A DNA stretch of 64,000 nucleotides from Halomonas ventosae. GTDB taxonomy: Bacteria > Pseudomonadota > Gammaproteobacteria > Pseudomonadales > Halomonadaceae. Where the stretch lies: NCBI RefSeq assembly GCF_004363555.1, contig NZ_SNZJ01000027.1, positions 1 through 64,000 of the forward strand. Reading direction: 5' to 3'. Below the pieces are notes generated by a model that ran no database searches, was not told the DNA's origin, and was given only the letters and a program-made list of their open reading frames with translations. Shown here piece after piece: positions 1 to 64,000 of this stretch (the stretch's first letter is position 1; every line of letters starts with the position of its first letter). Both the position numbers and the translations under genes were made by a program.

Positions 1-96
1 AAGCGGCCAAGCGGCCAAGCGGCCAAGCGGCCAAGCGGCCAAGCGGCCAAGCGGCCAAGCGGCCAAGCGGCCAAGCGGCCAAGCGGCCAAGCGGCT
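1..96. repeat. 8-bp tandem repeat, 12 copies
   Basis: Twelve head-to-tail copies of AAGCGGCC run from the first base of the window; eleven are perfect and the last ends in T instead of C. The array may extend beyond the window edge. It lies downstream of the 3-hydroxybutyrate dehydrogenase gene and its terminator, so it is intergenic on the visible side. An 8-bp unit is not a multiple of three, so copy-number change would shift any frame crossing it, but no coding frame is evident. Confidence 0.97.
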
Positions 97-120
97 GGCA
101 GGATAAGCCCACCACAGCAA

Positions 121-156
121 AAGCAACCCCGAAGGCTCCCACCTTCGGGGTTGCTT
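121..156 (-). terminator. Rho-independent terminator of bdhA
   Basis: A perfect 15-bp inverted repeat (arm AAGCAACCCCGAAGG) with a 6-nt loop lies 43 bases past the bdhA stop on the minus strand. On that strand the 3-prime arm ends in a run of four T, as expected for an intrinsic terminator. Confidence 0.85.
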
Positions 157-198
157 GTAGCTCGGCGCTTGTCGCTCGGCGCTCCCGGCGAAGCCGGG

Positions 199-969
199 CT
201 ATTGCGCCGTCCAGCCCAGGTCGATGTTCCAGCTCGCGCCGGTGACGGCCCCGGCGAGATCGGAGGCCAGGTAGCCGACCAGCTCGGCCACCTCGGCGGG
301 CTCGATGAGGCGCTTCACGGCCGCGTTCTTGAGCATGATCTTCTCGATCACCTCCTGCTCCTCCATGCCGTGCATCCTCGCCTGGTCGGCGATCTGGTTG
401 TCGACCAGCGGGGTCTTGACATAGGCGGGACAGATGGCATTGGCGGTGATGCCCTGGCTGCCGCCCTCCAGCGCCGCGGTCTTGGTCAGGCCGATCATGC
501 CGTGCTTGGCGCTGATGTAGGCCGACTTGCCCGGCGAGGCCACCTGGGCATGGACCGAGGCGATGTTGACGATGCGCCCCCAGCCGTTCTCGCGCATGGA
601 GGGCCAGGCGGCCTGGGTGAGCAGGAAGGGTGCCGTGAGCATCAGGTCGATGATCTGGCGCCACTTCTCCTCAGGGAACTCCTCGATGGGCGAGACATGC
701 TGGATGCCGGCGTTGTTGACCAGGATGTCGACACGCCCGAAGCGCTTGACCGCCTCGGCCACCGCCGCCTTGCAGGCCTCGCCGTCGGTGAGGTCGGCCT
801 GGAAGAAGGCGGCACCCGCCTGCTCGGCGACCTCCTTACCTGCCGGGTTGAAGTCCACGGCCAGCACCTGGTGGCCCTGCTCGCAGAAATGGCGAACCAC
901 GGCCTCGCCGATGCCGCTGCTGGTGCCGGTGACCAGGGCGACGCGGGGGGTGGAAGCGTTGGCGGTCAT
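199..969 (-). CDS. bdhA: 3-hydroxybutyrate dehydrogenase (SDR family)
   Basis: The 256-residue product is a classical short-chain dehydrogenase that should interconvert (R)-3-hydroxybutyrate and acetoacetate with NAD, in the cytosol. Visible motifs are the N-terminal cofactor loop TGTSSGIG, the NNAG strand motif, the catalytic Ser, and YISAK holding the Tyr and Lys. The segment SVHAQVASPGKSAYISAKHG and the C-terminal GASWNIDLGWTAQ are typical of PHB-cycle 3-hydroxybutyrate dehydrogenases. The start at 969 was chosen because a GAGGAG ribosome site precedes it; an open frame continues 24 codons upstream without a comparable site. With scoAB nearby (6.1-7.6 kb) it would route PHB-derived hydroxybutyrate to acetoacetyl-CoA. 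Confidence 0.92.
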   Translation of the reverse strand: MTANASTPRVALVTGTSSGIGEAVVRHFCEQGHQVLAVDFNPAGKEVAEQAGAAFFQADLTDGEACKAAVAEAVKRFGRVDILVNNAGIQHVSPIEEFPEEKWRQIIDLMLTAPFLLTQAAWPSMRENGWGRIVNIASVHAQVASPGKSAYISAKHGMIGLTKTAALEGGSQGITANAICPAYVKTPLVDNQIADQARMHGMEEQEVIEKIMLKNAAVKRLIEPAEVAELVGYLASDLAGAVTGASWNIDLGWTAQ

Positions 970-1091
970 GCGTGACTCCTCTGTCCTGTGAACCGGGCCG
1001 GGGCGGCACCGGGCAGGCCGCTCATGGGCCCGGGGTGGCATGGTCGATCTCCGCCACCAGCATAAGGCGGATGACGCAGCGCGTCATCCGC

Positions 1092-1526
1092 TCAGGGGCT
1101 CGGTGGTTCCGGCGTCATGACCCGCTCCATCAGCTGCTGGGCGAGACGGCTGCCCTCCTGCAGGGAGCCGACGTCGGAGAGGTCGTCGAGCAGCTCGCAG
1201 CGCCACCACCAGTCCATCTCGCCCAGGGATTCGAGCACGAAGGGATAGCGTCCCGAGGGCAGTGCCAGCGTCAGCTGCGCCGCGGTGGGCCGCGGCACGG
1301 CCGGTTCGTCGAGGGCCAGGGCCAGCGAGAGCGAGACGGGCGTGACCAGGGCCCCGAGCAGCCCGCGGCGGCCGTCCTCGAGCGAATGGGGCTGGAAGCA
1401 GAGGGCATCCACGCCCAGTCGCGGATTGAAGCGGGGCTCGCGCTTGGCGGCCATGAGGTGGCGGTGGCGCCAGGCCTCGGCCAGCTGGCGCAGCCGGGCA
1501 TACTGGTCGGCGGTCAGGGCCTGCAT
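1092..1526 (-). CDS. HybE-like [NiFe]-hydrogenase assembly chaperone family protein, orphan
   Basis: The 144-residue protein has the HybE/HupJ-family layout: FNPRLGVDAL near residue 33, a GLLGALVTPVSLSL segment, LPSGRYPF, and a C-terminal region rich in aromatic and acidic residues (MDWWWRCELLDDLSD). In the family these proteins help mature the hydrogenase large or small subunit. No hydrogenase or hyp gene lies in this window, so the role here is unclear. The start is supported by a GGAGG site upstream. It has no signal peptide or membrane segment. Family assignment rests on motif order only. Confidence 0.7.
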   Translation of the reverse strand: MQALTADQYARLRQLAEAWRHRHLMAAKREPRFNPRLGVDALCFQPHSLEDGRRGLLGALVTPVSLSLALALDEPAVPRPTAAQLTLALPSGRYPFVLESLGEMDWWWRCELLDDLSDVGSLQEGSRLAQQLMERVMTPEPPSP

Positions 1527-1637
1527 GGTGTCCTCCAGGGCGACGGGGGCGCCAGTATAGCCGCCGCGTCAGGCATTCGGCAGGGGCAGGACGAGCTGCT
1601 AGCATGAAGGGCCGATTCCCCCTGCCGAGGAGCTGCC

Positions 1638-2456
1638 ATGACCCCCGCCCAGCGACTGGAGATCGCCGTCGACATCGCCCACGAGGCCGGCCGGATGATC
1701 GTCGAGGCCCGTGAGCGCCAGGTCTTCGGCCATCGCTACAAGCATGGCCACGAGCTGGTCACCGATACCGACGTCGAGGTGGACACGCGCATCGGCGAGC
1801 GTCTCGAGCAGCACTTCGCCGGGGAGGCGCGCCTCAGCGAGGAACTGGCTCCGGATCGCGAGGTGCTGGCCAGCCCCCGGGCGCTGTGGGTGGTGGATCC
1901 CATCGACGGCACGGTCAACTTCGCCCATGGCCTGCGCCATGTGGCGGTATCCATCGGCTGGGCCAGCCAGGGCCGCACCCGCCTGGGCGTGGTACATGCC
2001 CCTTTCCTGGGCGAGACCTTCACCGCGCTCGACGGCCAGGGGGCCTGGCGCAACGGCGAGGCGATCCATGCCAGCCGCACCAGCGACATGGCCCATGCCC
2101 TGGTGGGGACCGGCTTCCCCTACCGCCGCGACAGCCGCCCGCCGCTGCTGCGTCGCCTCACCGCCGTGCTGGCCCACTGCCAGGACGTGCGTCGCAACGG
2201 CTCGGCGGCCCTGGACCTGTGCGACGTGGCCTGCGGCCGACTCGATGCCTACTACGAGAGCGTCTCTCCCTGGGATTGCGCCGCCGGCTGGCTGATCGCC
2301 CGGGAGGCGGGCGCCCGCACCGGCCACCTCTATCCCGGGCCGGCGGGGATTCCCGAGGACCTCTACGGCGAGAACCTGCTGGTCACCAGCCCCGGCATCC
2401 ATGACGCACTGGGCGCCCTGCTGCGCCGGGCCGATGCCGGGGAGCTCGAGCCCTGA
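1638..2456 (+). CDS. Inositol monophosphatase family protein (SuhB/IMPase-like)
   Basis: The 272-residue product is a Mg-dependent phosphatase of the IMPase superfamily. The metal-binding signature WVVDPIDGTVNF is at about 84-95 (Asp87, Asp90), an upstream SEEL glutamate at about 68-70, and the second signature SPWDCAAGWLIAREAGA near the C-terminus. The length is that of SuhB-type enzymes (about 265-275). It could act on inositol-1-phosphate or related sugar phosphates; SuhB homologues also take part in rRNA antitermination. It stands alone between the divergent HybE-like gene and grxA, with a GAGGAG site before the ATG. The substrate cannot be fixed from sequence. Confidence 0.88.
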   Translation: MTPAQRLEIAVDIAHEAGRMIVEARERQVFGHRYKHGHELVTDTDVEVDTRIGERLEQHFAGEARLSEELAPDREVLASPRALWVVDPIDGTVNFAHGLRHVAVSIGWASQGRTRLGVVHAPFLGETFTALDGQGAWRNGEAIHASRTSDMAHALVGTGFPYRRDSRPPLLRRLTAVLAHCQDVRRNGSAALDLCDVACGRLDAYYESVSPWDCAAGWLIAREAGARTGHLYPGPAGIPEDLYGENLLVTSPGIHDALGALLRRADAGELEP

Positions 2457-2503
2457 ATGGCGCACGCCATAGGGCGGCACGATCACCGCACAAGGCGGCG
2501 ACT

Positions 2504-2523
2504 ATTGGCGGATCGCCGCCAAT
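2504..2523 (+). terminator. Short hairpin after the IMPase gene
   Basis: Perfect 8-bp arms (ATTGGCGG / CCGCCAAT) with a 4-nt loop lie 47 bases past the stop. There is no T-run after it, so termination is only a possibility; it also lies just upstream of grxA. Confidence 0.35.
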
Positions 2524-2591
2524 TCCGTCACACTGTTAGGTCTTTTTCCCGGATCCCTCTTTACGCACCCTGACGTGCAAGGAGTCGCTGC

Positions 2592-2861
2592 ATGTTCGTC
2601 GTCATCTTCGGTCGCCCCGCCTGCCCCTTCTGCGACCGAGCCAAGGCCCTTGCCGCCCGGCTGGAGAGTGCCGGGGCCATCGAGGGTCACCGCTATGTCG
2701 ATATCCATGCCGAAGGCATCACCAAGGCCGACATGGAGAAGACCATCGGCAAGCCGGTGCATACCGTGCCGCAGATCTTCGTCGACCAGACCCATGTCGG
2801 CGGCTTCACCGAGTTCGACCGCTACGTGCGTGACCAGGCCCTGCTGACCGTCTCGGGCTGA
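2592..2861 (+). CDS. grxA: Glutaredoxin 1 (GrxA)
   Basis: The 89-residue product matches the GrxA type: N-terminal VVIFGRPACPFC with active-site Cys11 and Cys14, YVDIHAEGITKADMEKTIGKPVHTVPQIFVD with the cis-proline TVP loop, and the GG of VGGFTEFD that binds glutathione. It reduces protein and ribonucleotide-reductase disulfides with glutathione in the cytosol. The redox motif is CPFC, where E. coli GrxA has CPYC. AAGGAGTCGCTGC directly precedes the ATG. It appears monocistronic, with a hairpin behind it. Confidence 0.93.
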   Translation: MFVVIFGRPACPFCDRAKALAARLESAGAIEGHRYVDIHAEGITKADMEKTIGKPVHTVPQIFVDQTHVGGFTEFDRYVRDQALLTVSG

Positions 2862-2885
2862 GCCGCCAGGCCCACGTCGCCCCCT

Positions 2886-2916
2886 GACGCCGCCATCCCG
2901 CCCGGGAGGCGGCGTC
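2886..2916 (+). terminator. Putative terminator after grxA
   Basis: Nine-base arms GACGCCGCC / GGCGGCGTC enclose a 13-nt loop, 25 bases past the grxA stop. The following bases are T/C rich rather than a pure T-run. Confidence 0.5.
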
Positions 2917-2967
2917 GTCGTCCCCGGCGGTGCTACCCTTGGAGCAGCCCCCTGCCTGGAGCCGCCC

Positions 2968-3939
2968 ATGGACCGTCCCCTCACCGCGCCAGACCCCGAC
3001 CGCCACTGGCACCAGACCGGTGCCCAGCATCGCCGGCTCATCGAGGCCACCCGCGACCTGTCGCCGCTGCGCACCGCGGTGGTCCACCCCTGCGACGCGC
3101 CGTCGCTGGCAGGAGCCCTGGCCGCCTGGCGCGAGGGGCTGATCGAGCCGCTGCTGGTCGGCCCCCGGGCCCGCATCGAGGCCGCCGCCGAGGCACTGGG
3201 CGAGAGCCTCGACGCCTTGCAGCTGATCGACACGCCCCACAGCCATGCCTCGGCGGAGAGCGCCGTGCGCCTCGCCGCCGACGGGGAGGCGGAGGCGCTG
3301 ATGAAGGGCGCCCTGCATACCGATGAATTGATGAGCGCGGCGGTCGCCCGGCAGGCAGGACTGCGTACCGAACGCCAGATGAGCCATGTCTATGCCCTGG
3401 ACGTCCCCAGCTACCCCCGCCCGCTGCTGATCTCCGATGCCGCCCTGCACATCGCGCCGGACCTGGCCACCAAGGCCGACATCATCCAGAACGCCATCGA
3501 CCTGGCCCGTGCCATCGGCATCGACCGACCGCGGGTGGCCGTGCTCTCGGCGGTGGAGACGGTGCGCGCCACCCTGCCCTCCACCATCGAGGCCGCGGCG
3601 CTTTGCAAGATGGCCGAGCGCGGCCAGATCGAGGGCGGCGTGCTCGACGGCCCGCTGGCCATCGACAACGCCGTCTCCCTGAGCGCCGCCCGCCAGAAGG
3701 GACTCGACTCAGCGGTGGCCGGCCAGGCCGACATCCTGATCGCCCCGGACCTCGAGGCCGCCAACATGGTCGCCAAGCTGCTGATCCATCTGGCTGGCGC
3801 CCAGGCCGCGGGGCTGGTGGCCGGCGCCCGGGTGCCGATCATGCTCACCAGCCGCGCCGACGACGTGGAGACGCGGCTGGCCTCCGCCGCCCTGGCCCAG
3901 CTGCTGGTGCGCCGTCAGGGCGAGGCGACCGCGCCATGA
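2968..3939 (+). CDS. pta: Phosphate acetyltransferase (short PTA/PTB type)
   Basis: The 323-residue protein consists essentially of one phosphate acetyl/butyryltransferase domain, lacking the long N-terminal DRTGG and dethiobiotin-synthetase-like part of E. coli Pta. Recognisable segments are EALMKGALHTDELMSAAV, SHVYALDVPSYPRPLLISDAALHIAPDL, GPLAIDNAVS and ADILIAPDLEAANMVAKLL, which form the CoA/acetyl-phosphate site in this family. It would exchange acetyl-CoA (or another short acyl-CoA) with acyl phosphate. The gene overlaps ackA by an ATGA junction, so the two are translationally coupled. Butyryl specificity is an alternative that sequence alone does not exclude. Confidence 0.88.
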   Translation: MDRPLTAPDPDRHWHQTGAQHRRLIEATRDLSPLRTAVVHPCDAPSLAGALAAWREGLIEPLLVGPRARIEAAAEALGESLDALQLIDTPHSHASAESAVRLAADGEAEALMKGALHTDELMSAAVARQAGLRTERQMSHVYALDVPSYPRPLLISDAALHIAPDLATKADIIQNAIDLARAIGIDRPRVAVLSAVETVRATLPSTIEAAALCKMAERGQIEGGVLDGPLAIDNAVSLSAARQKGLDSAVAGQADILIAPDLEAANMVAKLLIHLAGAQAAGLVAGARVPIMLTSRADDVETRLASAALAQLLVRRQGEATAP

Positions 3940-5093
3940 GCCGGGTCCTGGTTCTCAATGCCGGCTCGGCGACCCTCAAGTTCGGCCTCTACGAGGAGGC
4001 GGCGTGCGAGCTGCGCGGGGTAGTGGAGCGCATCGGCGAGGCCCCGGCGCTGCGGCTGGTCAGCGGGGATCTCGATACCGCCGGCTTCCTCCCGGCGGAG
4101 AGCGGCCACGCCGCCGTGGCCGAGGCGCTGCTCGACTGGCTGGGCACCCATCTCGACCTCGGGGGGCTCGTGGGTGTCGGCCACCGGGTGGTCCACGGCG
4201 GCATCCGGCTGGCCGAACCGGTCCGCCTGGATGCCGACCGGCTGGCCTACCTGGAACGCCTGGAGCCCCTGGCCCCCCTGCACCAGCCCCAGTCACTGGC
4301 GATCATTCGCGACCTGCTGTCACGCCACCCGAGGCTGCCCCAGGTCGCCTGTTTCGACACCGCCTTCCACCGCAGCCAGCCGCGGATCCGGCAGCTCTTC
4401 GCCCTGCCCCGGCATCTCGCGGACGAGGGGGTGCTGCGCTATGGCTTCCACGGTCTCTCCTATGCCCACGTGGCCCGGCAGCTGCCGGTGGTGGTCGGTG
4501 AGGCAGCCGCACGCGGCAGGGTGGTGGTGGCCCACCTGGGCCAGGGGTGCAGCCTCTGCGCACTGGAGAACGGCCGGAGCGTGGCGACCTCGATGGGCTT
4601 CACGGCGCTCGACGGCATGATGATGGGCAGCCGCTGCGGCCGCCTCGATCCCGGCGTGGTGCTCTACCTGCAGCAGCAGCGAGGCATGAGCGTCGCCGAG
4701 GTGGAGCGGATGCTCTACCACGACAGCGGCCTGCTCGGTGTCTCGGGGGTCTCCGCCGACATGCGTGACCTGCTGGAGAGCCCCTCGCCCCGTGCCGAGG
4801 AGGCGGTGGCGCTGTTCATCGACCGGCTGCTGGGAGAGATCGGCGCCCTGGTGGCACTGCTCGGTGGGCTCGATGCGCTGGTCTTCACCGGCGGCATCGG
4901 CGAGCACGCCGCCGAGATCCGTGCCCGTACCCTCCATGCCATGGAATGGCTCGGCATCCGCCTCGACCCACCCGCCAATGACCGCCATGCCCTGCGCATC
5001 GACGCCGGGCGAGGCCCGGCCGTGGCCGTGATCCCCACCGACGAGGAGGGCGAGATGGCCCGCGGTACCCTCGCCTGCCTCGGGCCGGGATGA
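3936..5093 (+). CDS. ackA: Acetate kinase (acetate/propionate family)
   Basis: The 385-residue kinase belongs to the ASKHA fold: N-terminal VLNAGSATLKFGLY phosphate loop, GHRVVHGG, CFDTAFH, RYGFHGLSY, FTGGIGEHAAEIR and IPTDEEGEMAR. It converts acyl phosphate and ADP to acid and ATP. Two normally stiff motifs are altered: HLGNGAS reads HLGQGCS, and MGTRSGDIDP reads MGSRCGRLDP, although the catalytic Arg is kept. The start at 3936 overlaps the pta stop; the frame is open further upstream, but that part is the pta gene in another frame. A related acyl kinase is possible. Confidence 0.88.
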   Translation: MSRVLVLNAGSATLKFGLYEEAACELRGVVERIGEAPALRLVSGDLDTAGFLPAESGHAAVAEALLDWLGTHLDLGGLVGVGHRVVHGGIRLAEPVRLDADRLAYLERLEPLAPLHQPQSLAIIRDLLSRHPRLPQVACFDTAFHRSQPRIRQLFALPRHLADEGVLRYGFHGLSYAHVARQLPVVVGEAAARGRVVVAHLGQGCSLCALENGRSVATSMGFTALDGMMMGSRCGRLDPGVVLYLQQQRGMSVAEVERMLYHDSGLLGVSGVSADMRDLLESPSPRAEEAVALFIDRLLGEIGALVALLGGLDALVFTGGIGEHAAEIRARTLHAMEWLGIRLDPPANDRHALRIDAGRGPAVAVIPTDEEGEMARGTLACLGPG

Positions 5094-5200
5094 TCCCGCC
5101 ACGACGAACGTCTTCCCCGCGTTGAATGCCGCAACAGGTCCGCTGCCTATACTGGCGGCGTGCAGGCGCACAGGGCATCACGACAGAGGGACAAGGCACG

Positions 5201-5968
5201 ATGCAACGGGAAGAGTTCGTCCAGCAGCTGTGGCTGGACTATATCCACCAGCATCCGGACGTGGGCGGACTGCGGCTCTGGCCCGTGGAGGCGCCGGCGG
5301 AGTACCTGGCAATCCTGACCCTGAACCATGGCCCCTGGGCCATGGAGGCCCTGCTGCCGACCCTGGTGCGCTACGGCTATCGGCCGCACCAGCGCTACGC
5401 CATGGCCGATCGCGGCCTGCTTGCCACCCTGTTCACCGCCCCGGACGACGGCGCCTGGGTGCTGCTCGCCGAGCTCCAGCTCGGCACCCTCTCGCGCCAG
5501 CCCCGCGAGCGTCTCCAGCGGCTGGTCGGCAACGCCGACCCCCGCGAGGCCCGCAGCCAGGCGCTGCTCTGCCACGGTCGCCCCTGGCCGATGCCCGACT
5601 GGGACACCTATCTGGCCCTGCACCAGGCCCACCCGCTGGCCGGCTGGCTATCGGTGATGGGGCCGCGGATGCATCACGCCGGCTTCGACTGCCAGCGCCT
5701 GGGGCACGACATCGTCACCCTCGACGGCCAGCTGCGCCAGGCCGGCCTCGCCGGCAGTAGCGGCCGCCACCACGGCCTCTTTCCCGTCTCGCCGCTGCTC
5801 GACTACCGCTTCTACGCCACCAGCTCCCGGCGCCTGGCCTTCGCCGAGGGTGACGAGCATCGCGTCGGCCTCGGCGGGCTCGCCCTCGTCCAGAAGCAGG
5901 TCAGCGCCAACCAGGAACGCGCCGCCGAGCTGCTGCTCCCTCACCACACCCGCTGCGAGCTCTCCTGA
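5201..5968 (+). CDS. DUF1338 family protein (2-oxoadipate dioxygenase-like fold)
   Basis: The 255-residue protein resembles the DUF1338 family, whose studied member HglS is an iron-dependent 2-oxoadipate dioxygenase/decarboxylase of the VOC-like superfamily. Matching features in order are LTLNHGP with a candidate metal His near residue 43, GWLSVMGPRMHHAGFD, and a C-terminal segment with LAFAEGDEHRVGLGG. At 255 residues it is much shorter than E. coli YdcJ (about 447), so substrate and activity are open. The ATG at 5201 follows an AGAGGGA site; an upstream in-frame ATG at 5126 has none. It has no operon partner. Confidence 0.65.
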   Translation: MQREEFVQQLWLDYIHQHPDVGGLRLWPVEAPAEYLAILTLNHGPWAMEALLPTLVRYGYRPHQRYAMADRGLLATLFTAPDDGAWVLLAELQLGTLSRQPRERLQRLVGNADPREARSQALLCHGRPWPMPDWDTYLALHQAHPLAGWLSVMGPRMHHAGFDCQRLGHDIVTLDGQLRQAGLAGSSGRHHGLFPVSPLLDYRFYATSSRRLAFAEGDEHRVGLGGLALVQKQVSANQERAAELLLPHHTRCELS

Positions 5969-6102
5969 CTCCGGTCATCCACAGATTCTGTGGATAACGC
6001 TGTGCATTATCCCCCTGGAAGGGCGTCCCGGGCGGGAGGCCAGGGGGCCCGGCGCGATATGGTCAGTTTTTCGACACTCGTCCTTCGCACTCCCCAACGA
6101 GA

Positions 6103-6128
6103 GCGGCCCGGACAGGAGTCCGGGCCGC
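6103..6128 (-). terminator. Hairpin terminator after scoB
   Basis: Perfect 11-bp arms GCGGCCCGGAC / GTCCGGGCCGC with a 4-nt loop lie 23 bases past the scoB stop on the minus strand. No clear T-run follows. Confidence 0.6.
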
Positions 6129-6151
6129 AGGCCTTGCCGTCAACGGGGAGA

Positions 6152-6814
6152 TCACTCCTCGAAGGTCATCTCCGGGACATGGTCGGGCACCACCAGCTTG
6201 CCGGCGGTCAACTCCTTGATCTCCTCCACGGAGACGCCCGGGGCGCGCTCCTTGAGGTGGAAGGCGCCATCCTTGATCTCCAGGTAGGCGAGGTCGGTCA
6301 GCACCCGGTTGATGCAGCCCGCGCCGGTCAGCGGCAGGTTGCAGGACTCGAGCAGCTTGGACTCGCCATGCTTGGAGGCGTGGGTCATGGTGCAGATGAT
6401 GTTCTCGGCGCCGGCCACCAGGTCCATGGCGCCGCCCATGCCCTTGATCAGCTTGCCGGGGATCATCCAGGAGGCGATGTTGCCGTTCTGGTCCACCTCG
6501 AAGGCCCCCAGCACGGTCAGGTCCACGTGGCCACCGCGGATCATGGCGAAGGATTCGGCCGACGAGAAGATCGCCGCGCCTGGACGCGCCGTGACGGTCT
6601 GCTTGCCGGCATTGATCATGTCCGGGTCGACCTCCTCCTCGGTGGGGAAGCGCCCCATGCCCAGCAGGCCGTTCTCGGACTGCAGCATCACGTCGATGCC
6701 GTCGGGGATGTAGTTGGCCACCAGCGTCGGGATGCCGATGCCCAGGTTGACGTAGAAGCCGTCCTCGAGTTCGCGCGCCACGCGCATTGCCATCTGTTCG
6801 CGAGTCAGTGCCAT
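6152..6814 (-). CDS. scoB: 3-oxoacid CoA-transferase subunit B
   Basis: The 220-residue beta subunit carries LGIGIPTLVANY and QSENGLLGMG, in which the Glu forms the glutamyl-CoA thioester of family I CoA-transferases. It also has the glycine-rich IPGKLIKGMGGAMDLVAGA segment. With ScoA it transfers CoA from succinyl-CoA to acetoacetate, opening ketone bodies for thiolysis. The gene lies 57 bp downstream of scoA on the same strand with an AGAGG site, so the two form an operon ending in the 6103-6128 hairpin. Use of another acceptor acid, such as 3-oxoadipate, is less likely given bdhA nearby. Confidence 0.9.
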   Translation of the reverse strand: MALTREQMAMRVARELEDGFYVNLGIGIPTLVANYIPDGIDVMLQSENGLLGMGRFPTEEEVDPDMINAGKQTVTARPGAAIFSSAESFAMIRGGHVDLTVLGAFEVDQNGNIASWMIPGKLIKGMGGAMDLVAGAENIICTMTHASKHGESKLLESCNLPLTGAGCINRVLTDLAYLEIKDGAFHLKERAPGVSVEEIKELTAGKLVVPDHVPEMTFEE

Positions 6815-6871
6815 CTTGTTGCCTCTTGTGGTCGGTGGAGAAGCGGTCGTGGTGAAGCGTCGGGGCTCAGC

Positions 6872-7573
6872 TCAGCCCTCGCGCACGGTGCGCTTCTCGA
6901 TGCGCTTCTCGAAGGTGCCCTGGATAATGCGGTCGACGTAGATCCCCGGGGTGTGGATCTGGTCAGGCTTGAGCTCGCCGGGCTCGACGATCTCCTCGAC
7001 CTCGACCACGGTGATCTTGCCCGCGGTGGCGGCCAGGGGGTTGAAGTTCTGGGCGGTGTCGCGATAGACGACGTTGCCGTAGCGGTCTGCCTTCCAGCCC
7101 TTGACGATGGCGAAATCGCCCACCACCGACTCCTCGAGGATATAGTGGCGGCCGTTGAACTCGCGTACCTCCTTGCCCTCGCCGATCGGCGTGCCGTAGC
7201 CGGTGGCGGTATAGAAGGCGGGGATACCGGCGCCGCCGGCACGCATCTTCTCCGCCAGGGTACCCTGGGGCGTCAGGACCACCTCGATCTCGTCATTGAG
7301 CATCTGCTGCTCGAAGAGCGCGTTCTCGCCGACGTAGGAGGCATGGATACGGCTGATCTGCTTGTCTTCCAGCAGCAGGCCCAGGCCGAAGCCGTCGACA
7401 CCGCAGTTGTTGGACCATACCGTCAGGTCCTTGACGCCGCGGCGCTTGATCTCGGCGATCAGGTTCTCGGGGATGCCGCAGAGGCCGAAGCCGCCGGCGA
7501 TCACGGTCATGCCGCTCTCGATGCCGTCCATTGCCTCTTCGTAAGAATACACACGCTTGTCGAATCCGGCCAT
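6872..7573 (-). CDS. scoA: 3-oxoacid CoA-transferase subunit A
   Basis: The 233-residue alpha subunit shows the family start segment [40 protein letters not shown], the [29 protein letters not shown] motif and the [19 protein letters not shown] tail. It pairs with ScoB in the heterotetrameric cytosolic enzyme. The start follows a GAGG site. Upstream, a 12-bp tandem array (7592-7650) lies between this start and the divergent LysR gene, inside the likely leader or promoter. Confidence 0.9.
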
Positions 7574-7591
7574 AGTGGCGCCTCGCGTTGT

Positions 7592-7650
7592 TGTGGAGTG
7601 AACTGTGGAGTGAACTGTGGAGTGCGTTGTGGAGTGCGTTGTGGAGTGAG
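7592..7650. repeat. 12-bp tandem repeat, 5 copies, in the scoA leader
   Basis: Four full 12-bp units and one 11-base unit share the core TGTGGAGTG. The first two end in AAC, the next two in CGT, and the last in AG. The array starts 19 bases upstream of the scoA ATG on the minus strand, so it probably lies in the transcript leader or core promoter. Confidence 0.93.
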
Positions 7651-7756
7651 TGGACAGAATGTCAGGCCAGTGTTGCCGCTGCCAATATATTTGTTAAGTT
7701 TGTTTTATTTATTGATTGATCCGTTTTGCTGATAAATTGGACCTTGGTAGCATGCC

Positions 7757-8662
7757 ATGACCGTCAAGCAACTGCGTGCCTTCCTCGCCGTGGCCCGGAC
7801 CCTGAGCTTTACCCAGGCCTGCGAGCACCTTCACCTCTCTCAGCCGGCCCTGAGCCTGGCGATCAAGGGACTCGAGGAGAGCCTGGGCGGTCGCCTGCTG
7901 ATCCGCAGCACCCGCAGCGTGCGGCTTACCCCGGAGGGGGAGTCGCTGGTGCCGCTGGCCAAGCGCCTGATCGCCGAGTGGGACAACACCGAGGAGCTGC
8001 TGCGCCAGCGCTTCACCCTGCAGCTGGGCCGCCTGGCGGTGGCCACCATGCCCTCCTTTGCCAGCAACCTGTTGCCCCCTGCCCTGCGCGTCTTCCGCCA
8101 GCGCCATCCGCGGGTCAACGTCACGGTCCATGACGTGATCAACGAGCAGGTGATCGAGATGGTGCGCGCCCGTCAGGTGGAGCTGGGGCTGGTGTTCGAA
8201 CCGGAAGCCACCGGCAGCCTCTCCTTCACCCCCCTGTTTCGCGACCGCTTCGTTGCCGTGGTGCCGGCCGACTCGCGCCTCGCCGGGCGCTCGCGGCTCG
8301 GCTGGCCGACGCTGATGACCCGCGACTTCATCGCCCTGCAACGCCCCTCCATGGTGCGCCGGCTGCTCGAACAGGCGCTGGAGAGTCGCGGCCTGACCCT
8401 GCCCGCCGCCTTCGAGTGCCACCAGCTGGCCACCGTGGGACGCATGGTGGCCAGCGGCCTGGGCGTCAGTGCGGTCCCCTCGCTGTGCATCGATCAGATG
8501 CAGGAGCTCGGCGCCGTCTGCGTGCCCCTCGATGACCCGGTGATCGAACGCGACGTCGGCGTGCTGACCTGGAATACCCACGAGCTGTCGGTGGCCGCCC
8601 TGGCGCTCAAGGAGGTGCTCGCCGAGACCATCCGCACCCCCGGCCTCGCCGCGGGCCGTTGA
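7757..8662 (+). CDS. LysR-family transcriptional regulator, divergent from scoAB
   Basis: The 301-residue protein has an N-terminal winged helix (residues 1-60: LRAFLAVARTLSFTQACEHLHLSQPALSLAIKGLEESLGG) and a periplasmic-binding-like effector domain from about residue 90 to 290. It diverges from scoAB with a 183-bp shared intergenic region that contains an AT-rich block (about 7684-7738) in an otherwise GC-rich context. Divergent placement suggests control of scoAB in response to a ketone-body or acyl-CoA signal; that is inferred from position only. The ribosome site is weak. Confidence 0.88.
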   Translation: MTVKQLRAFLAVARTLSFTQACEHLHLSQPALSLAIKGLEESLGGRLLIRSTRSVRLTPEGESLVPLAKRLIAEWDNTEELLRQRFTLQLGRLAVATMPSFASNLLPPALRVFRQRHPRVNVTVHDVINEQVIEMVRARQVELGLVFEPEATGSLSFTPLFRDRFVAVVPADSRLAGRSRLGWPTLMTRDFIALQRPSMVRRLLEQALESRGLTLPAAFECHQLATVGRMVASGLGVSAVPSLCIDQMQELGAVCVPLDDPVIERDVGVLTWNTHELSVAALALKEVLAETIRTPGLAAGR

Positions 8663-8734
8663 CCCCGACCGCTGGGCAGCCCGCGGCCGATCCATTAGCA
8701 TGGGCGGCTCGTGAATTCGGCCGAGGAGACAGGC

Positions 8735-9607
8735 ATGTCGACCCTCAGGGGGCTCGTCAGCATCCTGCTGCTGACACTCACCACCCTCGCCTGGGGGGTC
8801 CCGCTGATCCTGCTCACCCTGGTCAAGCTGGTGACCCCGGGGCGGCGGCTGCGCCGCCGTGTGCTGACGGCCCTCAACCAGGTCGCGCTCAACTGGGTGG
8901 GCAGCAACCTCTGGTGGATGCGTCGCTGGCTGAGGCCACGCCTGGAGATGGCCCTGCCCGAGGGGCTCTCCCGCGACCAGTGGTGGCTGGTGCTCTCGAA
9001 CCATCGCAGCTGGACCGACATCTTCCTGCTGTTCTTCGCCCTGCACCGGCGCATTCCCATGCCCCACTTCTTCGTCAAGCGCCAGCTGATCTGGATCCCT
9101 ATCGTCGGCCTGGCCTTCTGGGCCATGGAGTTTCCCATGCTGCGACGCCTGACGCGCGAGCAGCGCGAGCGCAACCCCCAGCTGGCGCGCCGCGACCGCG
9201 AGGCGACCGAGCGCATGTGCCGCCACGCCCGGGAGCGCCCCATCGCCATCTACAACTTCGTGGAGGGAACCCGCTTCACCCCCGCCAAGCAGGCCGCCCA
9301 GGACGCCCCCTATCGCCACCTTCTCAGGCCCCGCGCCGGCGGCATCGCCCAGGTGGTGAGCCTGCTCGGCGACCGCCTTGGCGGCATCCTGGATGTCACC
9401 CTGCACTACGAGAACCCCGACCCCAGCTTCTGGGGCTTCCTCTGCGGCCGCGAGGGGCGGGTGCGGCTGGAGGCCCGGCGCCTGGCGGTCCCGCCCTGGA
9501 TGCTCGAGGGCGACTATCACGACGACACGGACTACAAGGAACGCTTCCAGTCATGGCTCAACGCCCTGTGGCAGGACAAGGATCGCCGTCTCGACTCATC
9601 GCGCTGA
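8735..9607 (+). CDS. 1-acyl-glycerol-3-phosphate acyltransferase family (YihG/PlsC-like)
   Basis: The 290-residue membrane-associated acyltransferase has an N-terminal hydrophobic helix (about residues 6-30), the NHRSWTD box with the catalytic His and Asp (about 92-98), and FVEGTRFT as the glycerol-phosphate-binding box (about 175-182). Length and the WIPIVGLAFWAMEFP segment fit the YihG/YcfT-like subgroup. It would acylate lysophosphatidate or a similar lysolipid at the inner membrane. A GAGGAG site places the start at 8735, not at the in-frame codon 24 bases upstream. Its last 55 bases overlap the next gene. Confidence 0.87.
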   Translation: MSTLRGLVSILLLTLTTLAWGVPLILLTLVKLVTPGRRLRRRVLTALNQVALNWVGSNLWWMRRWLRPRLEMALPEGLSRDQWWLVLSNHRSWTDIFLLFFALHRRIPMPHFFVKRQLIWIPIVGLAFWAMEFPMLRRLTREQRERNPQLARRDREATERMCRHARERPIAIYNFVEGTRFTPAKQAAQDAPYRHLLRPRAGGIAQVVSLLGDRLGGILDVTLHYENPDPSFWGFLCGREGRVRLEARRLAVPPWMLEGDYHDDTDYKERFQSWLNALWQDKDRRLDSSR

Positions 9608-10482
9608 CCCTGCTGCTGGGCCTGGCGCTGCTGCTGGCCGGCTGCGCCGGGCGCGGGGGCGAGGGCCTAGCGGGTGAAGCGATCGCCGGCGAATGGATCA
9701 CCATCCAGCGCGGCGACACCCTGGGCGAAATCGCCCGTCGCGCCGAGGTGCCCCTGGTGCGCCTCGAGCGATTCAACCCCGGGGTCGATGCCCGGCGCCT
9801 GGCCGTGGGCCAGCGACTCCTTGTCCCCGGACGCGACGAGCGGGCCCCCTCCGGGGGCCCCTATCGCTACCGGGTACGCCCGGGGGACACCTACAGTGCC
9901 ATCGCCCGGCGCTTCGGCGGCCGCGCCGACCGGATCCAGGCGGCGAACCCCGGCATCGCGCCCACCAGCCTCAGGGTCGGCCAGCTGATCCAGGTCCCGC
10001 TGGGCGGCCGGCAGGCCGCCTCCCCGGGCCGCACCGGCAGCAAGGCGTCCGGCAAGCGCCAGGCCTCTCGACCGGCGAGCAAGCGCCTGCCGGACCCTGG
10101 CGGCCTGCCCGCCTCCGCCCGGGGCTGGCCCTGGCCGCTGGACGACTACCGGGTCGAACGCGCCTTCGGTGCCGACGGTCGCGGCACCCTGCAGCCCATG
10201 CTGCTGGCCACCGGGCGGGGCAGCCGGGCCCGCGTCGTGGCCGACGGCGAGGTCCGTTTCGCCGACAGCATGCGACAGCTCGGCCAGGTGGTGATCGTCC
10301 ACCATGCCGACAACCTGCAGAGCGTCTATGCCCTCTGCGCCAGGCCACTGGTGGCCAGTGGCGACGCGGTCAAGCGCGGGACCCCGGTGTGCGAGGTCGG
10401 GCAGCAGGATGGCAGCCCGCAGCTGCTGTTCGACATGCGCCACGGGGGCAAGCCCATCGACCCGGCCCGGGTACTGCGCTGA
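9553..10482 (+). CDS. NlpD-like lipoprotein with two LysM domains and a degenerate M23 domain
   Basis: The 309-residue product opens with a lipoprotein signal ending in LLLAGC (Cys about residue 28). Two LysM modules follow (WITIQRGDTLGEIARRAEV and YRYRVRPGDTYSAIARRFG), then a basic Ser/Lys linker and an M23-type domain. In that domain the usual zinc ligands are not visible (FDMRHGGKPIDPARVL where active peptidases have an HxH-type motif). That fits the NlpD/EnvC class, which activates amidases rather than cutting peptidoglycan. The ATG overlaps the acyltransferase gene by 55 bases and has only a weak ribosome site, so coupling is likely. Confidence 0.8.
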   Translation: MAQRPVAGQGSPSRLIALTLLLGLALLLAGCAGRGGEGLAGEAIAGEWITIQRGDTLGEIARRAEVPLVRLERFNPGVDARRLAVGQRLLVPGRDERAPSGGPYRYRVRPGDTYSAIARRFGGRADRIQAANPGIAPTSLRVGQLIQVPLGGRQAASPGRTGSKASGKRQASRPASKRLPDPGGLPASARGWPWPLDDYRVERAFGADGRGTLQPMLLATGRGSRARVVADGEVRFADSMRQLGQVVIVHHADNLQSVYALCARPLVASGDAVKRGTPVCEVGQQDGSPQLLFDMRHGGKPIDPARVLR

Positions 10483-10497
10483 CGGAGGCGACGCAGC

Positions 10498-10514
10498 CCG
10501 GCCGCGACGGCCGG
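10498..10514 (+). terminator. Short hairpin after the LysM lipoprotein gene
   Basis: Seven-base arms CCGGCCG / CGGCCGG with a 3-nt loop begin 16 bases past the stop. There is no T-run, so termination strength is doubtful. Confidence 0.35.
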
Positions 10515-10620
10515 CCTGCCGTCATGTCCTCTTCATCGCCGTGACCCGCGCCTGTCATGGCCAGCCACCATCCTCGACGGTGTCAGCCCCCTCCGGGCCT
10601 GCCACCGCACGAGGAGCCCC

Positions 10621-11781
10621 ATGCGCATCTGCCTGGTCAGTGAAACCTGGTCCCCCGACATCAACGGCGTCGCCCATACCCTCGGCCGGATCGGCACGGA
10701 ACTGCGCCGGCGCGGCGTGGCCCTGCAGCTGATCCGTCCCCGGCCGGCAGACGGGGCCGTGCCACGCGCCGAGGGGATGGAGGCCGAACTCCGGGTCCGC
10801 GGGCTGGGCCTGCCCGGCTACCGCCAGGTGCGCATCGGCCTGCCGGCCACGGCGACCATCCAGCGCCTGTGGCGCCAGCAGCGCCCGACGGCCGTCTACC
10901 TGGCCACCCAGGGGCCACTGGGCTGGTCGGCCCTGCGCGCCGCCGAGCGGCTGGGCATCCCGGTGGTCAGCGGCTGGCACACCAACTTCGACCACTACTG
11001 CCGCGACTATGGCCTGCCCTGGCTGGCGCCGCTGGTGCTGCGCCGCCTGCGCCACTTCCACAACCGCACGGCCGCCACCCTGGTGCCGACCCGTGCCCAG
11101 GCCGAGGCGCTTGCCGGCCGCGGCTTCGCCAACCTGCGGGTCATGGCGCGCGGCATCGACGGCGAACGCTTCTCGCCGGCCCATCGCGACCCGGCCCTGC
11201 GCGCCGCCTGGGGCAGCGATGCCCATCGTCCGGTGGCACTCCATGTCGGACGCCTCGCCGCCGAGAAGAACCTCGACCTGCTGCGCGACACCTTCACGGC
11301 GATGCTCGCCGCCCGCCCGGATATCACCCTGGTGGTGGTCGGTGACGGCCCGGGGCGAGCCGCACTGGAGCGCGCCCTGCCCGACGCCCACTTCGCCGGT
11401 TTCGTCGACAGGGAAAGCCTGGTGCGCCACTACGCCAGTGCCGACCTCTTCGTCTTTCCCTCGATCTCCGAGACCTGGGGCAACGTGGTCCTCGAGGCCA
11501 TGGCCAGCGGCCTGGCCGTGGTGGCCTTCCGCCATGCCGCCGGCGCCGAGCTGATCGACGACGATCTCAACGGTGTCAGCCTGGCGGTGGGTGACGAGGC
11601 CGGCTTCCGGGAGGCTGCCGCGACCCTCTGCCAACAGCCTGCCCGCTATGCCCGTCTGGGTCGCACCGCCAGGGAGCGCGCCCTGACGTACCGCTGGTCG
11701 GCGATTGCCGATACCTTCCTCGCCACCCTGACCCAGCCCCGGGAGACCCACGATGAAGCCGCATCCCCCTGCCGTGTTTGA
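10621..11781 (+). CDS. Glycosyltransferase family 4 (GT-B fold)
   Basis: The 386-residue enzyme shows an N-terminal MRICLVSETWSPDINGVAHTL nucleotide-fold start, SGWHTNFDHYCRDY, the C-terminal donor-site strand VALHVGRLAAEKNLDLL, VVVGDGPGRAALE and the EX7E motif in SETWGNVVLEAMASG. The pattern recalls glycolipid mannosyl- or glucosyltransferases that use a lipid acceptor at the inner membrane. It overlaps the following PAP2 phosphatase by 29 bases, so the pair may make and dephosphorylate a lipid-linked product. Donor and acceptor sugars cannot be read from sequence. Confidence 0.85.
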   Translation: MRICLVSETWSPDINGVAHTLGRIGTELRRRGVALQLIRPRPADGAVPRAEGMEAELRVRGLGLPGYRQVRIGLPATATIQRLWRQQRPTAVYLATQGPLGWSALRAAERLGIPVVSGWHTNFDHYCRDYGLPWLAPLVLRRLRHFHNRTAATLVPTRAQAEALAGRGFANLRVMARGIDGERFSPAHRDPALRAAWGSDAHRPVALHVGRLAAEKNLDLLRDTFTAMLAARPDITLVVVGDGPGRAALERALPDAHFAGFVDRESLVRHYASADLFVFPSISETWGNVVLEAMASGLAVVAFRHAAGAELIDDDLNGVSLAVGDEAGFREAAATLCQQPARYARLGRTARERALTYRWSAIADTFLATLTQPRETHDEAASPCRV

Positions 11782-12295
11782 ACGCCTCGACCTCATCGAG
11801 TGGCAGCTCTGCCGGCGCCTGGCCGGCTTCAACGTCCACCCGTCCTGGCTGGCCCTGCTGCGCCTTTCCAGCAAGCTGGGGGACTGGCCGCTGTGGGTTG
11901 CACTGATCCTCGCCCAGCCGCTGCTCCACCCCGCCGGTAGCGGCCAGCGGATGGCCCAGTATACCGCCACGGCCCTGGTGGCCATCGGCCTCTACCGGGT
12001 GCTGAAGACCCGGCTCTGTCGCGAACGCCCCTTCATCACCTTCCGCGGTATCATCCGCTGCAGCGAGCCCGCCCGGGACCGCTACAGCTTTCCCAGCGGC
12101 CATACCATGCATGCCGTGCTGTTCTGCGTGATGACCGCTGCCCATGCCCCCTGGCTGCTGCCCTGGCTGGTGCCCGTGGCACTGCTGATTGCCGTCTCGC
12201 GGGTAGGCCTGGGTCTGCACTACATCAGCGATGTGCTGGCCGGCGCCCTGCTGGGGATGGGCTTTGCCCTGGTCAGCCTGCACCTGGCCGGCTGA
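11753..12295 (+). CDS. PAP2-family membrane phosphatase
   Basis: The 180-residue integral membrane protein contains the three PAP2 motifs in order: KTRLCRERPF (about 85-94), PSGHTMH (about 116-122) and SRVGLGLHYISDV (about 149-161), with the catalytic His in each of the last two. Hydrophobic segments flank them. Such enzymes remove phosphate from phosphatidate, phosphatidylglycerophosphate or undecaprenyl diphosphate. The ATG sits inside the end of the glycosyltransferase gene, so translation is probably coupled. Lipid specificity is unknown. Confidence 0.87.
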   Translation: MKPHPPAVFERLDLIEWQLCRRLAGFNVHPSWLALLRLSSKLGDWPLWVALILAQPLLHPAGSGQRMAQYTATALVAIGLYRVLKTRLCRERPFITFRGIIRCSEPARDRYSFPSGHTMHAVLFCVMTAAHAPWLLPWLVPVALLIAVSRVGLGLHYISDVLAGALLGMGFALVSLHLAG

Positions 12296-12333
12296 CGCTG
12301 GCCGCCAGGGGGGCGGGATGGCATCCTGGCGTC

Positions 12334-12963
12334 ATGACGTCACCCCCCCTCCTGCCGGGCGAGTTCCTGCTCGACTCGCCGGCCCTGACCCTCCTGCCCG
12401 GTCTGCTCGGTGAACCCGCGGCCACCCAGACGCTGGCACGGCTCGACCGCGAGCTCGCCTGGCAGCGCCCTACCCTGCGCCTCTACGGACGCGAGCACCC
12501 GATCCCGCGCCGCCAGCTCTGGATGGGGGATCCCGACGCCCGTTACCGCTACTCGGGCCGGGACTTCCTGCCCGAGCCCTGGCATCCCGCGGTAGCGGCA
12601 CTGCGCGACCGGGTGGTCAACGCCCTGGCGGAGGCCGGCACTCGGGCCCGTTTCAACAGCGTGCTGCTCAACCGCTATGCCGGCGGCGAGGAGCGCATGG
12701 GCTGGCACAGTGACGACGAACCCGAGCTAGGCCCGGCGCCGCTGATCGCCGCGGTGAGCCTGGGGAGCGCACGGCCGCTGCGCTTCCGCTGGAAGGACCG
12801 CTCCCGTGAGGCCTTCAATGCCTGGCTGCCCCATGACAGCCTGCTGGTGATGGGGGCCGGCGTGCAGGAGAAGCTGCAGCATGCCCTGTTGCCACGTCGG
12901 CTCCCCGGGCTGCGCATCAGCCTGACCTTCCGCCTGGTGAACCCGACGACGTCGCCTGCTTGA
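12334..12963 (+). CDS. AlkB-like Fe(II)/2-oxoglutarate dioxygenase
   Basis: The 209-residue protein carries the AlkB jelly-roll signature: NRYAGGEERMGWHSDDE with iron ligands His125 and Asp127, LQHALLP with His183, and the 2OG-binding RISLTFR near residues 194-200. The substrate-recognition lid PRRQLWMGDPDARYRYSG resembles bacterial and ALKBH2/3-type enzymes that repair methylated bases by oxidative demethylation. No adaptive-response partner such as ada is adjacent. The start at 12334 is the only reasonable one, but it lacks a strong ribosome site. Confidence 0.88.
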   Translation: MTSPPLLPGEFLLDSPALTLLPGLLGEPAATQTLARLDRELAWQRPTLRLYGREHPIPRRQLWMGDPDARYRYSGRDFLPEPWHPAVAALRDRVVNALAEAGTRARFNSVLLNRYAGGEERMGWHSDDEPELGPAPLIAAVSLGSARPLRFRWKDRSREAFNAWLPHDSLLVMGAGVQEKLQHALLPRRLPGLRISLTFRLVNPTTSPA

Positions 12964-13000
12964 CACCCTGCATCCCCGATACCTGTCTCCGATGACAGAA

Positions 13001-13024
13001 CGGCCACCCCGATCGGGATGGCCG
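13001..13024. terminator. Bidirectional hairpin between the AlkB-like gene and gcvT
   Basis: Arms CGGCCA-C-CCC and GGG-A-TGGCCG pair across a 4-nt GATC loop with one mismatch. It lies between convergent genes and may serve both. Confidence 0.55.
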
Positions 13025-13066
13025 CTGATGATGGCTCGGATAGATAACGGTATAAAAAGGCAGGCT

Positions 13067-14191
13067 TCAGCCCCGGTGGTAGCCGGGCGTGACGAAGGGC
13101 ATCTTGCTCACCGTCATCGGCAGGCGCTTGCCGCGCACCTCGGCATACACCGTGGTGCCGACCTCGCTGGCCTCGATGGCCACGTAGCCCATCGCCACCG
13201 GCTGGCCGACGCTGGGACCGAAGCCGCCGGAGGTCACCTGGCCCAGCCGGTTGTCCTCGGCATCGTAGAGTTCGGCCCCCTCGCGTACCGGGGCGCGGCC
13301 CTCGCCGAGCAGGCCCACCCGCTTGCGGCGATGGTCCTTCTCCGCCACCTGGTGCAGGATCAGGTCGGCGCCGGGGAAGCCGCCGGCACGCTCGCCGCCG
13401 CGACGACGCGGCTTGCCGATGGCCCAGATCAGCCCCGCCTCCACCGGCGTCGTCCCGGTATCGATATCGTGGCCATAGAGGCACAGGCCCGCCTCGAGAC
13501 GCAGCGAGTCACGGGCCCCCAGGCCGATCGCCTCGACCTCCTCTTCGGCCAGCAGCAGGCGCGCCAGGGCCGCGGTCTCCTCGCCGGCCACCGAGATCTC
13601 GAAGCCGTCCTCGCCGGTGTAGCCGCTGCGGCTGGCCCACACCTCGATGCCGCCGATGGTGAAGTGACCATGCTGCATGAAGACCAGCTCGCAGGCCTCG
13701 GGACACAGACGTTGCATCACCTCGGCCGCCGCCGGCCCCTGCAGTGCCAGCAAGCCCCGGTCGACCACCTCCACCTCGTGGTCGGGCAGGCCGCGACGCA
13801 GGTGGGCGATATCCTGTTCCCGACAGGCGGCGTTGACCACCAGGTAGAGGTGGTCGCCGGCATTGACCACCATCAGGTCGTCCAGGATGCCGCCCTCCTC
13901 GGCGGTGAACAGCGCATAGCGCTGCATGCCCTCGGCCAGCCCGACGATGTCGGCCGGCACCAGGGTCTCCAGCGCCTCGGCCGGATTCGGGCCGCGCAGC
14001 AGGATCTGCCCCATGTGGGAGACATCGAAGAGCCCGCAGGCACGGCGGGTATGCTCGTGCTCGCGCTTGACCCCCAGCGGATACTGCACCGGCATGTCGT
14101 AGCCGGCGAAGGGCACCATCTTGCCCCCCAGTTCCAGGTGCAGGGCGTGCAGGGGGGTATGCTTGAGTTCACTCATGTCGTCATCACTCAT
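13067..14191 (-). CDS. gcvT: Aminomethyltransferase, glycine cleavage T-protein
   Basis: The 374-residue T-protein transfers the aminomethylene carbon from lipoyl H-protein to tetrahydrofolate and releases ammonia. Typical segments are HTPLHALHLELGGKMVPFAGYDMPVQY at the N-terminus, GLFDVSHMGQILLRG, LDDLMVVNAGDHLYLVVNA, EVWASRSGYTGEDGFEI, GLGARDSLRLEAGLCLYG and VTSGGFGPSVGQPVAMGYV. The start is uncertain between 14191 and an in-frame ATG at 14176; neither has a strong ribosome site. It shares the minus strand with an AGCS symporter but is separated from it by a strong hairpin. gcvH and gcvP are on the other strand. Confidence 0.93.
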   Translation of the reverse strand: MSDDDMSELKHTPLHALHLELGGKMVPFAGYDMPVQYPLGVKREHEHTRRACGLFDVSHMGQILLRGPNPAEALETLVPADIVGLAEGMQRYALFTAEEGGILDDLMVVNAGDHLYLVVNAACREQDIAHLRRGLPDHEVEVVDRGLLALQGPAAAEVMQRLCPEACELVFMQHGHFTIGGIEVWASRSGYTGEDGFEISVAGEETAALARLLLAEEEVEAIGLGARDSLRLEAGLCLYGHDIDTGTTPVEAGLIWAIGKPRRRGGERAGGFPGADLILHQVAEKDHRRKRVGLLGEGRAPVREGAELYDAEDNRLGQVTSGGFGPSVGQPVAMGYVAIEASEVGTTVYAEVRGKRLPMTVSKMPFVTPGYHRG

Positions 14192-14206
14192 GGCTTGGGG
14201 GCCAAC

Positions 14207-14240
14207 GCAAGAGAGGTGCCACTCGGGGCACCTCTCTTGC
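14207..14240 (-). terminator. Strong hairpin between the AGCS symporter gene and gcvT
   Basis: Perfect 14-bp arms (GCAAGAGAGGTGCC) with a 6-nt loop start 12 bases past the symporter stop on the minus strand and end 16 bases before gcvT. Without a clear T-run it may terminate partially or stabilise the symporter message. Confidence 0.65.
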
Positions 14241-14251
14241 TGGACGCACCC

Positions 14252-15658
14252 TCAGGATTTGTCGTGGTCCAGCTCCTCGCCCGGCAGGATCTCCTTGCCG
14301 TCGAAGTAGTCACGGGCCAGCTTGAAGACCACCGGCGACAGCAGCGCCAGGGCGATCAGGTTGGGGATGGCCATCATGGCGTTAAAGGTGTCGGCCATCA
14401 GCCAGATGAAGCCCAGCTGGGCCATGGCACCCAGCGGGATCGCCAGCACGAACAGCACCCGGTAGAGCATGATCGAGCGGGTACCGAACAGGAACTGGAA
14501 GCACTTCTCGCCGTAGAAGGACCAGCCCAGGATGGTGGTGAAGGCGAACACCGCCAGCGCCAGCGACACGATCTGGTTGCCCATGCCCGGCAGGGCCTCG
14601 TCGAAGGAGAGCGCGGTCAGCGACGCGCCGGCCTCGCCGGTCTCCCAGACCCCCGCCGTCAGGATGACCAGAGCGGTGATGGAGCAGACGATGATGGTAT
14701 CAATGAAGGTGCCCAGCATGGCGATCAGGCCCTGGCGGACCGGGTTCTTGGTCTGCGCCGCGGCGTGGGCGATGGGCGCGCTGCCCAGGCCCGCCTCGTT
14801 GGAGAAGATGCCGCGTGCCACACCGAAGCGGATCGCCGCCATCACCGCCGCGCCGGCGAAGCCGCCCATGGCCGCATGCGGGTTGAAGGCGTAGTAGAAG
14901 ATCATGCCGAAGGCATCGCCGATCTGGCCAGCGTTGATCGCCAGCACGATCAGGCCGGCCAGCACGTAGAGGATGCCCATGACCGGCACCAGCTTGCCCG
15001 CGACCTTGGCGATACGCTTGATGCCACCGAGGATCACCGCACCGGCCAGCACCATGATCACCACCCCGGTGATCCAGTGCGGCAGGCCGAAGGTGGCATC
15101 CAGGGCGTCCGCCACGGAGTTGGACTGCACGGTGTTGCCGATGCCGAAGGCCGCCACGGCACCGAAGAAGGCGAAGGCGCCGCCCAGCCACAGCCACTTC
15201 TTGCCCAGGCCGTTCTTGATGTAGAACATCGGCCCGCCGACGTGGTAGCCGGTGCTGTCGGTCTCGCGGTAGCGCACCGCCAGCACCGCCTCGGCGAACT
15301 TCGTGGCCATGCCCACCAGGGCCGTGATCCACATCCAGAACACCGCCCCCGGGCCACCCAGGGCGATGGCCGTGGCCACGCCGGCGATGTTGCCGGTGCC
15401 GATGGTGGCGGAGAGCGCCGTCATCAGGGCATTGAAGGGCGAGATCTCGCCGTCGTCATGCTTCTCGGGCTTCTTGCCCGGCTCGGGTTTCTTGTCACGC
15501 CCCTGCCACATCAGCTTGAAGCCGGTACCGAGCTTGCGGATCGGCATCAGCTTCAGGCCGAGCTGCAGGTAGAGGCCCACCCCCAGCAGCAGGATGAGCA
15601 TCAATGGCCCCCATACCACGCCATTGATGGCACCGAAGATACTGTTCAAGGTTTCCAC
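14252..15658 (-). CDS. Sodium:alanine/glycine symporter (AGCS family)
   Basis: The 468-residue polytopic protein has about ten to eleven hydrophobic segments and the family signatures ALSATIGTGNIAGVATAIALGGPGAVFWMW, GGPMFYIKNGLG and RGIFSNEAGLGSAPIAHAAA. AGCS carriers import alanine or glycine with sodium across the inner membrane, and the sodium drive suits a halophile. Its place directly upstream of gcvT and divergent from gcvH-gcvP suggests glycine uptake feeding the glycine cleavage system; this is inference. A charged insertion (DKKPEPGKKPEKHDDGE) follows the first membrane region. The 520-bp region upstream is shared with gcvH. Confidence 0.9.
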   Translation of the reverse strand: METLNSIFGAINGVVWGPLMLILLLGVGLYLQLGLKLMPIRKLGTGFKLMWQGRDKKPEPGKKPEKHDDGEISPFNALMTALSATIGTGNIAGVATAIALGGPGAVFWMWITALVGMATKFAEAVLAVRYRETDSTGYHVGGPMFYIKNGLGKKWLWLGGAFAFFGAVAAFGIGNTVQSNSVADALDATFGLPHWITGVVIMVLAGAVILGGIKRIAKVAGKLVPVMGILYVLAGLIVLAINAGQIGDAFGMIFYYAFNPHAAMGGFAGAAVMAAIRFGVARGIFSNEAGLGSAPIAHAAAQTKNPVRQGLIAMLGTFIDTIIVCSITALVILTAGVWETGEAGASLTALSFDEALPGMGNQIVSLALAVFAFTTILGWSFYGEKCFQFLFGTRSIMLYRVLFVLAIPLGAMAQLGFIWLMADTFNAMMAIPNLIALALLSPVVFKLARDYFDGKEILPGEELDHDKS

Positions 15659-16178
15659 GAGAGTCTCCCTTATTCACGCTTGTTGTTGTGACCCGCCATG
15701 CACCCCGGGTCGCCTGACCTCGGGAAAGACGAAATGGCATGGACGGGCCAGGCTTCGACGAAAGATCGACAGGACGAACGCCTTCACGATAGCGGATCCT
15801 GCCACTGATGCACCAGCCCGATGAACCTGGGGAGGGACCTCGGCAGCACCGCTTACCATGACGCCAGCTGTTTCCGATCGGAAACGCGGCAAGCCTACTG
15901 TCGGCGGCGCCGGGGAGCAAGGAGATGGGGTCTGTCGCCACCGGCCGCCGGGGCGCGCCCCGGATCTCGCTCGCCGTAGGCCGTGCGGCCCGGCGCACCC
16001 CAGGACACACCGCCCTCCCGTCGGGCCCGGCACTGGACGAACCGGCCCCGGCGGACCACCCTGTGAACGGGTCGCGCCGCACCAGGCAACGAACCGACCC
16101 ACCGGGAGGACTCGCCAAATGCCGACAATGGCGTTAGCATTCGCGGATCCGAAAACCTTTTTCGTATAGGAAATCACG
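15659..16178. other. 520-bp divergent intergenic region between the AGCS gene and gcvH
   Basis: No convincing gene lies here; open frames on both strands have no ribosome site or recognisable product. The region should hold promoters for both directions and long leaders. The one distinct element is a perfect 16-bp palindrome at 15870-15885. A glycine riboswitch was looked for on both strands and no convincing aptamer was found. A TAGCATTCGC stretch and an AT-rich patch (about 16153-16170) precede gcvH. Confidence 0.7.
15870..15885. promoter_or_regulatory. Perfect 16-bp palindrome, candidate operator
   Basis: GTTTCCGATCGGAAAC reads the same on both strands. Its position between divergent glycine-uptake and glycine-cleavage genes suggests a dimeric regulator site. 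The cognate protein is unknown. Confidence 0.5.
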
Positions 16179-16571
16179 ATGAGCTCTATCCCCGCCAACC
16201 TGCGCTATGCCGAAAGCCATGAATGGGTCCTCGACAATGGCGACGGCACCGTGACCATCGGCATCACCGACCATGCCCAGGAGGCGCTGGGCGACGTGGT
16301 CTTCGTCGAGCTGCCCGAGGTGGGCCGTACACTGGCCGTGGGCGACGAGTTCGGCGTCATCGAGTCGGTCAAGGCCGCCTCCGACCTCTACGCCCCGGTG
16401 GCCGGCGAGATCCTCGCGGTCAACGAGGCCCTCGAGGATGCCCCAGAGACCGTCAACGAGTCGCCCTACGAGGATGGCTGGATCATGAAGGTACGCCTCG
16501 AGGACGCCAGCGTCCTCGACGACCTGCTCGATGCCGACGCCTACCAGGCCGTCGCCGCCGACGAGGAGTGA
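16179..16571 (+). CDS. gcvH: Glycine cleavage H-protein
   Basis: The 130-residue lipoyl carrier shuttles the aminomethyl group between P- and T-proteins. The lipoylation motif [16 protein letters not shown] places the modified lysine at about residue 65, and the N-terminal [10 protein letters not shown] and C-terminal [10 protein letters not shown] strands are standard. An AGGAAATCACG sequence precedes the ATG, and AT-rich promoter-like sequence lies immediately upstream. It is followed by gcvP after 141 bp, probably in one transcript. Confidence 0.95.
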
Positions 16572-16712
16572 TCCTCACCCCGGCGCCCCCTCGGCACCGG
16601 CCAGTCGCGCCGGCCGCCGACGACGGGCGCCCTGTCCGGCCTCGTCCCTGACGGGGCCGGCCCGTTTCGATGATTCCCGGGGCGAGGCCCCGTCACGCAC
16701 ACAGGGTGTTCC

Positions 16713-19607
<2,895 letters not shown>

Positions 19608-19654
19608 CAGACGCGACTGACGACGCCAATCGCCCGCGCGACCCCGCGGCAAGA

Positions 19655-19684
19655 CAGCAGGCCCCGCCATGGCGGGGCCTGCTG
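19655..19684. terminator. Bidirectional terminator between gcvP and a LysR gene
   Basis: A perfect 30-bp palindrome (arm CAGCAGGCCCCGCC, centre AT) sits between two convergent genes, four bases from the stop of the minus-strand one. Confidence 0.8.
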
Positions 19685-19687
19685 CCG

Positions 19688-20605
19688 TCAGGCCTCGTGG
19701 CGCTCCGGCCCCTCGCCGAAACCGAAGCGTTCGTGACGCCGCTGCTCGCGATAGCCCTCGAGCAGCCGCACGTAGCGCCGCGGCATCTGCTCGCCGGCGC
19801 GCATGACCAGGTGCAGGGTCTCGTGGACCGGCTGGGGCAGGGAGAGCTCCTTGACCTGGCGCTGCCAGGGCGAGGTCTCCAGCACCACGCGCGAGACCAC
19901 CGTGAACCCCAGCCCGCGCGCCACGGCATCCAGCACCATGCTCACCTCGTTGGTGAAGCCCTGGCGCGGGAAGTGGCTCATGGAGCGGAAGTCGGGAAAG
20001 TTGGCCCGCAGCAGGGCCCCGGCGTGGTCCTCCCCGCCCGAGTAGTTGATGAAGCCGATCCCCATCAGGTCGGCCAGGCCGTTCCCGGCGAAGTCCGCCG
20101 GCACCACCAGACAGAGCGGCTCCTGGTGCCATGGCTCGCAGTCGAGGTCAGGATGGCGCACGGCCTCGGTGATGATCCCCAGGTCATGACGGCCACCCAG
20201 CACGTCGGCGACGATCTCGCCATTGAAGGCAAAGCTGTAGCTCACCGTGAGACCCGGCTGCATCTGCTGCTGGCCGAGGATGAAGGGATAGAGCATCAGG
20301 CCGACACTGCCCGGCGAGGCGAGGCGACATTCGCCGCTGTCCAGGCTGTCGTTGTCCAGGGAGTGGCGGAACTGCTCGTGCTCGGCGAACAGCTTGAGCG
20401 CGTAGTCGTAGGCACGCCGCCCGCTCTCCGTGAGCACGAAGCGCCGCCCCTGGCGATCCAGCAGCGGCTTGCCGAGGTATTCCTCGAGCTTGCGCACGTG
20501 CTGGCTGACCCCGGGCTGGGTCATCTCCAGGCGGCGGGCAGTGCGCGTGAAGCTGCCGGTCTCGACCAGGGTGATGAAGGTGCGGAAATAGCGGGCGTTG
20601 AACAT
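19688..20605 (-). CDS. LysR-family transcriptional regulator
   Basis: The 305-residue regulator has the N-terminal helix-turn-helix (FRTFITLVETGSFTRTARRLEMTQPGVSQHVRKLEEYLGKPL) and a C-terminal effector-binding domain. It is convergent with gcvP and diverges from ppnN with about 140 bp between them, so ppnN or its own gene are the nearest targets; a link to glycine cleavage is not shown. The effector is unknown. No cysteine pair or other special sensing motif is evident. Confidence 0.87.
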   Translation of the reverse strand: MFNARYFRTFITLVETGSFTRTARRLEMTQPGVSQHVRKLEEYLGKPLLDRQGRRFVLTESGRRAYDYALKLFAEHEQFRHSLDNDSLDSGECRLASPGSVGLMLYPFILGQQQMQPGLTVSYSFAFNGEIVADVLGGRHDLGIITEAVRHPDLDCEPWHQEPLCLVVPADFAGNGLADLMGIGFINYSGGEDHAGALLRANFPDFRSMSHFPRQGFTNEVSMVLDAVARGLGFTVVSRVVLETSPWQRQVKELSLPQPVHETLHLVMRAGEQMPRRYVRLLEGYREQRRHERFGFGEGPERHEA

Positions 20606-20746
20606 GGGGCGTCACGTCACGGGCAGTGGCCTGGCAGCCCGGATTCTACCAGCTTGCCACCAGGCCCGCAGCGCTGCCCGCCCGTGGCGCGGCGTGGTAG
20701 CATCGCAGGACGAGCAATGCCGCCATGACGACAGGGAACGCCAAGC

Positions 20747-22108
20747 ATGCCCGACACCATTTCCACCACCATCTCGCCGGAAGGCAGCCTCGAGATCCTC
20801 TCCCAGCAGGAGGTCGAGCGCCTCCACGACACCTCCCGGAGCGGCCTGCATGAGCTGCTGCGCAACTGCTCGCTGGCGGTACTCAACTGCGGCAACCTGA
20901 CCGATGATGGCCTGGCCCTGCTGGAGACCTATCGGGACTTCGACATTGAGGTGCTGCAGCAGGACCGCGGGGTACGCCTCAAGATCACCAATGCCCCGGC
21001 CGAGGCCTTCGTCGACGGCAAGATGATCCGCGGCATCCGCGAGCACCTCTCCGCGGTGCTGCGCGACATCGTCTACGTCTACAACGAGATCCAGACCCGC
21101 CATCGCTTCGACCTGCGGACCGCCGAGGGCACCACCAACGCGGTCTTCCATATCCTGCGCAAGGCCGGGACCCTCAAGCCGGGACGCGACCCCAGCCTGG
21201 TCGTCTGCTGGGGCGGCCACTCGATCTCCCGCGAGGAGTACGACTATACCAAGTCGGTCGGCTACCACCTGGGGCTTCGCGAGCTGGACATCTGCACCGG
21301 CTGCGGGCCCGGTGCCATGAAGGGGCCCATGAAGGGCGCCAACGTGGCCCATGCCAAGCAGCGTCGCACCCAGGGACGCTACCTGGGGGTCTCGGAGCCC
21401 GGCATCATCGCCGCCGAGGCACCCAACCCCATCGTCAACGAGCTGGTGGTGATGCCCGACATCGAGAAGCGCCTCGAGGCGTTCGTGCGGCTGGGACACG
21501 GCATCATCGTCTTCCCGGGGGGCGTGGGCACCGCCGAGGAGATCCTCTACCTGCTGGGGATCCTGCTGCACCCGGACAATGCCGACATGGAGCTGCCGGT
21601 GATCCTCACCGGGCCCGCCGATTCTGCCGACTACTTCAAGCGCATCGACGAGTTCCTGGTCTACACCCTGGGCGAGGAGGTACGCCGCCTCTATCGCATC
21701 GTCGTCGACGACGCCGTCGAGGTCGCCCGCACCATGCGCAAGAACATCGACGCGGTGACCGAGTATCGCCGCAGTCGCCAGGACGCCTTCTACTACAACT
21801 GGCGCCTGACCGTGGCCCGGGACTTCCAGGAGCCCTTCGAGCCCACCCACGAGGCCATGGCCGGACTGGCGCTCCACCGCGACCAGCCGGTCCACGAGCT
21901 GGCCGCCAACCTGCGCCGCGCCTTCTCGGGCATCGTCGCCGGCAACGTCAAGGAGCGGGGCATCCGCGCCATCGAGGCCCATGGCCCCTTCCGGCTGCAT
22001 GCCGAACCGGCGCTGATGGCGCGCCTCGACGAGCTGCTGGCCTCCTTCGTCGACCAGGGCCGCATGAAGCTCGCCGGCGACTATGTGCCCTGCTATACGC
22101 TGGGATAG
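20747..22108 (+). CDS. ppnN: Nucleotide 5'-monophosphate nucleosidase PpnN (LOG family)
   Basis: The 453-residue protein matches E. coli PpnN (YgdH) in length and layout. An N-terminal domain precedes a lysine-decarboxylase-like LOG core with [17 protein letters not shown] (about 182-198) and [14 protein letters not shown] (257-270), then a C-terminal domain. PpnN cuts purine and pyrimidine monophosphates to base and ribose-5-phosphate and is stimulated by (p)ppGpp in E. coli, linking it to stringent metabolism. It appears monocistronic. The last base of the stop codon is also the first base of a tandem repeat array. Confidence 0.92.
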
Positions 22109-22142
22109 GGGCAAGGGGCAAGGGGCAAGGGGCAAGGGGCAA
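22108..22142. repeat. 7-bp tandem repeat, 5 copies, at the ppnN stop codon
   Basis: Five perfect copies of GGGGCAA begin with the last G of the ppnN TAG stop codon and continue into the intergenic space. Confidence 0.96.
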
Positions 22143-22165
22143 GTCAGCATGACGCGGAAACAGCA

Positions 22166-22203
22166 GGAGCAAGCCAAGGGGGTTTATCCTTGTAGCTTGC
22201 TCC
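22166..22203. terminator. Imperfect hairpin downstream of ppnN
   Basis: GGAGCAAGC-CAAGG pairs with CCTTG-TA-GCTTGCTCC, leaving a short loop and a two-base bulge. It lies between convergent genes (ppnN and a membrane-protein gene) and may end either transcript. Confidence 0.5.
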
Positions 22204-22221
22204 TTGTGGCTTGAGGCTATT

Positions 22222-22587
22222 CTAGCGAGGCACCCTGACCCACAACCACAGGGCATGCAGCAGCAGCCCAAGGGTCGCGCCGTGGGAGACCAGCAGCTCC
22301 CAGCCGAAGAAGTCGCTGGTCAGGGCGTGCCAGGCCGTCATCACGACCAGGCCCGCACCCAGGCAGAGGCCCAGGCGACGCAGCAGGGCGGGAAGGCGCG
22401 AGCGCGCCTCGCCCGGGAGCAACCGCCACTGCAGCAGGGCCACTACGGCCACCACGGCCAGCGCCATCAGCATCAGCGACAGCTGCGTCTCGTGCCCCCC
22501 CACCTGGTAGCGAGGCAGGGTTGCCAGCATCAGCACCCCGAGCCCCACTAGCAGGCTGAGGCGCTCCGCTGTGGGCGTCGCACCCAC
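22222..22587 (-). CDS. Small inner-membrane protein of unknown function
   Basis: The 121-residue product has four predicted hydrophobic segments (about residues 8-24, 32-52, 66-86 and 94-116) with arginine-rich connecting loops, consistent with an inner-membrane protein. I recognise no family. The start is a GTG one base after the stop of the flavodoxin gene on the same strand, so the two are probably co-translated. The association may be incidental. Confidence 0.65.
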   Translation of the reverse strand: MGATPTAERLSLLVGLGVLMLATLPRYQVGGHETQLSLMLMALAVVAVVALLQWRLLPGEARSRLPALLRRLGLCLGAGLVVMTAWHALTSDFFGWELLVSHGATLGLLLHALWLWVRVPR

Positions 22588-22588
22588 C

Positions 22589-23053
22589 TCAGGCCACCTT
22601 CAGCTGCTGGGCGTCGATCCACTCCTCGACCCAGGGCAGGGCCTCGTCGTCCGCCATGAAGGTCTCCATGGCATCCACCTCGAGGCGCTCGCCGAGGCGC
22701 TGGGCGCCCTGCCCCTCGAGCAGCGCATCGAGATGGCGTCCGGCACCGCAGAAGGTGTCGCCATAGGAGCTGTCGCCCAGGGCGATGAGGCCGTAGCGCA
22801 GACCACCAAGGCCGGGACTCTGCTCCTCGAGGTCACGGGCGAAGGGCACGATGTTGCCGGGCAGGTCGCCGCTGCCGGTGGTGGAGACGCAGAACAGCGC
22901 CAGGTCGGTGGGCGAGCCGATGAGGTCGTCGAGGGTCGGCTGGTCGAAGATGGCCACCTCGTAGCCGGCCTCCTCGAACAGCGGCTTGACCTGCTCGGCG
23001 ACGTCCAGGGCCCCGCCGTACATGGTGCCTACGAAGATCTTGAGCATGGGCAT
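22589..23053 (-). CDS. Flavodoxin, MioC type
   Basis: The 154-residue protein is a short-chain flavodoxin. The N-terminal FVGTMYGGALDVAEQV phosphate loop, FCVSTTGSGDLPGNIVPF and LRYGLIALGDSSYGDTFCGAG are FMN-binding segments seen in MioC and related FMN proteins. It probably serves as an electron carrier in the cytosol, for example for biotin synthase as proposed for MioC. It heads a two-gene unit with the small membrane protein. The exact partner cannot be told. Confidence 0.82.
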   Translation of the reverse strand: MPMLKIFVGTMYGGALDVAEQVKPLFEEAGYEVAIFDQPTLDDLIGSPTDLALFCVSTTGSGDLPGNIVPFARDLEEQSPGLGGLRYGLIALGDSSYGDTFCGAGRHLDALLEGQGAQRLGERLEVDAMETFMADDEALPWVEEWIDAQQLKVA

Positions 23054-23189
23054 GTCATGGATTTACCTGAGAATTTCTGTCGGATTTTAACATGGGGGTG
23101 CGGCATGGGGCCACGCCCTGGCGCCTGCAGTGTCGCCAGAGCCCGAGTACAATGGTCGGACTTTCCCCTGAGGCGTGCACGGAGGCATC

Positions 23190-23399
23190 ATGCAGCAGAC
23201 CTTCGAGACCTGGATCACCCCGATCATGATCGGCGGGTTGATCCTCTTCATGTGCTTCATCATCTGGGACCTGGCGAAGAAGTCCCAGGCCGGCCGCTTC
23301 GGCACCATCATGCTCTTCGTGGTGCTGGGGGCCGGGATGCTGGGCTATGTCCTGAAGGTGGTCATCACCTGGATGCTGGAGAGCGGCAACGGCGTGTGA
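23190..23399 (+). CDS. DUF2788 small membrane protein
   Basis: The 69-residue product has two hydrophobic helices around a short basic loop, with the pattern FETWITPIMIGGLILFMCFIIWDLAKKSQAGRFGT that I associate with DUF2788. Function is unknown; members are small inner-membrane proteins of gammaproteobacteria. The ATG at 23190 was chosen over the upstream in-frame GTG at 23175 because GGAGG lies six bases before it. It is convergent with ihfA. Confidence 0.78.
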   Translation: MQQTFETWITPIMIGGLILFMCFIIWDLAKKSQAGRFGTIMLFVVLGAGMLGYVLKVVITWMLESGNGV

Positions 23400-23426
23400 C
23401 GACATGCCGAGCAACCGCCCACGAAA

Positions 23427-23450
23427 AACGCCACTCCTCGGAGTGGCGTT
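23427..23450 (-). terminator. Rho-independent terminator of ihfA
   Basis: Ten-base arms AACGCCACTC / GAGTGGCGTT with a 4-nt loop are followed on the minus strand by a run of five T, 20 bases past the ihfA stop. This closes the thrS-to-ihfA cluster. Confidence 0.85.
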
Positions 23451-23470
23451 CTTGATGATCAGCAAGGAGA

Positions 23471-23773
23471 TCAGTGAGCCTCGCCGCGGTACCCCTCGAC
23501 CTGGCTCTTGAGCTTCTGTCCGGGCCGGAAGGTGACCACCCGCCGCGCCGAGATCGGAATCTCCTCGCCGGTCTTGGGGTTGCGACCAGGTCGTTCACGC
23601 TTGTCGCGCAGGTCGAAGTTGCCGAACCCCGAGAGCTTGACCTGCTCGTTCTCGCGCAGGCAGCCGCGTATCTCCTCGAAGAACGCCTCCACCATGGACT
23701 TGGCCTCGCGCTTGGAGAGGCCAAGCTCGGCGTGCAGATGTTCGGCCAGTTCCGCCTTGGTCAACGCACCCAT
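23471..23773 (-). CDS. ihfA: Integration host factor subunit alpha
   Basis: The 100-residue nucleoid protein of the HU/IHF family shows [78 protein letters not shown], with the DNA-intercalating proline in the [10 protein letters not shown] arm. It pairs with IhfB to bend DNA. It follows pheT after 63 bp on the same strand, the same order as in E. coli and Pseudomonas, which supports orthology. A strong terminator follows. Confidence 0.95.
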
Positions 23774-23836
23774 CTTGTCACACCCATGTTGTCGTCCTCG
23801 TGGCGCTGGTCCTGCCGATCGACGACACGCCGGGCC

Positions 23837-26215
23837 TCAGGCGCGCAACTCGGCCCCCAGATGCTGACGGGACTCCGCGACGATGGCATCAACCAACTGA
23901 TTGATTTCCTCGTCATTAAGCGTGCGCGATGGATGCTGCCAGGTCAAGCCCAGGGCCACGCTCTTGAGGCCTTCCGGCACCCCCTTGCCCAGGTAGACAT
24001 CGAACAGGTGCGACTCCACCAGCCACTCGCCGGCCTCGGCCCGGATGGTGTCGAGCAGCGTCTGCACCGGCAGCCCCTCCTCGACCAGGAAGGCCAGGTC
24101 GCGGCGCACCTCGGGATGCCGCGAGAGCGGCGTGAAGGCCGGCACCCGCCCCTGGGTCAGCGCATCGAGGCGCACCTCGAAGAGCAACGCATCGACCTTG
24201 AGGCCGAGCCTCGCGCGCACCGCCGGATGCAGGGTGCCGATCCAGCCGGCCTCCTCGCCACGATGCAGGACGCGGGCGCACTGGCCGGGGTGCAGGGCCG
24301 GGTGCTCGCCGGGCTCGAAGCGCCAGGCCTGGGGCTCGCCGAGGGCCAGCAGGCTCTCCAGGTCCCCCTTGAGGTCGAAGAAGTCGACCGGCGCCCTGCC
24401 GCCGGTCCAGCCCTCAGGTTCGCGAGGCCCGCAGACCAGCGCCCCGAGCATCGGGGTCTGGTGCAGGTGGTCGAGCTCGCCGCGGAAGACGAGGCCGGTC
24501 TCGAACAGCCGCACCCGGTCCTGCTGGCGATTGAGGTTGTGCTGAAGGGCCCGCACCAGCCCGGGAAAGAGGCTCGCGCGCATCACCGAGAGGTCGCTGG
24601 AGATGGGGTTGGCCAGCGCCGGCGAGACCGCCTCGGGATGCAGCGCCTGCTGCAGCTCGGGGGCGACGAAGCTGTAGGTCACCGCCTCCTGGTAGCCGCG
24701 CGCGACCATCTGGCGGCGCAGCCTTGCCAGCGGCGTGTGTGCCTCGTGGGCCGCGCGCAGGGCCAGGCGGACCTGGGGACGGCGCACCGGCAGGCGATTG
24801 TAGCCGTGGATGCGCGCCACCTCCTCGATCAGGTCCTCCTCGATGGCGATGTCGAAGCGCCAGCTCGGGACCTGCACGGTCCAGTCCTGCTCGCTGACCG
24901 TCACCCCCAGGCCGAGGCGCTCGAGGATCTCGGTCACCTCGTCACGGGGCAGCGACTTGCCCAGCGCCTGCTCCAGTCGTGCGGCACGCAGGGTCGCCTG
25001 GCGACCGTCCGGCAGGTGTGCCTCGCTTGCCACCTCCACCAGGGGCCCCGGCTCGCCGCCGGTGATCGCCAGCAACAGGGCGGTGGCCCGCTCGGCGGCC
25101 TCACGGGGCAGGCTCGGGTCGACACCGCGCTCGAAGCGGTGCGAGGCGTCGGTGTGCAGGCCATAGGAGCGCGCCTGGCCGGCAACCGCCAGCGGCGAGA
25201 AGAAGGCGGCCTCGAGGAAGATGTCGCGGGTCTCGGGGCTCACGCCGGAGTGTTCGCCGCCCATCACGCCGGCGATCGCCAGCGGGCCACGCTCGTCGGC
25301 GATGACCAGCGTGGAGCCCTCCAGGGTGATCGCCTGGCCGTCGAGCAGCACCAACTGCTCGCCTTCCCGGGCCAGCCGCACGACCACGCTGCCGTGCAGG
25401 TTGGCGCGGTCGAAGGCATGCAGGGGCTGGCCGAGCTCGAGCATCACGTAGTTGGTGACATCCACCACCGGGTCGATGGCGCGGATACCGCTGCGGCGCA
25501 GCCGCTCGACCATCCACAGCGGGGTCTCGGCGGTGACGTCGACGCCCTTGATGAGGCGACCGATGTAGCGCGGGCAGCGCTCGGCATCCTCGACGCGTAT
25601 CGGGAAGGTCTCATCGAGGGTGGGCGCCACGGGGGCGAGCTCGGGGCCCGACACGGCCAGCCGGTTGAGCACTCCGACCTCGCGGGCCAGCCCCTTGAGA
25701 CTCAGGCAGTCCCCGCGGTTCGGCGTGAGATCCACCTCGATGGTGTGGTCGTCGAGGCCCATGAAGTCACGGAACCCCTCGCCTACCGGCGCGCTGGCCG
25801 GCAGCACGAGGATGCCCGCGGAGGCTTCCTCCTCGAGGCCCAGCTCGGAGGCCGAGCAGATCATGCCGCGGGACTCGACGCCGCGCAGCTTGGCCTGCTT
25901 GATCGTGAAGTCTCCGGGCAGCACCGCCCCGACCCGGGCGAAGGGGACCTTCTGCCCCACGGCCACATTGGGTGCCCCGCAGACCACCTGGACGGGCTCG
26001 CCGCTGCCGTCATCGACCCGGCAGACGTTGAGCTTGTCGGCATCGGGATGCGGCTCCTTGCCGACCACCTCCGCCACCACGACCTCGCTGAAGGCGGCGG
26101 CCACCGGCTCCACGGCATCAACCTCCAGGCCGGCCATGGTGATCTGGTCGGCCAGCGCCTGGGTGGAGAGCGCCGGTGAGACCCAGTCACGCAGCCACTG
26201 TTCGGAAAATTTCAT
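23837..26215 (-). CDS. pheT: Phenylalanine--tRNA ligase beta subunit
   Basis: The 792-residue subunit has the full PheT layout: MKFSEQWLRDWVSP start, a tRNA-binding EMAP-like domain (VVAEVVGKEPHPDADKLNVCRVD and GAPNVAVGQKVPFARVGAVLPG), the B3/B4 editing domain, B5, the catalytic-like fold and a C-terminal anticodon-binding domain (FTPLSRHPEVRRDLAFLVEE). With PheS it charges tRNA-Phe. The start at 26215 is set by homology; the frame remains open 32 codons upstream, which would overlap the pheS end. The gap to pheS is 40 bp. Confidence 0.95.
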   Translation of the reverse strand: MKFSEQWLRDWVSPALSTQALADQITMAGLEVDAVEPVAAAFSEVVVAEVVGKEPHPDADKLNVCRVDDGSGEPVQVVCGAPNVAVGQKVPFARVGAVLPGDFTIKQAKLRGVESRGMICSASELGLEEEASAGILVLPASAPVGEGFRDFMGLDDHTIEVDLTPNRGDCLSLKGLAREVGVLNRLAVSGPELAPVAPTLDETFPIRVEDAERCPRYIGRLIKGVDVTAETPLWMVERLRRSGIRAIDPVVDVTNYVMLELGQPLHAFDRANLHGSVVVRLAREGEQLVLLDGQAITLEGSTLVIADERGPLAIAGVMGGEHSGVSPETRDIFLEAAFFSPLAVAGQARSYGLHTDASHRFERGVDPSLPREAAERATALLLAITGGEPGPLVEVASEAHLPDGRQATLRAARLEQALGKSLPRDEVTEILERLGLGVTVSEQDWTVQVPSWRFDIAIEEDLIEEVARIHGYNRLPVRRPQVRLALRAAHEAHTPLARLRRQMVARGYQEAVTYSFVAPELQQALHPEAVSPALANPISSDLSVMRASLFPGLVRALQHNLNRQQDRVRLFETGLVFRGELDHLHQTPMLGALVCGPREPEGWTGGRAPVDFFDLKGDLESLLALGEPQAWRFEPGEHPALHPGQCARVLHRGEEAGWIGTLHPAVRARLGLKVDALLFEVRLDALTQGRVPAFTPLSRHPEVRRDLAFLVEEGLPVQTLLDTIRAEAGEWLVESHLFDVYLGKGVPEGLKSVALGLTWQHPSRTLNDEEINQLVDAIVAESRQHLGAELRA

Positions 26216-26255
26216 GTCAGATCCTATCGCTGTGTTCTGCTTGTCCGGGGGTCGA

Positions 26256-27338
<1,083 letters not shown>

Positions 27339-27390
27339 TCATGGTCCGGCGTCACGGCACATGCCGCGGCCGGCCAAGGGTCGACGTCCC

Positions 27391-27744
27391 TTACTGGGCA
27401 GCCTTGGCCTTCTCGACGATGGCGGCAAAGGCAGCCTTCTCGTTGACGGCCAGATCGGCCAGCACCTTGCGGTCGATCTCGATTCCGGCCTTCTTCAGGC
27501 CACCGACGAAGCGGCTGTAGGACAGGCCGTGCTGACGGGCACCGGCGTTGATGCGCTGGATCCACAGGGCGCGGAACTGGCGCTTGCGCTGGCGGCGGTC
27601 ACGGTAGGCGTACTGGCCAGCCTTGATGACGGCCTGCTTGGCCACGCGGAAGACGCGTGAACGGGCACCGTAGTAGCCCTTGGCCTGCTTGAGGATCTTC
27701 TTGTGACGGCGACGTGCAACGACGCCACGCTTGACGCGAGTCAT
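27391..27744 (-). CDS. rplT: 50S ribosomal protein L20
   Basis: The 117-residue protein is a full-length bL20: [57 protein letters not shown], with a basic N-terminal extension that folds on 23S rRNA and a globular C-terminus ([25 protein letters not shown]). L20 represses its own operon in E. coli by binding the message upstream of rpmI. It lies 37 bp after rpmI on the same strand. Confidence 0.97.
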
Positions 27745-27781
27745 GGCTTACTCCTGACGGTAGAGGGTTGCGACCAAGGGG

Positions 27782-27976
27782 TTACAGGTTCGGCAGCATG
27801 CGCTGCACGAGCTGCTTGTCGGCGTCGTGGATCTGCTTCATCCCACGCAGCTGACGCTTCCGCTTGGTGGACTTCTTGGTCAGGATGTGGCTGCGAAACG
27901 ACTGCTTGTGCTTGAAGCCGTTGGCCGTCTTCTTGAAGCGCTTGGCAGCGCCGCTGTTGCTCTTGATCTTCGGCAT
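27782..27976 (-). CDS. rpmI: 50S ribosomal protein L35
   Basis: The 64-residue basic protein starts [20 protein letters not shown] and ends in [11 protein letters not shown], the standard bL35 pattern. It is part of the infC-rpmI-rplT unit. A hairpin (28021-28042) lies in the 99-bp space upstream and could take part in L20-dependent control, by analogy only. Confidence 0.97.
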
Positions 27977-28020
27977 GAGGTTAACTCCGCTCGAGGTTTC
28001 TTCAGAAAATCCGTGGCCGA

Positions 28021-28042
28021 CGGAAGGGCCTTTCGCCTTCCG
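28021..28042 (-). promoter_or_regulatory. Hairpin in the infC-rpmI intergenic leader
   Basis: Seven-base arms CGGAAGG / CCTTCCG with an 8-nt loop lie about 45 bases upstream of rpmI. E. coli has an L20 translational operator in the equivalent place; direct similarity has not been shown. Confidence 0.35.
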
Positions 28043-28075
28043 CCCGTTGGACTGGCCGTCGGATCACTTCTTCTC

Positions 28076-28618
28076 TTACTGCTTCTTCTTGGGGGCAATG
28101 ATCATGATCATCTGGCGCCCTTCCATCTTGGGGAAGGACTCCACGGTCCCGATCTCCTCGAGATCGGCAGCGATCCGCTCCATCAGCTTGCGGCCGATGT
28201 CCTGGTGCGCCATTTCGCGACCGCGGAAGCGCAGCGTGACCTTGCCCTTGTCGCCACCTTCGAGGAAGCGGATCAGGTTCTTCATCTTGACCTGATAGTC
28301 CCCCTCGTCGGTGCCAGGCCGGAACTTGACTTCCTTGACCTGGATCTGCTTCGTCTTCTTCTTCTGAGCAGCCTTCTGCTTCTTCTGCTCGAAGACGAAC
28401 TTGCCGTAGTCCATGATCTTGCAGACGATGGGGTCGGCATTGGAAATCTGCACGAGGTCCATACCGGCCGCTTCGGCTCGCTCCAGCGCCTCGCCGGTGG
28501 GCACGATGCCCAGCTGCTCGCCGTCGCTGTCGATCAGGCGAACCTGATCCTCGGTAATCCGCTCGTTCATGGGGGGGCGCTTGTCTTGAACACGCCCTCT
28601 TGGGTTGCTTCGCTTGAT
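28076..28618 (-). CDS. infC: Translation initiation factor IF-3, with an ATC start codon
   Basis: The 180-residue IF-3 binds the 30S subunit and checks initiator tRNA and start codon. The body reads [64 protein letters not shown] and [12 protein letters not shown]. The ATG at 28570 would give a protein about 16 residues shorter than IF-3 normally is. Translating upstream from an in-frame ATC at 28618 gives [19 protein letters not shown], which resembles the basic N-terminus of IF-3, and a GGAG site sits eight bases before it. Rare AUU/AUC starts let IF-3 repress its own synthesis in other bacteria. The ATC lies 34 bases after the thrS stop. Confidence 0.93.
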
Positions 28619-28652
28619 GGTTCCGTCTCCACTTCAGCTTGGGAAGATGTCG

Positions 28653-30554
28653 CTATTGCCGCTCGGCCCGAACACGGTCGATGAAGGCATCCACCCCCAT
28701 CGTACCAAGGTTCTCGCCACTGCGCGTACGCACGGCCACCGAGTCGGACTCGACTTCCTTATCTCCCACCACCAGGAGATAGGGGACCTTCTGCAACGTA
28801 TGCTCGCGGATTTTAAAGCCGATCTTCTCGTTCCTCAAGTCCGACTTGACGCGCAGGCCGACTTTCTGCAATCGCTCCATCACCGACATGGCATGGTCGC
28901 GCTGCGCATCGGTGATGGTCATGACCACCACCTGTTGAGGTGCCAGCCACAGCGGCATGGCCCCGGCATAGTGCTCGATGAGGATACCGAGGAAGCGCTC
29001 GAAGGAACCGAGGATCGCCCGATGCAGCATCACCGGGGTCTTGCGGACACCGTCCTCGTCGACGAACTGTGCCCCCAGCCGGCCCGGCAGGTTGAAGTCA
29101 AGCTGCAGGGTGCCGCACTGCCAGACCCGGTTGAGGCAGTCGCGCAGCGAGAACTCGATCTTGGGCCCGTAGAAGGCGCCCTCGCCCGGCTGCAGCTCCC
29201 AGTCGAGACCGGTGGCGTCAAGCGCGGCCTCGAGACCGGCTTCGGCACGGTCCCAGAGCGCCGGCTCGCCCAGGAAGTCATCGTCGGGTCGGGTGGAGAG
29301 CTTGAGCTCCACGTCATCGAAGCCCAGCTCCCGGTAGACCTTCATGGTCAGGGCGATGAAGGCTTCGGCCTCGGACTGGATCTGCCCCTCGGTGCAGAAG
29401 ATATGCGCATCGTCCTGGGTGAAGCCGCGCACCCGCATCAGGCCGTGCAGCGCACCGGAGGGCTCGTTGCGGTGGCAGCTGCCGAACTCGGCCAGGCGCA
29501 GTGGCAGATCACGGTAGCTCTTCAGCCCCTGGTTGAACACCTGGACGTGGCAAGGGCAGTTCATCGGCTTGACCGCGTAGTCGCGCTTCTCCGACTCGGT
29601 GGTGAACATCATGTCGCTGTAGTGCCCCCAGTGACCGGAAGCCTTCCACAGCGAGAGATCGACGATCTGCGGCGTCTTGATCTCCTGGTAGCCGTTCTCG
29701 ACCTGAACCCGGCGCATGTACTGCTCCAGAGCCTGGTAGATGGTCCAGCCATTGGGGTGCCAGAAGACCATGCCCGGCGCCTCCTCCTGGAGGTGGAAGA
29801 GGTCCATCCGCTTGGCCAGCTTGCGATGGTCGCGCTTCTCGGCCTCCTCGAGCCGCTTGAGGTAGGCCTTGAGCTGCTTCTTGTCGGGCCAGGCCGTGCC
29901 GTAGATGCGCGTCAGCATCGGGTTCTCGGCATTGCCGCGCCAGTAGGCACCGGCCAGCTTGGTCAGCTTGAACGCCTTCAGGTGCCGGGTATTGGGCACG
30001 TGGGGCCCCCGGCACATGTCCACGTACTCCTCGTGGTGGTAGAGCCGGATGGTCTCTCCCTCAGGGATCCCGCGCACGATCTCCTGCTTGTAGGGCTCCT
30101 CGCGATGCAGAAAGGTCAGCATCGCCTGGTCACGGTCGACGTACTCGCGCACCACGTCGTACTCGTGGTCGATCAGCGCCTTCATGCGGGCCTCGATCGC
30201 CTCGAGGTCATCGGGGGTCACCGAACGCCCGAAGTCGACGTCATAGTAGAAGCCGTCCTCGATAACCGGGCCGATGGCCATCCTGGCCTCGGGATAGAGC
30301 TGCTTGACGGCATGGCCGATCAGGTGGGCGCAGGAGTGGCGGATGACCTCCAGGCCCTCCGGGTCGCGGGCGGTGAGGATCGCCACCTCGGCGTCACGGT
30401 CGATGACATCGGCGGCATCCACCTGGACACCGTCGATCTTGCCGGCTACGCAGGCCTTGGCGAGGCCGGGGCCGATGCTCTCGGCCAGCTGCATCACGGT
30501 GAGGGGAGCGTCGAAGGATCTCTGGCTGCCGTCGGGCAGGGTCACGATGGGCAT
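28653..30554 (-). CDS. thrS: Threonine--tRNA ligase
   Basis: The 633-residue enzyme has an N-terminal TGS domain (1-61), the editing domain with [10 protein letters not shown] (His73, His77) and the HxxCD-like DMCRGPHVP segment, the class II core (motif 2 [35 protein letters not shown], motif 3 [23 protein letters not shown]) and an anticodon-binding C-terminus. The zinc site Cys is in [12 protein letters not shown]. It starts the translation cluster that runs through infC, rpmI, rplT, pheS, pheT to ihfA. An AAGGA site precedes the ATG, and a hairpin resembling a tRNA-Thr anticodon arm lies just upstream. Confidence 0.96.
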
Positions 30555-30576
30555 GAAGGGTTCCTTGTGCGCAGTG

Positions 30577-30597
30577 GTGATCCATACCAGGGATCAC
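30577..30597 (-). promoter_or_regulatory. Candidate ThrRS autoregulatory operator (tRNA-Thr anticodon-arm mimic) in the thrS leader
   Basis: On the minus strand a perfect 7-bp stem (GTGATCC / GGATCAC) closes a 7-nt loop CTGGTAT. Read as an anticodon loop this gives U33, anticodon GGU and A37, the threonine anticodon. The stem ends 22 bases before the thrS ATG, next to the ribosome site, as does the ThrRS-binding arm in E. coli. The stem and loop are seen directly; ThrRS binding is inferred. Confidence 0.6.
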
Positions 30598-30688
30598 GTG
30601 TCGCCAGCAGAATGGTCGTGGAAAAAACGACACCTAGCCTAGCAGAAGCGCCCCCTGCGGCGCCATGGGGGGCGCAGGAGGCGCAACA

Positions 30689-30720
30689 CGAGAGAAGGCG
30701 CCCGCAGGCGCCTTCTCTCG
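30689..30720 (-). terminator. Terminator downstream of the OmpA-family lipoprotein gene
   Basis: Fourteen-base arms (CGAGAGAAGGCGCC) with a 4-nt loop lie 54 bases past the stop on the minus strand, upstream of thrS. A second GC-rich hairpin at about 30651-30677 follows it. Confidence 0.75.
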
Positions 30721-30774
30721 TTCTGCCGTCGGCCCCGGGACGCGCCCGGGGCCATGGGCCGGATCAGGGCAGGA

Positions 30775-31590
30775 TCACTCCCACTCGCCCAGCTCCACGC
30801 GACGGTTCTCGGCACGACCCGCATCGGTGTCGTTGGTCGCTACCGGCTGGGACTCGCCGTAACCGGTGGTCTGCATGCGGTCACGCGCGACGCCCTGGGT
30901 GGCCAGGTAGTCGGCCACGGAGTCGGCACGCTCCTGGGACAGCTGCTCGTTGTAGGCAGCACTGCCCACGGAGTCGGTGTGACCCTCGATGCGCACGCGA
31001 ACGTTCTCGTTGGCGCGCAGCTTCTCGGCGACGTCGGCGAGGATCTGCTCGGCGCCCATGGTCAGGGTCGCGGAGTCGAACTCGAAGTTGACGTCACGCA
31101 GCACCAGGTCCTCTTCGCAGCCCAGGGCATTGACCTCGGCACCGGCCGGGGTTCCCGGGCACTGGTCCTGGTAGTCCGGCACGCCATCGTTGTCGGAGTC
31201 CAGCGGACACCCCACGGCATCCACGGCCACGCCGGCCGGGGTGCCCGGGCACTCATCATTGGCATCGATGACGCCGTCGCCGTCGGTATCGCGCGGCGCC
31301 GGTTCTGCCGGTGCCGGCGAGGTATCGGCACACAGCATGGCACCGATGGTGGCACCCGCGGTGGCTCCGATGGCCGCCCCCTGGTCCTCGTCGGACTCGC
31401 CACTGGTGCCGTAGCCGATGCCGCCGCCGATCAGGCCGCCGGCCAGGCCGCAGACGGTCGGGTGCTGGTACCAGGCGCGATCGGACGAGGCAGAGGCGCC
31501 ATCACCGGATTGGGAAGCGGAGCTGGCACAGCCGGACAGGCCGACCACCAGCGCGGAACCGAGCAACAAGCCAGTCGTGGATTTTTTCAT
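30775..31590 (-). CDS. OmpA-family outer-membrane lipoprotein with calcium-binding repeats
   Basis: The 271-residue product begins with a lipoprotein signal (MKKSTTGLLLGSALVVGLSGC, Cys21). A glycine-rich hydrophobic segment (VCGLAGGLIGGGIGYG and GAAIGATAGATIGAMLC) follows, then two thrombospondin type-3-like repeats (DTDGDGVIDANDECPGTPAG and DSDNDGVPDYQDQCPGTPAG) that probably bind calcium. The C-terminal peptidoglycan-binding OmpA domain contains NFEFDSATL, RIEGHTDSVGSAAYNEQLSQERADSVADYL and AENRRVEL. It likely tethers the outer membrane to peptidoglycan. GGAG before 31590 fixes the start. Confidence 0.9.
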   Translation of the reverse strand: MKKSTTGLLLGSALVVGLSGCASSASQSGDGASASSDRAWYQHPTVCGLAGGLIGGGIGYGTSGESDEDQGAAIGATAGATIGAMLCADTSPAPAEPAPRDTDGDGVIDANDECPGTPAGVAVDAVGCPLDSDNDGVPDYQDQCPGTPAGAEVNALGCEEDLVLRDVNFEFDSATLTMGAEQILADVAEKLRANENVRVRIEGHTDSVGSAAYNEQLSQERADSVADYLATQGVARDRMQTTGYGESQPVATNDTDAGRAENRRVELGEWE

Positions 31591-31889
31591 GTAAGACTCC
31601 TTCTTCTTGACGTCATCCCGGGTGGCAGGCAAATGCCGATATCACCCGGTGTTCCGAGGAATGACCCAGGGGAAGCGGTCCCCGACCCGCTTCCTGCACT
31701 TACCAAGAAAGCACGTAAGTGCCGTCTCGGCCAGTCCGGTCCTTCGATGGCCGTGGCCTCCAGCCATATATCAGCCATCTACGTGACCCGACAAGCTTGC
31801 AGGAGAGACCGGGAGGATGCAATCGAAGGATGGTGCGCCACCGCACAAAGGAACGGCGCGTGACGGTCGCGACACCTGGCCTGCAGCAC

Positions 31890-32357
31890 TCAGTGCAGGC
31901 TGCCCGGCCAGCCCCGACGGAACTCCATCACCGCCGCTGCCGCCTTGAGCACCGGCTCCCGGAACTCCTCCTCCACGGCCAGTCGCTCACGGTCCTCGCG
32001 GACGCGGTCGCGGGGGCTGAGCGCCTGGCGGGCGGAGTGGGTATGCAGATGGCGGGTGCGCTGATGCACCTCGTCGAAGGCGCGGAAATCGGGGCGCTCG
32101 GTCAGCCGCTGGTCGAGGATCTCCAGCAGCACCTTGCAGCGCCAGCTACCCTCGGTGATATCGACCTGCTCCTGGACCAGCGCCGAGGCGACCATCCCGA
32201 GGTTCTCCAGGCAGTTCTGATGGGCGCGCTGCAGTTCCTCCTCGCGGAAGGCCTTGCGCCGCCGAACCTCCTTCCAGAGGGTGAAGGCGTAGGCCCCGAG
32301 GCCGGCGATGATGGCCAGTGCCAGGCCAAGAAGCGTCAGTGCCAGGGTAGAGGTCAT
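31890..32357 (-). CDS. DUF2489 membrane-anchored protein
   Basis: The 155-residue product has one N-terminal membrane helix (about residues 5-27) followed by a charged, mostly helical cytoplasmic part with QRAHQNCLENLGMVASALVQEQVDITEGSWRCKVLLEILD, which I associate with DUF2489. Function is unknown. It stands alone, and the 299 bp before it up to the OmpA-family gene shows no other feature. Confidence 0.72.
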   Translation of the reverse strand: MTSTLALTLLGLALAIIAGLGAYAFTLWKEVRRRKAFREEELQRAHQNCLENLGMVASALVQEQVDITEGSWRCKVLLEILDQRLTERPDFRAFDEVHQRTRHLHTHSARQALSPRDRVREDRERLAVEEEFREPVLKAAAAVMEFRRGWPGSLH

Positions 32358-32383
32358 GGGCGTATCCCAGTCGGTTCAGTGCA

Positions 32384-32400
32384 TGTACAAATATTATACA
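32384..32400. promoter_or_regulatory. AT-rich imperfect palindrome upstream of the DASS transporter
   Basis: TGTACAA and TTATACA are inverted around ATA with one mismatch, in the 180-bp space between divergent DUF2489 and DASS genes. It could be an operator or part of a promoter -10 region. Confidence 0.3.
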
Positions 32401-32537
32401 CGATCAGGTTGCCTCCCTAAATCAACAGCGGTGCCCACTGAGACCGGGAAGAAGGCGCCGTGTTGCACACCGGGCCCTGCACGACGCCTGCAATCTGCGT
32501 ATTATCCCCTCCCCTCCCACCCCGGCAAGGAGCGATG

Positions 32538-33995
32538 ATGTCCACCCGCGACGCCTCTCACGAGCCCCCTTCGGCGCCTCCCCTCTCCGCGCGCATCGGC
32601 CTGTGGCTGGGCCCCCTCTGGGTGCTGATGACCCTGGTACTGCCCGCCCCGGCCGGCATGGCCGAACCGGCCTGGGCCTGCGTGGGGCTCGCCCTGCTGA
32701 TGGCCACCTGGTGGTCCACCGAAGCGATCCCGATCCCCGCCACCTCGCTGCTGCCGCTGGCCCTGGTGCCGGCACTGGGGATCGGCAGCATGAGCGAGAC
32801 GGCCGCCAGCTATGCCAACCCGATCATCTACCTGTTCCTCGGCGGCTTCCTGCTCGGCATCGCCATGCAGCGCTGGAACCTGCATAGGCGCATCGCCCTT
32901 CACGTGCTGCGCCTGGTCGGCCACAAGCCGCGCCAGCAGATCGGCGGTTTCATGCTGGCCACGGGCTTTCTCAGCATGTGGGTGTCCAACACGGCCACGG
33001 CCATCATGATGCTGCCGATCGGCATGTCGGTGGTCAGCCTGCTGGACAGCAGCGACCCGGAGGAACTGCGCCGCTACGCCACGGCACTGCTGCTGGCCAT
33101 CGCCTACTCCGCCAGCATCGGCGGCGTGGCCACCCTGATCGGCACGCCGCCGAATGCCCTGCTGGCCGGCTACCTGGCCGAGGACCGCGGCATCGACATC
33201 GGCTTTGCCCAGTGGATGATGATCGGCCTCCCCATCAGTGTCGCCATGATGGTCAGTGCCTGGTGGTGGCTGACCCGCCGCGGTTTCGCCCTGGACGCCG
33301 GCGAGGACAGTGCCGGCATGGTCCGCGACGAGCTGGCCAAGCTCGGTCGGACCAGCCCCGCCGAGCGACGGGTGGGCCTCGTCTTCCTGCTCGCCGCGGT
33401 GACCTGGATGCTGCGTCCGCTGCTCAATAACGCCGGGCTCGACTGGCTCTCCGACACGGGCATCGCCATCATCGCCGGCATTGCGCTGTTCCTGGTGCCG
33501 GCCGGCCGCGCGCCCGGGGTGCGCCTGATGGACTGGGAGTCGGCGCGCGAGCTGCCCTGGGGCATCCTGCTGCTGTTCGGTGGTGGCCTGGCCCTGGCCG
33601 GCTCCATCAGCCGCTCGGGCCTGGCGGAGTGGATCGCCCAGCAGCTCGGGGTGTTCGGCACCTTCCCGCTGCTGGCGATGGTCGGCGTGGTGGTGCTGGT
33701 GATCATCTTCCTCACCGAGGTGACCTCCAATACCGCCACCGCCGCCGCCTTCCTGCCGCTGCTCGGCGCCCTCGCCCTGTCGCTGGACATCTCGCCACTG
33801 CTGATCACGGTGCCGGCCGCCATTGCCGCCAGCTGCGCCTTCATGATGCCGGTGGCCACGCCGCCCAACGCGATCGTCTTCGCCACCGGCCACATGAAGA
33901 TCCAGTCGATGATCCGCGCGGGCTTCGTGCTCAACCTGATCAGCACGGTGCTGGTGACTCTGATGGCCTACTTCCTGATCATCACGCTCTGGTAG
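32538..33995 (+). CDS. DASS/SLC13-family sodium-coupled anion symporter
   Basis: The 485-residue polytopic carrier has the inverted-repeat signature of the divalent anion:Na+ symporter family: MWVSNTATAIMMLPIGMSVV and EVTSNTATAAAFLPLLGAL each hold the SNT substrate motif, and IGGVATLIGTPPNALLAGY and MPVATPPNAIVFATG are its partners. It would import C4-dicarboxylates or related anions with sodium across the inner membrane. Of two adjacent ATG codons the second (32538) has the better spacing from AAGGAG. It is a single gene followed by a strong hairpin. Confidence 0.9.
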   Translation: MSTRDASHEPPSAPPLSARIGLWLGPLWVLMTLVLPAPAGMAEPAWACVGLALLMATWWSTEAIPIPATSLLPLALVPALGIGSMSETAASYANPIIYLFLGGFLLGIAMQRWNLHRRIALHVLRLVGHKPRQQIGGFMLATGFLSMWVSNTATAIMMLPIGMSVVSLLDSSDPEELRRYATALLLAIAYSASIGGVATLIGTPPNALLAGYLAEDRGIDIGFAQWMMIGLPISVAMMVSAWWWLTRRGFALDAGEDSAGMVRDELAKLGRTSPAERRVGLVFLLAAVTWMLRPLLNNAGLDWLSDTGIAIIAGIALFLVPAGRAPGVRLMDWESARELPWGILLLFGGGLALAGSISRSGLAEWIAQQLGVFGTFPLLAMVGVVVLVIIFLTEVTSNTATAAAFLPLLGALALSLDISPLLITVPAAIAASCAFMMPVATPPNAIVFATGHMKIQSMIRAGFVLNLISTVLVTLMAYFLIITLW

Positions 33996-34020
33996 GCGAA
34001 CCTCGGTGCCCGGAACGTGA

Positions 34021-34046
34021 CGAGCCCGGCCATCCGGCCGGGCTCG
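34021..34046. terminator. Bidirectional terminator between the DASS gene and ctaB
   Basis: Perfect 11-bp arms CGAGCCCGGCC / GGCCGGGCTCG with a 4-nt loop lie between the two convergent genes. Confidence 0.75.
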
Positions 34047-34085
34047 TTGCCTCGAGGAACGCCCTCCTGCCGTCCCGGCAAGGCT

Positions 34086-35006
34086 TCAGGCGGCCAGCAT
34101 CCAGGCGGCGCCGTAGTGGTCCAGCAGCAGCACGCCGAAGACACCGAGGATGTAGCGGATGGAGAACCAGAAGGCCGCCAGGGGGGCCTGGCGGTCATGG
34201 CCACGCCAGACCCGCCAGTTCCACACCATGAAGCGCAGGTTGAGCGCCGTCACCCCCACCAGGTAGAGCACACCGCTCATGCCGATGGTGAAGGGCAGCA
34301 GGGTCACCGCCACGGTCAGCCAGCCATAGAGCCACACCTGCAACCGGGTGAAGGCCTCGCCATGGGTGACCGGCAGCATCGGCACTCCGGCACGGGCATA
34401 CTCGTCACGCTTGTGGATCGCCAGCGCCCAGAAGTGCGGCGGCGTCCAGGCGAAGATGATCAGCATCAGCAGCAGCGGCTCGGGGCCCAGCTGCCCGGTG
34501 ACCGCGGTCCAGCCCAGCAGCGGCGGCGCAGCCCCCGCCACCCCGCCGATGACGATGTTCTGCGGCGTGGCATGCTTGAGGAAGGCGGTATAGATGAGGG
34601 CATAGCCGATCAGCGAGCCCAGGGTCAGCCAGGCCGTCAGCAGGTTCACCTGCCAGGCCAGCAGCCCGATGCCACAGGCCGAGAGCAGGGTCGCCCAGGC
34701 CAGGGCCAGCGGCGTGGGCATGCGCTGGGTCGCCAGCGGGCGGCGGGCGGTGCGCAGCATCAGCGCATCCAGCCGACGGTCGACCACGTGGTTGAAGGCC
34801 GCGGCACCACCGGCGGCCAGGCCGATGCCGACCAGGCCGAAGATCACCGCCCCGGGATCCGGCAGCGGCGCGGCCAGCAGCATGCCGACCAGGGTGCAGA
34901 CCAGCATCACCGCCACGACCCGGGGCTTGCACAGCGTGTAGAGGTCTCGCCAGCCCCAGCCAGCGAGATGGCCGACCGTCCCACGCTCCATCATGACTTC
35001 AGACAT
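34086..35006 (-). CDS. ctaB: Protoheme IX farnesyltransferase (heme O synthase)
   Basis: The 306-residue UbiA-family membrane enzyme attaches farnesyl to heme B, giving heme O. Signature segments are CKPRVVAVMLVCTLVGMLLA, NHVVDRRLDALMLRTARRPLAT (the Mg-prenyl diphosphate motif) and FAWTPPHFWALAIHKRDEYARAGVPMLPVTHG. Of several possible starts, ATG 35006 has a GGAGGAG site eight bases upstream. It overlaps the ctaA stop region by eight bases and ends the oxidase-assembly run. Confidence 0.94.
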   Translation of the reverse strand: MSEVMMERGTVGHLAGWGWRDLYTLCKPRVVAVMLVCTLVGMLLAAPLPDPGAVIFGLVGIGLAAGGAAAFNHVVDRRLDALMLRTARRPLATQRMPTPLALAWATLLSACGIGLLAWQVNLLTAWLTLGSLIGYALIYTAFLKHATPQNIVIGGVAGAAPPLLGWTAVTGQLGPEPLLLMLIIFAWTPPHFWALAIHKRDEYARAGVPMLPVTHGEAFTRLQVWLYGWLTVAVTLLPFTIGMSGVLYLVGVTALNLRFMVWNWRVWRGHDRQAPLAAFWFSIRYILGVFGVLLLDHYGAAWMLAA

Positions 35007-36081
35007 GCGCCAACTCCTCCTTCGTTGCAGTATCCCGGGCACCCATCGGTTCGAGGGTCGTCGACCAGCGCCAGTGCCACAGGGCCAGGGTCATGGCCAT
35101 GACCAGCAGCACGGCCCCCGCGGTATGCAGCAGGGCCAGCCACAGGGGCAGCCAGGCCAGCACGTTGGCAATGCCCACCACCACCTGGGCACCATAGGCC
35201 CCGCCCAGCAAGGCCAGCCAGGGGCGCATCTCCGCTGTTCGCCGATGGCGCCAGGCAAGCAGCAGCAGGCTCAGGCCCAGGGCAAGGGCGCCGAGCCGGT
35301 GCCCGACCTGGATGGCACTGCGCGCCTCGGCATGCAACTGGCCGTGCAGGTAGTTGGGTCCCACCGTCTGGGTCAGGTGGAAGCCCTCGCTCCAGTCCAA
35401 CGCCGGCCACCACTGGCCGTTGCAGGTGGGAAAGCCCTGGCAGGCGATCCCGGCATAGTTGCTCGAGGTCCAGCCACCCAGTGCCAGCTGCGCCACCAGC
35501 AGGAGCATGGCGAGCCCCCACAGCGGCGTCAGACGCCGGCGTGGGCTGTAAGCGGCCGCGCCGGACGAGAAACGGCGCAGGCGCAGATGCAGCCACAGGA
35601 ACAGCACTATCACCGTCAGGCCACCCAGCAGGTGCAGGGTGACCACCTGCGGCCAAAGCTTGAGGGTCACCGTGAAGGCACCGAATGCGCCCTGCAGCAG
35701 GATCATCGCCAGCAGGGCCAGGCTGATGGCCCAGGGATAGCCCGCTTCCCGACGCCACCGCGCGCCCAGGCCCACCAGGGCGATGACCACGAGCCCGAGG
35801 GCCGAGGCCAGGTAGCGGTGCACCATCTCCACCCAGGCCTTGGCAGACTCCAGGGGCACCTCGGGGGAGTGCGCCAGCGCCCGTTCGGCATCCGGCACCA
35901 CCAGAGCCCCGTAGCACCCCGGCCAGTCGGGACACCCAAGGCCAGCATCCACCAGCCGCGTCCAGGCCCCCACCAGCACCACCACGGCGGTGAAGACGAC
36001 CCCTGCCAGGCTCAATGCCACCAGCCATCGACGGCGGGTCGCATCGCCGGTGGCCAACGCGCTACTGGCCATCTGCGCCAC
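34999..36081 (-). CDS. ctaA: Heme A synthase (COX15/CtaA)
   Basis: The 360-residue eight-helix membrane protein oxidises heme O to heme A. It has the CPDWPGCYG loop, conserved His residues in EMVHRYLAS, VTLHLLGG, QVGHRLGAL and LLHTAGA, and a second periplasmic cysteine pair (CQGFPTC). It sits between a small assembly-like protein and ctaB, overlapping both neighbours by a few bases, which points to one operon feeding heme A to the aa3 oxidase. Confidence 0.93.
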   Translation of the reverse strand: MAQMASSALATGDATRRRWLVALSLAGVVFTAVVVLVGAWTRLVDAGLGCPDWPGCYGALVVPDAERALAHSPEVPLESAKAWVEMVHRYLASALGLVVIALVGLGARWRREAGYPWAISLALLAMILLQGAFGAFTVTLKLWPQVVTLHLLGGLTVIVLFLWLHLRLRRFSSGAAAYSPRRRLTPLWGLAMLLLVAQLALGGWTSSNYAGIACQGFPTCNGQWWPALDWSEGFHLTQTVGPNYLHGQLHAEARSAIQVGHRLGALALGLSLLLLAWRHRRTAEMRPWLALLGGAYGAQVVVGIANVLAWLPLWLALLHTAGAVLLVMAMTLALWHWRWSTTLEPMGARDTATKEELAHV

Positions 36082-36622
36082 CTCCTACCACGCTCGAGGC
36101 CTGGTCGAACCGTGCCATGGGGGGCTCGGGGTTCATGCGCAGCAGGCGTCGCAGGTCGTCGAGCACATCGGCAGTCGCGACATCCGGGGCATAGCCGAGC
36201 ACCGGGCGGCCCTCGGGGTCGAGGATCCAGAGGCGATGGGGAGCGCGCCAGCCGGCTTCTCCGGTCCAGCGTGCCACGACTGCGCCGGGAAGCGGCTCGC
36301 CGCCACCGCCGATGCGCAGGCGACTGACCCGGTCGGCCTCGCGCCCCAGGGCGCGGTGCAGTCGCCACCAGCGGTCGGCATTGTCGTCACACGCCTCCGG
36401 GCAGTCGAAGGCCAGCAGCCAGTCGCCCTCCCCCTGCTTCTCCACGGACGACAACGGCCATTGCGACAGGAGGGGCAACGAAGGCTGCAGCTCGCCATGG
36501 GCCGTGCGCCCCTCGGGGATGCCGATGCGCCACTCCACCATGCCCCAGGCCACGGCCACCGGCAGGGCGAAGATCGCGAAGAAGGCCAACAGCTTGAGGC
36601 GCTGGCGTCCGGCGTGGGTCAT
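36062..36622 (-). CDS. Hypothetical membrane-anchored protein of the oxidase-assembly operon
   Basis: The 186-residue product has one N-terminal membrane helix (about residues 9-27) and a periplasmic part that includes WLLAFDCPEACDDNADRWWRLHRALGREADRV, LWILDPEGRPVLGYAP and a C-terminal DDLRRLLRMN helix. The layout resembles a thioredoxin-like/Sco-like assembly protein, but the CPEAC pair has three residues between the cysteines and I cannot confirm metal binding. ATG 36622 follows AGGAG and overlaps the surf1 stop by four bases, while the 3-prime end overlaps ctaA by 20. Position suggests a role in copper or heme insertion. Confidence 0.7.
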   Translation of the reverse strand: MTHAGRQRLKLLAFFAIFALPVAVAWGMVEWRIGIPEGRTAHGELQPSLPLLSQWPLSSVEKQGEGDWLLAFDCPEACDDNADRWWRLHRALGREADRVSRLRIGGGGEPLPGAVVARWTGEAGWRAPHRLWILDPEGRPVLGYAPDVATADVLDDLRRLLRMNPEPPMARFDQASSVVGGGADGQ

Positions 36623-37302
36623 CGTGGGGTCTCCTTGCTCGGAATGGACGTCGGGTCGAGGCGGCGAGCCTGGCGGCGGGCGCCCACCAGCATGACCACC
36701 AGGGCGGCCAGGGCCAGCCCCCACCACTGCAGGGCATAGCCCAGATGGCGTTCCGGCGGCACCACGCTGGGCTGCCACCAGGATTCCAGATGGCCCGGCC
36801 CCTGCTCGAGGTGCAGCCAGCCGGGGTGCGCGAATGCCGATTCCAGGTTCCAGGCCGAGAGGTCGATGCGCTGCAGGCGGGTGCCCTCCCGGTTGGGGCC
36901 GAACAGCGGTGCCGCCTCGCCGGCCGTCTGCCAGCGGCCTTCCAGGGTCACCGTGCCCTCGGGCGTCTCCACCGAGGGGGCCGCCCGGCTGGGGCCGGTC
37001 GGCAGGAAGCCGCGCTGGACCAGCCACAGCCTGCCCTGGCCGTCACGAAACGGGGTCAGGGGCGCCACGCCGAGGCGCCCCTCATGGGTGCGATTGTCGA
37101 GGAACAGCGTCTCCTCGGCGAGGTATTCGCCCTCCAGGACCAGCTGCGCACCTTCGGGCGGAGCCGACGCCGGCGACTCGATTCGCGGCGCGGCGGCCAG
37201 GCGGGCCAGGTAGTCGCGCTTGTCCGCAGCACGCTCCCACTGCCATAGTCCCAGGGCGAGGCCCAGCACCACCAGGCAGGACCAGAACCCCCACCAGCCC
37301 AT
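36619..37302 (-). CDS. SURF1 family cytochrome oxidase biogenesis protein
   Basis: The product starting at 37302 has 227 residues with an N-terminal helix (WWGFWSCLVVLGLALGLWQWERAADKRDYL) and a C-terminal helix (GYALQWWGLALAALVVMLVGA), with a periplasmic domain between. LFLDNRTHEGRLGVAPLTPF and LWLVQRGFLPTG are SURF1 hallmarks. It assists heme A insertion into CtaD. The frame stays open some 67 codons further upstream across the DUF2909 gene; the chosen start fits the usual SURF1 N-terminus but lacks a clear ribosome site. Confidence 0.87.
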   Translation of the reverse strand: MGWWGFWSCLVVLGLALGLWQWERAADKRDYLARLAAAPRIESPASAPPEGAQLVLEGEYLAEETLFLDNRTHEGRLGVAPLTPFRDGQGRLWLVQRGFLPTGPSRAAPSVETPEGTVTLEGRWQTAGEAAPLFGPNREGTRLQRIDLSAWNLESAFAHPGWLHLEQGPGHLESWWQPSVVPPERHLGYALQWWGLALAALVVMLVGARRQARRLDPTSIPSKETPR

Positions 37303-37363
37303 CCGACGTGTCGCTGAGGGGCCGCGATGCGCGCCGGAGGTCGATCCTCTACGGGAGCCGTGA

Positions 37364-37558
37364 ATGTTACTCAAGATATCGATTGCCCTTGTCTTCCTGG
37401 CCATGGTGACCAGCCTGGCCGTGGGTGCCGGCTTCCTGGTCCGGGACGGCAGCCGCTCACGGCGGGTGCTGATTTCCCTCAAGGTCCGGGTGGCCCTGGC
37501 CACCCTGCTGCTCGCCCTGCTGGGCTACGGCTTCTATTTCGGCGACCTCGGCCTCTAG
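37364..37558 (+). CDS. DUF2909 twin-helix membrane protein
   Basis: The 64-residue protein has two membrane helices (about 3-25 and 41-60) separated by a basic loop (RDGSRSRR), the pattern of DUF2909, often found among cytochrome oxidase genes. It is the only plus-strand gene inside the oxidase locus. It diverges from surf1 with 61 bp between, and ends two bases before the ctaE stop. A GGGAG site precedes the ATG. Confidence 0.8.
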   Translation: MLLKISIALVFLAMVTSLAVGAGFLVRDGSRSRRVLISLKVRVALATLLLALLGYGFYFGDLGL

Positions 37559-37560
37559 CC

Positions 37561-38424
37561 TCAGAACACATAGACGAAGATGAACAGCCCGATCCAGACC
37601 ACGTCGACGAAGTGCCAGTACCAGGCCGCCGCCTCGAAGCCGAAGTGGTCGTCGGCCGTGAAGTGCCCGCGGAATACCCGTACCAGCATCACCGCCAGGA
37701 TGATGGTGCCGATGATCACGTGCAGCCCGTGGAAGCCGGTGAGCAGGAAGAAGGTGGCGCCATAGATGCCCGCCTGCAGGGTGATCCCGTAGTGGGCATA
37801 GGCCTCGTAGTACTCCACCCCCTGGATGGTGATGAAACAGAGCCCCAGCAGCACGGTCACCGAGAGCCAGAAGCGGGCACTGTCGCGGAACCCTTCCTTG
37901 ATGCCCTCGTGGGCGATGGTCAAGGTGATGCTGGAGGAGACCAGGATCAGCGTATTGACCAGCGGCAGGTGCCAGGGACTGAAGGTCTCCTGCGGCCCCT
38001 CGATGGAGGCATCCGGCGGGTTGAGCAGCGGCCAGCTGGCGGTGAAGTCCGGCCACAGCAGGGCCGCCACCCCCTTGGCGCCCTCGCCGTCGAGCCAGGG
38101 CAGCGCAAAGGTGCGCACGTAGAAGAGCGCGCCGAAGAAGGCGGCGAAGAACATCACCTCCGAGAAGATGAACCAGCCCATCCCCCAGCGGAAGGAGCGG
38201 TCCATCTGGTCGTCGTAGAGACCGCCCCGGGACTCGAGGACGACATCGCGGAACCACAGCGCCATCACCGCCAGCACCCCGACCAGGCCGAGCGCCATGA
38301 CCGGCATGCCGGCCGTGCCATGCACCAGCACCGTGCCGGTGCCGATCATCATCGCCCCCAGCGCCAGCGACGCCAGGATGGGCCACTTGCTGGACTCGGG
38401 AACGTAGTAGCTGCCACCACTCAT
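37561..38424 (-). CDS. ctaE: Cytochrome c oxidase subunit III
   Basis: The 287-residue subunit has seven hydrophobic helices with WPILASLALGAM, WGMGWFIFSEVMFFAAFFGALFY, LPLVNTLILVSSSITLTIAHEG, FLLTGFHGLHVIIGTI and the ending AAAWYWHFVDVVWIGLFIFVYVF, all characteristic. It stabilises the proton-pumping core of the aa3-type oxidase. It overlaps ctaG by four bases (ATGA). Confidence 0.96.
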   Translation of the reverse strand: MSGGSYYVPESSKWPILASLALGAMMIGTGTVLVHGTAGMPVMALGLVGVLAVMALWFRDVVLESRGGLYDDQMDRSFRWGMGWFIFSEVMFFAAFFGALFYVRTFALPWLDGEGAKGVAALLWPDFTASWPLLNPPDASIEGPQETFSPWHLPLVNTLILVSSSITLTIAHEGIKEGFRDSARFWLSVTVLLGLCFITIQGVEYYEAYAHYGITLQAGIYGATFFLLTGFHGLHVIIGTIILAVMLVRVFRGHFTADDHFGFEAAAWYWHFVDVVWIGLFIFVYVF

Positions 38425-39017
38425 GCGCTGTCTCCTTCTTTGATCGGCCCATGGGGCGATACTGCCGCCTGTGCCGGCTGCACGGGATAGAGGGTGTAGA
38501 CCAGGGTCACCGTCTTGATGTCGGCCGGCAGGTCCCGGGTCAGCTGGAAGACCAGCGGCGCTTCAAGCCGCTCGCCGCCCTCCAGGCGCTGCTCCTGGAA
38601 GCAGAAGCAGCTGAGCTTGCGCAGGTGCACCGAGGCCTCCGAGGGGGAGACGCTGGGCACTGCCCTCGCCCGGCTGGCATCGCCCCCCCGGTTGCGGAAG
38701 GTGAAGGACACCTCGTTGCTCTGTCCCGGGTGGACCCGGACCTGGCGCGTCTGCACGTCGAGCTCCCAGGGCAGCCCGGCGCTCGCCCGGGTGATGAACT
38801 GCACCGTCACCATCCGCGAGGTGTCGACCTCCTCATGGACCAGCATCTGGGCGCTGTTGCTGGTCTTGCCGTTGAGGCCGGTGACCTCGCAGAAGACGTC
38901 ATAGAGCGGCACCAGCGCGAAGGCGAAGGCGAACATGCCGGCCAGCACCACCAGGGTGCGGGTCACGGTCCGGCGCACCCCTTCACGCCCTGTTGCCTGT
39001 TCGTCATGGCTGGCCAT
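38421..39017 (-). CDS. ctaG: Cytochrome c oxidase assembly protein CtaG (Cox11)
   Basis: The 198-residue protein has one N-terminal membrane helix and a periplasmic domain with the copper-binding CFCF motif in LSCFCFQEQ, plus VPLYDVFCEVTGLNGKT near the membrane. It delivers copper to CuB of CtaD. It lies between ctaD and ctaE on the same strand and is translationally coupled to ctaE, as in many proteobacteria. Confidence 0.95.
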   Translation of the reverse strand: MASHDEQATGREGVRRTVTRTLVVLAGMFAFAFALVPLYDVFCEVTGLNGKTSNSAQMLVHEEVDTSRMVTVQFITRASAGLPWELDVQTRQVRVHPGQSNEVSFTFRNRGGDASRARAVPSVSPSEASVHLRKLSCFCFQEQRLEGGERLEAPLVFQLTRDLPADIKTVTLVYTLYPVQPAQAAVSPHGPIKEGDSA

Positions 39018-39047
39018 GCCTGCCTCCCGCGTCGCTGCCGACGCTGC

Positions 39048-40682
39048 TCAGTGCTGCCGATGGGGATGGAAGTCCGGGGGCGTCTCGAAGGTATGCAGCG
39101 GCGCCGGGCTCGGCACGCTCCACTCCAGATCCTCGGCGCCCTCCCAGGCCTTGGCCGGGGCCTTCTCGCCACCGCGCACGCACTTGATGATCACCAGCAC
39201 GAAGAGCAGCTGGGAGGCACCGAACAGGAAGGCGCCCAGGCTCGAGGCGACGTTGAAGTCGGCGAACTGCAGCGCATAGTCGGGGATGCGCCGCGGCATG
39301 CCGGCGAGCCCCGAGAAGTGCATCGGGAAGAAGGTCAGGTTCACACCGATCACCGACAGCCAGAAGTGCCACTGGGAGAGCCGCAGGTGCGGATAGTGGC
39401 CGGTCCACTTGGGCAGCCAGTAGTAGGCGCCGGCCAGGATCGCGAACAGCGCGCCGGGCACCAGCACGTAGTGGAAGTGGGCCACCACGAAGTAGGTGTC
39501 GTGATACTGGAAGTCGGCCGGCGAGATGGCCAGCATCAGCCCCGAGAACCCCCCCACGGTGAACTGCACCACGAAGGCCAGGGCAAACAGCATCGGCGGC
39601 TCGAAGCTGATCGAGCCACGAAACATCGTCGCCACCCAGTTGAAGACCTTCACCCCGGTGGGCACCGCGATCAGCATGGTGGTGTACATGAAGAACAGCT
39701 CCGCCACCAGCGGCAGCCCGACCACGAACATGTGGTGGGCCCAGACCAGGAAGGAGAGGATGGCGATCGCTGCCGTGGCATAGACCATGGAGGCATAGCC
39801 GAACAGCCGCTTGCGGGAGAAGGTCGGAATGATCGCCGAGACGATGCCGAAGGCCGGCAGGATCATGATGTAGACCTCGGGATGCCCGAAGAACCAGAAC
39901 AGGTGCTGGAACAGCACCGGGTCACCGCCGCCGGCCGCGTTGAAGAAGCTGGTGCCGAAGTTGATATCCATCAGCATCATGGTGATCACCCCGGCCAGCA
40001 CCGGCATCACCGCGATCAGCAGGAAGGCGGTGATCAGCCAGGTCCAGACGAACAGCGGCATGTCCATCATGCGCATCCCCGGCGCACGCAGGTTGAGGAT
40101 GGTGGCGATGATGTTGATGGCGCCGAGGATCGAGCTGATCCCGGCGATATGCAGCGAGAGGATGAAGAAGGTGGTGGACGGTGGCGCGTAGGTGGTGGAG
40201 AGCGGCGCGTAGAAGGTCCAGCCGAAGTTGGGCCCGCCCCCAGGCATCAGCAGGGTGCTGAGCAGCAGGGTGAAGGCCACCGGCAGCAGCCAGAAGCTGA
40301 AGTTGTTCAGGCGCGGCAGGGCCATGTCCGGGGCACCGATCTGCAGCGGCACCATCCAGTTCGCCAGCCCCACGAAGGCCGGCATGATCGCGCCGAACAC
40401 CATGATCAGGCCGTGCATGGTGGTCATCTGGTTGAAGAACTCGGGCTGTACCAGCTGCAGGCCGGGCTGGAACAGCTCGGCTCGCACCACCAGGGCGAAG
40501 ATCCCGCCGATGAAGAACATGGTCAGCGAGAAGATCAGGTAGAGGCTACCGATCTCCTTGTGGTTGGTGGTCAGCAGCCAGCGCATCAGCCCGCGGGGCC
40601 GGGCATGGCCGGCCTCGGCCATGCCGCCGGCAGTGGCCGTGCTGTGCTCGGGGGTCGGCTTGGGGGGCAGTGTCGAAGCCAT
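39048..40682 (-). CDS. ctaD: Cytochrome c oxidase subunit I
   Basis: The 544-residue catalytic subunit contains [30 protein letters not shown] with a heme a ligand, the CuB and active-site region [38 protein letters not shown] and [15 protein letters not shown] with the distal His residues. It reduces oxygen to water at heme a3-CuB and pumps protons. GGGAGA precedes the ATG at 40682; the frame is open upstream but that part overlaps ctaC. Confidence 0.97.
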
Positions 40683-40729
40683 CGGAAATCTCCCTGTGAC
40701 GTCGCGGTAGAGAAACGGAAAGCCGTCGG

Positions 40730-41854
40730 CTACTCGTCTTGCTCGAGCAGCTCGGCGATTTCCGACGGTTGCACGCTGTCGCCGGACTCGTTGCCCCAGG
40801 CATTGCGTTCGTAGGTAACCACGGCAGCGATCTCCACCGCATTGAGGGTGTTGCGGAAGGCCGGCATGGCGGACCCGGACACACCGTCGATCACGGTGCT
40901 GATATGGCGCTCCGGCTCGTCCAACAGCGCCTGGTTGCCCGCCAGCGCCGGGAAGGCCGGCGGGTTGCCGGTGCCATCCGGCTGGTGACAGGAGGCACAC
41001 ACCGAGCCGTAGACCTGCTCGCCACGCTCCATCAGCTCGTCCATCCCCCACTCGCGATCGACGCCCTGGGCCTCCTGGGCGGCGGCCTCCTTGCGCTCGA
41101 CCAGCCACTCGTCGAAGCGCTCCTGCTCGACGGCCTCGACCACCACCGGCATGAAGGCATGGTCCTTGCCACACAGCTCGGCGCACTGGCCGCGATAGAT
41201 CCCGGGCTCCTCGATGCGCACCCAGTTCTCGTTGACGAAGCCGGGAATGGCATCCTGCTTGACCGCCAGGTCGGGCACCCACCAGGAGTGGATGACGTCA
41301 TCGGAGGTCAGCAGCAGTCGCACCTTCTGTCCCACCGGCAACACCAGCGGTTCGTCCACCTCGAGAAGGTAGTGTTCGCCCTTCTCGTCGGCGCCACTGA
41401 TCTGCTCGCGGGGCGTCCCAAGGTTGGAGGTGAAGGCAACCTCCTCGCCCAGGTACTCGTAGCGCCAGCGCCATTGCTGGCCGGTGACCATGATGTCGAG
41501 ATCGGCCTCGGAAGTGTCATACATGTTCTTGAGGGTCGCGGTGGCAGGCACCGCCATGCCCACCAGGATCAGCAGCGGGATCGCCGTCCAGATCACTTCC
41601 ACGCTGGTGTGCTCGTGGAAGGTGGCGGCCTTGGCGCCGCGGGAATGGCGGTAGCGGAACAGCGAGTAGAACATCGCACCGAAGACGATGACCCCGATGA
41701 CCACGCAGATCCAGAAGATGATCATGTGCAGGGAGTAGATGTCACGGCTGACCGCCGTGACGCCAACCGGCATGTTCCAGCCATTGGCCAGCGCAATCGG
41801 GGTCAGGGCTGCGGAGGCCAGCCCCCCCGCCATCCACACGAGCAACGTGCGCAT
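40730..41854 (-). CDS. ctaC: Cytochrome c oxidase subunit II fused to a cytochrome c domain
   Basis: The 374-residue subunit starts with a signal-like helix, two membrane segments and the periplasmic cupredoxin domain. The CuA ligands are in IHSWWVPDL and [15 protein letters not shown] (Cys224, Glu226, Cys228, His232, Met235). A C-terminal cytochrome c domain follows: CASCH at 286-290, with an axial Met probably in GSAMPAF. This makes the enzyme a caa3-like variant able to accept electrons internally. It heads the structural genes, with a putative promoter at 41900-41927. Confidence 0.95.
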
Positions 41855-41899
41855 CGGCGCCTCCTCAGGGTCATTGTTGTATTAGCGAGCGCTTGCAGC

Positions 41900-41927
41900 A
41901 GTATAGAAGAGTGCGACGGTTCGTCAC
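41900..41927 (-). promoter_or_regulatory. Putative sigma70-type promoter of the ctaC operon
   Basis: On the minus strand GTGACG and TATACT are separated by 16 bases, about 46 bases before the ctaC ATG. Match to consensus is four of six at -35 and five of six at -10. Confidence 0.4.
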
Positions 41928-41972
41928 GGCTGCCATCCAGGGCCAGGTAAACGGGCTCGTCAACGCTGCTGC

Positions 41973-42146
41973 TCAGCGCGCGGCCAGCACCGCCACGAGT
42001 GCCACCAGCACCACGAACACCACTCCCATGAGCAGCCCCGCCGCGATGAAGGTGCCCGGGCGGTTGGACGCGAAATCCTCGCGCCGCCGGGCATCCTTCT
42101 GCACCCCCAGGAAGGCCGCCAGCACCGACTTGATCGCTTGCCACAT
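41973..42146 (-). CDS. DUF2970 small membrane protein
   Basis: The 57-residue protein has an N-terminal amphipathic part (MWQAIKSVLAAFLGVQKDARRREDF) and a C-terminal membrane helix (GTFIAAGLLMGVVFVVLVALVAVLAAR), the layout of DUF2970 proteins found beside oxidase genes. Its role is unknown. The ATG at 42146 follows GAGGAG with seven-base spacing; an in-frame TTG at 42161 is less likely. It lies upstream of ctaC on the same strand. Confidence 0.78.
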   Translation of the reverse strand: MWQAIKSVLAAFLGVQKDARRREDFASNRPGTFIAAGLLMGVVFVVLVALVAVLAAR

Positions 42147-42353
42147 CCCGTTTCTCCTCAATCAACAGCTGACGGACTCCCCACCACCCTAGACCATGCC
42201 GACAGCGGCGACCCGTGGAGACATTCCACGCCAGGCGTCACAGCCGACGAATTCCTCTTCGCTGCAACGCACAAAACCGCAATCATCTTCTACACTCAAG
42301 ATGAGAGCCGCCCTTGACCCGAGATCCCGCCAGGCGCCTGAAGGAGACCGACC

Positions 42354-42710
42354 ATGACCAAGCAGAAAGACACCACGGCAAACCCTGCCCTGGCCGCCGC
42401 CCAGCCGATGATGGAGTGGTGGCAGAAACAGTTCAGCCAGGGGGCCACGCCCATGGCGCGCATGCAACTGGCCTGGATGCAGAGCATGGCCGACGCCATG
42501 CAGTTTGAGGCCGAGTTCCTCCAGTCTCTCGCCGAAAGCGGCCAGAAGATCGCCCAGTCCTTCAACGGGGAGATCCCGCAGAGCCCGGCCGAGATGCAGG
42601 AGCGTTACCAGCAGCTCATCAAGGAGGTCAGCGAAGCCCAGATGGAACGGATGCAGAAGGCTGCAGAGCTCTCCCATGACTTCCGCAAGCGCATCTGGGA
42701 AGAGATCTGA
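42354..42710 (+). CDS. Small phasin-like helical protein, paralogue A
   Basis: The 118-residue protein is almost entirely helical and amphipathic, with no signal or membrane segment: MMEWWQKQFSQGATPMARMQ, AWMQSMADAMQFEAEFLQSLAESGQKI, a heptad-like QMERMQKAAELSH and the tail FRKRIWEEI. This composition recalls phasins that coat polyhydroxybutyrate granules, but I do not recognise a specific family. It aligns over its whole core with the convergent gene at 42843-43271. PHB-cycle genes elsewhere in the window make a granule role plausible, not proven. Confidence 0.6.
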   Translation: MTKQKDTTANPALAAAQPMMEWWQKQFSQGATPMARMQLAWMQSMADAMQFEAEFLQSLAESGQKIAQSFNGEIPQSPAEMQERYQQLIKEVSEAQMERMQKAAELSHDFRKRIWEEI

Positions 42711-42764
42711 GCCCTCCTCGATGACCGCCGGGGGCATCGCCCCGAGAGTCGCGCAAGGAGGAGA

Positions 42765-42796
42765 ACGGCACGGCGGGGTCACCCCTGCCGTGCCGT
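42765..42796. terminator. Bidirectional hairpin between the two phasin-like genes
   Basis: ACGGCACGGC and GCCGTGCCGT arms, extended by GGGG/CCCC with a one-base bulge, sit between the two convergent genes. Confidence 0.65.
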
Positions 42797-42842
42797 ACTC
42801 TTGGTGGGGAAGATGGAGTGGCCATCGCCGCGAGGCGTGAGC

Positions 42843-43271
42843 TCAGCAGATCTCTTCCCAGAGACGCTGACGAAACTCCTTGGGCAAGCGGGCCACCCTG
42901 CCGACCCGTGCAGCATGGGCATCGGCCACCTCCTTCGCAGCGTCCTGGCAGCAACTGCCCAGAACGGGAGGGTTCTGGAGTGCTCGCTGGTCGGCGAGGC
43001 AGCTCACCACCCTGCTGCCGGCCATGGTGCAGACGGACAGGAATTCGGCCTCCAACTGGAAAGCCTCGACCAGCGAGGCCATCCAGGCCTGCTGCAGCCG
43101 GATCATCGGATGGGTCGCGTCCATCCAGTGGTGAAGCCACCAGTCGCAGACCGGCAAGGAGGCCTCAACCGTCGACATCGGCGACGGACCGTGACCAACG
43201 GACGGTGCCGGAACGGAGACGACCGAGGCGGGCACGACTTGCTCGGCCACGATGTGTCTAGCGGTTGACAT
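42843..43271 (-). CDS. Small phasin-like helical protein, paralogue B
   Basis: The 142-residue product has a Val/Ala/Pro-rich N-terminal extension of about 35 residues. Its core matches paralogue A position by position: DWWLHHWMDATHPMIRLQQAWM, SLVEAFQLEAEFL, a KEVADAHAARVGRVA helix and the tail FRQRLWEEIC. It has extra cysteines (a CC pair in LGSCCQDAAKE) that A lacks. A GAGGGA site precedes the ATG at 43271. The two genes are convergent with a shared terminator, so they are probably controlled separately. Function is unknown; phasin-like is my best description. Confidence 0.6.
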   Translation of the reverse strand: MSTARHIVAEQVVPASVVSVPAPSVGHGPSPMSTVEASLPVCDWWLHHWMDATHPMIRLQQAWMASLVEAFQLEAEFLSVCTMAGSRVVSCLADQRALQNPPVLGSCCQDAAKEVADAHAARVGRVARLPKEFRQRLWEEIC

Positions 43272-43402
43272 CTTGATGTCCCTCGAGAAGGGCGTAGTGG
43301 TGCAACCGAGAAGTGTAGTACCGGCACGCCTCGCCCGGTCAGACGATTTTGGCACGTGGTTATCCTGCAAAGCCTTGTCTCGAAGGCGCTTGGGAACCTG
43401 GC

Positions 43403-44134
43403 TCAGCCGAAGCCGAAGAGACGGGTGATCAGCGGCAGCAGGAAGGCGGTCAGCAGGCCCGTCAGTCCCATGGCCAGACCGGAAAAGGCACCGGCCACGA
43501 CGCCCAGTCGAGCGAAGGCGTGGGCAGTGCCGAAGCCATGGGCCGCGAGACCGAGGGTGAAGCCCTGCACCACCGGGTCCTTGATGCGCAGCAGGCGGAA
43601 GATCCAGGGCCCCAGGGCGCAGCCGATCGAGCCAGTCAACAGTACCAGGCCGGCGGCGAGCGACGGAATCCCGCCGATCTGCTCGGCGATGCCCATGGCG
43701 ATCGGCGAGGTGACGGAGCGCGGCGCCAGGGACAGCAGCGTCTCGGTGCGCGCGCCGAGCAGCATGGCCAAGCCCAGGGTGGAAGCCACCGCCGTGAAGA
43801 TTCCCGCCCCACAGGCCAGCAGCAGCGGCCACAGCAGGCGCCGGACCCGTTCGCGATGGTCATACAGGGGGATCGCCAGGGCCACCGTGGCCGGCCCCAG
43901 CAGGAAATGGATGAACTGGGCTCCCTCGAAGTAGGTGCGATAGTCCATGTCCACCAGCAGCAGCAGGGCGATCAGCATGACGATGGAGAGCGTGACCGGG
44001 TGCAGCAACGGGGTACCGCCCACGGCGCGGTTGATCCGCACCGCCAGGGCAAAGACCAGCAGGGTCGCCAGCAGCGAGAGCAGCGGATTCCCCGAGAGGT
44101 AGACCCACAGCTGGTCGAAGGTGGCGATGTTCAT
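43403..44134 (-). CDS. lrgB: LrgB/CidB family membrane protein
   Basis: The 243-residue polytopic protein has about seven to eight hydrophobic helices and the family signatures GPATVALAIPLYDHRERVRR, LAPRSVTSPIAMGIAEQIGGIPSL and GLAAHGFGTAHAFA. LrgB-type proteins act with LrgA-type holin-like partners in murein hydrolase export control or metabolite (pyruvate/glycolate) transport. It overlaps lrgA by ATGA. Confidence 0.9.
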   Translation of the reverse strand: MNIATFDQLWVYLSGNPLLSLLATLLVFALAVRINRAVGGTPLLHPVTLSIVMLIALLLLVDMDYRTYFEGAQFIHFLLGPATVALAIPLYDHRERVRRLLWPLLLACGAGIFTAVASTLGLAMLLGARTETLLSLAPRSVTSPIAMGIAEQIGGIPSLAAGLVLLTGSIGCALGPWIFRLLRIKDPVVQGFTLGLAAHGFGTAHAFARLGVVAGAFSGLAMGLTGLLTAFLLPLITRLFGFG

Positions 44135-44508
44135 GCCTTGCCTCCCGGCCCGCCGTTGCGCCGGGCATGACCATGCTGCAGGCGCTCCAGTACCCAGGCC
44201 GTCACGCCCAGGGTCACCGCCGTGGAAGCCACCAGGGTCACCACGATCGGCCAGAGGTCGGCGGCTATCAACTCGAAGTGCACCATCAACCCCACCCCGG
44301 CGGGCACGAACAGCAGCGTCAGGTAGCGCAGCAGCCCCTCTCCCGTCAGGCGCAGGCTCGAGGGCACCTTGCCGCGGATCATCAAGGCCACCAGCAGGAT
44401 CACCATGCCGATCACCGGCCCCGGAATCGGCAGCGTGAGCCCCCGCGCCACCAGTTCGCCGGCAAACTGGCAGGCCAGCAGCATGCTCATTCCCATGATC
44501 AACGGCAT
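44131..44508 (-). CDS. lrgA: LrgA/CidA family holin-like protein
   Basis: The 125-residue protein has four membrane helices. MLLACQFAGELVARGLTLPIPGPVIGMVILLVALMIRGKVPSSL and LTLLFVPAGVGLMVHF are the LrgA/CidA signature. A GGAGG site precedes the ATG at 44508, and upstream open frame is rejected. With lrgB it forms a two-gene operon; no LytSR-like regulator is adjacent. Confidence 0.9.
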   Translation of the reverse strand: MPLIMGMSMLLACQFAGELVARGLTLPIPGPVIGMVILLVALMIRGKVPSSLRLTGEGLLRYLTLLFVPAGVGLMVHFELIAADLWPIVVTLVASTAVTLGVTAWVLERLQHGHARRNGGPGGKA

Positions 44509-44623
44509 CTTCGCCCTCCTCTCTGCAGCTGTTCTCGTGGCTGACAGTGTGACAGAAGCGGCGGGATCCGGGGCCTCGTCGAGACATCCGGCCAAGCAAT
44601 TGATAAGGAAGCGCAAAAGGGAC

Positions 44624-44652
44624 TTTTCATTTGCCCTGCGACGCGCTAGTAT
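44624..44652 (+). promoter_or_regulatory. Putative promoter of the tRNA-Pro gene
   Basis: TTTTCA and TAGTAT are spaced by 17 bases and followed by a GC-rich discriminator, 54 bases before the tRNA. This is the form expected for stable-RNA promoters under stringent control. Confidence 0.45.
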
Positions 44653-44706
44653 ACGCCTCGTTCTCGGGGGCCAGGAACCACAGGCCAGGTAGCCCGAAAA
44701 CGGTAT

Positions 44707-44783
44707 CGGAGCGTGGCGCAGCTTGGTAGCGCGTTGCAATGGGGTTGCAAAGGTCGCAGGTTCGAATCCTGTCGCTCCGACCA
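44707..44783 (+). tRNA. tRNA-Pro (anticodon GGG)
   Basis: A complete 77-nt cloverleaf: acceptor CGGAGCG / CGCTCCG with the C1-G72 pair usual for tRNA-Pro, a D-arm with AGCTTGGTAGC, an anticodon stem TTGCA / TGCAA around the loop ATGGGGT (anticodon GGG), a TTCGAAT T-loop and an encoded CCA. It reads CCC and CCU codons. The 3-prime end is a common integration site for islands, and the sequence beyond it is gene-poor and decayed. Confidence 0.97.
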
Positions 44784-45116
44784 GAAACATCAGTAAAAAC
44801 GGTCACTTAGCTCACAGAGCAGGTGGCCGTTTTTCGTTGCGTCCCGCTCTAGGTGACATATAGGTGACACGCGTCGGAAACAGCCAGCAACGCTGAGCAC
44901 CCTCTCCTACCCGTCCAGTCGCTCGCCCTCGCGATCTTCTCCCCGTCGCCAGCTCTACGGCTGCCCGCGAACACTTCACCCCACCTACCCACAAAACCGA
45001 AACATCTCCACTGTACTCCCCTCCTCCTTGGTTGACTTGGGGGCTAAGCCCCAAGGCAAGGCAACAGCCAACCACGAGACCCTAGCAGCCAGCAGTGCAA
45101 CCTCTTCAGGCCCCAA
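44784..45116. other. Gene-poor stretch after tRNA-Pro, with a terminator and a 9-bp direct repeat
   Basis: After the terminator at 44795-44834 comes TAGGTGACA twice (44850-44858 and 44861-44869). No ribosome-site-backed gene is seen; open frames here are unsupported. It looks like the worn end of an integrated element leading into the mcrC remnant, but no integrase fragment could be identified. Confidence 0.5.
44795..44834 (+). terminator. Terminator of tRNA-Pro
   Basis: AAAAACGGTCAC pairs with GTGGCCGTTTTT (one G-U pair) across a 16-nt loop, 12 bases past the tRNA, and the 3-prime arm itself ends in five T. Confidence 0.8.
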
Positions 45117-45765
45117 CGCCTGGCCTGCCGCTACGGCGAGCTGGTCGCCGATATCCTGGTCAACCGCCTGCTGCACACCGCCCTGCGGATGGTGATCTGG
45201 CTCTGCACTCCCCCTGCTCGCCCAGCAGTTCCACGCCCTACGCATGCGTTTCGGCAACGTCGGCACGCTGGCACTCCTCGAGCGGGGACCCACGGCCGAC
45301 CGGCTCAACTGGACGCAGAGCCGCTACGCCCCACTGATGACGCTGGCTCACCCCTTCCTGTACGACCCGAGTCTGGATGCACGTTGGGAGCGCCAGCAGG
45401 CCTTCAGCCTGCGATTCGCCATGAACCGCCTCTTCGAACGCTACACCGCTACCCGCCTGCGCCACCCCCCTGGCACGCCGCCACGGGCTCAAGCTGATGG
45501 AACAGGGCCCACGGCGCTATCTGGGGCACGAGGCGAGCGGACGCGGCCGTCTGCTGATGCGTCCGGATATCACCCTGCTGGACGAAACCCGGCGAACGGT
45601 GGTCATCCTGAACACCACCACGAGGAAGCGCATCGAAGGGCCCGACCCGCTGGCGGCGCTATTCGCAGCGGATCTCTACCAGATGACAGCCTATGCTCAT
45701 GCCTAAGACTGTGACTCGGTTGCCCTGCTCTACCCCGAACAGGCGCATCTGCGGGCCGGGCAACG
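45117..45765 (+). pseudogene. mcrC: Decayed McrC-family restriction subunit gene
   Basis: Three reading frames in succession give McrC-like blocks. From 45117 comes RLACRYGELVADILVNRLLHTALRM. From about 45244 comes a second frame with GNVGTLALLERG and FAMNRLFERYTATRL. From about 45485 comes a third with LMEQGPRRYLGHE, LLMRPDITLLDETRRTVVILNTTTRKRIEG, ADLYQMTAYAHA, then an in-frame TAA (45704-45706) followed by SVALLYPEQAHL. These match the order of motifs in McrC, the non-GTPase partner of McrB in 5-methylcytosine restriction. Two frameshifts, an internal stop, a missing N-terminus and no mcrB mean it is not functional. Confidence 0.75.
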
Positions 45766-45935
45766 CCATACTATGACACTGGCAGACCCGCAGACACCCA
45801 AGTTGACCCTTAGCGGTGTCCCTCTGAATGGGCAGGGAATCCGCGAAGACTTGCTGCGTGAAAATAACAAGACAAAGCAAAATGGTCTTGTGGCAGATGG
45901 TGTGGCGATCAGTCCATTTCGATGAATTTGAGACA

Positions 45936-46598
45936 TCAGACAGTCTGGCAACCCGCGATGGCCGGCGCCTCCTGGACAAGTGCTTCATCTTCAAGGGCCG
46001 CCACCATGAAGCGGGCGAAATCCACCCTGCGGGTGAGGTTGCTTGCGAGGATGGGATCACCGACATGCCGGCTCCACACCGGAAGACCCTGGCTATCGCC
46101 TTCCTCGAGATCGCTTCCTCGGACTACGGTCCATCGGGTATCGCTTTCGAACACGCGCCGGCAGGCTTCCACCTGGTCATCTAGGTCCGCGAAACGGGTC
46201 AGGCGCGCCAGCCATCCGAAGACCTTCACGAAGGTCTTGAGCTTCCAGGAGTAGACGTCCTGGCCATCGCGGGAGATGTGCCAGCCACAGGAAAACACGA
46301 GGCGTGCCCCCGGCTTCGCGTGGTCGAGCACGGCCTGTGCCGTTCCTGTCGCGAACTGCTTAACGCCCCAAGGGACCAGCACCGTCAGCACGCCGTCGCA
46401 GCCTGCGACCGCCTGCTTGATCACTTCCGGGTCGTTCGTCGCGCCGGGAACGATCGTGATGCGACCCTTGAGGGCCCCGAGCTTGCCAACGCTCTGCGGG
46501 CGGCACACGCCAACCACCTCGTAACCCCGATCAAGAGCATGCTGCACCATGTACTGCCCCAGCTTCCCGGAAGCCCCTACGATGCACACCTTGTTCAT
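45936..46598 (-). CDS. NAD(P)-binding NmrA-like/atypical SDR protein
   Basis: The 220-residue protein begins with the dinucleotide-binding VCIVGASGKLGQYMVQHAL and continues with CRPQSVGKLGALKGRITIVPGATNDPEVIKQAVAGCDGVLTVLVPWG, the pattern of NmrA/NAD(P)H-binding proteins. The C-terminal ASNLTRRVDFARFMVAALED is typical too. Active-site Tyr-Lys of classical SDRs is not evident, so it may be a redox sensor or an isomerase-like enzyme. ATG 46598 was preferred over 46604 because AGAGG touches the latter. It is last in a minus-strand run. Confidence 0.75.
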   Translation of the reverse strand: MNKVCIVGASGKLGQYMVQHALDRGYEVVGVCRPQSVGKLGALKGRITIVPGATNDPEVIKQAVAGCDGVLTVLVPWGVKQFATGTAQAVLDHAKPGARLVFSCGWHISRDGQDVYSWKLKTFVKVFGWLARLTRFADLDDQVEACRRVFESDTRWTVVRGSDLEEGDSQGLPVWSRHVGDPILASNLTRRVDFARFMVAALEDEALVQEAPAIAGCQTV

Positions 46599-46765
46599 CG
46601 TCATCCTCTCGCATTGTCCGGTGGTAGGCTCACGAGCTCGCCGTGCGCACGTATCAGAAAGTGCGGCCCACACCCTGTTCATGCCGACGGGTCCCCGACA
46701 GCCTGCGCAAGTTCTCTCATCCCAACATACCGCCTGAAACGGCGACGCCCAGAAAATCACGTTCA

Positions 46766-47665
46766 TCACCGCGGCAATGGCCAGGTCGTAGAGTGCGCTC
46801 CAGTAGCAGGCCGTGATCCGCGGCGCGCCGCCCACTGCCCGAGCCACACCGAGCCGAGTACGATCATAGCGCCGCCGGCCTGCAGCGGGCTCAGCCTCTG
46901 GTCCAGCAGCATCCAGCCGAGCGCCACGGCGGTCAGCGGACTCATCATTCCGAGCATCGAGACCGCCGCCGGCTCGATGCGGGCGACGCCACGAAACCAC
47001 AGAAAATAGGTCAGGGCGGCGCCAATCAGCCCGAGGTAGCCAAGGCCCACAAGATTGGTCGTTGTCAGGGCGGGCAGCACGGGTTCGCCGAACCAGGCCA
47101 GCGGCGCCAGCAGCAGGCCACCGGCAGTCAGCTGCCAGGCGGTGAAGGTCAACGGCGATACCGGTGGCTGCCACTTGCGGCTGAGCACGGTACCGGCCGA
47201 CATCGAGAGAGCACCTCCGAGACCGGCCGCCAGGCCGAGCGGGTCCAGCTCGGCGGCGGGAGTGAGCACCAGCAGGGCGACCCCGCCGGCACCGGCCAGT
47301 GCCGCCATGACTGACAGCGTCATGATCGGCGTGCCCAGCAGGCCGCGAGCCAGCAGCACCACCCACAGCGCCTGCAGCGAGCCAAGGGTGGCGGCCACGC
47401 CGCCCGGTAGCCGATAAGCCGCCACGAACAGCAACGTCCAGAAGATCGCGAAATTGAAGGCGCCGAGCAACAGCAACCTGCCCCACCAGGCGCGCCCCGG
47501 CAGCCGGCGGACCAGCAACAGCAACAACAGGCCGGCAGGCAGGGCACGGAGCACGGCCAGGGTGACCGGATAGCCCGCGGGCAAGAGCTCGCTGGTGACA
47601 ATGTAGGTGCTGCCCCAGACGGCGGGCGCCAGGGCAGTGAGCAGCAGGTTGGTCAAGCGGTTCAT
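46766..47665 (-). CDS. EamA/DMT family transporter
   Basis: The 299-residue protein has ten hydrophobic helices and two EamA repeats. N-terminal LTALAPAVWGSTYIVTSELLPAGYPVTLAVLRALPAGLLLLL and C-terminal GLIGAALTYFLWFRGVARIEPAAVSMLGMMSPLTAVALGWMLL carry the usual Pro and Trp landmarks. Such exporters move amino acids or metabolites out across the inner membrane; the substrate is unknown. The start at 47665 has GAGG seven bases before it. It follows a DsbA-like gene on the same strand. Confidence 0.87.
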   Translation of the reverse strand: MNRLTNLLLTALAPAVWGSTYIVTSELLPAGYPVTLAVLRALPAGLLLLLLVRRLPGRAWWGRLLLLGAFNFAIFWTLLFVAAYRLPGGVAATLGSLQALWVVLLARGLLGTPIMTLSVMAALAGAGGVALLVLTPAAELDPLGLAAGLGGALSMSAGTVLSRKWQPPVSPLTFTAWQLTAGGLLLAPLAWFGEPVLPALTTTNLVGLGYLGLIGAALTYFLWFRGVARIEPAAVSMLGMMSPLTAVALGWMLLDQRLSPLQAGGAMIVLGSVWLGQWAARRGSRPATGAHSTTWPLPR

Positions 47666-47714
47666 GGCGATGCCTCGCATCGGCAAGGGCACCGGGCTCG
47701 CCCGGCGCAGGAGA

Positions 47715-48380
47715 TCAGGAGGTGAGCTCGTTGGCGACGAGCCGCAGGTTGTCGCGTAGCTGCGCGCGCAGGCTGTCCAAGGGCCCATTGACCAGCCGTT
47801 GTCCCGTCTCGCGCACGATCACCGTGGGCACCACGCTGACCCGCAGCCGCCGGGCCAGTCGCTGATTGGCCTGGACGGCCTCGAGGGTCGCCGGGTCCTC
47901 CATCAGCCGCCAGAAGGCAGAGGTGCCAAACCCGGCTTCTTGGGCGATCGCCCTGAGCACCCTGGGATCCGCGACGTTGTGGGCCTCGCTGAGGTGCGCG
48001 GCCTGGATGGCATCGAACATCTGCCAGTGCCCTGCCTGGCCGGCCAGGGATTGCGCGGCCTGGCAGGCCAGTGCCCCGGGCAAGCCATGGGGATAGTCGA
48101 AGGGAGCCGAGCGCATGCCTTCGATGTTGAAACGCTGGGGTGCCTCACTGGCTTCCTGGCAGGCCGCCCAGTGGTCGAGGATCGTCGCCTTGGCCTGTGC
48201 CATGGAGCCGAAGACTTCCACCATGCGCGCGGGGCTGTCCTGCAGGACGAAGGTACGATGGCGGATGTGCAGCTCGAACTCCTCGGCCAGACGATGCAGC
48301 CGCGGCGACAGGTTGAAGCACCAGCCGCAAACGACATCGTGGAAGAAGTCGAGGTTGAGTGAGGGAGGCGAGAGAGTCAT
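47715..48380 (-). CDS. DsbA-family (FrnE-like) thioredoxin-fold protein
   Basis: The 221-residue protein has an early CGWC motif (Cys18, Cys21) in FFHDVVCGWCFN, a helical insertion and the cis-proline SVVPTVIV near residue 183, as in FrnE/2-hydroxychromene-carboxylate-isomerase-like DsbA relatives. No signal peptide is present, so it is probably a cytosolic dithiol oxidoreductase. It overlaps the wrbA stop by one base, suggesting the pair acts in electrophile or quinone stress. Confidence 0.82.
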   Translation of the reverse strand: MTLSPPSLNLDFFHDVVCGWCFNLSPRLHRLAEEFELHIRHRTFVLQDSPARMVEVFGSMAQAKATILDHWAACQEASEAPQRFNIEGMRSAPFDYPHGLPGALACQAAQSLAGQAGHWQMFDAIQAAHLSEAHNVADPRVLRAIAQEAGFGTSAFWRLMEDPATLEAVQANQRLARRLRVSVVPTVIVRETGQRLVNGPLDSLRAQLRDNLRLVANELTS

Positions 48381-49030
48381 CAGGCGCTCACCTCCTCGGT
48401 AGACTGTGAGGCAAATGACGAGATGTCTCGGCCAGCGGCCAGGCGCGCAGCAATCTCGGCCACGTGGCGTCCTTGGAAGCGGGCGCCAGCCAGTTCCGTA
48501 TCGCTTGGCTGGCGCGAACCGTCCCCGCCAGCCACGGTGCCGGCGCCATAGGGTGAGCCGCCGACGACCTCGTCGTGTCGCATCTGGCCCGAGAAGGTGT
48601 AGGGCAGCCCGGCGATCAGCATGCCGAAATGCAGAAGGGGCACCTGGGTGGAGAGCACCGCCGCCTCATGGCCGCCATGCTGCGAGCCGGTGGAGGTAAA
48701 GACGGCACCCACCTTGCCGACCAGAGAATTGCGTGCCCATAGCCCGCCGGCCTGATCGATGAACTGTTTCATCTGCGCGGCCATGTTGCCGAAGCGCGTC
48801 GGCGTGCCAAGGATGATGGCGTCGTAGTCGGGCAGGTCCTCGACCTTGGCCTCCGGGGTGTCGTCGGCGACATGGCCTGCCGCCTTGCGCACCGCCAGCG
48901 GTGCCGTCTCGGGTACACGACGGATGTCGACTTTTACGCCAGGGACGCTGCGCGCGCCCTCGGCTTCTGCCTCGGCAAGGGTGCGGATATGGCCATAGCT
49001 TGAGTAGTAGAGAACGAGAACGCGGGTCAT
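48380..49030 (-). CDS. wrbA: NAD(P)H:quinone oxidoreductase WrbA
   Basis: The 216-residue flavoprotein matches Wrb[24 protein letters not shown] (FMN phosphate loop), [42 protein letters not shown], and [34 protein letters not shown]. It reduces quinones by two electrons. It is first in a run with the DsbA-like gene and lies 136 bp after a LysR gene. That gap holds a 23-bp inverted repeat suited to LysR binding. Confidence 0.9.
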
Positions 49031-49113
49031 GGTGAGCCTCTCTGTTTCGGTGGGGTGACGAAACAGAGCATGAAGCAGCATGAATGCGAGAATAAGCGGG
49101 AAAGGGAAAAGAC

Positions 49114-49136
49114 ATTCTTTACTCATGGTAAAGAAT
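49114..49136. promoter_or_regulatory. Inverted repeat with a LysR-box (T-N11-A), candidate operator for wrbA
   Basis: Perfect 9-bp arms ATTCTTTAC / GTAAAGAAT flank a 5-nt spacer, 84 bases upstream of wrbA. The inner part fits T-N11-A. The adjacent LysR gene on the same strand is the obvious candidate binder. Confidence 0.6.
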
Positions 49137-49166
49137 ATCAGGAGACGCGGGCTTCGGTGTCGGGGG

Positions 49167-50054
49167 TCAGCTCCCCAGCCGTTCCTTGAGATGGTCAAGG
49201 AAAGCCAGGGTCTTGGCATCGGTGCCCAGCCGCGAGGCGGTGACGGCATAGACCTGCCGGGTCGGCAGCTCGAACGCCGGGAGCACCCGCACCAGCTGGC
49301 CGGCCCCCTCGGCCCGATCGGAGATGAAGTCCGGCAGGGCACCGATGCCCCGACCGGCGATCAGCATATCCCGCAGCATCAGGCTGCTGCCGACCTCCAG
49401 GCGCGCGGGGCAAGCCACCGAAACCGCGCCGTCAGGCCCATGCAGCGACCAGTGGCTTACATCATCGGCCAGCAGGTAGCTCACCGCTTCGTGGGTGGCG
49501 AGTTCCTCCGGCATCTGCGGAGTGCCGTGGGCTGCCAGGTAAGCCGGGCTGGCGAACAGCCGCTGATGCACCGGCGCGATGCGGCGGGCGATCAGGCTAG
49601 AGTCCGGCAGGGTGGCGCGCACCCGGATCGACAGATCGAAGCCCCCCTCGACCATGTCGATCACACGGTCCTCGAGGGCCAGCGACACCTCAACCTCGGG
49701 GTAGCGCTCCATGAAACCGGGCAAAAGCGGCGAGAGCACCATCAGGCCGAAGGACTGGGGCGCATTGATACGCAGCCGCCCCCGCACGCGGTCGGTATGC
49801 TCGCGAACCCTTTCCTCGACCTGCTCGACCTCCTCGAGCAGACGGCGACTTTCCTCGTAGTAGAGGCGGCCCTGCTCGGTCAGTGCCATCCGGCGGGTGG
49901 TACGGGTGAGCAAGGTGCAACCCAGGTGCTGCTCCAGGCGCTTGGTGTCGCGACTCAACAGTCCCGGCGATACGCCGAGATCCTCCGCCGCCCTGGAGAA
50001 GCTGCCACGTTCCACGATGCGGCAGAAGGCCCTCATGACCGCCAATCTGTCCAA
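49167..50054 (-). CDS. LysR-family transcriptional regulator
   Basis: Starting at TTG 50054 the product has 295 residues and the classical opening [45 protein letters not shown], then the [19 protein letters not shown] wing and an effector domain. GGAG lies seven bases before the TTG; the in-frame codon at 50150 would add an unlikely N-terminal tail. It is followed on the same strand by wrbA, with an inverted repeat between, so it probably controls wrbA and the DsbA-like gene. Inducer unknown; quinones or electrophiles are plausible. Confidence 0.87.
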
Positions 50055-50399
50055 GGTATGACTCCGTGCATCCTGCGAGGAAGGGAGGGGCGACTTGCTA
50101 CTCAAAGCAGGTGTGGCCGGCGGCTTCGGTCCAATGGTTACGCAAATCATGCGTCATGCCCGCCCCTTATCCTTGGGTTCAGTGGGCTTGAAGGTGATGC
50201 TCTGCCGATGTTTCCCGCTCGAGAAGGACAACCGCCGTCCTGGTTATACCAGTCATCTTTGGCCGCAAGCCAGTGAATGAGTGCCGCGGGATGCAAGCCA
50301 AGCGATCGTCCAGGAGCCGTACCACCCCGCAACGCTGTCGCCGACACGCCGCCGCTTCGCGGCGAATCGCGCTGCAAGCAGCAGGCCCACGAACCTAGC
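50055..50399. other. Intergenic stretch between the LysR gene and the umuC remnant
   Basis: No supported gene. It should contain the promoter of the minus-strand LysR gene. A short hairpin (CGCCGC-TTC-GCGGCG, 50350-50364) is the only structure noticed. An open frame running into the umuC remnant begins here but has no family-like sequence before about 50400. Confidence 0.45.
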
Positions 50400-50960
50400 A
50401 GCGGCACGCAATGGGTGAAGCTCCAAGATCCTAAGGGCACCGAGACGCGCGGGCTCCTCGAACGAACCGCCTTGGGCGATGTATGGGGCGTCGGCCGGCG
50501 TCTGGTCGAGCGGCCGACCCTGCAGAGCATCGAGACTGCCAGGGATCTCCGCCAGGCCGACCCCAAGGCTATCCGCCGGCGTTACTCCGTTACCCTCGAG
50601 CGAACTTTGCGCGAGCTCCAAGGCACGCCCTGCATCGAGCTCAATGATGTGCGCAACAGGGCCTGGCCGCCATCTACCGGCGCGGGTACCGATTCATGAA
50701 AGCCGGAGTGATGCTGCTGGACCTCGTCAATGCCAACCCGCAGCAGCGCTCGCTGCTGGATACCCCACAGCGCCAAGCCGAATGCGAACGTAGCGAACGC
50801 CTGATGGCCACCCTGGACGAGCTCAAGGAGAAGATGGGGCGTGGAACCGTGAAGCTGGGGTACGCCCAGCAAGAACGCCACTTGGCACCTGCGCTGGGCT
50901 CACCGCACTCCCCGCTGGACGACGAACTGGGTCGAGTTACCGAAAGCTGCCACCTGACAC
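50400..50960 (+). pseudogene. umuC: UmuC (Y-family DNA polymerase V) gene remnant with internal deletion
   Basis: Two fragments can be read. The first (about 50430-50660) gives TALGDVWGVGRRLVERPTLQSIETARDLRQADPKAIRRRYSVTLERTLRELQGTPCIELNDV, the UmuC thumb region. The second (about 50665-50870), in another frame, gives LAAIYRRGYRFMKAGVMLLDL, QQRSLLDTPQR, SERLMATLDELKEKMGRGTVKLG, the UmuC C-terminal part. About 100 or more residues between them, and the N-terminal polymerase palm, are missing. No umuD is next to it. The gene is dead. Confidence 0.75.
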
Positions 50961-51053
50961 AACATAAGACAGATCTAAAATAAAGCGCGGGCTTGCCGAT
51001 CAGACACTCTGATTAGCGAAGAAGCTTCCCGCAGATCGAGTGATAGGTATGAC

Positions 51054-51076
51054 CTTCCATCGTGATGCGATGGAAG
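51054..51076. promoter_or_regulatory. Inverted repeat upstream of a lipoprotein gene
   Basis: Perfect 9-bp arms CTTCCATCG / CGATGGAAG with a 5-nt spacer lie 70 bases upstream of the lipoprotein start. It may be an operator or a hairpin; no binder is suggested. Confidence 0.35.
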
Positions 51077-51145
51077 AAACAGCCTCTTGCCGACTGACAA
51101 AGGGCTTTCATGATGAGAGCCGAAAAAACCATTAAGGAGTTGTTC

Positions 51146-51637
51146 ATGAACGCAGGAAACGCGCGGATGATTGGTTACGGCAAGCTGCTGCTGGCAATGC
51201 TGGTATTGGTGACGGGCTGTGCGGCCAAGGCGTCCTCCTCGGCCAACATGCAAGCTGATCTGAAGGGCTACACCCTCCCGCAGCAGCCCGCGGCCGATGA
51301 GGGTATGGTCTACGTGGTAAGCCCTGAGATGGTAGGCACACTGGTTCGCTTCAATGTCTTCCTGGATGACAAGGCAGATACCTCCGAGGTCGGTTATAAC
51401 CGGGGTAAACAGCATATCTACTTCCCCGTCGAGCCGGGTCAGCACACCGTCTACTCCAAGGCAGAGAACTGGGCTTCCATCGATATCAATGTCGAGCCCG
51501 GCAATACCGTGTTCCTTCGCCAACACCCGAAAATGGGCCTGATGATGGCTCGCAACACTCTCTCCTTGCTGGATGAGTTGGAAGGTACCTACTTCGTCAA
51601 GGAGACAGGGCTGGGAACGCTCAAGCCCGCCGAGTAA
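51146..51637 (+). CDS. Small lipoprotein, DUF2846-like
   Basis: The 163-residue product has a lipoprotein signal with LVLVTGC (Cys about 27) and a mature part GMVYVVSPEMVGTLVRFNVFLDDKADTSEVGYNRGKQHIYFPVEPGQHTVYSKAENWASIDINVEPGNTVFLRQ. This resembles the beta-rich DUF2846 domain. Function is unknown; it should sit in the outer or inner membrane facing the periplasm. AAGGAG precedes the ATG at 51146. It is a single gene followed by a terminator. Confidence 0.75.
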   Translation: MNAGNARMIGYGKLLLAMLVLVTGCAAKASSSANMQADLKGYTLPQQPAADEGMVYVVSPEMVGTLVRFNVFLDDKADTSEVGYNRGKQHIYFPVEPGQHTVYSKAENWASIDINVEPGNTVFLRQHPKMGLMMARNTLSLLDELEGTYFVKETGLGTLKPAE

Positions 51638-51651
51638 CCCCACCCGCTCAA

Positions 51652-51681
51652 GGGCCTTGCCGACCTGGATTGGCAAGGCCC
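51652..51681 (+). terminator. Terminator after the DUF2846-like gene
   Basis: Ten-base arms GGGCCTTGCC / GGCAAGGCCC with a 10-nt loop begin 14 bases past the stop. Confidence 0.6.
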
Positions 51682-51833
51682 ACCGTCGAGACCGCCGAAT
51701 ATTCGCTTGGCGGCATTCCATACGTCCCTTCCATTAGGCAGCTCCATAGCTGTAGGGTCCCGGCTGATCAACATATGGGATCCTACAAATAGCGGTTCGC
51801 TTGAAACTGGAGACCGCCGTCCACGCTATCAGA

Positions 51834-52877
51834 TCAAATATACATCGTGGTTTCATCCTGAAGATGCATGGCACCACTACCTCGCTCAGCAGTGACACTT
51901 GGCGTTTCATCAAAGCGTCTCCGGTAGGCACGTGTGAAGTGCGCCGGTTGGGTAAAACCGGTGGCCAGGGCTGCCTCGGTCACGAGGCAGCGGCTATCGG
52001 CCAACAATTGGCGTGCGCGGTCAAGACGCATCCCCAGATAGCACTGCTGCGGGGTCTCCCCGAAGTAGCGCTGAAACAGTCGCGTCAACTGACGCTGAGA
52101 CTGCCCCACCAGCAGGCACACCTCGGGGATCGGTAGCGCCTGGGCCAAGTTGGCCTCCATCACGGCCAGCGTCCGCACCACGCTGCGTGGTAGCTCCCCA
52201 TACCGGTGTTGCTGACTACCTCCACCATCGCCTCGCGCCCTTTCATGAACGAGCTGCCGCCCCACGGCGTCGGCCAAGGCCGGCCCGTAGGCTCGCTCTA
52301 TCCACTCCAGCATCATGTCGATGCTCGCTGCCCCACCCGAGCCCGTCAGCCGCGTGGTATCGAATTCAAAGCGCGCTGGACTGATCTCCAACTCGGGGAA
52401 CTCGAGACGAAAGGCGGGCACGCTCTCCCAGTGCAGTGCCACCCGGTGCCCCTCCAGCACTCCCGCCCTCGCCAGAATGAAGGGGGCGGTGTCCAGCCCA
52501 CCCAGCCAGCCGCCATGGGCAGCGATGCGCCGCAACACGGCGCGATCCTGGAAGCGTACCGTCGCCTCCGCCTCGTAGGAGGAAACGACCATCAGGCGCG
52601 TGATGTCCTCCAGCGACTCCAGCGCGCCGTCCACGTCGATGCGAACGCCATTGCTGGCCACCACCGCTTCACCGTCCGCCGAGAGTAGCCGCCAGGCAAA
52701 GAGGTCACGGCCGAAGCGATTGGCCACACGCAGCGGCTCAAGCAGGCAGAACAGGGTCAGCATGGAGAAACGCGGAACCAGCCAAACGTTGAGGCTATGT
52801 TCGGCCTGCTCCGGCGTCAGCAGCGGCGGGGAATCGGGGCGTGGATAGGGCCACGCCGTTTCTGGAAAGTCTGTCAT
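51834..52877 (-). CDS. GlxA-family AraC-type regulator (GbdR/ArgR/CdhR-like), divergent from the oxygenase operon
   Basis: The 347-residue regulator has an N-terminal DJ-1/PfpI-like sensing domain (about 28-205; SMLTLFCLLEPLRVANRFG, LMVVSSYEAEATVRF, GGLDTAPFILARAGVLEGHRVALHWES) and a C-terminal AraC double helix-turn-helix (LPIPEVCLLVGQSQRQLTRLFQRYFGETPQQCYLGMRLDRARQLL and VTEAALATGFTQPAHFTRAYRRRF). This class includes sensors of glycine betaine, carnitine and arginine in Pseudomonas. It diverges from the plus-strand operon with only 102 bp between starts, so it is the likely controller. The start at 52877 is the best available but lacks a strong ribosome site. Confidence 0.88.
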   Translation of the reverse strand: MTDFPETAWPYPRPDSPPLLTPEQAEHSLNVWLVPRFSMLTLFCLLEPLRVANRFGRDLFAWRLLSADGEAVVASNGVRIDVDGALESLEDITRLMVVSSYEAEATVRFQDRAVLRRIAAHGGWLGGLDTAPFILARAGVLEGHRVALHWESVPAFRLEFPELEISPARFEFDTTRLTGSGGAASIDMMLEWIERAYGPALADAVGRQLVHERARGDGGGSQQHRYGELPRSVVRTLAVMEANLAQALPIPEVCLLVGQSQRQLTRLFQRYFGETPQQCYLGMRLDRARQLLADSRCLVTEAALATGFTQPAHFTRAYRRRFDETPSVTAERGSGAMHLQDETTMYI

Positions 52878-52979
52878 GGCGAACAGGATCAAGTCTGTGG
52901 CCAATTTAATCAAGTGATACCCGGCAGCGGCGGTTATCGTGGAACGCGACCCCGTAGCACAGTCCGTGGAGACGCCGCC

Positions 52980-54098
52980 ATGACACACGTCACTCCCCTG
53001 GCCAATCGCCGACGCCTGGCCATCGAACACCACGGCCAGCGTGGTGAATTCGCTGCCCTATGGCTGCGCGAACGTAGCCCGGATGCCGAGACCCTGGACC
53101 CACGCACCGGCCAGCGCCTGATCGAGGCCGCCGAGCTGCCGCTGGACCTGAGCATCGAGTCCGCCGAGGTGGCGGAAGGCCGGCTTCGCCTGTGCTTCAG
53201 CGACGGTCATTGCACCGCTTTCGACCTCGCGGCGCTGTTCGACGATCAGGCCAGCGATCCTCCCCGGAAACTCTGGGATGCAGCCGGCGCACCACGCCCC
53301 GAGGCCGACTTCAGCGCTGCCCTGGCGGACGACCAGGCGCTGTCGGATATGCTCGAGGCGCTGCATCGCGATGGCTTCGTGATCGTCTCCGGGGTTCCCA
53401 TCGAGACCGACGGCATGCAGCCGTTGATCGACCGTATCGGTCCGCTACGGCGCACCAACTGGGGGGGCATCGCCGACGTAAAGTCGGTGGCCGACGCCTA
53501 CGACCTGACAATGACCCAGCGGGGCCTGGAGCCGCACACGGACAACCCCTACCGCGACCCCATTCCCGGCTACATCTGGCTGCACTGCCTCACCAACGCC
53601 GCCGAGGGCGGTGACAGCACCTTGGCCGATGGCTTCATGGCGGCCCGGTTGCTGCGCGAGCGAGATCCCGCTGCGTACGCTTGCCTTACCCGGGTCACCC
53701 CCGGCTTCCGCTATCGCGACGCTGACACCCACCTGGAGAGCGAGGGGCCACTGATCGAGCTGGACAGCCACGGCGACCCGGTTCGCGTGCGCTATTCCAA
53801 CCGCACCGAGAGAGTTCCGGCCCTGCCCGCAGAAGAGCTAGAGACGTTCTACGCCGCTCGCCGGGCCTTCTATCAGCTGATCACAGGCCAGGAACTGACG
53901 CTGCAGCTCAAGCTCGATCCGGGCCAGATGTTGATCATGGATAACTATCGCCTGCTGCACGGCCGCAGCGCCTTCCAGCTCGCCGATGGCGTTCGTCACC
54001 TGCGCCAGGGCTACGTCGACCGCGACAGCACGACCAGCCGCCGCCGCGTGCTGCGCCAACGACTGGCCACTTCTCAAGCCCAAGGAGTCCCCGCATGA
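52980..54098 (+). CDS. Gamma-butyrobetaine-hydroxylase/TmpA-like Fe(II)/2-oxoglutarate oxygenase
   Basis: The 372-residue protein has an N-terminal DUF971-like domain (about 1-90) and a TauD-type jelly roll. Iron ligands are His186 and Asp188 in LEPHTDNPYRDPIPGYIWLHCL and His327 in LLHGRSAF, with 2OG-binding Arg near 339-342. It resembles BBOX1 and TmpA, the oxygenase that hydroxylates 2-trimethylaminoethylphosphonate. The LWLRERSPDAETLDP segment lacks the zinc-binding cysteines of BBOX1. GGAG precedes the ATG. The stop overlaps the start of the HD gene (ATGA). The true substrate is unknown: a cationic acid such as gamma-butyrobetaine, trimethylaminoethylphosphonate or 4-guanidinobutyrate would fit the neighbours. 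Confidence 0.82.
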   Translation: MTHVTPLANRRRLAIEHHGQRGEFAALWLRERSPDAETLDPRTGQRLIEAAELPLDLSIESAEVAEGRLRLCFSDGHCTAFDLAALFDDQASDPPRKLWDAAGAPRPEADFSAALADDQALSDMLEALHRDGFVIVSGVPIETDGMQPLIDRIGPLRRTNWGGIADVKSVADAYDLTMTQRGLEPHTDNPYRDPIPGYIWLHCLTNAAEGGDSTLADGFMAARLLRERDPAAYACLTRVTPGFRYRDADTHLESEGPLIELDSHGDPVRVRYSNRTERVPALPAEELETFYAARRAFYQLITGQELTLQLKLDPGQMLIMDNYRLLHGRSAFQLADGVRHLRQGYVDRDSTTSRRRVLRQRLATSQAQGVPA

Positions 54099-54682
54099 AT
54101 CAGGCCCGTTTCCGCCACTTTGGCGAGGCCCAGCGCGACGACTGGGCACTGATCGATGACCGTTTCCGCGACTATGTCGCCGATGCGCCGCGCCGGGTGC
54201 TCGACCATTTGCACCGCCTGGCCGGCGACCATCACGGCTACCCGGTGGATCGCTACGAGCACAGCCTGCAGACGGCAACCCGGGCGCTGCGCGACGGCGC
54301 CGACGAGGAGATGATCGTCTGCGCGCTGCTCCACGACATCGGCGACGACCTGGCGCCGGCCAACCATGCCGAGATTGCCGCGGCCATCCTCGAGCCCTTC
54401 GTCGACCCGCTAAACGCCTGGATGATTCGCCACCACGAGCTCTTCCAGGGCTATCACTACCGCCACTTTTTCGGCCAGGATCCTCACGCCCGCGAGCAGT
54501 ACCGCGACCATCCGGCCTATGAACGCACCGTGCGCTTCTGCGACCACTGGGACCAGGCCAGCTTCGACCCCGACTACGACACCCTCCCCCTCGAACACTT
54601 CGTGCCCATGGTGGAGAAGGTGCTGGGACGTACACCCCGCGGCGGTCTACCCGAGCCGCTCTCCGAGGAGGCACTGCGATGA
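54095..54682 (+). CDS. HD-domain oxygenase-like protein (PhnZ/TmpB-type)
   Basis: The 195-residue HD protein aligns its metal ligands with PhnZ: His56 in YEHSLQ, His80-Asp81, His91 in NHAE, His114 in IRHHE and Asp150 in CDHWD, a diiron set. Tyr54-Glu55 before the first His is also a PhnZ/TmpB feature. The His at HD+4 in PhnZ is absent (HDIGDD). PhnZ and TmpB oxidatively cleave 1-hydroxyphosphonates after a 2OG oxygenase acts, matching the preceding gene. It overlaps both neighbours by ATGA. A plain phosphohydrolase function is the alternative. Confidence 0.78.
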   Translation: MNQARFRHFGEAQRDDWALIDDRFRDYVADAPRRVLDHLHRLAGDHHGYPVDRYEHSLQTATRALRDGADEEMIVCALLHDIGDDLAPANHAEIAAAILEPFVDPLNAWMIRHHELFQGYHYRHFFGQDPHAREQYRDHPAYERTVRFCDHWDQASFDPDYDTLPLEHFVPMVEKVLGRTPRGGLPEPLSEEALR

Positions 54683-56277
54683 GCCGGACCTGCGCCCAAC
54701 AGCTGCTGCACCTGCTGGAAGCCTATGGCGTGGATACCGCCTTCGGCATCCCCGGGGTGCATACCATCGAGCTCTACCGCGCCCTGGGCGACAGCGCGAT
54801 CCGCCATGTCACCCCGCGCCACGAACAGGGTGCCGGCTTCATGGCCGATGGCTACGCCCGGGCCAGCGGCCGTCCGGCGGCCTGCTTCATCATCACCGGC
54901 CCCGGCATGACCAATATCGCCACCGCCATGGGCCAGGCCCTGGCCGATTCGGTGCCGATGCTGGTGATCTCCAGCGTCAACCGCCGTGACACCCTGGGGC
55001 GCGGTCAGGGGCGCCTGCATGAGCTGCCCAGTCAGCAACAGACTCTGGCCGGCGTCAGTGTCTTCAGCCACACCCTGCATGATCCGGCGGCACTACCGGA
55101 GATCCTGGCCCGCGCCTTCGCGATCTTCCGCGGCGCGCGTCCGGGACCGGTGCACATCGAGATTCCCATCGACCTGTTCGATGCTCCGGTCCCCGAGTCT
55201 GCGCCGCGCCCGATCGAGGTATTTCCCCCGGCGCCCGCCCCGGCCGCCATTACTCGAATCGCCGAATGGATGACCAGCGCCGAGCGCCCCCTGCTGCTGC
55301 TGGGCGGGGGCTGCGTCGCCGCTCCTGACGCCGCCCGCGCACTGGTGGAGCGCCTGCAGGCCCCGACTCTTACCACCATCAATGCCAAGGGCGTGCTGGG
55401 CCAGGATCACCCCCAGGATCTGGGGGCCACCGCCAGCCTGCCCGCCGCGCGTCGGCTGGCGGCCGAGGCCGACGTCATCCTGGCGCTGGGCACCGAGCTT
55501 GGCGAGACCGACTATGACCTGGTGTTCGATGAGGGCTTCCGCCTCACCGGGCGGCTGATCCGGGTGGACATCGACCCCCAGCAGCTGGGCCGCAACCACG
55601 CCGCCGATCTGGCCCTGGTGGCCGACGCCGGCGAGACCCTGACCGCCCTGTTACGGGCGCTGCCCGAGGCTCGCGCCGACGATGGTCGTGCCGCGGCGGT
55701 TCGCCGTGAGCTGGCCTTGGCCAAAGACCCCGAGCTGACACCCTATGTGCCACTCTACGCCACCCTGCAGGCAACGCTTCCCGAGGCGATCCTGGTAGGT
55801 GATTCCACCGGGCCGGTTTACGCCGGCAACTTTCTCGCCTCCTTGCCCGCGCCACGTCGCTGGTTCAATGCCGCCACGGGCTACGGCACCCTCGGCTATG
55901 GCCTGCCCGCCTCCCTGGGCGCCGCCCTCGCCTGTCCGCAGCGGCCCGTCGTGGCCTTGGTCGGCGACGGTGGCCTGCAGTTCGTGATCGGCGAGCTGGC
56001 CACCGCCCGCGACCTCGACCAGCCCGTGGCAGTGGTGATCTGGAACAACCAGGGCTACGACGAAATTCGCCGCTACATGGCCATGAACGAAGTGCCCCAA
56101 CTTGGCGTCGACCTGACGGCACCGGATTTCGCCGGACTGGCCGACGCCTATGCCTGCCGCTATCTGAAGGCGGGCGATCCGACGACCCTCGGCGACGCCC
56201 TCGGGCAGCTGGGCGCGGCGCACTCACCGCTGCTCATCGAGGTCGATGCCGAGGCCTGGATGGCAGCCACTCGATGA
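54679..56277 (+). CDS. aruI: Thiamine-diphosphate 2-ketoarginine decarboxylase (AruI)
   Basis: The 532-residue enzyme has the three-domain acetolactate-synthase fold: the PYR domain with GVDTAFGIPGVHTIELYRALGDSAIRHVTPRHEQGAGFMADGYARASG (catalytic Glu49), a central domain, and the PP domain with GDGGLQFVIGELATARDLDQPVAVVIWNN binding Mg-ThDP. GIPGVHTxELYR and the rest of the first 120 residues match my memory of AruI of Pseudomonas, which decarboxylates 5-guanidino-2-oxopentanoate to 4-guanidinobutyraldehyde. With aruH and an aldehyde dehydrogenase downstream this completes arginine transamination. Its start overlaps the HD gene stop. Confidence 0.87.
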   Translation: MSRTCAQQLLHLLEAYGVDTAFGIPGVHTIELYRALGDSAIRHVTPRHEQGAGFMADGYARASGRPAACFIITGPGMTNIATAMGQALADSVPMLVISSVNRRDTLGRGQGRLHELPSQQQTLAGVSVFSHTLHDPAALPEILARAFAIFRGARPGPVHIEIPIDLFDAPVPESAPRPIEVFPPAPAPAAITRIAEWMTSAERPLLLLGGGCVAAPDAARALVERLQAPTLTTINAKGVLGQDHPQDLGATASLPAARRLAAEADVILALGTELGETDYDLVFDEGFRLTGRLIRVDIDPQQLGRNHAADLALVADAGETLTALLRALPEARADDGRAAAVRRELALAKDPELTPYVPLYATLQATLPEAILVGDSTGPVYAGNFLASLPAPRRWFNAATGYGTLGYGLPASLGAALACPQRPVVALVGDGGLQFVIGELATARDLDQPVAVVIWNNQGYDEIRRYMAMNEVPQLGVDLTAPDFAGLADAYACRYLKAGDPTTLGDALGQLGAAHSPLLIEVDAEAWMAATR

Positions 56278-56312
56278 TCGCGACCGACAATTCACACACG
56301 AGGTTTCCTGAC

Positions 56313-57254
56313 ATGCGTAGATCCGCTCTCCTGACCGCCCTGGCGCTCACCAGCCTACTGCCGCTCACTGCACAGGCGGCACAGGACGCCAGCATCGAGC
56401 TGCGCCTGGTAGTGCCTCCCTGGCCAGGGGTGACGGTGAAGTCGGAGATTTTCGCCCAGCTGGCCGAACCACTCGGCTACCGGGTCGAGGCCCTGGAGAT
56501 CAGCTCGACGGTGGGCTACCAGACCCTGCAGAGCGGCGAAAGCGACGCCTTTCTGGCCGGTTGGCTGCCTTCCCAGCAGAAAAGCTACGACGCCGCCATG
56601 GAGCAGGGCAACATCGTCGACCTGGGCAACAACGTGACCGGCGCCCGGATGGGCTTCGCGGTACCAGGCTACGTCCATGATGCCGGCGTCACCCACGCCA
56701 AACAGCTGGCGGACCCGGACATTCGCGAGCGCTTCGGTGCCGAGATCTATTCCATCGAAAGTGGCTCCACGGTAAGCGACCACCTCCACGGCGCCGTCGA
56801 GGCCGATACCTACGGGCTCAGCGGCTGGACCCTGCGGGAGTCCTCGACGCCGGGGATGCTGGCCGAGGTGGATGCCGCCAGGCGCGATGAGCGCTGGATC
56901 CTCTTCTACGGCTGGACGCCCCACTGGATGGCACCAGTGCATGACATGGAGATCCTCGACGATCCGGCTGGGGTCTTCGGCGAAGACAATGGTCGCAGTG
57001 ATGTGCGCACCATCGTGGCCCGTGACTACCAAGAGTCCCACCCCAACATGGCCCGCCTGCTGGACCAATTCGAACTGACCGCCGACGAACAGAGCGCGTT
57101 CATCCAGGCGTACAGCCTTGAAGAGGGCGAACTGGCGAGCGTCGCCCGCGAGTGGCTGCAGGCCCATCCCGATCGGGTGGCCAGCTTCATCGACGGCGTC
57201 AACACCCACGACGGCGAGCCTGGCCTGGCGGCGGTTCGCGCCAGCCTGAAGTGA
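56313..57254 (+). CDS. Betaine-type ABC substrate-binding protein (OpuAC/ProX-like)
   Basis: The 313-residue protein has a Sec signal (MRRSALLTALALTSLLPLTAQA) and an OpuAC-type domain with aromatic-rich binding loops: LVVPPWPGVTVKSEIFAQL, SDAFLAGWLPSQQ, and ILFYGWTPHWMAPVHDMEILDDP. Such loops form the Trp cage for glycine betaine, choline or similar quaternary ammonium groups. No betaine-type permease or ATPase is nearby; the ABC genes downstream are polar amino-acid type with their own binding protein. GAGG nine bases upstream supports ATG 56313 over the ATG overlapping aruI. Confidence 0.85.
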   Translation: MRRSALLTALALTSLLPLTAQAAQDASIELRLVVPPWPGVTVKSEIFAQLAEPLGYRVEALEISSTVGYQTLQSGESDAFLAGWLPSQQKSYDAAMEQGNIVDLGNNVTGARMGFAVPGYVHDAGVTHAKQLADPDIRERFGAEIYSIESGSTVSDHLHGAVEADTYGLSGWTLRESSTPGMLAEVDAARRDERWILFYGWTPHWMAPVHDMEILDDPAGVFGEDNGRSDVRTIVARDYQESHPNMARLLDQFELTADEQSAFIQAYSLEEGELASVAREWLQAHPDRVASFIDGVNTHDGEPGLAAVRASLK

Positions 57255-57263
57255 TACTTACCG

Positions 57264-57282
57264 GGCCGGCGGGAAGCCGGCC
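57264..57282 (+). terminator. Hairpin between the binding-protein gene and aruH
   Basis: Seven-base arms GGCCGGC / GCCGGCC with a 5-nt loop lie nine bases past the stop, with no T-run. It may give partial termination and a higher level of the upstream binding-protein message. Confidence 0.45.
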
Positions 57283-57309
57283 TCAGCGCTTCCGAGAGTG
57301 AGGAATGCT

Positions 57310-58521
57310 ATGCGCTATTCACGACTGACCGACCGCATCGCCGGCGAGGGGGCTGCGGCCTGGGATATCCACTACCGCGCCCTGGAACGTCAAGCCGCCG
57401 GCGAGGAGATCACGGTGCTCTCGGTGGGCGACCCCGACTTCAATACCCCGGCGCCCATCGTGGAGAGCGCCGTCGACAGCCTGCGCGGCGGCGCCACCCA
57501 CTACCCCGACGTGCAGGGCAAGCTGGCGCTGCGCCAGGCCATTGCCGCCGACTATCGCCGCCAGGGCCTCGAGGTGGGGCCTGATAACGTCATTGTCATG
57601 GCCGGCGCCCAGTGCGGTCTCTATGCCGCAGCCCAGTGCCTGCTCGACCCCGGCGACGAGGTACTGGTGCCCGAGCCCGGCTATGTCACCTATGAAGCGG
57701 TACTACGCGCCACCGGCGCCGAACTGGTGCAGGTGCCGCTGCGTGGCGAGGCGGACTTCCACCTGGAGCCGGCAGCCCTGGAGGCGGCTATCACCCCGCG
57801 GACCCGCGCCATCCTGCTCAATAGCCCCCACAATCCCACAGGACAGCTGATCGACGCGGCGAAATGGGAGGCCATCGCCGAGCTGTGCCGTCGTCACGAC
57901 CTGTGGCTGATCTCCGACGAGGTCTATGCAGAGCTGATCTTCGAGGGCCAGCATCTCTGCCCCGCCACACTGGCTGGCATGGCCGAGCGCACTGTGGTGA
58001 TCAGCAGCCTCTCCAAATCCCATGCCATGACCGGCTGGCGTCTGGGCTGGATTGTGGGCCCCGAACCGCTGATCCACCATCTGACCCACCTGGCGCTCTG
58101 CATGCTCTATGGCTGCCCGGACTTCATCCAGGACGCCGCCTGCGCCGCTCTCGAGGCCCCTCCCGCCGAGCTCGGCGCGATGCGTGAAGTATACCGCGCA
58201 CGCCGCGACACGGTCTGTGAGGCGCTCGCCGAGAGCCCCGCGGTCACGGCGATCCGCCCGCCGGCGGGAATGTTCCTGATGGTGGATATTCGTGCGACCG
58301 GCCTCTCCTCGCAGGCCTTCGCCGATCGCCTGCTCGATGAGGAAGGTATCTCGGTGCTCTCCGGCGAGGCCTTCGGGCCCTCGGCGGCGGGCTTCGTCCG
58401 TCTCAGTCTTACCGTGGAGGCCGAGCGCCTGGCCGCGGCCAGCCACCGCCTGGCGGCCTGCGCCGAACGTGCTCGTGCCGAACTGTCACCCACCCAGGCC
58501 TCGGAGGCCTCTTGCCTATGA
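57310..58521 (+). CDS. aruH: Arginine:pyruvate transaminase (AruH)
   Basis: The 403-residue class I aminotransferase shows [22 protein letters not shown] and the PLP lysine (Lys236) in [20 protein letters not shown]. The start [28 protein letters not shown] and the tail [20 protein letters not shown] are very close to Pseudomonas AruH as remembered. It converts arginine and pyruvate to 2-ketoarginine and alanine. AGGA precedes ATG 57310. It overlaps the ABC ATPase gene by ATGA, so arginine uptake and the first catabolic step are coupled. Confidence 0.9.
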
Positions 58522-59315
58522 CATCATCGCTAGAGCTCTCCCCCTCTCCGCAGGCCGCCACCGCCCCGGCGGTAGTGGCCGACCACCTGATCAAGCATTT
58601 TGGCGATCTGGAGGTGCTCAAGGGCGTCTCCCTCGAGGTTCCCGAAGGCACCGTCACGTCCATCATCGGCGCCAGCGGCTCCGGCAAGAGCACCCTGCTG
58701 CGCTGCATGAACCTGCTGGAAAGACCCGACCAGGGCGAGTTGGCGATTGCGGATGAGGCGATTCGTTTCACCCGCAATTCCCAGGGCGACATCATCGGTC
58801 TGGACCGGCGGCAGCTACAGCGACTGCGCGCCAAGGTCACCATGGTCTTCCAGCAGTTCAATCTCTGGCCTCACCTGACCGTGCTGGGCAACGTCATCGA
58901 GGCCCCCATGCGAGTCAAGGGGCTCTCCCGCAAGCGGGCCACCGCGCTGGGCGAGCACTACCTCGAGCGGGTCGGCATGGCCGACCGGCGCGACGCCTAC
59001 CCTGCCTTCCTCTCCGGCGGCCAACAGCAGCGCGTGGCCATCGCCCGTGCGCTGGCCATGGAGCCACGCCTGCTGCTCTTCGACGAACCCACCTCGGCAC
59101 TGGACCCGGAACGGGTCAACGAAGTGCTCGGAGTGATCCGCGGCCTCGCCGACGAGGGCCGCACCATGCTGCTGGTCACCCACGAGATGCACTTTGCCCG
59201 CGAGGTCTCCGACCAGCTGGTCTATCTCGACCAGGGCCGCATCGCCGCCTCGGGCACCCCGGATGACGTCTTCGATGACCCCCGCTGCCGCCAGTTCATG
59301 GCGCCGGCAGCCTGA
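58518..59315 (+). CDS. Polar amino-acid ABC transporter ATP-binding protein
   Basis: The 265-residue ATPase has Walker [10 protein letters not shown], a Q-loop [12 protein letters not shown], signature [15 protein letters not shown], Walker [14 protein letters not shown] and the switch His in VTHEMHFA. It matches the HisP/GlnQ class; the spacing of the [11 protein letters not shown] insert resembles HisP/AotP. It energises uptake with the permeases and binding protein that follow. Arginine is the likely cargo from context with aruH. The start overlaps aruH. Confidence 0.92.
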
Positions 59316-59348
59316 ACGCTCCACCAACCATAACGACAGGAGAAGTCG

Positions 59349-60122
59349 ATGAAATTTCCGATGATGATTGCCACCGCGGTAACCGCCCTGGGCCTTGGCC
59401 AAGCTGCCCAGGCCGGTGATCCCCTCCAGGTGGGCATCTCCGGCGAACCCTATCCGCCCTTCACCTACAAGGCCGCCAGCGGCGACTGGACCGGCTTCGA
59501 GGTGGAACTGGCTCACGCGATCTGCGCGGCCATGGAGCGCGAGTGCGAGATCGCGCCCACTGGCTGGAGCGGCATCATCCCCTCGCTCAAGGCCGGCCGC
59601 ATCGACATGATCATGAATTCCATGTCGATCACCGAGAAGCGCCAGCGGGTCATCGACTTCACCCGCCCCTACTACTTCACCCCGGGCTCATACGTGGCGG
59701 CCAGCGAGCGCGACCTCGACATCCCCGACGGCCTGGACGGCCTGGTGATGGGCGTGCAGAGCGCCACCACCAACGCCACCTATGCACGGCGCGAACTGCG
59801 CGACAGCGGCGTGGAGATCCGCCTTTACGACCAGGCGGAGCAGGTCAACAACGACCTGCTGGCCGGGCGGCTCGACGTGATCCTGGCCGACGAGATCGCC
59901 ATGGTGCAGTTCCTCGAGCGCGACGAGGCCGAAGGTTTCGAGATCAAGGCCACCGCCCCGCAACACGCGGCCTATGGCGAGGGTATCGGCATCGGTCTGC
60001 GCCAGGAAGACGACGCCCTGGAAGCCGACCTCAACGAGGCAGTCGCCGCGGTGATTGAAGACGGCACCTGTGCCAGCCTTTCCGAGGAGTACCTGGGCAC
60101 CGACGTCTGCGTCTACGACTGA
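59349..60122 (+). CDS. Polar amino-acid ABC transporter substrate-binding protein
   Basis: The 257-residue family 3 binding protein has a Sec signal cut near AQAG, then LQVGISGEPYPPFTYKAASGDWTGFEVELAHAICAAM, GIIPSLKAGRIDMIMNSMSITEKRQRVIDFTRPYY and a C-terminal cysteine pair region (GTCASLSEEYLGTDVCVYD). It resembles lysine/arginine/ornithine binding proteins; ligand preference is inferred from the aruH/aruI context. AGGAGAAGTCG precedes the ATG. A GC-rich hairpin separates it from the permease genes. Confidence 0.9.
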   Translation: MKFPMMIATAVTALGLGQAAQAGDPLQVGISGEPYPPFTYKAASGDWTGFEVELAHAICAAMERECEIAPTGWSGIIPSLKAGRIDMIMNSMSITEKRQRVIDFTRPYYFTPGSYVAASERDLDIPDGLDGLVMGVQSATTNATYARRELRDSGVEIRLYDQAEQVNNDLLAGRLDVILADEIAMVQFLERDEAEGFEIKATAPQHAAYGEGIGIGLRQEDDALEADLNEAVAAVIEDGTCASLSEEYLGTDVCVYD

Positions 60123-60146
60123 GGCTTAACCAGCCAGTCATCGCAT

Positions 60147-60171
60147 CCCCCGACGCTGCCGGCGTCGGGGG
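60147..60171 (+). terminator. Hairpin between binding-protein and permease genes
   Basis: Ten-base arms CCCCCGACGC / GCGTCGGGGG with a 5-nt loop lie 24 bases past the binding-protein stop. Such intercistronic hairpins often keep binding proteins more abundant than permeases. Confidence 0.6.
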
Positions 60172-60204
60172 CGCTTCGTCCTGTGACCAAGGAAAGACTC
60201 GACA

Positions 60205-60912
60205 ATGACTGCCATGACACCGGAGGGGCTCGGCGACTGGGCCGGGCCCATCCTGAGCGGCGCCCTGACCACGGTGCAGATCGCCGTGCTGGCCTACGCC
60301 ATCGGCCTGGTGCTGGGGTTGCTGGGGGCCGGCGCAAAGCTCAGCCCCTGGGCGCCCTTACGTGGCGTGGCCACCGCCTACTCGACGCTGATCCGGGCGG
60401 TACCCGAGCTGCTGCTGATCATTCTGCTCTACTATGCCGGTCCCCAGGCACTGGATGCCTTGCTGGCACGCTTGGGAATCGCCGGTGCCGTGCAGATCAC
60501 CGGCTTCGCCACTGCCGTGGGCGTGCTGGCCTTCGTCCAGGGGGCCTACATGACCGAGGTGTTCCGCGGCGCCATCCTCGCCATCCCGCAGGGCCAGCTG
60601 GAGGCCGCGGACGCCTTCGGCTTCTCGCGCTGGACGCGCTTTCATCGCTTCATACTGCCGGCCATGTTGCCCAACGCCCTGCCGGGCATGTCCAACCTGT
60701 GGCTGATCCTGATCAAGGACACCGCCCTGATCAGCGTGATCGGCTTCAACGAGCTGTTCTTCACCATCCAGCAAGCCGCTGCCAGCAGCCGCGCCTACTT
60801 CCTCTTTTATGCCGCCGCCGGCGTCATCTACCTGCTGATGACCCTGACCTCCACGGCGCTGTTTGCCCGCCTCGAGCGCTATGTGCGCCGTGGCCAACCC
60901 ACGGAGGCCTGA
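60205..60912 (+). CDS. Amino-acid ABC transporter permease, first subunit
   Basis: The 235-residue permease of the HisMQ class has five hydrophobic helices with TTVQIAVLAYAIGLVLGLL, STLIRAVPELLLIILLYY and the cytoplasmic EAA-like loop EAADAFGFSRWTRFHRFILPAMLPNALPG. It forms the membrane channel with the next gene product. AAGGA lies upstream; an in-frame ATG at 60214 is an alternative start. One base separates its stop from the next start. Confidence 0.91.
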   Translation: MTAMTPEGLGDWAGPILSGALTTVQIAVLAYAIGLVLGLLGAGAKLSPWAPLRGVATAYSTLIRAVPELLLIILLYYAGPQALDALLARLGIAGAVQITGFATAVGVLAFVQGAYMTEVFRGAILAIPQGQLEAADAFGFSRWTRFHRFILPAMLPNALPGMSNLWLILIKDTALISVIGFNELFFTIQQAAASSRAYFLFYAAAGVIYLLMTLTSTALFARLERYVRRGQPTEA

Positions 60913-60913
60913 G

Positions 60914-61639
60914 ATGGACTTTTCCTGGCTGAGTGATCCCTTCTATCAGGGCTACCTGTGGGAGGGCTTCGTCAATACCCTGTGGCTGCTGCTGGTCTCT
61001 TCAGTGGGCGGTCTGATCCTCGCCGTGGGGGTGGCCCTGGCTCGACTTCGCGGACCGCAGCCTCTCGTCTGGCTGGCCTGGGCCTTCACGACTATGATCC
61101 GTGGCACCCCGCTGCTCGTGCAGCTGTTCTTCTTCTACTACGGGGTGGGACGCCTGCTGGAAGGGGTACCGGGCATGCGTGACAGCGTCCTCTGGCCGTT
61201 ACTGAGCGATCCCTTCTTCTTCGGCGCCCTGACCTTCATCCTCAGTGTCGGCGCCTACTCCGGCGAGGTGATCCGTGGCGCCATGCAGAGCGTGCCTCGC
61301 GGCGAGCTGGAGGCCGGACGCGCCTTCGGTCTCTCCGGTTTCCAGGTGCTCTATCGGCTGTGGCTGCCACGGGCCATCCAGCTTTGCCTGCCGACGCTGA
61401 CCGGCGAGATGATCCTGCTGCTCAAGTCGGTACCCCTGGTCTCCACCATCGCCCTGATGGACCTGCTGCAAGCCGCCAATATCATTCGCGACGAGACCTT
61501 TCTGGTCTACGAGCCCCTGCTGCTGATCGCCGGCATCTACCTGGCCACCACCATCGTGCTGACCCTGCTGCTGCGCCTGGTGGAACTCAATTTCCCCGGC
61601 ATGCGCCCGACCCGGCGCCGCTGGTTGCCCATTCGCTGA
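60914..61639 (+). CDS. Amino-acid ABC transporter permease, second subunit
   Basis: The 241-residue partner permease carries FVNTLWLLLVSSVGGLILAVGVALAR, TTMIRGTPLLVQLFFFYYGVG and the EAA-like loop EAGRAFGLSGFQVLYRLWLPRAIQLCLPTL, close to HisM/AotM-type subunits. GGAGG in the end of the preceding gene serves its ATG at 60914. Together with the ATPase and family 3 binding protein it completes one importer. Confidence 0.91.
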   Translation: MDFSWLSDPFYQGYLWEGFVNTLWLLLVSSVGGLILAVGVALARLRGPQPLVWLAWAFTTMIRGTPLLVQLFFFYYGVGRLLEGVPGMRDSVLWPLLSDPFFFGALTFILSVGAYSGEVIRGAMQSVPRGELEAGRAFGLSGFQVLYRLWLPRAIQLCLPTLTGEMILLLKSVPLVSTIALMDLLQAANIIRDETFLVYEPLLLIAGIYLATTIVLTLLLRLVELNFPGMRPTRRRWLPIR

Positions 61640-61654
61640 GCAAGACGAGGCCTT

Positions 61655-63100
61655 ATGCACGTATTGAACGAGCAGTTTATCGACAATGCCTGGGTAGACA
61701 GCCACGCCGAGGCTCGCCTCCCGCTGCTGGACCCGTTTCATGAGGCGGTGATCGGAGAGGTGACCCGCGGCGACCCCTTGGATGTCGATGCGGCGGTGGC
61801 CGCCGCACGCCGCGCCTTGCCCGACTGGCGCGACACTCCGGAAGCCCGCCGCGGCGAGCACCTGGAGGCCATCGCCGCGGGGCTCGAGGCGCGCCGCGAG
61901 GGCCTGGCCGAACTGTCGAGTCGCAACAGCGGCAAGCCCCTGGCCGAGGCCCACCAGGACCTGGACGACGCCATCGCCTGCTATCGCTACTACGCCACCC
62001 AGGCCCGGGCTCTGGGCAAGCGCCAGGGCCAGGCCGATGCGAGCGGCATCGAGGGGTTTTCGGCACGCCGTTACTGGGATCCCGTCGGCGTGGTGGGGCT
62101 GATCACTCCCTGGAACTTCCCCCTGGTCAGCAGCGCCTGGAAGCTGGCTCCCGCGCTCGCTGCCGGCTGCACGGTGGTGTTCAAGCCCTCCGAGGTCACG
62201 CCCCTGCCAGAGCGGGTGCTGGCGGAGGTCGTGATTGAGGCGGGGCTGCCCCCGGGGGTGGTCAATCTGCTGCACGGCGACGGCGAAGGGATCGGCGCGC
62301 CCTTGAGCCGCCACCCTGGCATCGACAAGTTCTCCTTCACCGGCAGCAACCCGGTGGGCGAAAAGGTGATGCAGGCCGCCGCCAGCGGGGTGCGGCCCGT
62401 CTCCCTGGAGTTGGGCGGCAAGTCGCCGATCCTGGTCACCGAAGATGCCGACCTGGAGCTCACCTGCGACCTGGTGATGGCCGGCATCTGCTATAACGCC
62501 GGCCAGATGTGTTCTGCCACCAGCCGGTTACTGGTGCACGAGCGCCTGGCGGACGACCTGTATGCGGCCATCGACGCCGAAATGGCCGCACTGCGTCCGG
62601 GCGCCCCCCTGGCCGAGGGGACAGATATGGGGCCGCTGGTCAGCGCCATGCAGCGCGATCGGGTGCAACGCTATCTGGCCCTGGCCGACCGGGAGGGTCT
62701 GCACAGCGAGACGCCCGCCGTTGCCCTGCCCGAGCAAGGGTTCTTCGTGACGCCGCGCCTCTACCGTGACGTGCCGCCCAGCAGCCGGTTATGGCGAGAG
62801 GAGATCTTCGGGCCAGTTCTCTGTGCCCGGCGGGTCGCCGACGACGAGGAGGCCATCGCCCTGGCCAACGACAGCGATTTCGGCCTGGCAGCCACCGTGG
62901 TGGCCGGTGACCCGGACCGCGCCGAGGCCATCGCACGGCGCCTGGAGGTGGGCAACGTCTGGTGCAACTGCGATCAGGTGGCCCCGCCCCACTCAAGCTG
63001 GGGCGGCATGAAGCGCAGCGGCATCGGCCGCGAACTCGGACAGACAGGACTCGACGCCTACCTCGAGCCCAAGCGCATCACCTGCCGGGCAGCGACGTGA
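61655..63100 (+). CDS. Aldehyde dehydrogenase, aminoaldehyde/betaine-aldehyde type
   Basis: The 481-residue NAD(P)-dependent enzyme has PWNFPLV (Asn154), the cofactor motif FTGSNPVGEK, LELGGKSP with Glu252 and the catalytic Cys286 in NAGQMCSATSRLLVH. The last motif is typical of betaine-aldehyde and omega-aminoaldehyde dehydrogenases. In this operon the natural substrate would be 4-guanidinobutyraldehyde from AruI, giving 4-guanidinobutyrate; trimethylamino-aldehydes are also possible. Its stop overlaps the GTG of a small membrane protein gene. Confidence 0.9.
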   Translation: MHVLNEQFIDNAWVDSHAEARLPLLDPFHEAVIGEVTRGDPLDVDAAVAAARRALPDWRDTPEARRGEHLEAIAAGLEARREGLAELSSRNSGKPLAEAHQDLDDAIACYRYYATQARALGKRQGQADASGIEGFSARRYWDPVGVVGLITPWNFPLVSSAWKLAPALAAGCTVVFKPSEVTPLPERVLAEVVIEAGLPPGVVNLLHGDGEGIGAPLSRHPGIDKFSFTGSNPVGEKVMQAAASGVRPVSLELGGKSPILVTEDADLELTCDLVMAGICYNAGQMCSATSRLLVHERLADDLYAAIDAEMAALRPGAPLAEGTDMGPLVSAMQRDRVQRYLALADREGLHSETPAVALPEQGFFVTPRLYRDVPPSSRLWREEIFGPVLCARRVADDEEAIALANDSDFGLAATVVAGDPDRAEAIARRLEVGNVWCNCDQVAPPHSSWGGMKRSGIGRELGQTGLDAYLEPKRITCRAAT

Positions 63101-63372
63101 GCTGCCGGACTGCTTCCGGGTGGTGTCTGACGGTGATCGGCCTGGTCGCCATTGGGCTGCTGTTGGCCAGTGGCCTCACCACACGGCAGACCACGTGGTT
63201 CGCCGCCGCCCTGGCGCTGAGCGGCTCCATCCCGGTGATGACCGCCGGGGTGGTGCTAGCACTGTGTTGCGAGATCCGCCGAGCCACACGCAACGCCCAG
63301 CGAGCCAAACGGCGCGACCCTGCGGGACGCCGCCGCGGGCCGGTGCCTGGTCTATCCTTTCCCGAACTATGA
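63097..63372 (+). CDS. Small membrane protein between the aldehyde dehydrogenase and a GlxA regulator
   Basis: Starting from GTG 63097, which overlaps the preceding stop as GTGA, the 91-residue product has two hydrophobic segments (about 10-26 and 31-57) and a strongly basic tail (RRATRNAQRAKRRDPAGRRR). No family is recognised. It overlaps the following regulator by ATGA. The tight coupling on both sides argues for a real gene, but no separate ribosome site is clear and the frame could be incidental. Confidence 0.5.
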   Translation: MSCRTASGWCLTVIGLVAIGLLLASGLTTRQTTWFAAALALSGSIPVMTAGVVLALCCEIRRATRNAQRAKRRDPAGRRRGPVPGLSFPEL

Positions 63373-64000
63373 GACTCCAGCCTCCCGACACCGCCCCCGA
63401 GCGCATCGGCTTCCTGCTGCTGCCGCGCTTCGCCATGGTGGCCTTCTTCTCGGCCATCGAGCCGCTGCGCATCGCCAACCGCATCGGCGGCCGGACGCTG
63501 TTCGAGTGGGAGCTGATCAGCCGCGACGGCAAGCCGGTGGTGGCCTCCAACGGCATGCCCCTGGCGACCACCTGCGCGTTGGCCGAGGCGCCGATCACGC
63601 CGAGCCTGGCGGTATGTGCCAGCTTCGAGCCCGAGCACGGCATCGATGACGAGCTGACCGCCTGGCTGCGCGAGCGAGCCGCAGCCGGCTGCGTGCTGGG
63701 CGGCATGGATACCGGCTGCTATGCGCTGGCCGCCGCCGGGCTGCTCGATGACCAGACAGTGACCCTGCACTGGGAGTCGCTGCCCGACTTCCGCGCTCGG
63801 TTTCCCCGAGTCGACGCCGTAGAGTCACTCTTCGAGGTCACCCCGGAGGGATTCTCCTGTGCCGGCGGCAGCGCCGCCATCGACATGAGCCTCGACCTGA
63901 TCCGGCGCCGTCATGGCAAGGCCCTGGCCGACCGGGTCCGGGAGCAGCTGATCCACGATCAGGGGCGCCAACCGGCCAGCCGCCAGCGTGGCAGTCCGGG
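63369..64000 (+). CDS. GlxA-family AraC-type regulator, truncated by the window end
   Basis: About 210 residues are visible. They form the DJ-1/PfpI-like domain: IGFLLLPRFAMVAFFSAIEPLRIANRIGG, WELISRDGKPVVASNG, CVLGGMDTGCYALAAAGLLDDQTVTLHWESLPDFRARFP and CAGGSAAIDMSLDLIRRRHG, then the lead-in to the AraC domain. The pattern is that of ArgR/CdhR/GbdR-type regulators. Being last in the arginine-uptake and transaminase run it is a good candidate for its arginine-responsive activator. It differs in sequence from the GlxA protein at 51834-52877. Confidence 0.87.
   Translation, partial: MRLQPPDTAPERIGFLLLPRFAMVAFFSAIEPLRIANRIGGRTLFEWELISRDGKPVVASNGMPLATTCALAEAPITPSLAVCASFEPEHGIDDELTAWLRERAAAGCVLGGMDTGCYALAAAGLLDDQTVTLHWESLPDFRARFPRVDAVESLFEVTPEGFSCAGGSAAIDMSLDLIRRRHGKALADRVREQLIHDQGRQPASRQRGSP

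Follow-up and report, generated by a model that had tools for sequence, protein, structure and literature searches.

A conserved operon of Halomonas ventosae couples a TmpA-like oxygenase to an HD protein from a putative sister family of PhnZ and TmpB, possibly for a methylated cationic amino acid

TmpA and TmpB of Leisingera caerulea convert trimethylaminoethylphosphonate to glycine betaine and phosphate, and PhnY* and PhnZ convert 2-aminoethylphosphonate to glycine and phosphate, with PhnY* being a PhyH-type enzyme; the arginine transaminase route is named after AruH, AruI, KauB and GbuA. Sections of a 2020 review name three HD-domain oxygenases, MIOX, PhnZ and TmpB, and describe YxxE as the substrate loop of the latter two (PMC8177086). 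In the hydroxylases, N187, N287 and R288 of TmpA contact the phosphonate (PMC9296572), and Asp231 of TMLH is, according to part of a further source, thought to bind the alpha-ammonium group (PMC7764450).

The DNA analysed here (the window, 64,000 nucleotides of the salt-loving Halomonas ventosae) carries, according to its list of open reading frames (ORFs), a ten-gene operon on the plus strand (52980-63100), running from a 2OG oxygenase to an aldehyde dehydrogenase (ALDH), with 4-base ATGA overlaps at the oxygenase/HD, HD/AruI and AruI/OpuAC junctions; the gene order, strands and overlaps reported in a first-pass annotation were confirmed on this list. The operon opens with a BBOX/TmpA-type 2OG-Fe(II) oxygenase, termed type B (52980-54098; NF049936, PF02668, PF06155, PDB 6npb), followed by an HD-domain protein (54095-54682; PF01966), a paralogue of the ThDP 2-keto acid decarboxylase AruI (54679-56277), an OpuAC/ChoX-type substrate-binding protein (56274-57254; PF04069, and 228 bits of 379 with TIGR03414) and a class I aminotransferase (57298-58521; PF00155). 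It continues with the ABC ATPase of a polar/cationic amino-acid importer (58512-59315; 311 bits of 466 with the HisP model), a family 3 binding protein (59349-60122; 210 bits of 256 with TIGR01096), a HisQ-like ABC permease (60205-60912; PF00528, and 175 bits of 319 with PRK15135), a second ABC permease (60914-61639, its start chosen within ORF 60863-61639), recognised from its ORF and its conservation across relatives rather than by a family-model scan, and an ALDH resembling BADH and aminobutyraldehyde dehydrogenase (61655-63100; PF00171, and 435 bits of 669 with TIGR01804). The AruI paralogue passes the model for AruI, a 2-ketoarginine decarboxylase (NF005712, 771 bits, cut-off 500).

The OpuAC protein stands without an adjacent permease, and in an alignment with 2reg and 2b4l its Trp residues match those of ChoX, presumably ligand-site residues there. 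The family 3 binding protein is nearest, by PDB matches, to octopine, histidine, nopaline and LAO binding proteins. For the aminotransferase, none of the best 25 NCBIfam models listed reached its cut-off, and its best PDB relatives are aromatic and aspartate aminotransferases. Divergent from the operon, on the minus strand, lies a GbdR-like regulator of the GlxA/AraC type (51834-52877; PF12833/PF00165, and 225 bits with NF052371, whose cut-off of 480 it does not reach), with 102 bases between the start codons, its own being chosen within its ORF. Downstream, a second GlxA/AraC-type regulator on the plus strand (63369-64000; locus L088) extends beyond the window as far as contig base 64334, and a BBOX-like gene with its start near contig base 64436 is truncated where the contig ends, at 64848; both were recognised by eye from their translations. 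The same GlxA-BBOX order is found beside the operon in relatives.

The HD protein (AF2 pLDDT 93.8) had been described as PhnZ/TmpB-like. This holds as a resemblance, PhnZ and TmpB being its only PDB relatives by profile and sequence, and fails as an assignment by curated cut-offs, with 45.9 bits against the TmpB model (cut-off 300) and 43.2 bits against the PhnZ model (cut-off 214.6). All 81 family members retain the six diiron ligand positions; in the same 81, Glu27 of YxxE is Tyr, K108 is Gln and R158 is replaced (Asp in 40, Glu in 36, Ala in 4, His in 1). We take K108 and R158 to be basic anion-site residues of PhnZ and TmpB. Tyr24 is missing in 80/81, with one member (L087) retaining Tyr, and the 17 aligned family rows lack the LQGG loop. 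The family adjoins two unrelated types of 2OG oxygenase, the BBOX type and the PhyH type (the latter at L193, L194, L198, L199, L203 and L209). It was seen in more of the 398 sampled Pseudomonadota genomes than TmpB, 59 against 13, at differing thresholds (E<=1e-20 for the family, the curated cut-off for TmpB). On the best reading of these sequences the family is an uncharacterised sister of PhnZ and TmpB, a relative rather than a member of the TmpA/TmpB system, and we propose that the HD protein is a diiron oxygenase performing oxidative C-C cleavage.

The window oxygenase passes the TmpA model NF049936 (438.4 bits, cut-off 400), matches TmpA 6npb with E=1.1e-63, and stays below the cut-offs of the TMLD model TIGR02410 (158.3 bits, cut-off 268.3) and the BBOX model (264 of 415); the earlier description of the pair as TmpA/TmpB-like is supported as a likeness. 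Type-A partners tested from SAR11, Marinomonas and a halomonad reached 341.5, 327.1 and 355.6 bits with the TmpA model, below its cut-off. In a 41-row tree, the HD-partnered oxygenases form one clade (100/100) apart from TmpA, from BBOX-like rows and from one match to the trimethyllysine dioxygenase model, and the TmpB-partnered oxygenases form a separate 100/100 clade with the window protein outside it; as a warning, at least one protein that does not belong to the TmpB-partnered clade passes the NCBI TmpA model. The site of TmpA N187, equivalent to BBOX N191 and TMLH D231, is Asp in 73/73 HD-partnered rows (72 distinct loci, the window having been fetched twice) and Asn in all 21 TmpA rows (from 13 genomes with TmpB over its cut-off); Asp is likewise present in L139, the sole genome match to exceed the cut-off for trimethyllysine dioxygenase. 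This Asp suggests that the oxygenase substrate still carries its alpha-amino group. Arg288 is kept in all 73 rows, and the window protein has Asn-Arg at N287-R288, the former position being Ala in some TmpA rows. The window protein does not reproduce the aromatic cage of TMLH (Y217, W221, Y234): its cation cage is remodelled to W161, A165 and M178, and the SAR11/Alteromonas type has F/F/Y. The Halomonadaceae type has lost two cage aromatics (F/Y to A165 and M178) and gained Y174 and Y198, which leaves a trimethylammonium group uncertain in this type; a trimethyllysine substrate fits the SAR11/Alteromonas type better.

Among 39 Halomonadaceae loci retrieved with the HD protein as query, the oxygenase lies immediately upstream of the HD gene in 38, AruI is present in 33 and an amino-acid ABC binding protein in 37, frequencies at which the linkage is not a matter of chance; the aruI-oxygenase-HD linkage, which the first-pass annotation suggested looking for across genomes, is conserved in Halomonadaceae. 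An OpuAC protein occurs in 33/39 of these loci, a BBOX-like gene in 27/39 and a carnitine dehydrogenase in 16/39; in 11/39 the stretch retrieved showed no BBOX-like or carnitine genes. The 41 loci from outside Halomonadaceae include BBOX-like genes in 16, carnitine dehydrogenase in 16 and BKACE in 17, and the proposed link to cationic or quaternary substrates is supported. This carnitine context depends in part on homology below curated cut-offs, since the neighbouring BBOX-like proteins tested scored 328.6, 311.1 and 375.8 bits (cut-off 414.75), all BKACE proteins tested stayed below theirs, and one of three carnitine dehydrogenases tested (L035) passed (436 against 414). At two loci (L050, L086) the module is adjoined by genes resembling glyoxylate reductase and hydroxyacid dehydrogenase, neither of which reaches its curated cut-off.

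With a probability of roughly 0.4, we read the operon as a unit that breaks down a cationic alpha-amino acid bearing a methylated nitrogen, the best guess being N6-trimethyllysine, and we infer its substrate, hydroxylation site, oxygenase chemistry and AruI role along the following lines. The ABC importer would take up the cationic amino acid, the TmpA-like oxygenase would hydroxylate it beside the alpha carbon, and the HD diiron oxygenase would then split the bond to the hydroxylated carbon, which would become a carboxylate. Trimethyllysine would yield gamma-butyrobetaine, glyoxylate and ammonia; gamma-butyrobetaine, which BBOX-type enzymes like the adjoining one use as substrate, would then pass through the carnitine pathway to glycine betaine. 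The aminotransferase, AruI and ALDH, an arm related to the arginine pathway and seen here only in Halomonadaceae, would be accessory, converting the operon's amino-acid substrate, or one related to it, into an acid one carbon shorter. Counting against this explanation, the direct route leaves the role of these three enzymes unexplained, and the window oxygenase, taken here as other than TmpA, passes the TmpA model. More tentative, and doubtful as a whole, is the wider claim that trimethyllysine, or a closely similar methylated amino acid, reaches gamma-butyrobetaine without an aldolase, by a route found from SAR11 to Halomonas in which a TMLH-like hydroxylase would act with a new class of HD diiron oxygenase cleaving a C-C rather than a C-P bond, within a large uncharacterised PhnZ/TmpB sister family (59/398 Pseudomonadota) that pairs with BBOX-type and PhyH-type hydroxylases.

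A rather unlikely alternative places the enzymes in sequence: aminotransferase, AruI and ALDH would turn trimethyllysine into delta-valerobetaine (5-trimethylaminovalerate), which the oxygenase pair would alpha-hydroxylate and oxidatively shorten by one carbon to gamma-butyrobetaine, or hydroxylation would precede these three enzymes and the HD protein would remove the carboxyl carbon. Each operon enzyme is then used once, the end product is a BBOX substrate, and the bacterial conversion of trimethyllysine to delta-valerobetaine, by other enzymes, is reported in parts of two sources (PMC8976029, PMC11773067). However, 11 of 62 HD-bearing Halomonadaceae genomes gave no AruI match at E<=1e-150, including two with the type-B pair (G405, G308), AruI occurs in 0/41 loci outside Halomonadaceae, and the Asp at the N187 site suggests a retained alpha-amino group.

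The first hypothesis of the first-pass annotation had AruH, AruI and ALDH making 4-guanidinobutyrate, with the oxygenase pair hydroxylating and cleaving this or a related guanidino acid, and it suggested checking whether gbuA is absent where aruI, the oxygenase and the HD gene adjoin. The visible part indeed holds no guanidinobutyrase gene, but elsewhere in the genome a GbuA-like gene, AruI and ALDH stand in a row (locus C14), the arginase-family gene passing the agmatinase model and being GbuA-like by its neighbours. The operon AruI and ALDH are 66% and 64% identical to those at C14, which favours guanidino substrates, as do the binding protein's closeness to octopine, nopaline and LAO proteins and the altered type-B cage. 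Yet among 108 AruI copies from 121 Halomonadaceae genomes, 36 are HD-linked, 67 GbuA-linked and none near both; the HD-linked copies form a separate group in the tree, and of the 36 sampled genomes in which HD and AruI adjoin, 33 also contain a GbuA-like gene. In SAR11, Alteromonas and others, type-A pairs are found without AruI, and an OpuAC protein and BBOX-like or carnitine genes accompany the pair. Because of the genome's own GbuA-like/AruI/ALDH row, the count of 33/36 and the 11/62 genomes without AruI, the hypothesis is weakened, unsupported in its stated form and, in our view, unlikely.

It seems similarly improbable that the HD protein is a hydrolase or another non-oxygenase whose coupling with the oxygenase is regulatory only. 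Most HD proteins are phosphohydrolases according to part of the above review (PMC8177086), the PhnZ/TmpB substrate residues are lost, and many family members lack a detected oxygenase neighbour: neither oxygenase type was seen adjoining the HD gene in 20/29 loci fetched from the phylum sample, and since the HD signature is common to such genes, the signature alone does not indicate an amino acid. Against this stand the complete dinuclear ligand set, PhnZ and TmpB as the only PDB relatives by profile, and the recurrent pairing with two unrelated 2OG oxygenase types. Action of the same module on dimethyl- or monomethylarginine instead of trimethyllysine appears very unlikely: the AruI paralogy would suit it, and dimethylargininase-like genes, below curated cut-offs, occur in the vicinity of the type-A pair in three gammaproteobacterial bins from soil (L052, L078, L082), but the window is of type B, and the OpuAC, BBOX-like and carnitine genes suit quaternary amines better. 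Least probable is a true TmpA/TmpB pair making glycine betaine and phosphate from trimethylaminoethylphosphonate, the second earlier hypothesis, which the TmpA model pass (438 against 400) and the kept Arg288 and Asn287 favour but the lost PhnZ/TmpB residues (E27 to Y, K108 to Q, R158 to D/E/A/H in 81/81), the LQGG loop missing in 17 aligned rows, the TmpB score (45.9 against 300), the oxygenase's place outside the TmpA clade and the change of Asn187 to Asp disfavour.

The operon points to a sister family of PhnZ and TmpB that has hydroxylase partners and an altered active site, a combination that makes new C-C bond cleaving chemistry directly testable. If the trimethyllysine reading is true, it would be an aerobic bacterial step by which methylated protein residues enter the carnitine and glycine betaine pool of marine and saline habitats.

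Among known systems, an Arctic SAR11 betaine/carnitine genomic island, as described in part of its source, unites two BBOX genes, carnitine dehydrogenase, BKACE, ALDH and a class II aldolase in one region (PMC12421898); the term 'HD domain' does not occur in the main text of that source, and the part describing the island names neither an HD protein nor an oxygenase pair. The AruH-AruI-KauB-GbuA route shares with our locus AruI and ALDH homologues, a cationic amino-acid importer and an aminotransferase, whereas the AruI described here is a distinct HD-linked paralogue and the GbuA-like row lies at C14. TMLH and BBOX share the fold family and the Fe-binding residues, and TMLH the Asp at its D231 site, whereas the window oxygenase misses both models, belongs to a separate clade and is translationally coupled to an HD partner. 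With PhnY*/PhnZ the two-step logic and an HD diiron protein are shared, whereas the PhnZ residues are not kept. In TmpA/TmpB, too, a BBOX-type 2OG hydroxylase precedes a small HD protein carrying the diiron ligand set, and the fetched TmpA/TmpB loci share the gene order, whereas the HD protein here scores far under the TmpB cut-off with the YxxE glutamate, K108 and R158 replaced, and the oxygenase belongs to another clade, has Asp for N187 and stands in a carnitine and amino-acid neighbourhood.

The oxygenase-HD pair is a conserved system, distinct from both functions earlier proposed for it, turnover of 4-guanidinobutyrate or of trimethylaminoethylphosphonate. The operon occupies positions 52980-63100 of the window, on a contig of 64,848 bases from a 4.02 Mb Halomonadaceae genome, and begins with the TmpA/BBOX-type 2OG oxygenase (52980-54098) and the HD protein (54095-54682), with AruI, OpuAC, ABC importer and ALDH genes downstream. 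Open reading frames confirmed the gene order and overlaps claimed in the first-pass annotation: 4-base overlaps at three junctions join the oxygenase, HD, AruI and OpuAC genes, a GbdR-like regulator is oriented divergently to the operon, and downstream of the ALDH gene a second GbdR-like regulator is followed by the start of a BBOX-like gene, truncated at the contig end. This truncated gene lies at 4436-4848 of locus L088, and three further contigs of the window genome, C2, C3 and C4 (loci L091-L093), open with C-terminal fragments of TauD-family genes; several near-identical copies may have caused such assembly breaks. A promoter and terminator scan gave one match per kind, at or below chance level, and a suspected in-frame TGA in AruI copies proved, in the four inspected, to be their terminal stop codon.

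A search of genome contigs with the HD protein confirmed 98 relatives, of which the best 80 were retained, comprising 39 Halomonadaceae loci, all examined, and 41 others; the closest named relative among these 80 is from Billgrantia montanilacus (95%). Neighbours were counted as tblastn matches anywhere within loci of up to about 20 kb, several of them truncated by contig ends and many of the SAR11 loci near-copies of each other. Among the best 80, the oxygenase lies directly upstream of the HD gene in 38/39 Halomonadaceae loci (in the exception, L039, the HD gene is at a contig edge with no oxygenase directly upstream) and in 32/41 of the others. The same 39 loci hold an ABC binding protein (37), an aminotransferase (34), AruI (33), OpuAC (33), ALDH (29), a BBOX-like gene (27), a class II aldolase (17), a carnitine dehydrogenase (16) and BKACE (14), with tblastn finding none of BBOX, carnitine dehydrogenase and BKACE in 11 of them. 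For the 41 non-Halomonadaceae loci among the best 80, tblastn gave no AruI match (0/41), and counted an acetoacetate-CoA ligase in 21, BKACE in 17, and a BBOX-like gene and a carnitine dehydrogenase in 16 each. SAR11 loci such as L053 carry BBOX-like, carnitine dehydrogenase and BKACE genes on one strand, and ALDH, acetoacetate-CoA ligase, oxygenase and HD genes on the opposite strand; in Marinomonas (L050) a class II aldolase and a GhrA-like gene precede the oxygenase and HD genes, and BBOX-like and carnitine genes follow. All three BBOX-like neighbours scanned fall below the NCBI curated cut-off (328.6, 311.1 and 375.8 against 414.75), as do both BKACE neighbours scanned; one of three carnitine dehydrogenase neighbours passes its cut-off (L035, 436 against 414) and two fail. 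A class II aldolase of the PRK07044 type recurs next to the HD gene (L014, 13161-13895; also L048, L050 and L051). In three bins of soil Gammaproteobacteria (L052, L078 and L082) the surroundings of the pair include dimethylargininase-like genes, which scored under the curated cut-off where they were scanned. A literature search covering few subscription journals and no supplements found no report of the pair.

The oxygenase active site was compared with relatives of described binding mode. According to excerpts of PMC9296572, the residues through which TmpA binds phosphonate are N187, N287 and R288, and the one used by human BBOX is N191; an excerpt of PMC7764450 places Asp231 of TMLH at the N191 site, where its suggested role is to bind the alpha-ammonium group of the trimethyllysine substrate. 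Asp at the N187 site together with a retained R288 was found in 73/73 oxygenase rows from 72 distinct loci, spanning the two HD-partnered types, with 65 of the 73 adjacent to an HD gene by a 400-base rule. TmpA rows have Asn at this site (21/21, from 13 genomes); among the 52 BBOX-like rows the residue is Ser in 32, Asn in 19 and Thr in one. Asp is also present in three oxygenases from a Pseudomonadota phylum sample and in L139, the sole match above the TMLD cut-off in 398 genomes. An F/F/Y cage is retained in the SAR11/Alteromonas type (type A); in the Halomonadaceae type (type B) the cage positions are W161, A165 and M178, and Y174 and Y198 have been gained. Both types occur together in some Halomonadaceae genomes, e.g. 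G405 (L171, L172) and G435 (L177, L178), so their substrates probably differ. The HD gene is present in duplicate or triplicate in some Halomonadaceae genomes, and in the two genomes inspected closely (L171/L172 and L177/L178) the copies are oxygenase-HD pairs of the two types.

We tentatively propose that the operon breaks down a methylated, cationic alpha-amino acid and so feeds into gamma-butyrobetaine and carnitine. Trimethyllysine is the best guess for the substrate, and we put the probability of this trimethyllysine-type reading at about 0.4 by judgement, not computation. The substrate would enter through the LAO/opine-type ABC importer and OpuAC, which are compatible with a cationic methylated amino acid; the oxygenase would hydroxylate beside the alpha carbon and the HD protein would oxidatively cleave the hydroxylated product, a sequence of steps that is likely by analogy with TmpA/TmpB and TMLH chemistry. 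The AT-AruI-ALDH arm would form an accessory decarboxylating route. Excerpts of PMC8976029 and PMC11773067 describe another bacterial route, by DavBA, from trimethyllysine to delta-valerobetaine.

The presence of AruI in an operon with no gbuA in view had led the first-pass annotation to propose 4-guanidinobutyrate or a related guanidino acid as the substrate. The window genome has a second AruI (C14:95502-97106), in a row on contig C14 (L130, C14:93017-97112 and on) of an arginase-family gene, a transporter, AruI and ALDH. The arginase-family protein passes the agmatinase model TIGR01230 (206.6 against 174.3), and its AruI and ALDH neighbours alone suggest a guanidinobutyrase; the row is likely the arginine/4-guanidinobutyrate route of this genome, and its GbuA/agmatinase-like gene led us to reject the supposed absence of gbuA. 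Window and C14 copies are 66% (AruI) and 64% (ALDH) identical. A survey of 121 Halomonadaceae genomes found the HD family in 62 (83 copies), AruI in 74 (108 copies) and a GbuA-like protein in 85 (E<=1e-90). An HD gene lies within 500 bases of 36 of the 108 AruI copies, and a GbuA-like gene within 12 kb of 67, measured between start coordinates and keeping GbuA matches of at least 69% identity (12 weaker rows at 47-50% were dropped, and G408, a genome with a weak match alone, was scored as lacking GbuA); in these 121 genomes no AruI copy (0/108) is near both, and five are near neither. The expected linkage of HD and AruI held within Halomonadaceae; the expected lack of gbuA did not: among the 36 genomes with the adjacency, a GbuA-like gene is present in 33 and a separate pairing of AruI with GbuA in 32. 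The HD-linked AruI form one group (support 100/98) in a 29-row tree that includes 20 of the 36 HD-linked rows; standing apart from the GbuA-linked copies, the AruI of this operon is therefore an old dedicated paralogue. No AruI match was found in 11 of the 62 HD-bearing Halomonadaceae genomes, so the pair can do without AruI, which excludes a requirement for it. In our judgement, which was not computed, action of the pair on 4-guanidinobutyrate is quite unlikely.

The other proposal, degradation of trimethylaminoethylphosphonate as by TmpA/TmpB, is favoured by the window oxygenase passing the TmpA model (438 against 400). The type-A relatives tested fail this cut-off (SAR11 341.5, Marinomonas 327.1, halomonad 355.6). 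In a 41-row tree the oxygenases with an HD partner (19 rows, 100/100) form one clade separate from the TmpB-partnered TmpA clade (6 rows, 100/100); the tree carries a long-branch warning, which concerns the trimethyllysine-dioxygenase row in particular. The NCBIfam TmpA equivalog model accepts the window protein although its relatives sit apart from the TmpB-partnered clade, which probably makes the model a trap for annotation. Against a cut-off of 300 the TmpB model gives the HD protein 45.9 bits, and against one of 214.6 the PhnZ model gives it 43.2; PhnZ and TmpB are its only PDB relatives by profile at E<=0.01, and its AlphaFold2 model is confident, with a pLDDT of 93.8 and a pTM of 0.87. 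The YxxE motif is described in an excerpt of PMC8177086. Throughout 81 HD family rows the metal ligands are unchanged, Glu27 is replaced by Tyr, His62 by Asp and Lys108 by Gln, and a novel Arg53 is unvarying; Tyr24 is lost in 80 (L087 retains it), and Arg158 is replaced by Asp (40), Glu (36), Ala (4) or His (1). Rows used for comparison, 22 nearest TmpB and 17 nearest PhnZ-like, some being one locus fetched repeatedly, hold the PhnZ/TmpB letters at these sites; the exceptions are a single Cys at Tyr24 and a single row with a gap. Lys108, Arg158 and His62 are residues which we take to have functional roles in PhnZ/TmpB. A reading of Asp/Glu at position 158 as an ammonium site was dropped, since HD genes with no detected oxygenase neighbour have the same signature; being common to such members, the signature argues against phosphonate and for no single substrate. 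With the HD protein far below both cut-offs, its residues replaced and the oxygenase outside the TmpA clade, we judge, again without computation, that a phosphonate substrate is very unlikely.

The HD protein of the proposed methylated amino acid pathway belongs to a wider family, found at E<=1e-20 in 59 of 398 Pseudomonadota genomes; TmpB exceeds its cut-off in 13 of the 398. Among 29 loci newly fetched from this search (L181-L209, about 1.5 kb per side), a BBOX-type oxygenase adjoins the HD gene in three and a PhyH-type oxygenase in six (L193, L194, L198, L199, L203 and L209), the latter assigned by Pfam scan for one and by tblastn match to that one for the other five; neither type was found within these flanks in 20. 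The loci combining HD and PhyH-type genes are analogues of PhnY*/PhnZ, but their HD protein is not PhnZ.
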